DNA of 22,497 nucleotides from a virus. The stretch is taken from positions 1 through 22,497 of the IMG/VR virus record IMGVR_UViG_3300025128_000380; one strand, 5' to 3'. Position numbers and translations under genes: made by a program. Shown one piece after another: positions 1 to 22,497 of the stretch (positions within the stretch are counted from its first letter, which is position 1; each line of letters opens with the position of its first letter). The notes beneath the pieces are model-generated. The model saw only the letters and a program-made list of their open reading frames with translations. It made no database searches and had not been told where the DNA came from.

Positions 1-888
1 CTAATACAGGCGGTGGTGGTGGCGGTGCTTCTGTAGGCGGCAACCCATCAGGTGCTGGTGGTTCTGGTATTGTTGTAGTCAGGTATCTAAACACTGCAGG
101 TACTGTATCAAGACACACCGTTACAGCAAATGGTCATACTAAAAAGATTCGTGGTGATAACCTAAATGGTTCGGGCAAGAATGTTGTAGCACTTACATCG
201 GGTTCGGGTAACTGGAATTGCCCTGTGGGAGTAACATCAGTCGAGGTTCTAGTAGTCGCCGCCGGTGGCGGTGGTGGCGGACTCGGAGGTGGCGGTGGTG
301 CTGGTGGTGTTGTCCATCACACATCAAAAAGTGTAACGGCAGGAAATAACTACGCATACTCAATCGGTACTGGTGGAACAGGTAACTCTTATAATGGCGG
401 TGTTGCGGGGTCTGGTGCTAATACAACATTTGATAACATTACTGCCGTAGGCGGTGGTGGTGGTTCTGGGCAAAGTCCTGCTGGTTCCGCCGGCGGTTCA
501 GGTGGTGGTGGTAATGGTGGGTATGCGTCAGCTGGTGGTTCTGGAACTCAAGCAGATTCCGGTGGAGGCACAGGCTACGGCAATAACGGTGGTGCTGGTT
601 TCGGTGGTGACTACTTTGGTGGTGGTGGCGGTGGCGCAGGTGCTGCCGGTGGTGCTGGTAATAGTCCAACTGGAAAAACTGGTGCCGGTGGTGACGGTAG
701 ATACTTTGCCACTTTCAAAAACTATGGTGACGGTGGATACTTTGGTGGAGGTGGTGCCGGTGGTGGTGGCACTAGTACATCCACAGGTGTAGCTGGTATT
801 GGTGGTGGTGGCACAGGGTCATGTGGCGGTGCTGGTGCTGGACGAGGCGAAGATGGTACTGCTAACACAGGCGGTGGTGGTGGCGGTG
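1..888 (+). repeat. In-frame repeat of glycine-rich module end
   Basis: Bases 1-27 and 862-888 are the same 27-nt GGT/GGC-rich sequence with one mismatch, separated by 861 bp (287 codons, in frame). Both encode NTGGGGGG and both are followed by a GG(S/T)G-V-V-(V/L) module ending. This marks a tandemly duplicated glycine-rich module inside the adhesin gene. The GGN-rich DNA between them is internally repetitive. Confidence 0.7.
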
Positions 889-3302
889 GTGCTAACGAGA
901 CTTCTTCAAACGAACGAGGCGGTAACGGTGGCACAGGTGTCGTTCTCATTGCTTGGTCATACGATAAAGGTGATGATTCCTCTATCAAGTTTGATGGCAC
1001 AGGGGACTATCTCAGTGTCGCAGATTCAAGCGACTGGTCATTTGGAACAGGTAACTTCACTCTTGAGACTTGGGTGCGCTTCAATGACAGCGCGGGAAGT
1101 GAAAACCTATTTAGCCAATATCAAGACTCCTCACACCGATGGTATTTAAGTGCTGATCTGACGAACAACAAATTAAGTTTTTACGATGCCGGAAGTAGTA
1201 TGGACGTTGAGCAGACAGTCGTAACGTGGGTGGAAAACACTTGGTATCACGTTGCCATGGTCAGAAATTCTGGAACTGTGACTTATTATGTTAATGGTAC
1301 AGCGTACACAATAACCGGAACAAACCCCAACGGGAACATCACAAGCAACACTGGTGCATTGCAAATTGGTAGGTACAACACTGGGGATGACTTAAACGGC
1401 TATATGAGCGATATTCGGATATCCAATAGTGCAAGATATACTTCAGCATTTACCCCAAATACAGCTACATTTACCGCAGATGCAAATACAAAACTTTTGA
1501 TTTCTGCTGACGGGTTTACTGGTCTTGGTTCTGATAGTTCTGGTAACTATAATTATTTCACACCTACGAATGTTGGTACACAGGATCAGGTCCTGGACAG
1601 CCCCACGAATAACTTTTGTACGTTGAATCCTTTAGATGGTTTCAATAGCATGACTGCTACTGAAGGAAATTTAAGAGCGAATACTAACTCTGGAAGTGAT
1701 CCTAAGATAAATGCCACCTTCCAAATACCGCAGTCGGGTAAATGGTACTGGGAGTTTGTGGATCAGCATGGACTCTCCATAATGGTGGGTGTAATTGACC
1801 AAATTAATTCGGGAAATATTTATGGTAACAATAACTCCGCTATATATTCTTCTGGTCTAGGAACAAAATATAACTTTTCGTCTGTCTCGTCTTATGGAGC
1901 AAGTTGGACTACTGGCGACATAATTGGTGTAGCAATCAATAGAGATGATAACGAAATTACATTCTATAAAAATAACTCTTCCCAAGGGACATTCACGATA
2001 GGTGGAACAGTCGCTCAACGAGCCAGATTAATTCCGGTGATTGGTACTGGAACTGGTGGCACTGGTGGTGGAACCTTTAACTTTGGCCAAGACAGTTCTT
2101 TTCATGGCACAAAGACAGCACAAGGCAATTCAGATGGTAACGATAACGGGGATTTCTATTATGCGCCACCTACAGGATACCTTGCGCTTTGTACGAATAA
2201 TTTATCGGACCCAAGTATTGAATTGCCGGGAGATCATTTTAATACAGTTCTTTATACTGGCACGGGTTCCAGTGCAACAAATGCGATAACCGGCGTTGGT
2301 TTCACACCAGATTTGATTTGGCTGAAAGATAGGTCCACAACAACACATCATGGCGTATTTGATACCATTAGAGGTACTGGTCAACGATTAATAACTAATT
2401 CTAACGGCGGAGAAGATACTCAAGCATCAATGCTGTCTGCTTTCGGTACTGATGGTTTTACGACTAGTGACCATCATAATACAGTTAATAATTCCCATGT
2501 AGCATGGACCTGGAAAGCTGGTGGCACACCAACAGCAACTAACTCCGCTGGTGCAGGAAATACGCCAACTGCTGGTAGTGTAAAGATAAATGGTTCTAAT
2601 CTAGGATCAGCATTAGCTGGAACTATACAAGCAATAGAATTATCTGCGAATACTGAGGCTGGTTTTTCTATGGTTAAATTTGCTGGTACTTCAAGTCAAA
2701 CAAATACTGTTGCTCATGGGCTGTCACAAGCGCCTGAAATGATTATTGTCAAAGGTACAAGTTCAACACAAGAATGGTCTGTATGGCATGATGTTTTTCC
2801 AGTTGATTCCGTTATCTATTTGGATAGTAGTGGAGCTGCAGGACTTGGAAATAATAATGGTAGGTTTGATGTTCTTCCTACTGCTTCTGTATTTACTCCT
2901 GGTGACGCACAGAATACTGGTGCCACTGGTGTTACTTATATAAGTTACTGCTTCCATTCCGTAGAAGGCTACAGCAAGGTAGGTAGTTACGAAGGTAATG
3001 CTAACGCTGACGGGACATTTGCCTATACCGGATTTCGTCCTGCTTTTGTTATGGTTAAAAACGTAGACACTGGTGGAATAAATTGGTACATCCAAGACAA
3101 CAAAAGAGCTTCTTATAACCCTGTAGAGGCAATTATTGCACCAAATACTAATGGCGCAGAATTTAATAATGGAACGGATTGGATGGACTTTACCTCTAAT
3201 GGATTTAAATTGAGGTATAACGGTGATCCTTATAACGCAGCAGCAACTTACATCTACTTGGCCTTTGCCGAATCACCATTCCAAACCTCCAATGCTAGAT
3301 AA
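1..3302 (+). CDS. Glycine-rich/LamG tail adhesin, 5' end outside window
   Basis: The frame is open from the first base (codons begin at position 3), so the true start lies upstream; the GTG at 225 is only an internal codon. Numbering residues from that GTG, about 1-246 is glycine-rich, opening with VTSVEVLVVAAGGGGGG and closing with GGTGVVLIAWSY. The tail end of an earlier copy (GGSGIVVVRYL) is visible before it. Residues about 253-430 look like a LamG/concanavalin-type beta-sandwich (IKFDGTGDYLSV, FTLETWVRF, WYHVAMVRNSGTVTYYVNG). About 455-625 looks SPRY-like (GKWYWEF, DNEITFYKNN). From about 670 to the end there are three related modules of roughly 100 residues, similar to the C-terminal repeats of many marine phage fibre proteins. 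The expected role is virion-surface host recognition at the baseplate or fibres. No catalytic motif was seen. The next gene has its own late promoter. Confident as a structural adhesin, not as a specific T4 gp number. Confidence 0.8.
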   Translation, partial: NTGGGGGGASVGGNPSGAGGSGIVVVRYLNTAGTVSRHTVTANGHTKKIRGDNLNGSGKNVVALTSGSGNWNCPVGVTSVEVLVVAAGGGGGGLGGGGGAGGVVHHTSKSVTAGNNYAYSIGTGGTGNSYNGGVAGSGANTTFDNITAVGGGGGSGQSPAGSAGGSGGGGNGGYASAGGSGTQADSGGGTGYGNNGGAGFGGDYFGGGGGGAGAAGGAGNSPTGKTGAGGDGRYFATFKNYGDGGYFGGGGAGGGGTSTSTGVAGIGGGGTGSCGGAGAGRGEDGTANTGGGGGGGANETSSNERGGNGGTGVVLIAWSYDKGDDSSIKFDGTGDYLSVADSSDWSFGTGNFTLETWVRFNDSAGSENLFSQYQDSSHRWYLSADLTNNKLSFYDAGSSMDVEQTVVTWVENTWYHVAMVRNSGTVTYYVNGTAYTITGTNPNGNITSNTGALQIGRYNTGDDLNGYMSDIRISNSARYTSAFTPNTATFTADANTKLLISADGFTGLGSDSSGNYNYFTPTNVGTQDQVLDSPTNNFCTLNPLDGFNSMTATEGNLRANTNSGSDPKINATFQIPQSGKWYWEFVDQHGLSIMVGVIDQINSGNIYGNNNSAIYSSGLGTKYNFSSVSSYGASWTTGDIIGVAINRDDNEITFYKNNSSQGTFTIGGTVAQRARLIPVIGTGTGGTGGGTFNFGQDSSFHGTKTAQGNSDGNDNGDFYYAPPTGYLALCTNNLSDPSIELPGDHFNTVLYTGTGSSATNAITGVGFTPDLIWLKDRSTTTHHGVFDTIRGTGQRLITNSNGGEDTQASMLSAFGTDGFTTSDHHNTVNNSHVAWTWKAGGTPTATNSAGAGNTPTAGSVKINGSNLGSALAGTIQAIELSANTEAGFSMVKFAGTSSQTNTVAHGLSQAPEMIIVKGTSSTQEWSVWHDVFPVDSVIYLDSSGAAGLGNNNGRFDVLPTASVFTPGDAQNTGATGVTYISYCFHSVEGYSKVGSYEGNANADGTFAYTGFRPAFVMVKNVDTGGINWYIQDNKRASYNPVEAIIAPNTNGAEFNNGTDWMDFTSNGFKLRYNGDPYNAAATYIYLAFAESPFQTSNAR

Positions 3303-3311
3303 ATAAAATCT

Positions 3312-3319
3312 TATAAATA
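3312..3319 (+). promoter_or_regulatory. T4-type late promoter TATAAATA
   Basis: Exact late-promoter octamer in the 44-nt gap between the adhesin and the 181-aa fibre protein. With T4 spacing (octamer at -13 to -6) transcription would start near 3325, giving a leader of about 22 nt that includes a weak AAGGG ribosome site before the ATG at 3347. It probably drives the fibre genes and, by read-through, the neck/terminase genes. Confidence 0.75.
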
Positions 3320-3346
3320 GTTGAAAGCAACTAAAAGGGTGAATGC

Positions 3347-3892
3347 ATGGCAACTATTAGTAACTTGGCGATAGACCAATATTCCGATTTTGCAACTTCT
3401 GTAACTGTTAATGCCGGTTCGGCCGACACTACGTTGAATGGTGCAATAACGAATAGTGCGACAACATTGACTGTAAACTCTACAACAGAGTTTCCTACGG
3501 CCGGGACATTGATTATAGAAGCCGAGCAAATAACTTATACGGGAAGCACTTCTACAACCTTTACTGGATGTACTAGGGGTGCAAATGATACTACAGCATT
3601 GGCACATTTAGATAATGTTAAAGTATCTATGAATGCGGCCGCTCTAAATCTAACAGGTTACTCCGCACAAGCTCAACTACGAAAAACATATTCATCGTCT
3701 ACATCAACAGCATTTACTTCAACGATAACTGCTGCGACAGACGGTGTGATAGAATTAGCACTAACCGACACAGTTACTGGCGCATTGGACGAAGGACGAT
3801 ATGTTTGGGATTTAGTATTAACAGATGCTGCAGCAAATAAAACTAGAGTTGTAGAAGGCATAGTTACAATACGACCAGGAGTTTCAAGGTAA
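3347..3892 (+). CDS. Fibre/baseplate-associated structural protein, 181 aa
   Basis: The start ATG follows an AAGGG-type ribosome site. The protein is Thr/Ser/Ala-rich with few charged residues, like beta-structured fibre proteins. Residues about 32-92 form a module recurrent in phage virion proteins (LTVNSTTEFPTAG, EQITYTGSTSTTFTGCTRGA). The second half (SAQAQLRKTYSS to YVWDLVLTDAAANKTRVVEGIVTIRPG) resembles the N-terminal domain of BppU-like baseplate or fibre-attachment proteins: a beta-domain ending in a VEG-V-I-P strand. A relative of the ITYTG module appears inserted in gp13 downstream. Its stop codon abuts the ATG of the next gene, suggesting translational coupling. Likely a virion structural protein linked to the receptor-binding apparatus; the exact role is unknown. 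Confidence 0.7.
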   Translation: MATISNLAIDQYSDFATSVTVNAGSADTTLNGAITNSATTLTVNSTTEFPTAGTLIIEAEQITYTGSTSTTFTGCTRGANDTTALAHLDNVKVSMNAAALNLTGYSAQAQLRKTYSSSTSTAFTSTITAATDGVIELALTDTVTGALDEGRYVWDLVLTDAAANKTRVVEGIVTIRPGVSR

Positions 3893-4183
3893 ATGGCAAT
3901 TACAGCAAGAACATCGGGTAGTGGGGGCACAACAGTTTCCATATCAGACGGTGCAAATACTAGAGTAGTCAAGACTACAGTGGCAGGCGCTCAGGGCATA
4001 CAGGGTATACAGGGCACATCTGGTGCCGCTGCTACCTTTCTAAATAATATGAATGACGTTGACTCGACAAGTGTAGCTGATGGTTCTGTTTTAGTTTATA
4101 AAAGTTCAACATCTAAATGGGTCGCTAAAAATGATTTAGAAGCAGACTCAGGTACCATAACAGTAAGTGGTGGAAATTTTTAA
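3893..4183 (+). CDS. Small collagen-like fibre protein, 96 aa
   Basis: ATG directly follows the TAA of the previous gene with no spacer. Residues 1-32 form a short Ser/Gly/Thr-rich region. Residues about 33-47 (GAQGIQGIQGTSGAA) are five Gly-X-Y triplets, a miniature collagen-like triple-helix segment common in phage fibres. The C-terminal part contains the fibre motif DGSVLVYKSSTSKWVAKNDL and the protein ends SGGNF. Gly-X-Y segments normally trimerise, so this is probably a short trimeric fibre or connector. The DGSVLVY...SKWV pattern is frequent in marine phage tail proteins. No enzyme motif is visible. Confidence 0.7.
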   Translation: MAITARTSGSGGTTVSISDGANTRVVKTTVAGAQGIQGIQGTSGAAATFLNNMNDVDSTSVADGSVLVYKSSTSKWVAKNDLEADSGTITVSGGNF

Positions 4184-4195
4184 GGGATATAACAA

Positions 4196-5716
4196 ATGGC
4201 AACAGTAATTAAAATTAAGAAAAGTACTGGCAGTACTGCTCCCACCGCATTGGGTAATGGTGAATTAGGTTATACTCAGGCGGCAGGAACACAGGCAAAC
4301 GGTGGTTATCGTTTGTATGTTGGTGCCGGAACTGAGTCTGGTGGTGAAGCAGATCATATTGATGTTGTAGGTGGTAAATATTTTACTGACTTGCTAGATC
4401 ACGCTCACGGCACACTAACAGCATCATCCGCAATCATAGCAGACTCAAATAGTAAAGTTTCGCAGTTGATTGTTGATAACATTGATATTAATGCAAATAC
4501 TATTTCCACTACAAATACAAACGGAGATTTGGTTATATCTCCACATGGTAGTGGTGATGTTGATGTAAACTCGTCAAAGATTATCAATTTAACAGACCCG
4601 ACGGCGGCACAGGATGCAGCAACTAAATCCTATGTTGATGCTACTTCATCTGGACTAGATGTTAAGGGTTCGGTTGTGTTGGCAACAACAGCGGCATTGG
4701 CAGCATGTACATATGCTAACGGTTCATCGGGTGTAGGTGCTACACTTACAGCTGATGCAAACGGAGCGTTAAGTGTTGATGGTGTTGCTGTAGTCGCGGC
4801 AGATAGAATACTTGTTAAGAATCAGTCAGCTCCAGCACAGAACGGTATCTATACGGTATCGGCGACAGGTAGTGGCGGAGCAGCGTTTGTTCTTACAAGA
4901 GCAACAGACTCAGACACTTCAACAGAGTTTAACTCTGGAGCATTTGTTTTCGTAGAGAAAGGAACAGCAAACGCCGATAACGGTTATGTGATGACTCAAG
5001 ATACTACCATTACGTTTGGTAGTACTAGCATTACATTTGACCAGTTCTCAGGCGCTGGACAGATTAGTGCAGGTAATGCTCTAACAAAATCTGGCAACAC
5101 TATGCACGTTGCTGTAGATGATAGTTCTATTGAAGTATCATCCGATGCATTACGAGTCAAGAGTAACTGGGTTGGACAGAATAGTATTACAACGCTTGGA
5201 ACTATTACAACTGGTGTGTGGACAGGTACAGCGATAGCAGATGCTCAAATTGTAAATGCTCTAACAATCAGTGGTGGTTCAGTAGATGGTTCAGTAGTTG
5301 GTGGTACAACACCAGCAGCTGGTACGTTTACAGCACTGACTGCAAACGATTCTTTAACAGTAAACGCTGATGTTACTATCGTAGGTGACACAACAGGTAA
5401 TGTTACTTTAGGAGTCAAGGGTGTAGGTTCACAATCTGCTGACTTGTTTCTAGTAGAACAGAGTGACGGTACAGATGTCTTTGCTATCACAGCAGCTGGT
5501 GTCATTGATACTGGTACTTGGGAAGGTACAGATGTTGGAGTAGCACATGGTGGTACAGGACTTTCGGCAGTTGCTAAAGGTTCATTACTCGTAGCTAACT
5601 CTGCAAACACACTATCGGCGCTTGACGGTGGCGGGTCTAACGACGGCGTTGCTTTTTACACAGCATCAAGCGATACTATCTCTTGGGCGACATCATTGGA
5701 CGGCGGAACTTTCTAA
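4196..5716 (+). CDS. Tail fibre protein, 506 aa
   Basis: AGGGA sits 9 nt before the ATG. Residues 1-60 (NGELGYT..., GGYRLYVGAG) resemble the short N-terminal attachment fold of many phage fibres. About 90-150 has a trimer-type repeat pattern ending in the common DPTAAQDAATKSYVD segment. About 155-288 is a domain widespread in marine myovirus fibres (VVLATTAALAAC, DRILVKNQSAPAQNGIYTV, FVLTRATDSD). About 290-450 holds repeated ITTGVWTGT/VIDTGTWEGT strands, and the tail is GVAHGGTGLSAVAKGSLLVANSANTLSALDGG, ending DGGTF. It is low in Cys, Lys and Trp. The expected role is host recognition or fibre shaft. No chaperone domain or adjacent chaperone gene was seen. Its TAA abuts the next ATG. Confidence 0.8.
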   Translation: MATVIKIKKSTGSTAPTALGNGELGYTQAAGTQANGGYRLYVGAGTESGGEADHIDVVGGKYFTDLLDHAHGTLTASSAIIADSNSKVSQLIVDNIDINANTISTTNTNGDLVISPHGSGDVDVNSSKIINLTDPTAAQDAATKSYVDATSSGLDVKGSVVLATTAALAACTYANGSSGVGATLTADANGALSVDGVAVVAADRILVKNQSAPAQNGIYTVSATGSGGAAFVLTRATDSDTSTEFNSGAFVFVEKGTANADNGYVMTQDTTITFGSTSITFDQFSGAGQISAGNALTKSGNTMHVAVDDSSIEVSSDALRVKSNWVGQNSITTLGTITTGVWTGTAIADAQIVNALTISGGSVDGSVVGGTTPAAGTFTALTANDSLTVNADVTIVGDTTGNVTLGVKGVGSQSADLFLVEQSDGTDVFAITAAGVIDTGTWEGTDVGVAHGGTGLSAVAKGSLLVANSANTLSALDGGGSNDGVAFYTASSDTISWATSLDGGTF

Positions 5717-5929
5717 ATGGCGGTTTCAATATTACCTAAAAGGTCTCACAGTGCGGGGAATACACCTGATACTAGTGACCTTATAGCAGGCGAGTTGGCT
5801 GTAAATACTGCCGACCAAAAAATATATCTTCGTGATGATAGTAACAATATAGTTACTGTTGCTACTAAAGGACAGACTGCGGCTGAAGTCACTGCAACAG
5901 CAATGGCTTTAGCAATAGCATTAGGATAA
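5717..5929 (+). CDS. Short fibre-attachment-domain protein, 70 aa
   Basis: ATG directly follows the previous TAA. The 70-aa product is almost entirely one module: LIAGELAVNTADQKIYLRDDSNNIVTVA, the N-terminal fold seen in many phage tail fibres and tropism-determinant proteins (pattern GELavNt...kiyl.d...i..v). A short hydrophobic Ala-rich tail follows (ATAMALAIALG). Normally this module heads a much longer fibre; here it stands alone, three bases before gp13. It may be a virion adaptor, or the remnant head of a fibre whose distal part has been lost. Function is inferred only from the module. Confidence 0.6.
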   Translation: MAVSILPKRSHSAGNTPDTSDLIAGELAVNTADQKIYLRDDSNNIVTVATKGQTAAEVTATAMALAIALG

Positions 5930-5932
5930 GAC

Positions 5933-6976
5933 ATGGCAACACCAAACTCAAAGGCTACACTAAAAGAATACTGTTTACGAAAACTTGGAAAACCTGTCAT
6001 CGAGATAAATGTAGATGACGACCAAGTAGACGACCGTTTAGATGAAGCATTAGAATATTTCTCTGAGTTCCATTTCGATGGAGTGGAGAGAATGTACCTA
6101 AAGCATCAATTGACTACTGATGATGTCAATAGGTCGAAAGTGGCTGCTGACATCGAAATAGCGAGCACTGATGGTGGCACTACGGCCACACACATACCAA
6201 CGACAACTACTAACGGTGCGTTGTCGGCATCTGGAACTAGCGTTACGCTTACAAGCGCAACTTCATTCCCGGCGACTGGTACTATTACTATTGCCACAGA
6301 TGGAACTAATGCGGCAGAAGATGTAGCATACACAGCCGTTAGTGGTAACGTATTGACAACCGCTGCGTTGGCAAGAGCTCATTTGACTGGTTCTGCTGTT
6401 ACTCTAAAAGTAGCATCTACTTGGAAACAGAATCAGGGTTATATCCCCATACCCGATTCTGTTATGTCTGTAACAAACGTATTCCCGTTTAGTGATAACG
6501 CTAGTATGAATATGTTTGATGTTAGATATCAACTAAGATTGAATGACTTATATGATTTTTCTTCAACGTCAGTAGTTCATTACGAAATGACTATGAACCA
6601 TCTAGACTTTCTTGACCACATTCTTGTTGGTGAGAAACCTATTAGGTACAATGTACACAATAATAGACTGTATATAGATATGGACTGGTCAAATGATATG
6701 GATGTCGGTGAATATTTTGTAATAGAATGTTATCGTAAACTAGATCCTACAGTTTGGACGAATGTATATAATGATTTCTTTTTGAAAAAATATGCAACAC
6801 AACTCATAAAAAAACAATGGGGTGCAAACCTTATTAAGTTTAATGGAGTACAGATGTTGGGTGGAGTCACAATGAACGGTGAGTTAATATATACTCAGGC
6901 GCAAGAGGAAATTCTAAGATTGGAAGAAGAAATGCGTTTGACTTACGAGATGCCTATTGACTTTGCTGTAGGTTAA
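5933..6976 (+). CDS. 13: Neck protein gp13
   Basis: 347 aa (T4 gp13 is 309). The N-terminus (LKEYCLRKLGKPVIEINVDDDQVDDRLDEALEYFSEFHFDGVERMYLKHQL, given here as key segments NVDDDQVDDRLDEAL and EYFSEFHFDG) and the part after about residue 168 (GYIPIPDSVMSVTNVFPF, WTNVYNDFFLKKYATQLIKKQWG) match the gp13 family of T4-like phages. gp13 forms the head-tail connector ring with gp14, sealing the portal after packaging. Residues about 75-163 look like an inserted Thr/Ala-rich module with a SVTLTSATSFPATGTITI strand pattern, related to the 181-aa protein upstream. Gene 14 follows after 3 nt, as expected for a co-expressed neck operon. Annotation is firm from sequence pattern and synteny with 14-15-16-17. 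Confidence 0.9.
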   Translation: MATPNSKATLKEYCLRKLGKPVIEINVDDDQVDDRLDEALEYFSEFHFDGVERMYLKHQLTTDDVNRSKVAADIEIASTDGGTTATHIPTTTTNGALSASGTSVTLTSATSFPATGTITIATDGTNAAEDVAYTAVSGNVLTTAALARAHLTGSAVTLKVASTWKQNQGYIPIPDSVMSVTNVFPFSDNASMNMFDVRYQLRLNDLYDFSSTSVVHYEMTMNHLDFLDHILVGEKPIRYNVHNNRLYIDMDWSNDMDVGEYFVIECYRKLDPTVWTNVYNDFFLKKYATQLIKKQWGANLIKFNGVQMLGGVTMNGELIYTQAQEEILRLEEEMRLTYEMPIDFAVG

Positions 6977-6979
6977 CCC

Positions 6980-7825
6980 ATGCCAACGTCAGTCTATTTC
7001 GACAAAGGAACTTTCGGAGAACAGAATCTCTATGAAGATTTAATCATAGAGCAGTTAAAGGTGTTCGGCCATGATGTTTATTATATGCCTAGAACACTAG
7101 TCAAAGAAGATAAGTTATTTGGCGAAGATGTTTTATCTCAATTCAACAACGCATATAATATAGAAATGTATATGGAAGAAGTTGAAGGTTATGGCGGAGA
7201 TAAAGAACTTATATCCAAGTTTGGATTGGAAATACGGGATGAGGTAAACTTTGTTGTTTCTCGTAGAATATGGGAACAGACTGTTAGCAATGATCCTAAT
7301 ATCATTGTATCAGCTCGACCTAACGAAGGTGACCTAATATATTTTCCTAGAATTCAAAAGATATTTCAGATAGACTTTGTTGACCATGATGACCCATTCT
7401 TTCAGGTAGATAACCTTCCTGTCTATAAGTTATCTTGTTCAACATTTGAATACTCGCATGAAGCTATTGATACTGGTGTTACAGCAATAGATGCGATAGA
7501 AACAGAAGCAAGTCTAGATGCACTATTCTATCAGTTTACTTTGGAACAACCTGGTACCCTTAACGAATATATGGGTCTGGAAGATGCTCTTGGTTATGTC
7601 GACCTTGAAACAGCAACAGACTCTGGATATCTTGTTTCAGAAACAGATACATATAACGGCAACATGATTATGGAAACTGGCGAATACATAGTCAACGAAG
7701 AATATGTTATAGACACAATTGATGCAGAAGCCAAGAACGAATTTATTGAAACTGAGGCAGATAAGATTATGGACTTTACTGAAAAGAACCCATTTGGCGA
7801 GCCCTCATCTTTAGGAGGAATATAG
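6980..7825 (+). CDS. 14: Neck protein gp14
   Basis: 281 aa (T4 gp14 is 256). The N-terminus YFDKGTFGEQNLYEDLIIEQ, with VFGHDVYYMPRT, EDVLSQFNNAYNIEMY and LISKFGLEIRDEV following, is the hallmark of the T4 gp14 family. With gp13 it forms the neck complex joining the DNA-filled head to the completed tail. The C-terminal third (from about residue 170) is acidic and rich in Glu, Asp and Thr, ending in a proline/glycine tail. The final codons contain an AGGAGG sequence (7813-7818) that serves as the ribosome site for gene 15, so translation of 14 and 15 is physically coupled. Confidence 0.92.
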   Translation: MPTSVYFDKGTFGEQNLYEDLIIEQLKVFGHDVYYMPRTLVKEDKLFGEDVLSQFNNAYNIEMYMEEVEGYGGDKELISKFGLEIRDEVNFVVSRRIWEQTVSNDPNIIVSARPNEGDLIYFPRIQKIFQIDFVDHDDPFFQVDNLPVYKLSCSTFEYSHEAIDTGVTAIDAIETEASLDALFYQFTLEQPGTLNEYMGLEDALGYVDLETATDSGYLVSETDTYNGNMIMETGEYIVNEEYVIDTIDAEAKNEFIETEADKIMDFTEKNPFGEPSSLGGI

Positions 7826-7826
7826 A

Positions 7827-8597
7827 ATGTTCGGTAGTACTTATTCACATGATATTTTACGAAGGACTATAGTTGCCTTCGGTACACTTTTTAATGATAT
7901 TCATATCATTCGTAAGGATGCGGCTGGTAAAGAACAACAGTCATTAAAGGTACCTTTGGCCTATGGACCAAAGCAAAAGTTTCTTGTAAGATTAAGAGAT
8001 GATGCTGATTTAGCAAATGCTACTGCATTGACTCTACCACGTATAGGGTTTGAACTAAATGGTATTGAGTATGATGGTGAAAGAAAACTGAATAAACTTG
8101 CCAAAGTCAAAAAAATAAAAGGCACCAAAGGCACACAGATGGAAAGTGTTTATAGTCCTGTACCATACAATGTTAATTTTGAAATGTTTGTTATGGCAAA
8201 GAATAGTGATGACGGTGTACAGATTGTTGAGCAGATACTTCCGTATTTTCAACCAGAGTATACTGTTACCCTGAGAGCTGTAGACTCTATGGATATCAAA
8301 CGAGATGTTCCTATAGTTCTTACAGGCACTGCTTACGAAGATACTTATGATGGTGACTTTACAACAAGACGAGCTATCATATACACCTTGTCGTTTACAG
8401 CAAAAACATATATGTATGGGCCTGTTACAACATCTGAACAGATTACAAAGGTGTCTGTTGACCAGTATGCAGACCTCAAAGAGAAAACACCTCCAAGAGT
8501 GCGGCAGTATACTGTGTCCGCAGTCCAGACGGACAGTGCGTCCGAAGATGATAACTTTGGTTTCAATGAAACAATAAGTGAGTGGGTGAATGAGTAA
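7827..8597 (+). CDS. 15: Tail sheath stabiliser/completion protein gp15
   Basis: 256 aa (T4 gp15 is 272). The opening MFGSTYSHDILRRTIVAFG and the following LFNDIHIIRKDA, PLAYGPKQKFLVRL and LPRIGFELNGIEYD segments are diagnostic of gp15, the hexameric terminator that caps the sheath and tube and contacts the neck. Translation is driven by AGGAGG inside the end of gene 14, 8 nt before the ATG. The middle (SVYSPVPYNVNFEMFVMAKNSDDG) and the FTAKTYMYGP segment also fit the family. It overlaps gene 16 by 8 nt. A 191-aa reading frame on the other strand here is a shadow. Confidence 0.92.
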   Translation: MFGSTYSHDILRRTIVAFGTLFNDIHIIRKDAAGKEQQSLKVPLAYGPKQKFLVRLRDDADLANATALTLPRIGFELNGIEYDGERKLNKLAKVKKIKGTKGTQMESVYSPVPYNVNFEMFVMAKNSDDGVQIVEQILPYFQPEYTVTLRAVDSMDIKRDVPIVLTGTAYEDTYDGDFTTRRAIIYTLSFTAKTYMYGPVTTSEQITKVSVDQYADLKEKTPPRVRQYTVSAVQTDSASEDDNFGFNETISEWVNE

Positions 8598-9003
8598 TTT
8601 AGATATGACTATTAGTAAGGCCCTCGGCATCGTAAATAAAGATGTTGTAAAGGACGTGTTGCATCCTTATGAACCTAAGGCAATTATACCTCGGCCGAAT
8701 GAGCCTGAAGATATGGATTCTGACTATAAGTATAGTAGGGAGAATTTCTACAATCTTATAGAGCGTGGTCAGGATGCCATTGATGGTATACTGGAGATTG
8801 CCAAAGAGGGTGAACACCCCAGGGCATATGAAGTTGTTGGACAGTTAATAAAAAATGTATCGGAAGTAACAGAGAAGTTAGCCGACCTACAAGATAAAAT
8901 GAAAAAGTTGAAAGAGGTGCCGGAGACAGGTCCGAAGCACGTAACTAATGCATTATATGTGGGGAGCACAGCTGAACTTCAAAAGTTATTGAAGGATAAG
9001 TAG
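8590..9003 (+). CDS. 16: Small terminase subunit gp16
   Basis: 137 aa (T4 gp16 is 164). The central helical segment (YSRENFYNLIERGQDAIDGI, then YEVVGQLIKNVSEVTEKLADLQDKMKKL) is the oligomerising coiled-coil core of the T4-like small terminase, preceded by a basic/proline linker (PKAIIPRPNEPEDMDSD). It recognises the DNA to be packaged and regulates gp17 ATPase and nuclease activity. The start ATG overlaps the last 8 nt of gene 15, and its TAG stop shares a G with the GTG start of gene 17. The identification rests on the core pattern and on position just before gp17. Confidence 0.9.
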   Translation: MSNLDMTISKALGIVNKDVVKDVLHPYEPKAIIPRPNEPEDMDSDYKYSRENFYNLIERGQDAIDGILEIAKEGEHPRAYEVVGQLIKNVSEVTEKLADLQDKMKKLKEVPETGPKHVTNALYVGSTAELQKLLKDK

Positions 9004-10649
9004 TGAGTCGTGAAACCCTTGCCTATAAAGGCAATCCCAATCTAAAGTCTGCTGGCGTTGAAGTTTCTTTTACAGAAGAAAATGTAAAAGAGTTTATCAA
9101 GTGCAGTAAAGACCCTGTTTACTTTATAGAAAACTATGTAAAGATAGTGAGTATTGATGAGGGTCTTATTCCCTTTGGTCTGTATGAATTTCAACGTGAT
9201 ATGATAGGGACATTTCATAATAATAGATTTTCAATTTGTAAACTACCAAGACAGTCAGGTAAATCTACTGTCTTACTTGCATATCTAGTCCATTACCTTA
9301 TTTTCAATGAGACTGTAAACGTAGCAATACTTGCCAACAAGGCAGCGACGGCTAGAGATTTGTTATCTAGATTTCAATTGGCGTATGAGCATCTACCAGA
9401 GTGGATGCAACAAGGTGTCATTGCATGGAACAAAGGTTCTCTGGAGTTGGAAAATGGATCTAAAATTATTGCTAGTTCTACTTCTGCTTCTGCTGTTCGT
9501 GGGGGTTCTTACAATCTTATTTTTCTCGATGAGTTTGCATTTGTACCACAGAATATCGCCGAACAGTTTTTTTCATCGGTATATCCTACAATTTCTTCTG
9601 GGCAAACCTCGAAAGTAATTATCGTGTCTACACCACACGGTATGAATATGTTTTATAAATTGTGGATGGATGCTGTAAACGAAAAGTCTAGATTTAATGC
9701 TATCGAAGTTCATTGGTCCGAAGTGCCTGGACGTGATGATGCCTGGAAAGAGCAAACTATTGCTAACACATCAGAGCAACAGTTTCTACAAGAGTTTGAG
9801 TGTAGTTTCCTAGGGTCTATTGATACTCTTATTTCTCCAACCAAACTGCAAGTAATACCTACGTCAGATCCCATATCAAGTAATGGTGGTTTGGATGTTT
9901 ATGCACAACCTGAAAAGAGACATAACTATGCTATAACAGTTGATGTTGCCCGGGGTGGAGCAAATGACTATTCTGCATTTGTAGTTATAGACATAAGCCA
10001 GATACCCTATAGGTTAGTAGCGAAATATCGAAACAATGAAATAAAACCTTTAGCACTACCAGAACTAGTGTATAAGGTGTGCAGGGCCTATAACGATGCC
10101 CACGTTATGGTAGAGATAAATGATGTTGGGGCACAGATAGCAGATGCGTTACATTACGACCTGGAATATGAAAATGTTATTATGACACAGATGCGTGGGC
10201 GTTTGGGTCAGATAGTGGGTTCAGGTTTCGGTGATAAAGCAACTGACTTGGGTGTAAGAACAACAAAGTCCGTCAAAAAAGTAGGTTGTTCAAATTTGAA
10301 ACAACTTATAGAAGGTGATAAACTTATTATATCAGACTTTGATATAATCGTAGAGTTATCAAACTTTGTTTCTAAAGGTGCATCTTTTGAAGCGGAAGAA
10401 GGTGCTACAGATGATTTGGTGATGTGTCTTGTTTTATATTCTTGGTTGACAGACCAAAACTATTTCAAGGAACTAACCGACGATGATATTCGTAGACGTT
10501 TGTATCAAAGTCAACAAAAAATGATAGAAGAAGATATGGCACCATTTGGGTTTATGGATGATGGTACAAATTTTTATGAGGACCAACCATTTACAGATGT
10601 GGATGGAGACTATTGGACCCCAACTAAAGTGCCGTCAGGATCAATATAA
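9003..10649 (+). CDS. 17: Large terminase, ATPase/nuclease gp17
   Basis: 548 aa (T4 gp17 is 610). GTG start, supported by AAGGA at 8992-8996 and by the TAGTG overlap with gene 16. The N-terminal packaging ATPase shows Walker A PRQSGKST (about residues 82-89), Walker B LIFLDEF (172-178, Asp176/Glu177) and coupling motif VSTPHG (208-213). The C-terminal RNase H-like nuclease shows the three acidic positions: Asp314 (TVDVARG), Glu371 (MVEIND) and Asp470/471 (ATDDLVM). All key residues are present, and no intron or intein interrupts the gene. It translocates DNA into the prohead through the portal gp20 and cuts the concatemer. Gene 10649-10894 starts on its stop codon. Confidence 0.96.
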   Translation: MSRETLAYKGNPNLKSAGVEVSFTEENVKEFIKCSKDPVYFIENYVKIVSIDEGLIPFGLYEFQRDMIGTFHNNRFSICKLPRQSGKSTVLLAYLVHYLIFNETVNVAILANKAATARDLLSRFQLAYEHLPEWMQQGVIAWNKGSLELENGSKIIASSTSASAVRGGSYNLIFLDEFAFVPQNIAEQFFSSVYPTISSGQTSKVIIVSTPHGMNMFYKLWMDAVNEKSRFNAIEVHWSEVPGRDDAWKEQTIANTSEQQFLQEFECSFLGSIDTLISPTKLQVIPTSDPISSNGGLDVYAQPEKRHNYAITVDVARGGANDYSAFVVIDISQIPYRLVAKYRNNEIKPLALPELVYKVCRAYNDAHVMVEINDVGAQIADALHYDLEYENVIMTQMRGRLGQIVGSGFGDKATDLGVRTTKSVKKVGCSNLKQLIEGDKLIISDFDIIVELSNFVSKGASFEAEEGATDDLVMCLVLYSWLTDQNYFKELTDDDIRRRLYQSQQKMIEEDMAPFGFMDDGTNFYEDQPFTDVDGDYWTPTKVPSGSI

Positions 10650-10894
10650 TGAGTAAAAAAGAAAAGATAAAACAACTTATTGAGGGTCAAAAGACTTTCA
10701 TACAAGAAATAAATAACCACGGATATGAAGAAAAAGATTACTGGTTAGAGCAGGGTGAGTATCGAAGAATTCAACAAACCTTAGCAAAAGAAATTCATAA
10801 TGAAGCGCATCGAGAGTATCTAGGTGAGTATCAATCCAAATCAGTTATAGCAGATATAACTGCTCCTGGTGGATGGTTAGAAGAAGATGAATAG
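10649..10894 (+). CDS. Unknown small protein, 81 aa
   Basis: The start codon overlaps the gp17 stop (TAATG), so it is probably translated by coupling. The product is highly charged and likely helical (MSKKEKIKQLIEGQKTFIQ, EQGEYRRIQQTLAKEIHNEAHREYLGEY) with a Gly/Pro-containing acidic end. No membrane segment, cysteine cluster or recognised domain was seen. Its place between gp17 and gp18 is where marine T4-like phages often carry small accessory genes. It overlaps the next gene by 8 nt. Real by overlap architecture and coding character; function unknown. Confidence 0.65.
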   Translation: MSKKEKIKQLIEGQKTFIQEINNHGYEEKDYWLEQGEYRRIQQTLAKEIHNEAHREYLGEYQSKSVIADITAPGGWLEEDE

Positions 10895-11204
10895 TGTTTT
10901 CTTTTTGATTTATTTGACCATTACACAATCAGGTTCGATTGGAATGCAAATAGAAGATAAGTATTTCCCCTCCTTAGACAGATGCCATAGTTATATGGAA
11001 ACAGTCTTTCTACCAGATTTCATAGAGAAGAAACGCACTTGGAATTTTTACAGTTCCAAATACAGAGTACTGATGAAAGATTCCGAAGATGGTTCTATGA
11101 GGACTTATATGAGTTGTGTAGAGAAACCAGAAATGCCTTGTGGATATTCTTGGCCCTGTGGCGAAATAGAGATACCCGACCCCAAAGATGATATACGGGG
11201 TTAG
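10887..11204 (+). CDS. Unknown small Cys-containing protein, possibly exported, 105 aa
   Basis: It begins inside the end of the preceding gene (8-nt overlap). The N-terminus MNSVFFLIYLTITQSG has a short hydrophobic run (VFFLIYLTI) that could be a weak signal peptide or membrane anchor, although no Lys/Arg precedes it. Cysteines near residues 33, 76, 84 and 90 (DRCHSY, MSCVEK, MPCGYSWPCG) would suit disulphides in a periplasmic protein. The end is acidic. Its TAG stop overlaps the stop of the convergent minus-strand gene (bases 11201-11204). No family recognised; the export idea is inference. Confidence 0.55.
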   Translation: MNSVFFLIYLTITQSGSIGMQIEDKYFPSLDRCHSYMETVFLPDFIEKKRTWNFYSSKYRVLMKDSEDGSMRTYMSCVEKPEMPCGYSWPCGEIEIPDPKDDIRG

Positions 11205-11464
11205 ATGTAGAACGGTAACTCTTGATTAGTTATACGGGCGTGTTCTATACGGCCGGCACAGTTTTTACAAACTACTCTAGACTCGTTCATTAGTTTATCT
11301 GCATCTTTTCGTTGTTCTGTATTGGAAGCCCAACGAGTATAAAGAGAATGTATTGTAGTGTGGTGAGGATACCAACATAATACTTCTGGTTCAGATTCTC
11401 CACAACCACATTGTAAGTTTTCAAAAGTTTTTAGAAATTTTATATGTCTTGTCTTGCCACGCAT
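11201..11464 (-). CDS. HNH-endonuclease-like zinc-finger protein, 87 aa
   Basis: This is the only convincing minus-strand gene. It has its own late promoter (TATAAATA on the minus strand, 11496 to 11489) and an AGGAG ribosome site at 11480-11476, 11 nt before the ATG. The protein reads like a compact HNH fold: N-terminal Cys pair (LQCGCGESEPEVL, Cys19 and Cys21), a His pair (YPHH, 34-35), a helical stretch, then VVCKNCAGRIEH with Cys66 and Cys69. In canonical small HNH proteins the second knuckle reads C-x-x-C-H; here Ala70 replaces that His, and the first Cys pair is spaced by one residue instead of two. It may therefore be a degenerate nuclease or a zinc-binding DNA-binding protein. It converges on the gp17-side genes, overlapping by 4 nt. 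Confidence 0.6.
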   Translation of the reverse strand: MRGKTRHIKFLKTFENLQCGCGESEPEVLCWYPHHTTIHSLYTRWASNTEQRKDADKLMNESRVVCKNCAGRIEHARITNQELPFYI

Positions 11465-11508
11465 GATGGGGATCTCTCCTGTATCTTTTATTTATACACA
11501 TCATGCGT
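11459..11508. repeat. 10-bp perfect inverted repeat around minus-strand gene start
   Basis: ACGCATGATG at 11459-11468 and its exact reverse complement CATCATGCGT at 11499-11508. The left arm contains the minus-strand start codon and the spacer contains its ribosome site and late promoter. A minus-strand transcript starting near 11483 would not include the right arm, so this could be a DNA operator, or a hairpin in plus-strand read-through RNA. A 10-bp repeat at this spacing is expected about once by chance in 22 kb. Confidence 0.4.
11489..11496 (-). promoter_or_regulatory. T4-type late promoter, minus strand
   Basis: Plus-strand TATTTATA, i.e. TATAAATA on the minus strand. The expected start near 11483 leaves a leader of about 19 nt containing AGGAG before the HNH-like gene at 11464. 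It is 43 bp from, and divergent to, the gp18 promoter. It is the only exact minus-strand match noticed in the window. Confidence 0.75.
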
Positions 11509-11531
11509 CATGTGTTGAAAATCAGGTATTT

Positions 11532-11539
11532 TATAAATA
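11532..11539 (+). promoter_or_regulatory. T4-type late promoter for gp18
   Basis: Exact TATAAATA; expected start near 11545. This gives the longest protein-gene leader in the window (about 88 nt), carrying a hairpin and a strong ribosome site before the sheath gene. Confidence 0.85.
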
Positions 11540-11578
11540 AACATGAAAATCGAAAAAAGTGATTCTGTCTTACAGGAA

Positions 11579-11599
11579 GAAGCCTGCTTTGATGGCTTC
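11579..11599 (+). promoter_or_regulatory. Leader hairpin upstream of gp18
   Basis: GAAGCC (11579-11584) pairs with GGCTTC (11594-11599) over a 9-nt loop in the gp18 leader RNA. No U-tract follows, so it is not a terminator; it may protect the 5' end or shape access to the ribosome site at 11618. Weak evidence by itself. Confidence 0.35.
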
Positions 11600-11632
11600 G
11601 ATACATTATAAACTTACAGGAGAAATAAACAA

Positions 11633-13585
11633 ATGGCAACACTCGTTTCACCGGGAATCCTAGTACAAGAAAAGGATCTTACCGGTATCGTAACAGGTGA
11701 CGCGTCTACAACTGGTGGTATTGGAATAGTTTCCGAGAAAGGTCCTGTTGAAGAAGTTGTTACCGTAGGAAATGAAAGTGAACTAGTAGAGGTTTTTGGT
11801 AAACCCAACGCCAGTACTTTTGAATGGTTCTTTACTGCCGCTTCTTTTTTGAAGTATGCTAATACTTTGAGAGTTGTCCGCTTTTCAACTGGCATGGTGA
11901 ATGCTTGTGAGAGTGGAACGGCCATCTTGGTAAAGAACACAGAAGATTGGACAGCCAACTATGCAGACGGTTCTGCTAACATTGGTCCGTGGGTTGCACG
12001 GTCGCCTGGCTCTTGGGGTAACAACCTCAAAGTATGGCAGTGCCCTAGTGCTACAACTTATGAGCAACACTTGGGTGCATCTCAGAGAGTCAACGGTGCT
12101 TTAGCAGAAGGTGCTACAGCCGTCGTTATGGACGATGTTGATGCTTCTGGTCTAGCTGTCGTAGTAAACGACATTATTGCTTTTACATCTGACGCCGCTG
12201 GTGCAACACCAGTTACAGGTCATGAAGGTAAAGAGTATATCGTTACAGCAGTAAACACAAGTACAAACACATTAACCATCAAACAGCATAATGTATTCTC
12301 GACAAAGGGTCTGGCAGCTGCTGTTGCTGATGATAGTTATGTCACACGCCGATGGCGTTGGTATGAGGAGTTCGCTGGAGCGCCTGGAACATCTACGGAT
12401 GTCTCTAGTAAAGGTGGCGCTGGTGATGAAATGCACATTATCATTACTGATGAGAATGGTGGCCTTACAGGCACAACAAACCAGATTCTAGAGAAATGGT
12501 CACACGTTTCTAAAGCGTCTGATGCAAAAACAGATAGCGGTGATAACAACTATTATGTCGATGCTCTCTATAATGGTTCTCAGTATATTTTCTGGATGGA
12601 TCATAACGCTGCTGGCACCAACTGGGGTGCAGGTGGAACGGCTACGACATTTACAAATGTTATTCCGTCTGACGAATCTTCATTGGCCAGTGGTACAAAC
12701 GACTATGTACCTACAAACGGTGAAAAGATTGCCGCGTATGACTTGTTTGACAATGACCAAGAACCAGTTAGTCTGATGATTGCTGGACCTGGTGATGCAA
12801 CACACGTTACAAACCTTATCGACATTGCTGAGAAGCGGAAAGACCTAGTTGTCTTTGCTTCACCAGAACGTGCTGACGTTGTTGGAGTTTCTAACTCTTT
12901 CACACAGACAAACAATGTCAAAAACTTCTTCCTCAACCTAGCAAGCACATCTTATGCTGTGTTTGACAGTGGTTATAAGAAGATGTATGACAAGTATAAC
13001 GACCAGTATCGTTACATTCCTTTGAATGGTGATACGGCTGGTTGTACTGCAAACGCTGAGTTGGTTGCAGAAGCTTGGTTCTCACCTGCTGGACTGAATC
13101 GTGGTAATATTCGTTCCGCAGTTGGCCTGGCTTACAATCCTTCACAGACGCAACGTGATACTTTGTATCGTAACCGTGTCAACCCAGTATGTACCTTCCC
13201 AGGTGAAGGAACATTGCTTTGGGGTGACAAAACAGCTCTGGCTCGTAATAGTGCGTTCAACCGCATTAACGTCCGCCGCTTGTTCAACTATCTTGAAGAT
13301 GCTATCGAAAGAGCCGCCAAGGCAGTTCTCTTTGAGTTCAATGATGAGTTTACCAGAGAGCAGTTTGTCGGTATGGTAGAACCCTTCCTCCGTGATGTAC
13401 AGGGACGAAGAGGTCTTACGGACTTCCAGGTTGTTTGTGATGAAACAAATAACACGGGTCAAGTGATAGATGCAAATGAACTACGGGCTGATATCTATAT
13501 CAAACCTGCACGGTCCATTAACTTTATCACACTTACATTTGTCGCAACACGCACTGGCGTTGACTTTGCAGACGTTATTGGATAA
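11633..13585 (+). CDS. 18: Tail sheath protein gp18
   Basis: 650 aa (T4 gp18 is 659). AGGAGA at 11618-11623 precedes the ATG. The N-terminus (LVSPGILVQEKDLTG..., STTGGIGIVSEKGPVEEV, FTAASFLKYANTLRVVRF) and the C-terminal core (GYKKMYDKYNDQYRYIPLNGD, SPAGLNRGNIRSAVGLAYNP, FPGEGTLLWGDKTA, NRINVRRLFNYLEDAI, DEFTREQFVGMVEPFLRDVQ) are classic contractile-sheath signatures. The C-terminal domain polymerises around the gp19 tube and drives contraction; the variable middle, about residues 135-330, forms the outward domains. It uses noticeably more GC-ending codons than neighbouring small genes, as expected for an abundant virion protein. Gene 19 follows after 18 nt with its own strong ribosome site. 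Confidence 0.96.
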   Translation: MATLVSPGILVQEKDLTGIVTGDASTTGGIGIVSEKGPVEEVVTVGNESELVEVFGKPNASTFEWFFTAASFLKYANTLRVVRFSTGMVNACESGTAILVKNTEDWTANYADGSANIGPWVARSPGSWGNNLKVWQCPSATTYEQHLGASQRVNGALAEGATAVVMDDVDASGLAVVVNDIIAFTSDAAGATPVTGHEGKEYIVTAVNTSTNTLTIKQHNVFSTKGLAAAVADDSYVTRRWRWYEEFAGAPGTSTDVSSKGGAGDEMHIIITDENGGLTGTTNQILEKWSHVSKASDAKTDSGDNNYYVDALYNGSQYIFWMDHNAAGTNWGAGGTATTFTNVIPSDESSLASGTNDYVPTNGEKIAAYDLFDNDQEPVSLMIAGPGDATHVTNLIDIAEKRKDLVVFASPERADVVGVSNSFTQTNNVKNFFLNLASTSYAVFDSGYKKMYDKYNDQYRYIPLNGDTAGCTANAELVAEAWFSPAGLNRGNIRSAVGLAYNPSQTQRDTLYRNRVNPVCTFPGEGTLLWGDKTALARNSAFNRINVRRLFNYLEDAIERAAKAVLFEFNDEFTREQFVGMVEPFLRDVQGRRGLTDFQVVCDETNNTGQVIDANELRADIYIKPARSINFITLTFVATRTGVDFADVIG

Positions 13586-13603
13586 TAAAGGAGAAAATAA
13601 GAG

Positions 13604-14185
13604 ATGGCAAGACTATCAGATTTTGTAGGAGCTCTGAAAGATGGTGGAGCAAGAGCTAACCAGTTTGAAGTAAATATTACTGGCGGCCCTGCAGCACTGC
13701 TGACTTCTTCTCAAGACTTCAAATTCCTTTGCAGGTCGACAACAGTTCCGGCACTTACGATGGGAGAAATTGCAGTACCCTATCGTGGTCGTCAGATTTT
13801 TGTGGCAGGTGATAGGACTTATGATACTTGGACTGTAGGAGTTATCAGTGACCGGGGTATGGTTATGAGGTCTGCTTTTGAACAGTGGCAGGCCTTCTTG
13901 GGAGACATTGGTGGAACTACTAATCGTAGTGCTATTGGTGAAAACCCAGCTACATACTACGGTACAGCTTTAATCAAACAGAAAGACCGAAATGATGACA
14001 CCTTGAGGGTTTATACGTTGTATGACGTTTGGCCTACATCGGTGGATGCTATGGAGTTTAACTATGAAACAAATGATACATTGATGGAATTCAGTGTAAC
14101 ATTCCGTTTTAATCACATGACTATTTCAGGAGCTCCAACAGGACAACTGGGTAACTCAGGTGCCGGTGGTGGAGTATCTTTATAA
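13604..14185 (+). CDS. 19: Tail tube protein gp19
   Basis: 193 aa (T4 gp19 is 163). AAGGAGA at 13588-13594 precedes the ATG. The pattern NQFEVNITGGPA, FLCRSTTVPALTMGEIAVPYRGRQ (key part VPALTMGEIAVPYRGRQ), GDRTYDTWTVGVISDRG and LYDVWPTSVDAMEFNYET, with a final beta-strand EFSVTFRFNHM, is the gp19/gp54 tube fold: hexameric rings stacked to form the DNA conduit inside the sheath. It is followed by a short Gly/Ser-rich tail. It directly follows gp18, as in T4, and no terminator separates them. A second protein of the same fold lies at 19494-20084. Confidence 0.94.
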   Translation: MARLSDFVGALKDGGARANQFEVNITGGPAALLTSSQDFKFLCRSTTVPALTMGEIAVPYRGRQIFVAGDRTYDTWTVGVISDRGMVMRSAFEQWQAFLGDIGGTTNRSAIGENPATYYGTALIKQKDRNDDTLRVYTLYDVWPTSVDAMEFNYETNDTLMEFSVTFRFNHMTISGAPTGQLGNSGAGGGVSL

Positions 14186-14222
14186 CGGCCTTGGGTGGAT
14201 AAAGTAGTTGAGTTGTAAGTGA

Positions 14223-14230
14223 TATAAATA
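14223..14230 (+). promoter_or_regulatory. T4-type late promoter abutting gp20 start
   Basis: Exact TATAAATA ending 8 nt before the gp20 ATG. T4 spacing predicts a transcript start near 14236, leaving only about 3 nt of leader and no Shine-Dalgarno sequence. Confidence 0.75.
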
Positions 14231-14238
14231 GTTATACT

Positions 14239-15759
14239 ATGGCAGAAATATTTGGTTTTACAATCAAGAAGGCGGAGGCGGGCAAGGCGAAAAGCTTTGT
14301 TCCGCCAACGTCTGATGACGCGGCCTTAGAAATTGGTAATGCTGCGGGCTTTTTTGGTCAATATTATGGTGCAGAAGCAACACCTAAAAATGATTTCGAC
14401 CTTATAAAGAAATACCGCATGACTTCGGAACACCCCGAAGCCGACCAAGCAATCGAGGATATTGTCAACGAGGCTATTGTGGCCGACGGTGATGAACCCT
14501 CAGTTTCCCTATCTTTAGATTTTGTTAATGTTTCCCCTGCAATTAAGAAAAAGATTCATGGTGAGTTTGACCATATTCTTAAACTACTGCATTGGAATTC
14601 TAAAGGACACGAAATCTTTAAACGATGGTATATTGATGGACGAATTTATTTCCATAAGATGGTAGACCTAGCTGATACCAGCAAAGGCGTTACGGAAGTT
14701 CGTTACATTGATCCTAAAAACATCAAGAAAATTAGGGAAGTAGATAAAGAGTACGCAAAAGGAAACGTTGCGTCTGGAATCGAGATTGTTGGAAAGGTAC
14801 GGGAAGCATTTTTATACAACGAGGACGGATTATACCCCGCATTCGCCGGCAAGGGACAGGGTGGATCAGGTCAAGGCATTGAAGTTTCAGTAGATAGCGT
14901 CATATATGTAACCTCCGGGTTATATGAACCCACATCAAACCAAGTTTATTCTTACCTACACAAAGCTATTAAACCCGTCAATCAGTTGAGAATGATTGAA
15001 GATGCGGTAGTCATCTATCGTATTTCACGGGCGCCAGAGCGTAGAATATTTTATATTGACGTTGGTAACTTACCTAAACAAAAGGCTGAACAATATCTGA
15101 AAGATATTATGAATCGTTATCGTAATAAGTTGGTTTACGATTCATCTACAGGTGATGTTCGTGATGATAGACAGAAGATGTCTATGCTGGAAGACTTTTG
15201 GTTACCCAGACGAGAAGGTGGTCGAGGCACAGAGATTACCACACTCCCTGGAGGACAGAACTTAGGCGAGTTGGAAGATATAAAATACTTTCAGAATAAA
15301 CTATATCGTTCACTTAATGTTCCTCTCTCAAGAATGGAATCAGACTCAGGGTTCAATTTGGGTCGTTCCACAGAGATTACGAGAGATGAAGTTAAGTTTA
15401 CAAAATTCGTAGGTAAACTCAGGAGAAAGTTTACAGATATATTCCATGACCTACTCAAAACTCAGTTGATATTGAAACAAGTAATTACACCTGAAGATTG
15501 GGAAGTTATGAAGGAACAAATCACTTACGATTTTCTACAGGACAATCATTTTTCAGAACTTAAAGATATGGAGATACTGGGTGAACGTATCGACCATGTT
15601 GATAGACTTGCAGATTATGTTGGAAAGTATTATTCTCACGAATGGATACGGAAAAATATTTTACGTCAGTCTGAAAAGGAGATAGAAGAAATTGATAGTC
15701 AAATAGAAGATGAGAAGGAATCTGATCCTGAAGATGGTGAAAGTGACGCATTTTTATAA
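14239..15759 (+). CDS. 20: Portal vertex protein gp20
   Basis: 506 aa (T4 gp20 is 524). Family segments include MTSEHPEADQAIEDIVNEAIV, SLSLDFVNVSPAIKKKIHGEF, WYIDGRIYFHKMVD, VRYIDPKNIKKIREV, AIKPVNQLRMIEDAVVIYRI, RAPERRIFYIDVGNLPKQKAE and RMESDSGFNLGRSTEITRDE. It forms the dodecameric ring at one capsid vertex through which gp17 packages DNA and to which the neck attaches; it also nucleates prohead assembly. The C-terminal tail (about residues 475-506) is very acidic. The ATG has no ribosome site; only the late promoter lies immediately upstream. Its stop codon is embedded in the next late promoter. Confidence 0.96.
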   Translation: MAEIFGFTIKKAEAGKAKSFVPPTSDDAALEIGNAAGFFGQYYGAEATPKNDFDLIKKYRMTSEHPEADQAIEDIVNEAIVADGDEPSVSLSLDFVNVSPAIKKKIHGEFDHILKLLHWNSKGHEIFKRWYIDGRIYFHKMVDLADTSKGVTEVRYIDPKNIKKIREVDKEYAKGNVASGIEIVGKVREAFLYNEDGLYPAFAGKGQGGSGQGIEVSVDSVIYVTSGLYEPTSNQVYSYLHKAIKPVNQLRMIEDAVVIYRISRAPERRIFYIDVGNLPKQKAEQYLKDIMNRYRNKLVYDSSTGDVRDDRQKMSMLEDFWLPRREGGRGTEITTLPGGQNLGELEDIKYFQNKLYRSLNVPLSRMESDSGFNLGRSTEITRDEVKFTKFVGKLRRKFTDIFHDLLKTQLILKQVITPEDWEVMKEQITYDFLQDNHFSELKDMEILGERIDHVDRLADYVGKYYSHEWIRKNILRQSEKEIEEIDSQIEDEKESDPEDGESDAFL

Positions 15760-15762
15760 ATA
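15755..15762 (+). promoter_or_regulatory. T4-type late promoter for prohead core gene
   Basis: Exact TATAAATA overlapping the gp20 TAA stop. Expected start near 15768, a leader of about 9 nt, which would keep only the GGA part of the GAGGA ribosome site at 15766-15770. Confidence 0.75.
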
Positions 15763-15776
15763 GATGAGGAAATAAT

Positions 15777-16004
15777 ATGACTGAAACAACAACTACAGTT
15801 CAACCGGAAGTAAGTGACCTTATTAAGGCAGTTGCAAATGGGGATACTGTGACCGCAGGCAATACCTTTACGGATATTATGGCTGCGAAAAAACAGGCGG
15901 CATTAGATATACGCAAACAAGAGTTTGCTGCACAAATATTTGATGTTCCTGTTGAAGTAGAAGAACCAGCAACTGCGGAGGAGCCTGCAGTAGAGGAAGA
16001 GTAA
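15777..16004 (+). CDS. 67: Prohead core protein, gp67-like
   Basis: 75 aa (T4 gp67 is 80). The layout fits the small prohead core protein: a helical N-terminal half (SDLIKAVANGDTVTAGNTF then DIMAAKKQAALDIRKQEFAAQIF) and a short, very acidic proline-rich tail (VEVEEPATAEEPAVEEE). In T4, gp67 is part of the scaffold core, is needed for head-shape control, and is cut into internal peptides by gp21. Position between gp20 and gp21 is the T4 position; no separate gp68 gene is present. GAGGA precedes the ATG. The protease gene starts one base after its stop. Confidence 0.75.
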   Translation: MTETTTTVQPEVSDLIKAVANGDTVTAGNTFTDIMAAKKQAALDIRKQEFAAQIFDVPVEVEEPATAEEPAVEEE

Positions 16005-16005
16005 A

Positions 16006-16650
16006 ATGAAACTCATAGCAGAGACAACTGAAAATATTGAATTTGTTACAGAAGCCGCCGATGGTGGTGGAAAGAACTATAAAATTCGTGGTGTATTTCT
16101 ACAGGCCGATGTAAAGAATCGTAATGGCAGAGTATACCCGTATCCAGTTTTACAGAAAGAAGTAAAACGATACAATAAAGAGTTTATTCAGAAAAAACGG
16201 GCCTTTGGAGAGTTAGGACATCCAGATGGTCCTACAGTTAATCTTGAAAGAGTATCGCATATGATAACAGACCTTTATGCCGATGAGAGTAATTTCTTAG
16301 GCGAAGCGAAAGTTATGGATACTCCGTATGGAAAAATTGTAAAGAATCTTATAGATGAAGGCGCCCAGCTGGGTGTTTCCTCTAGAGGTATGGGTTCGTT
16401 AGAACCAAAAAGTGGTGCGCAGTATGTAAGGGATGACTTTTATCTCGCAACGGCTGCTGATATCGTAGCAGACCCCTCTGCTCCCAATGCTTTCGTGGAA
16501 GGCATCATGGAAGGTAAGGAGTGGGTGTGGGACAATGGTATCGTTAAAGAAGTAGACATTGAAAATTATAGAAAAGAAATTGACCGTAAGCGTATAAATC
16601 GAGAAGAAGCAACGATGGCTGCGTGGCAAGATTTTGTTTCAAAGTTATAA
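16006..16650 (+). CDS. 21: Prohead core protease gp21
   Basis: 214 aa (T4 gp21 is 212). Serine protease of the herpes-assemblin-like prohead protease fold. Catalytic candidates are His72 in GELGHPDGP and Ser125/Ser126 in LGVSSRGMGSL, flanked by the family segments GVFLQADVKNRNGRVYP and IVKNLIDEGAQLGVSSRG. It sits in the prohead core and, after assembly, cuts gp22, gp67 and the gp23 N-terminus, usually after (L/I)-x-Glu. The start ATG is one base beyond the gp67-like stop; the ribosome site lies in the GAGGAAGAG end of that gene. All expected motifs are intact. Confidence 0.93.
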   Translation: MKLIAETTENIEFVTEAADGGGKNYKIRGVFLQADVKNRNGRVYPYPVLQKEVKRYNKEFIQKKRAFGELGHPDGPTVNLERVSHMITDLYADESNFLGEAKVMDTPYGKIVKNLIDEGAQLGVSSRGMGSLEPKSGAQYVRDDFYLATAADIVADPSAPNAFVEGIMEGKEWVWDNGIVKEVDIENYRKEIDRKRINREEATMAAWQDFVSKL

Positions 16651-16654
16651 TTTT

Positions 16655-16662
16655 TATAAATA
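16655..16662 (+). promoter_or_regulatory. T4-type late promoter for gp22
   Basis: Exact TATAAATA in the gp21-gp22 gap. Expected start near 16668, leaving a leader of about 26 nt with AGGAG at 16678-16682. Confidence 0.85.
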
Positions 16663-16693
16663 ATAAAAAACGAATATAGGAGTCTAATCCAAA

Positions 16694-18040
16694 ATGTCAG
16701 AAGAACTTAACACAAAGTTGGAAGAGCTTCTAGATGCCGAACTAACTGAGGACGAAGTTACCAAGATGGAAGAGGAAATTCAGAAGTTGGATGAGGTTGA
16801 AGAAGTAGGCGGGGTCGCTAAGATCAAGCAGACTGGTTCAGCTGCGAAAAAACCTTCCGCCGGTGGTGGCGAGAAATCAGAACTGACCGATGAGTCGGAT
16901 GACTTGGCCAAAGAGGTCACGGATCCGTCGGATGCCGCGTCTATTGGTAAAGCTGCTGCTAGTAAAATGAGCCCTGCCAAGAAAACGAATCCAGGTAATG
17001 GTTCTGAAGCAAAAGTCAGTCAGGGTAGTTCTGCAACTGCTACTCCAGGAGATTCCATGAAACTCGCCGCAGGCGATGAAGTGGATCACGACGGAGAACA
17101 ACTAGAGGAAGCCCGAATGACCAAGGCAAAAATGCTAGAGGATCTTAAAGCTCAGATTGAAGAGCTTGGAAAACTTAACAAAGCCGATCTTAGTATGGTG
17201 CATGAGAAAATCAATGCTGCCATGAAAGGTGAAGCGGAACTTGAGGAAACCAAGGTAGATGCAGAGCTGAAAGAACTAGAAGCACAAAAGAAAGAAATCG
17301 AAGAGCGTATGAAAAAGATTTCTGTGAAAGAAGATGTTGAAGCACTTATTGAAGGTGAAGAACTCTCTGAGGAATTCAAAGATAAGGCAGCGACAATTTT
17401 CGAGGCGGCGGTAAAGTCCAAAGTCAAAACAGAAATTGAACGGCTCGAAGAAGAATATGCTGAAAGGCTGGAGAGTGATGTTGCTCAAGCTGTTTCTGAG
17501 ACATCCGATAAGGTAGATTCATACCTTGCGTATGTTGTGGAAGAGTGGATGAAACATAACGAAGTTGCCGTTGAGCATAAACTTAAAACAGAAATCACAG
17601 AGAATTTCATTACAGGCCTTAAAGGTTTGTTTGAAGAACACCATATCACTGTTCCGGAAGAGCAGTTTGATATTCTCGATGCTGCTGCGAAGCAGGCTGA
17701 CGAAATGGAAGCCAAGCTGAACGAGCAGACTGAAAAGAACATCGAACTTTCGACCCGAGTGGCCGAGTTGGAACAGCAGGAAATTCTAGTTGATGTGGCT
17801 TCCGACCTAGCGGATACGGAAGTGGAAAAATTTGTTGGACTAGCAGAAAGCGTTGGTTACGAAGGTAGCGAAGATTATCGTGGTAAATTGAACACGATTA
17901 AAGAGAGTTATTTTCAACGGACTGTAAAGGAAGACGAAGTTGAGGCAGCACCAGTATATAATGAGTTAGGTGATGTTAGCTCACAGATGGCTGCTTATAT
18001 GACTGCAATCGGTAAGCAAGAAAAACGTGCGCAGAAATAA
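16694..18040 (+). CDS. 22: Prohead scaffold protein gp22
   Basis: 448 aa, far longer than T4 gp22 (269). The C-terminal two thirds is a charged helical/coiled-coil scaffold: KMLEDLKAQIEELGKLNKADL, the heptad-rich stretch at about 180-265, then DSYLAYVVEEWMKHNEVAVEHKLK and FITGLKGLFEEHHITVPEEQ, which is a recognisable gp22 signature. Residues 1-140 are an extra region: a short acidic helix pair, then low-complexity Ala/Gly/Ser/Lys sequence. A likely gp21 cleavage site is LEE|A at about 137-140, the junction of that extension with the conserved part. It forms the temporary core around which gp23 assembles and is degraded by gp21. AGGAG lies 11 nt before the ATG. Confidence 0.92.
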   Translation: MSEELNTKLEELLDAELTEDEVTKMEEEIQKLDEVEEVGGVAKIKQTGSAAKKPSAGGGEKSELTDESDDLAKEVTDPSDAASIGKAAASKMSPAKKTNPGNGSEAKVSQGSSATATPGDSMKLAAGDEVDHDGEQLEEARMTKAKMLEDLKAQIEELGKLNKADLSMVHEKINAAMKGEAELEETKVDAELKELEAQKKEIEERMKKISVKEDVEALIEGEELSEEFKDKAATIFEAAVKSKVKTEIERLEEEYAERLESDVAQAVSETSDKVDSYLAYVVEEWMKHNEVAVEHKLKTEITENFITGLKGLFEEHHITVPEEQFDILDAAAKQADEMEAKLNEQTEKNIELSTRVAELEQQEILVDVASDLADTEVEKFVGLAESVGYEGSEDYRGKLNTIKESYFQRTVKEDEVEAAPVYNELGDVSSQMAAYMTAIGKQEKRAQK

Positions 18041-18047
18041 CAATAAC

Positions 18048-18055
18048 TATAAATA
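18048..18055 (+). promoter_or_regulatory. T4-type late promoter for gp23
   Basis: Exact TATAAATA 8 nt after the gp22 stop. Expected start near 18061 gives a 23-nt leader with a strong AGGAGA ribosome site at 18071-18076, suiting the most abundant virion protein. Confidence 0.9.
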
Positions 18056-18083
18056 GTACTAAAGTAAATTAGGAGAACTAATA

Positions 18084-19394
18084 ATGTTCAATTCAGAACA
18101 CCTACAGGAAAAGTGGCAGCCAGTACTAGAGCACAGCGATCTCCCTGAGATCAAAGACGCTTATAAGAAAGCAGTCACAACTGTAATTTTGGAAAACCAG
18201 GAACGGTCTATGTCGGAAGACAGGGCTTTCCTAAACGAGGCAGCGCCTACGAACTCCGCAGGTAGCGGCTCAGTGCAAAACTGGGATCCTATCCTCATTT
18301 CGTTGATTCGTCGGTCTATGCCTAACCTTATCGCTTATGATATCTGCGGTGTACAGCCTATGTCTGGCCCCACAGGTCTTATCTTTGCGATGAAATCACG
18401 CTACACAAGTCAGAGTGGTACAGAAGCATTTATGACAGAGGCCGATACGGACTTTGCCGCTAACGATGCCGCTAACGACCTGCAGTCCGGTAACCATACT
18501 GGCGGAGACGTCCTTTCGGATATGTCTGCCCACGTTACAGTCGGCGGTCTGACAACAGCTCAGGTGGAAACCTTGGGTGATGCGACAGCTAACTCGTTTG
18601 CCGAGATGGCCTTCAGCATCGACAAAGTGACCGTGACTGCGAAGTCCCGTGCCCTTAAAGCTGAATACTCAATGGAACTCGCTCAGGATCTTAAAGCCAT
18701 TCATGGTTTGGATGCTGAAACAGAACTTGCGAATATCCTCAGTTCTGAGATCCTGGCTGAAATCAACCGTGAAGTCGTCCGCACAATCTATTCTTCCTCG
18801 AAGAATGGTGCCCAGACGAACACAGCTACAGCTGGTATTTTTGACCTTGATACAGATTCCAACGGTCGTTGGTCTGTTGAGAAGTTCAAAGGCATGATGT
18901 TCCAGATTGAGCGTGATGCTAACGTCATTGCTCAGGACACACGTCGCGGTAAAGGTAACATCATCATCTGTGATGCCGATGTTGCTTCTGCTCTGTCCAT
19001 GGCTGGTTTGCTTGACAACGCTTCAGGCCTGTCTAACAACTTGAATGTTGATGACACAGGTTCGACGTTTGCCGGCACACTCAATGGTCGTTTCAAAGTC
19101 TATGTTGATCCGTATGCTAACAACAGCACAGCTACTAAGTTCTTTGTTGTTGGGTATAAGGGCACATCGCCTTATGACGCTGGTCTTTTCTATTGCCCGT
19201 ATGTTCCGTTGCAGATGGTTCGTGCCGTTGGCGAACAGACCTTCCAGCCGAAGATTGGCTTCAAAACTCGTTACGGAATGGTTGCTAACCCGTTTGCCAC
19301 AACAGATGGCGATGGCGTTATTGACTTGACCAACCCGGGTTCGGGCGCACGTAATATGTACTACCGTCGTGTCCAGGTTGCTAACCTGATGTAA
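18084..19394 (+). CDS. 23: Major capsid protein gp23
   Basis: 436 aa (T4 gp23 is 521). Hallmarks: SVQNWDPILISLIRRSMPNL, AYDICGVQPMSGPTGLIFAMKSRY, the internal FAEMAFSIDKVTVTAKSRALKAEYSMELAQDLKAIHGLDAE region (key part KAEYSMELAQDLKAIHGLD), and the C-terminal VRAVGEQTFQPKIGFKTRYGM. HK97-fold shell protein. The leader peptide ends at LNE (50-52), so gp21 should cut between Glu52 and Ala53, matching the (L/I)-x-Glu rule. Codons are richer in C/G at third positions than in its neighbours, typical of very highly expressed phage genes. An intrinsic terminator follows about 50 nt after the stop, so transcription of the head module ends here. No gp24 vertex gene follows. Confidence 0.97.
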   Translation: MFNSEHLQEKWQPVLEHSDLPEIKDAYKKAVTTVILENQERSMSEDRAFLNEAAPTNSAGSGSVQNWDPILISLIRRSMPNLIAYDICGVQPMSGPTGLIFAMKSRYTSQSGTEAFMTEADTDFAANDAANDLQSGNHTGGDVLSDMSAHVTVGGLTTAQVETLGDATANSFAEMAFSIDKVTVTAKSRALKAEYSMELAQDLKAIHGLDAETELANILSSEILAEINREVVRTIYSSSKNGAQTNTATAGIFDLDTDSNGRWSVEKFKGMMFQIERDANVIAQDTRRGKGNIIICDADVASALSMAGLLDNASGLSNNLNVDDTGSTFAGTLNGRFKVYVDPYANNSTATKFFVVGYKGTSPYDAGLFYCPYVPLQMVRAVGEQTFQPKIGFKTRYGMVANPFATTDGDGVIDLTNPGSGARNMYYRRVQVANLM

Positions 19395-19441
19395 GTCAAA
19401 AATTACTCGATATTATAACTATTATAAAGAGTAACATTTGG

Positions 19442-19469
19442 AGACCCCGCTTCGGCGGGGTTTTCTTTT
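19442..19469 (+). terminator. Intrinsic terminator after gp23
   Basis: ACCCCGC (19444-19450), TTCG tetraloop, GCGGGGT (19455-19461), then TTTCTTTT. The stem is 7 perfect bp, extendable by wobble pairs. UUCG loop plus U-rich tail is a strong Rho-independent terminator. It separates head-module transcription from the tube-like gene, which has its own promoter just downstream. Confidence 0.93.
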
Positions 19470-19480
19470 GCTTGAATCAT

Positions 19481-19488
19481 TATAAATA
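19481..19488 (+). promoter_or_regulatory. T4-type late promoter with predicted leaderless start
   Basis: Exact TATAAATA between the gp23 terminator and the next ATG (19494). Only 5 nt separate octamer and ATG; T4 spacing puts +1 on the A of the ATG itself. Confidence 0.8.
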
Positions 19489-19493
19489 GTATT

Positions 19494-20084
19494 ATGGCAG
19501 ATCCGACTTATGATGCGCAACTAAATCTCAACGATGGTAATACTATTAACTCGTTGTCTAGGCAACCTGCGACTATGGATTATGCCCAAAATAGTCAGTT
19601 TAGAATTACTTTCCCCAACTATCCAAAGGTAACTTATTTTTGTACTTCAATAACTATTCCCGGGATAAGTTTGACAGCCGTTGATAGACCTACAAGTTTG
19701 GCCAATATTCCTATGGTTGGTGATACAGTAACCTATGAAAATTTTGATATGACCTTTATAGTTGATGAGGAACTTGATAACTATAGAGAAATATATGACT
19801 GGATGATTAATATTGGTTTTCCCGATAGTCATCAACAGTTCAGAGGACAGGATAGAAGGACCCCTACTGGTGGCCCTAAACGTATTGGTGACCGTGAGTT
19901 ATATGACGATATAATGATTACTGTATTGAGTAGTAAAAATAATCCTGTAGTGAGACTGCGGTTGTATGAAGCCTGGCCTGTTCAATTAGGTGGTTTGGAG
20001 TATACTCAGACTGGTACAGATACAGAATATTTAACCTGCGATGTTTCGTGGGCTTATATGTATTACGACTTCAAATCTATATAA
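19494..20084 (+). CDS. Second tail-tube-fold protein (gp19/gp54-like; gp3 position)
   Basis: 196 aa. The pattern follows gp19 across its length: SQFRITFPNYPK for the first strand, TSITIPGISLTAV, NIPMVGDTVTYENFDMTFIVDEEL, EIYDWMINIGFPD, then VVRLRLYEAWPVQLGGLEYT and a final strand EYLTCDVSWAYMYYDF. This is the tail-tube fold also used by T4 gp54, the tube initiator on the baseplate. In many marine T4-like genomes the gene between gp23 and uvsY is annotated as tail-completion gp3, so gp54-like initiator and gp3-like terminator are both possible. It has no Shine-Dalgarno sequence and lies directly behind a late promoter and a terminator, so it forms its own transcription unit. Fold confident, exact role not. 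Confidence 0.75.
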   Translation: MADPTYDAQLNLNDGNTINSLSRQPATMDYAQNSQFRITFPNYPKVTYFCTSITIPGISLTAVDRPTSLANIPMVGDTVTYENFDMTFIVDEELDNYREIYDWMINIGFPDSHQQFRGQDRRTPTGGPKRIGDRELYDDIMITVLSSKNNPVVRLRLYEAWPVQLGGLEYTQTGTDTEYLTCDVSWAYMYYDFKSI

Positions 20085-20087
20085 ATA
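20080..20087 (+). promoter_or_regulatory. T4-type late promoter for structured RNA
   Basis: Exact TATAAATA overlapping the stop codon of the tube-like gene. T4 spacing predicts +1 at 20093, the first base of the 10-bp inverted repeat. The nearest downstream protein gene (uvsY) is about 120 nt away, beyond a U-tract. Confidence 0.75.
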
Positions 20088-20092
20088 AAATT

Positions 20093-20204
20093 GAGAGGAC
20101 AGCACGATACAGCCCGAACTGTTTTTAGCTATTTAAAAGAGTAAATTAATAGCAATTTAAGAATTGAATGCGGGTGGGAGGATCTACTGTCCTCTCTTTT
20201 TATT
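20093..20204 (+). ncRNA. Candidate structured phage RNA or attenuator, ~110 nt
   Basis: The predicted transcript begins with GAGAGGACAG (20093-20102), perfectly complementary to CTGTCCTCTC (20187-20196), which is followed at once by TTTTTATT (20197-20204). The 5' and 3' ends would form a 10-bp closing stem with a U-tract, as in a self-terminating small RNA. Inside, ACAG/CTGT (20109-20112/20119-20122) closes a CCCGAA hexaloop; GCTATT/AATAGC (20128-20133/20148-20153) forms a second hairpin; AATT/AATT extended by C-G (20153-20157/20162-20166) a third. The loop bases CCCG (20113-20116) can pair with CGGG (20171-20174) as a pseudoknot. A competing 7-bp hairpin (20176-20182 with 20190-20196) uses the same 3' arm and is itself terminator-like. 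Not a tRNA: no anticodon or T arm. No known family recognised. Confidence 0.55.
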
Positions 20205-20215
20205 ATGGAGATATA

Positions 20216-20641
20216 ATGCAGTTTAGTGAATTACAAGCTTTAGTAGAAGTTGATTTAAAAATAGATGATACCGAGTTAGACTTGGAGGCCATTCGGACTC
20301 CACAGATACACAGCAAGTATTTAAATTTCTATACACAGTTTACCTTACAGCTCAAGAAGGCTGAGGATGACAGGAAAACTATGTATAGAGATAAGTGGGA
20401 ATACTATACTGGTAAGGCTCCGGCAGAGGCTTATGCTGAGAAACCGTTTGACTTGAAAGTATTGAAAAATGATGTACAGATGTATATAGAGGCTGATGAG
20501 GATTTTCAGTTGTTGAGTCAGAAAGAGGCTTATTTGAAAAGTATGGTTGACTATACAAATCGTACATTACAGCAAATTACAAATAGGTCTTTTACTATAA
20601 ATAATGCTATAAAATGGAAGATGTTTTTACACGGTGAGTAA
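20216..20641 (+). CDS. uvsY: Recombination mediator UvsY
   Basis: 141 aa from this ATG (T4 UvsY is 137). An in-frame ATG at 20168 would add 16 residues, but it lies inside the structured-RNA region and has no ribosome site; the ATG at 20216 follows GGAG (20207-20210) and gives the natural family start MQFSELQALVEVDLKID. Further family features are IHSKYLNFYTQFTLQLKKAE, YRDKWEYYTGKAP and the C-terminal helical INNAIKWKMFLHGE. UvsY loads the recombinase UvsX onto gp32-coated single-stranded DNA in recombination-dependent replication. Its stop overlaps the uvsW ATG by one base, and the late promoter for uvsW appears to be embedded near its 3' end. Confidence 0.88.
   Translation: MQFSELQALVEVDLKIDDTELDLEAIRTPQIHSKYLNFYTQFTLQLKKAEDDRKTMYRDKWEYYTGKAPAEAYAEKPFDLKVLKNDVQMYIEADEDFQLLSQKEAYLKSMVDYTNRTLQQITNRSFTINNAIKWKMFLHGE
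20596..20603 (+). promoter_or_regulatory. Late promoter inside uvsY, upstream of uvsW
   Basis: Exact TATAAATA inside the uvsY coding sequence, 37 nt before the uvsW ATG. Expected start near 20609 gives a leader of about 32 nt. T4 uvsW is known to be expressed from a late promoter, so the position is meaningful; a chance match in AT-rich coding DNA remains possible. Confidence 0.6.
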
Positions 20642-22092
20642 TGGAAATAAATATTGAGAAGTTCAATGAAATCTATATCCGAATACAATGCGAACCTAGC
20701 ATTGCTAAAGAGCTATATGAGTTCTTCTCATTTGAAGTACCGAATGCAAGATATATGCGGGCGGTACAGAATCGTATATGGTCCGGTCGTGTTCATCTAT
20801 TCAGTCCTGCTTCTGGTAAAATCTACTTGGGATTATTTCCGTATGTCAAAAAGTTTTGCGAAAAGCAAGGATACAGAATCAACATCATCGGAACAATAGA
20901 TGCCGAGAATGGAGTAGATAAATCATTAGTAAGAAAGTTTGTAACTAAACTAAAAACTGGAGTAAAGGTTAGACCATATCAAATAAATGCCATACATCAT
21001 ATTATTAACACTAATCGTGGCCTCATACTCTCTCCCACTGGTAGCGGTAAGTCTCTCATAATATATGCGTTGACCAGATACTATGTCGATTTATTGGTAG
21101 ACAGAAAAGTTCTTATCATTGTACCAACAACAGGTCTTGTTGAACAAATGTATAATGACTTTGCTGACTACGGTTGGTTTCCCGATGAGCATTGTCATAA
21201 ACTATACTCTGGTAATGATAAAAATACAAGCAAAGAAGTAGTTATATCTACCTGGCAGTCTATCTACAGAATGCCTAAGAGTTATTTTAAACAGTTTGGT
21301 GCAACCTTTGTAGACGAAGCACATCTGGCCAAAGCAAAGTCTTTGACAGGCATTATGAATAAATTACACGAATGTAAATATCGTGTGGGAACTACAGGTA
21401 CACTAGATGGTACAGAGGTTCATCGGTTAATACTGGAAGGTTTGTTTTCTGTACATGAGCAAGTGACAACCACATCTCAACTGATAGAAGATAAACAGTT
21501 ATCTAATCTACATATCTATTGTTTGGTGATGGAGCATATTAAACAGCAGAGAGTACGGAGAGAGTATCAGGCAGAGATAGATTTTCTATCTCAATATGAA
21601 CCAAGAAACGAATTCATATTTAAACTAGCTAATACTGAGGAAGGCAATACTTTAATTCTCTGTCGGTACATTGTACAACTACAACGGTTACAGGAGATGT
21701 TAAAGGCTAGTGACAGGGATGTATATCTGGTATACGGTAAGACACCCACAGAGGACCGTGAGCTAGTTAGGGGATATGTAGAGAATGGAAAGAATGCTAT
21801 TATACTTGCATCGTATGGTGTATTCTCAACAGGCATCAATATAAAGAGACTACACAACATTATATTTGCATCACCATACAAGTCGCAAATCAAAGTGTTG
21901 CAGTCAATAGGGAGGGGACTGAGAGTAGCAGACGATAAAGATGAGTTGAAAATCTTTGATATTGCTGATGATATGTCTAGGGGTAATAAAGCAAACTATA
22001 CCCTAAAGCATCTAAAAGAAAGAATAGATATTTACAACACACAGGGATTTGATTATGACATCATTCCCGTGAAACTAAAAGAACATAAATAA
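20641..22092 (+). CDS. uvsW: DNA/RNA helicase UvsW
   Basis: 483 aa (T4 UvsW is about 500). Superfamily 2 helicase. An N-terminal domain (about 1-105, PNARYMRAVQNRIWSGRVHLF) is followed by a Q-type motif VRPYQINAI (about 110-118), Walker A SPTGSGKS (131-138), DEAH box (225-228), motif III TGT (252-254), the second RecA-like domain with LVYGKT, and motif VI QSIGRGLR (421-428). UvsW unwinds R-loops and branched recombination intermediates and helps switch T4 from origin-dependent to recombination-dependent replication. All motifs are intact. The start overlaps the uvsY stop (TAATG), with only a weak GGTGAG before it. Confidence 0.95.
   Translation: MEINIEKFNEIYIRIQCEPSIAKELYEFFSFEVPNARYMRAVQNRIWSGRVHLFSPASGKIYLGLFPYVKKFCEKQGYRINIIGTIDAENGVDKSLVRKFVTKLKTGVKVRPYQINAIHHIINTNRGLILSPTGSGKSLIIYALTRYYVDLLVDRKVLIIVPTTGLVEQMYNDFADYGWFPDEHCHKLYSGNDKNTSKEVVISTWQSIYRMPKSYFKQFGATFVDEAHLAKAKSLTGIMNKLHECKYRVGTTGTLDGTEVHRLILEGLFSVHEQVTTTSQLIEDKQLSNLHIYCLVMEHIKQQRVRREYQAEIDFLSQYEPRNEFIFKLANTEEGNTLILCRYIVQLQRLQEMLKASDRDVYLVYGKTPTEDRELVRGYVENGKNAIILASYGVFSTGINIKRLHNIIFASPYKSQIKVLQSIGRGLRVADDKDELKIFDIADDMSRGNKANYTLKHLKERIDIYNTQGFDYDIIPVKLKEHK
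22084..22091 (+). promoter_or_regulatory. Possible variant late promoter (CATAAATA)
   Basis: Seven of eight bases match the late octamer; it overlaps the end of uvsW and lies 6 nt before the next ATG. T4 spacing would start transcription one base before that ATG. Weaker than the exact matches. Confidence 0.35.
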
Positions 22093-22097
22093 TAAGT

Positions 22098-22497
22098 ATG
22101 GAACAACCAGAAAACGGTGTTTATAAAGTTCTCAAACTTGTAGACGGTGCAGATGTTATATGCAAAGTCGTAGAAGAATATGCTGATGCGTTGACTATAG
22201 AAAGACCTTTCGCTGTTAAAACAACTCGCGAGTTTGACCAAGAAAACCAACAGATGGTTGACCATACTGGGTTCGGCCGATGGATGAACTTTACTAATGA
22301 TAAGGAGTTTGTTATATTTAAGAAACGTATTCTTAGTATGGGTGATTTAGCTCCCGAAGTCAGATTCTATTACAAACATCTTGTTACTAAATTAATGATA
22401 GAAGAACAGAACCAAATTGAAACTGAAGATGAAGCCTTAGCTAAGATGAAACATCTCCAAGAAGCTGTTGCAGAATTAGCTGATGATAACGCTGATT
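22098..22497 (+). CDS. Sm-like small protein, 3' end outside window
   Basis: Open from ATG at 22098 to the window end (133 complete codons). The N-terminal about 70 residues show an alternating strand pattern, YKVLKLVDGADVICKVVEEYADALTIERPFAV, then a strand pair MNFTNDKEFVIFKKRILSMGDL. This resembles the five-stranded Sm/Hfq-like barrel (strand with a Gly-Ala-Asp turn, then I-x-I-x-x-P). A helical, acidic C-terminal segment follows (VRFYYKHLVTKLMIEEQNQIE and onwards). Conserved small proteins of this kind sit between uvsW and gene 55 in many marine T4-like phages; their function is not established to my knowledge. No ribosome site precedes the ATG. The Sm-like call is inference from the strand pattern. 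Confidence 0.65.
   Translation, partial: MEQPENGVYKVLKLVDGADVICKVVEEYADALTIERPFAVKTTREFDQENQQMVDHTGFGRWMNFTNDKEFVIFKKRILSMGDLAPEVRFYYKHLVTKLMIEEQNQIETEDEALAKMKHLQEAVAELADDNAD

Follow-up and report, generated by a model that had tools for sequence, protein, structure and literature searches.

The DNA immediately upstream of uvsY in a marine-type T4-like phage encodes a member of a new structured-RNA family that most likely serves, in cis, as the 5′ leader of the late uvsY message. The phage is represented by a 22.5-kb IMG/VR fragment (22,497 nucleotides), the whole of which we call the window. We give a probability of roughly 70% to the reading that positions 20093-20196 form a conserved structured domain at the 5′ end of that mRNA, acting in cis. 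Only a small number of structured regulatory RNAs have been described from phages, and for T4-like leaders the list is short (gene 32, gene 43, gene e). The present family is conserved in marine phages that are abundant and belongs to a single recombination gene, with a predicted 5′ end that the late promoter fixes to the nucleotide. The RNA family, its gene and the exact late-promoter register appear to be new; the structured leader of a phage gene, as a kind, is known.

The gene order of the window (gene 23, a gene-3-like ORF, uvsY, uvsW) matches that of cyanophage P-SSM2 and of pelagiphages. In P-SSM2, gp3 occupies the position of the gene-3-like ORF. The structured element fills the gap between this ORF and uvsY. 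The features of the region are as follows.

18084-19394: major capsid gene 23
19494-20084, plus strand: gene-3-like ORF of the tail-tube family (PHROG 45 tail tube, E 1e-37)
20080-20087, plus strand: late promoter, an exact match to TATAAATA, which includes the TAA stop (20082-20084) of the gene-3-like ORF
20093-20196, plus strand: structured leader RNA domain (best match of covariance model R2; folding z -4.0; predicted +1 at 20093)
20093-20102, plus strand: 5′ arm of the long stem P1, GAGAGGACAG, the first bases of the predicted transcript
20113-20116, plus strand: 5′ strand of helix P2, CCCG, which pairs with CGGG at 20171-20174 and is nested inside P1
20128-20153, plus strand: hairpin P3, GCTATT (20128-20133) with AATAGC (20148-20153)
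20171-20174, plus strand: 3′ strand of P2, CGGG, within the invariant CGGGTGGGAGG
20176-20201, plus strand: alternative terminator-like hairpin GGGAGGATCTACTGTCCTCTC followed by TTTTT (found by pattern scan; excludes P1; clade-specific)
20187-20196, plus strand: 3′ arm of P1, CTGTCCTCTC, the perfect complement of 20093-20102
20207-20210, plus strand: Shine-Dalgarno GGAG of uvsY, assigned from its sequence and its position relative to the ATG at 20216, outside the folded domain
20216-20641, plus strand: uvsY, the recombination mediator (PHROG 231 UvsY-like, E 5.9e-47)
20641-22092: uvsW

Three further observations concern the neighborhood and the rest of the window. A strong intrinsic-terminator-like hairpin (GGAGACCCCGCTTCGGCGGGGTTTTC, 19440-19465) lies directly 3′ of gene 23 and 5′ of a late promoter at 19481. 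In sister phages, the interval between gene 23 and the gene-3-like ORF holds a second unreported structured RNA, flanked by two late promoters and without a match in Rfam (L072:1459-1590, L073:3182-3315, L081:3188-3335, L065:340-490, L077:12-140; also L255-L261). Its stem, AGGCAAGAGUGGUUUAGAUU/AAUCUAAACauuccACUCaUGCCU, changes to GGGCAAUGAGUGCUUUAGGUA/UACCUAAAGauuuCACUCAUGCCU, and AGAAAAUCAAGAGAUUGAUACUA is conserved. Finally, at 11201-11496 the minus strand carries an 87-aa ORF with paired cysteines, oriented opposite to all its neighbors; its own late promoter (TATAAATA at 11496, minus strand) faces away from another TATAAATA on the plus strand at 11532.

T4 late promoters sit at -13 to -6 of the start (PMC1524935), so that the TATAAATA at 20080-20087 predicts a +1 at 20093. 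As the initial annotation of this DNA had it, that base is indeed the first of a perfect 10-bp inverted repeat, and a T-rich tract (TTTTTATT, from 20197) follows directly upon the second arm. The repeat taken alone is weak evidence: perfect 10-bp inverted repeats with 40-150-nt spacers occur three times in the window, in line with the one or two that had been expected by chance in 22 kb. Folding, which had been proposed as a check, is better evidence. The minimum free energy of 20093-20204 is -33.5 kcal/mol vs. -20.5 +/- 3.3 for shuffled sequences (z = -4.0), and none of the 200 shuffles was as stable. Among the other late promoters in the fetched loci (n = 290), a stem score of 16 is reached by 11 and a score of 20 by two; the elements described here have a median of 25 and a minimum of 16.5.

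The stem is conserved in the window's own clade through compensatory changes of the kind that the initial annotation had named as support. In P1, three pairs are altered on both sides with pairing kept; for example, GAGAGGACAG/CTGTCCTCTC of the window becomes GGAAGGACAG/CTGTCCTTCC in L005, and in L007 the 5′ arm GAGAGGATAG faces a correspondingly changed partner. The CCC/GGG of P2 is invariant. Two pairs of P3 show two-sided changes (e.g., GCTAC/GTAGC in L005 and L006), and this hairpin is the counterpart in the window of a CUUCY/RGAAG hairpin found class-wide. In a plain alignment of six sequences of the clade, 94.7% of the cells pair, five pairs have two-sided changes, and the covariation score is reached by none of 500 shuffles.

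Beyond this clade, relatives were located by uvsY profile searches and the sequence upstream of each match was then inspected. In total, marine T4-like phages gave 66 non-identical elements, each lying ahead of uvsY. A late-promoter-type box lies 5 nt before P1 at every element found; its first base can be T, C or G, and L051/L135 have ATAAGTA. P1 begins on predicted position +1 or +2 in each of these 66, with the register to the promoter kept throughout, even though the first ten bases occur in 31 different forms. The arms are rewritten between groups (GAAGGGGTAG/CTACCCCTTC, GAGATGGTCA/TGACCATCTC, GTGAGGAGTGG/CCGCTCCTCAC, GAAGCTGTTA/TGACAGCTTC, GAGAAGGTAGTTA/TGATTACCTTCTC, and others). The elements are 83-126 nt in total length, with an interior made up of the short P2, a bulged hairpin AUCUUC...GAAG, a conserved A/U-rich AUAWAUAG that follows this hairpin and, just before the 3′ arm, CYCUG. 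The claim of a new structured RNA beginning at its own late promoter upstream of uvsY is therefore upheld by conservation, compensatory change and register, and the outcome that would have spoken against it, a stem not conserved in related phages, is decisively contradicted.

The covariation was measured in several ways, in which groups were aligned by sequence or by model and the shuffles leave relatedness in place. From a plain MAFFT alignment of 24 sequences, RNAalifold recovers P1, the start of P2, and P3. For the full structure, 94.3% of the cells of this alignment pair and the covariation score is 0.310 vs. 0.192 +/- 0.011 after shuffling (0/500); with the structure slid to other registers, the score is at most 0.147. 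An alignment of 41 sequences has two-sided changes in 17 of 26 pairs (10/13 in P1, 6/6 in P2), with 180 two-sided-change cells where 55 +/- 8 are expected and a score of 0.479 vs. 0.220 +/- 0.011 (0/500 shuffles). This larger alignment was fitted to the model structure and so favors it, a bias of which the plain MAFFT alignment is free. In a screen of column pairs made without guidance from the structure, P1 and P2 are among the strongest pairs; the screen supported no helix outside the model and no pseudoknot.

Some pairings and readings can be set aside at this point. CCCG 20113-20116 and CGGG 20171-20174, which had been thought to form a pseudoknot, do pair, but as a helix nested within P1. 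Of the three small hairpins that had been drawn in the interior, the one at 20128-20133/20148-20153 is supported by the relatives, and the other two lack such support. A four-base AGGU/ACCU pairing in some groups is contradicted by mismatches in L047 and L054. A coding reading also fails: an in-frame ATG at 20168 that would extend uvsY is lost in L003 (GAC) and L006 (AATCC), and the substitutions track pairing, not codons.

The class is specific for uvsY. When all IMG/VR viral contigs were searched with a core pattern of which uvsY is not a part, there were 61 matches: 57 precede uvsY, and in three more the contig breaks off within that gene or shortly before it; the remaining match is due to chance. 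The same pattern in 85,000 cellular (GTDB) genomes gave six chance matches, none with the flanking features or uvsY. At the gathering threshold, Rfam 15 has no match, riboswitches included, in the window or in 19 related loci; a permissive Rfam search of 20040-20260 gave matches far below threshold only (best E 2.7). Searches of the open-access literature for structured RNAs and leaders of uvsY turned up no such element. That the domain is structured and conserved, is specific for uvsY and is in register with the predicted +1 is shown by comparison of sequences.

The window itself is a divergent member. A covariance model (R1), built from the 24-sequence alignment and trained on two groups, matched seven additional types of sequence, each in the equivalent position and on the equivalent strand. 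It had no other plus-strand match in 381 kb, a set that also covered element-free uvsY loci, and it missed the window's clade. A second model, R2, also built without any sequence from that clade, when run unfiltered has its best match in the window at exactly 20093-20196 (plus strand), a weak one (22.5 bits, E 0.035). It matches at the exact place in L003-L007 and L140 as well, and the E values for the others of the clade, 0.0036-1.1, are weak singly. Run on whole records at default settings, R2 finds one copy in 8 of 14 and misses the divergent ones, the window included; no record has more than one copy. Membership is settled by the uvsY tree, together with synteny, the promoter register and these weak matches. 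Of 33 sampled carriers, 31 form one clade (support 100/98) with no loss among the sampled members, and the window's clade is nested in it, adjoining L051, with which it shares the ACAGCCCGAU motif. The window has what defines the class: a late promoter, P1 from +1 or +2, P2 and the P3 hairpin, directly upstream of uvsY.

The remaining two carriers, L066 and Melnitz, sit on long branches and their placement is unsure. Cultured Methylophilales phages Melnitz (four records), with Methylophilales sp. H5P1 as a host, have an unannotated, probably divergent copy upstream of uvsY, with GAGCAG...CUGCUC, CCUCUG, and a hairpin followed by AUUUAG; the covariance models do not match it. The copy lies at about 2383-2500 of the locus L116, which corresponds to about 129666-129783 of MZ577098.1. 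The Melnitz paper reports a glutamine riboswitch, a tmRNA and late promoters, and does not mention uvsY (PMC9004378). This probable copy offers an experimental entry. Marine T4-like phages have been reported to be without identifiable middle promoters (PMC9004378), and the element makes testable how they control recombination genes that T4 runs from middle promoters.

What would such a leader do? The gene-3 stop is the site of a late promoter in many uvsY relatives outside the carrier clade; 11-26 nt, with the Shine-Dalgarno sequence among them, separate it from the uvsY ATG. Since the promoter is in the same place with or without the element, the latter would be a longer version of the leader that a late uvsY transcript already has. 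From the 3′ end of P1 to the ATG there are 10-27 nt (median 19), which leaves no room for another promoter and means that the folded domain stops at the edge of the ribosome footprint. The late promoter at 20080-20087 would thus start transcription on the first base of P1, and the 5′ end of the message would be a closed domain made up of P1, an internal loop, P2 and the P3 hairpin, with the ribosome-binding site of uvsY just outside. A stem on the first transcribed base protects the 5′ end from 5′-dependent decay, as is established for ompA-type stems, and the paired 5′ end here may likewise shield the uvsY message. The closed domain may also keep the uvsY start site apart from upstream sequence. 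We infer cis action and 5′ protection from these arrangements, and the start and end of the transcript are predictions.

The conserved core exceeds what a mere cap would need, which leads us to propose, by analogy with T4 gene 32, that it may be the docking site of a bound regulator. We speculate that a protein is a likelier partner than a metabolite; it might be UvsY itself, much as gp32 acts at gene 32, or some other factor. A stronger version, in which the core of this uvsY-specific class senses a specific ligand, whether UvsY, a different protein of replication or recombination, or a metabolite, and thereby sets recombination output late in infection, is tentative, and we hold it at somewhat less than even odds; if true, a ligand-sensing leader would couple recombination-dependent replication to late transcription. 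A simple switch that sequesters the Shine-Dalgarno sequence is not supported class-wide: in partition-function calculations across the class, the accessibility of the start site is 0.51 with the full leader vs. 0.52 with the 3′ arm alone, and hence independent of the 5′ arm.

Two other arrangements at the uvsY start were seen. In one group (L060, L117-L119, L208, L213, L225), the stretch from the structured leader to the uvsY ATG has no recognizable Shine-Dalgarno sequence. In another lineage (L065, L071-L073 and L084), a sigma70-like promoter (TTGACTT...TATAAT) comes after the late promoter ahead of uvsY, so near the ATG that the uvsY message would be almost leaderless.

The T-rich tract had suggested a terminated regulatory small RNA or an insulator keeping late transcription out of uvsY. 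As a general function this is not supported, because the tract is not conserved class-wide: of 39 representatives, just 11 have a U-run of 5 or more after the stem, and in several a U-tract is missing altogether (e.g., L043, CTACCCCTTC-ACATTAAAAGGA). The part that stands concerns the window's clade, in which attenuation or insulation is possible. There the 3′ arm and the U-tract, either as P1 or as the hairpin at 20176-20196 (GGGAGGA with TCCTCTC), could limit late transcription into uvsY and uvsW. The hairpin, with a local fold of -10.7 kcal/mol, is followed by T5, a kind of site found three times in the region vs. 0.9 times in shuffles, and all six members of the clade keep both a U-run of at least 4 and the alternative pairing. 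It competes with P1 for the same 3′ arm, however, and P1 is preferred overall (-35.0 vs. -25.8 kcal/mol without P1) and forms in prefix folds once its 3′ arm is complete; something other than termination may account for the invariance of the GGGAGG arm. We give an attenuator in this clade a low probability, but it is a real rival to the leader reading.

A stand-alone small RNA of about 110 nt, made late in infection and acting in trans, is a little less probable still. It would have its own promoter, a compact conserved domain from the predicted +1 and, in the window's clade, the U-tract. But the element is never found away from uvsY, there is no terminator class-wide, the Shine-Dalgarno sequence and ATG of uvsY follow within 10-27 nt, and the promoter that relatives have at the same place serves uvsY itself.

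The location recalls the T4 origin oriF, alias ori(uvsY), which lies at uvsY (PMC3016281), and a transcript from upstream of uvsY might form an R-loop and prime DNA synthesis as it does there. The purine-rich 5′ arms would presumably favor RNA-DNA hybrids. T4 oriF, however, needs a middle-mode MotA promoter and an A+T rich unwinding element and no specific R-loop sequence (PMC3016281), whereas a MotA-type promoter (TGCTTTA-N10-14-TATAAT) was not found in the window and an R-loop would give no reason for RNA pairing to be conserved. For want of a middle promoter in the window we reject an R-loop origin, whose probability we consider very low. That the stem is a chance hairpin or an inherited sequence without function, as the three 10-bp repeats of this spacing might suggest, is already refuted by the covariation results. 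The arms are rewritten in compensation across groups, the +1 register is constant, and the element is retained throughout a divergent clade (31 of 31 members sampled).

The proposed leader of the late uvsY mRNA can be compared with several known systems. Stem-loops of the ompA type at the 5′ terminus stabilize bacterial mRNAs. As in these, a stable stem begins on the first transcribed base and the ribosome-binding site is downstream and unpaired; the uvsY element is far more elaborate, its conserved core and internal loop exceeding a simple cap. With T4 ori(uvsY)/oriF it has in common a transcript starting beside uvsY, but the middle promoter and the unwinding element of that origin are not seen here, and oriF has no sequence-specific RNA (PMC3016281). 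Melnitz and Mosig provide another structured regulatory RNA of marine T4-like phages of streamlined hosts, the glutamine riboswitch (glnA RNA) (PMC9004378). The uvsY element differs from it in gene, fold and core, has no riboswitch match in Rfam, and an expression platform was not found class-wide. In the inhibitory leaders of the T4 gene e type, RNA structure is likewise tied to the choice of a late promoter (PMC3014915), but there the late promoter removes the structure, whereas the late uvsY transcript would start with it and the Shine-Dalgarno sequence is not buried. The autogenous operator of the T4 gene 32 leader, in which a structure nucleates gp32 binding and a pseudoknot is joined by an A+U rich stretch running to the ribosome-binding site (PMC3014915), differs in sequence, fold and gene; the uvsY element has no supported pseudoknot, and binding of UvsY or another protein to it is a proposal. 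Both are nonetheless structured 5′ leaders of genes of T4-like phages for recombination DNA-binding proteins, and in both a folded element lies upstream with unpaired A+U rich sequence leading into the start site (PMC3014915).
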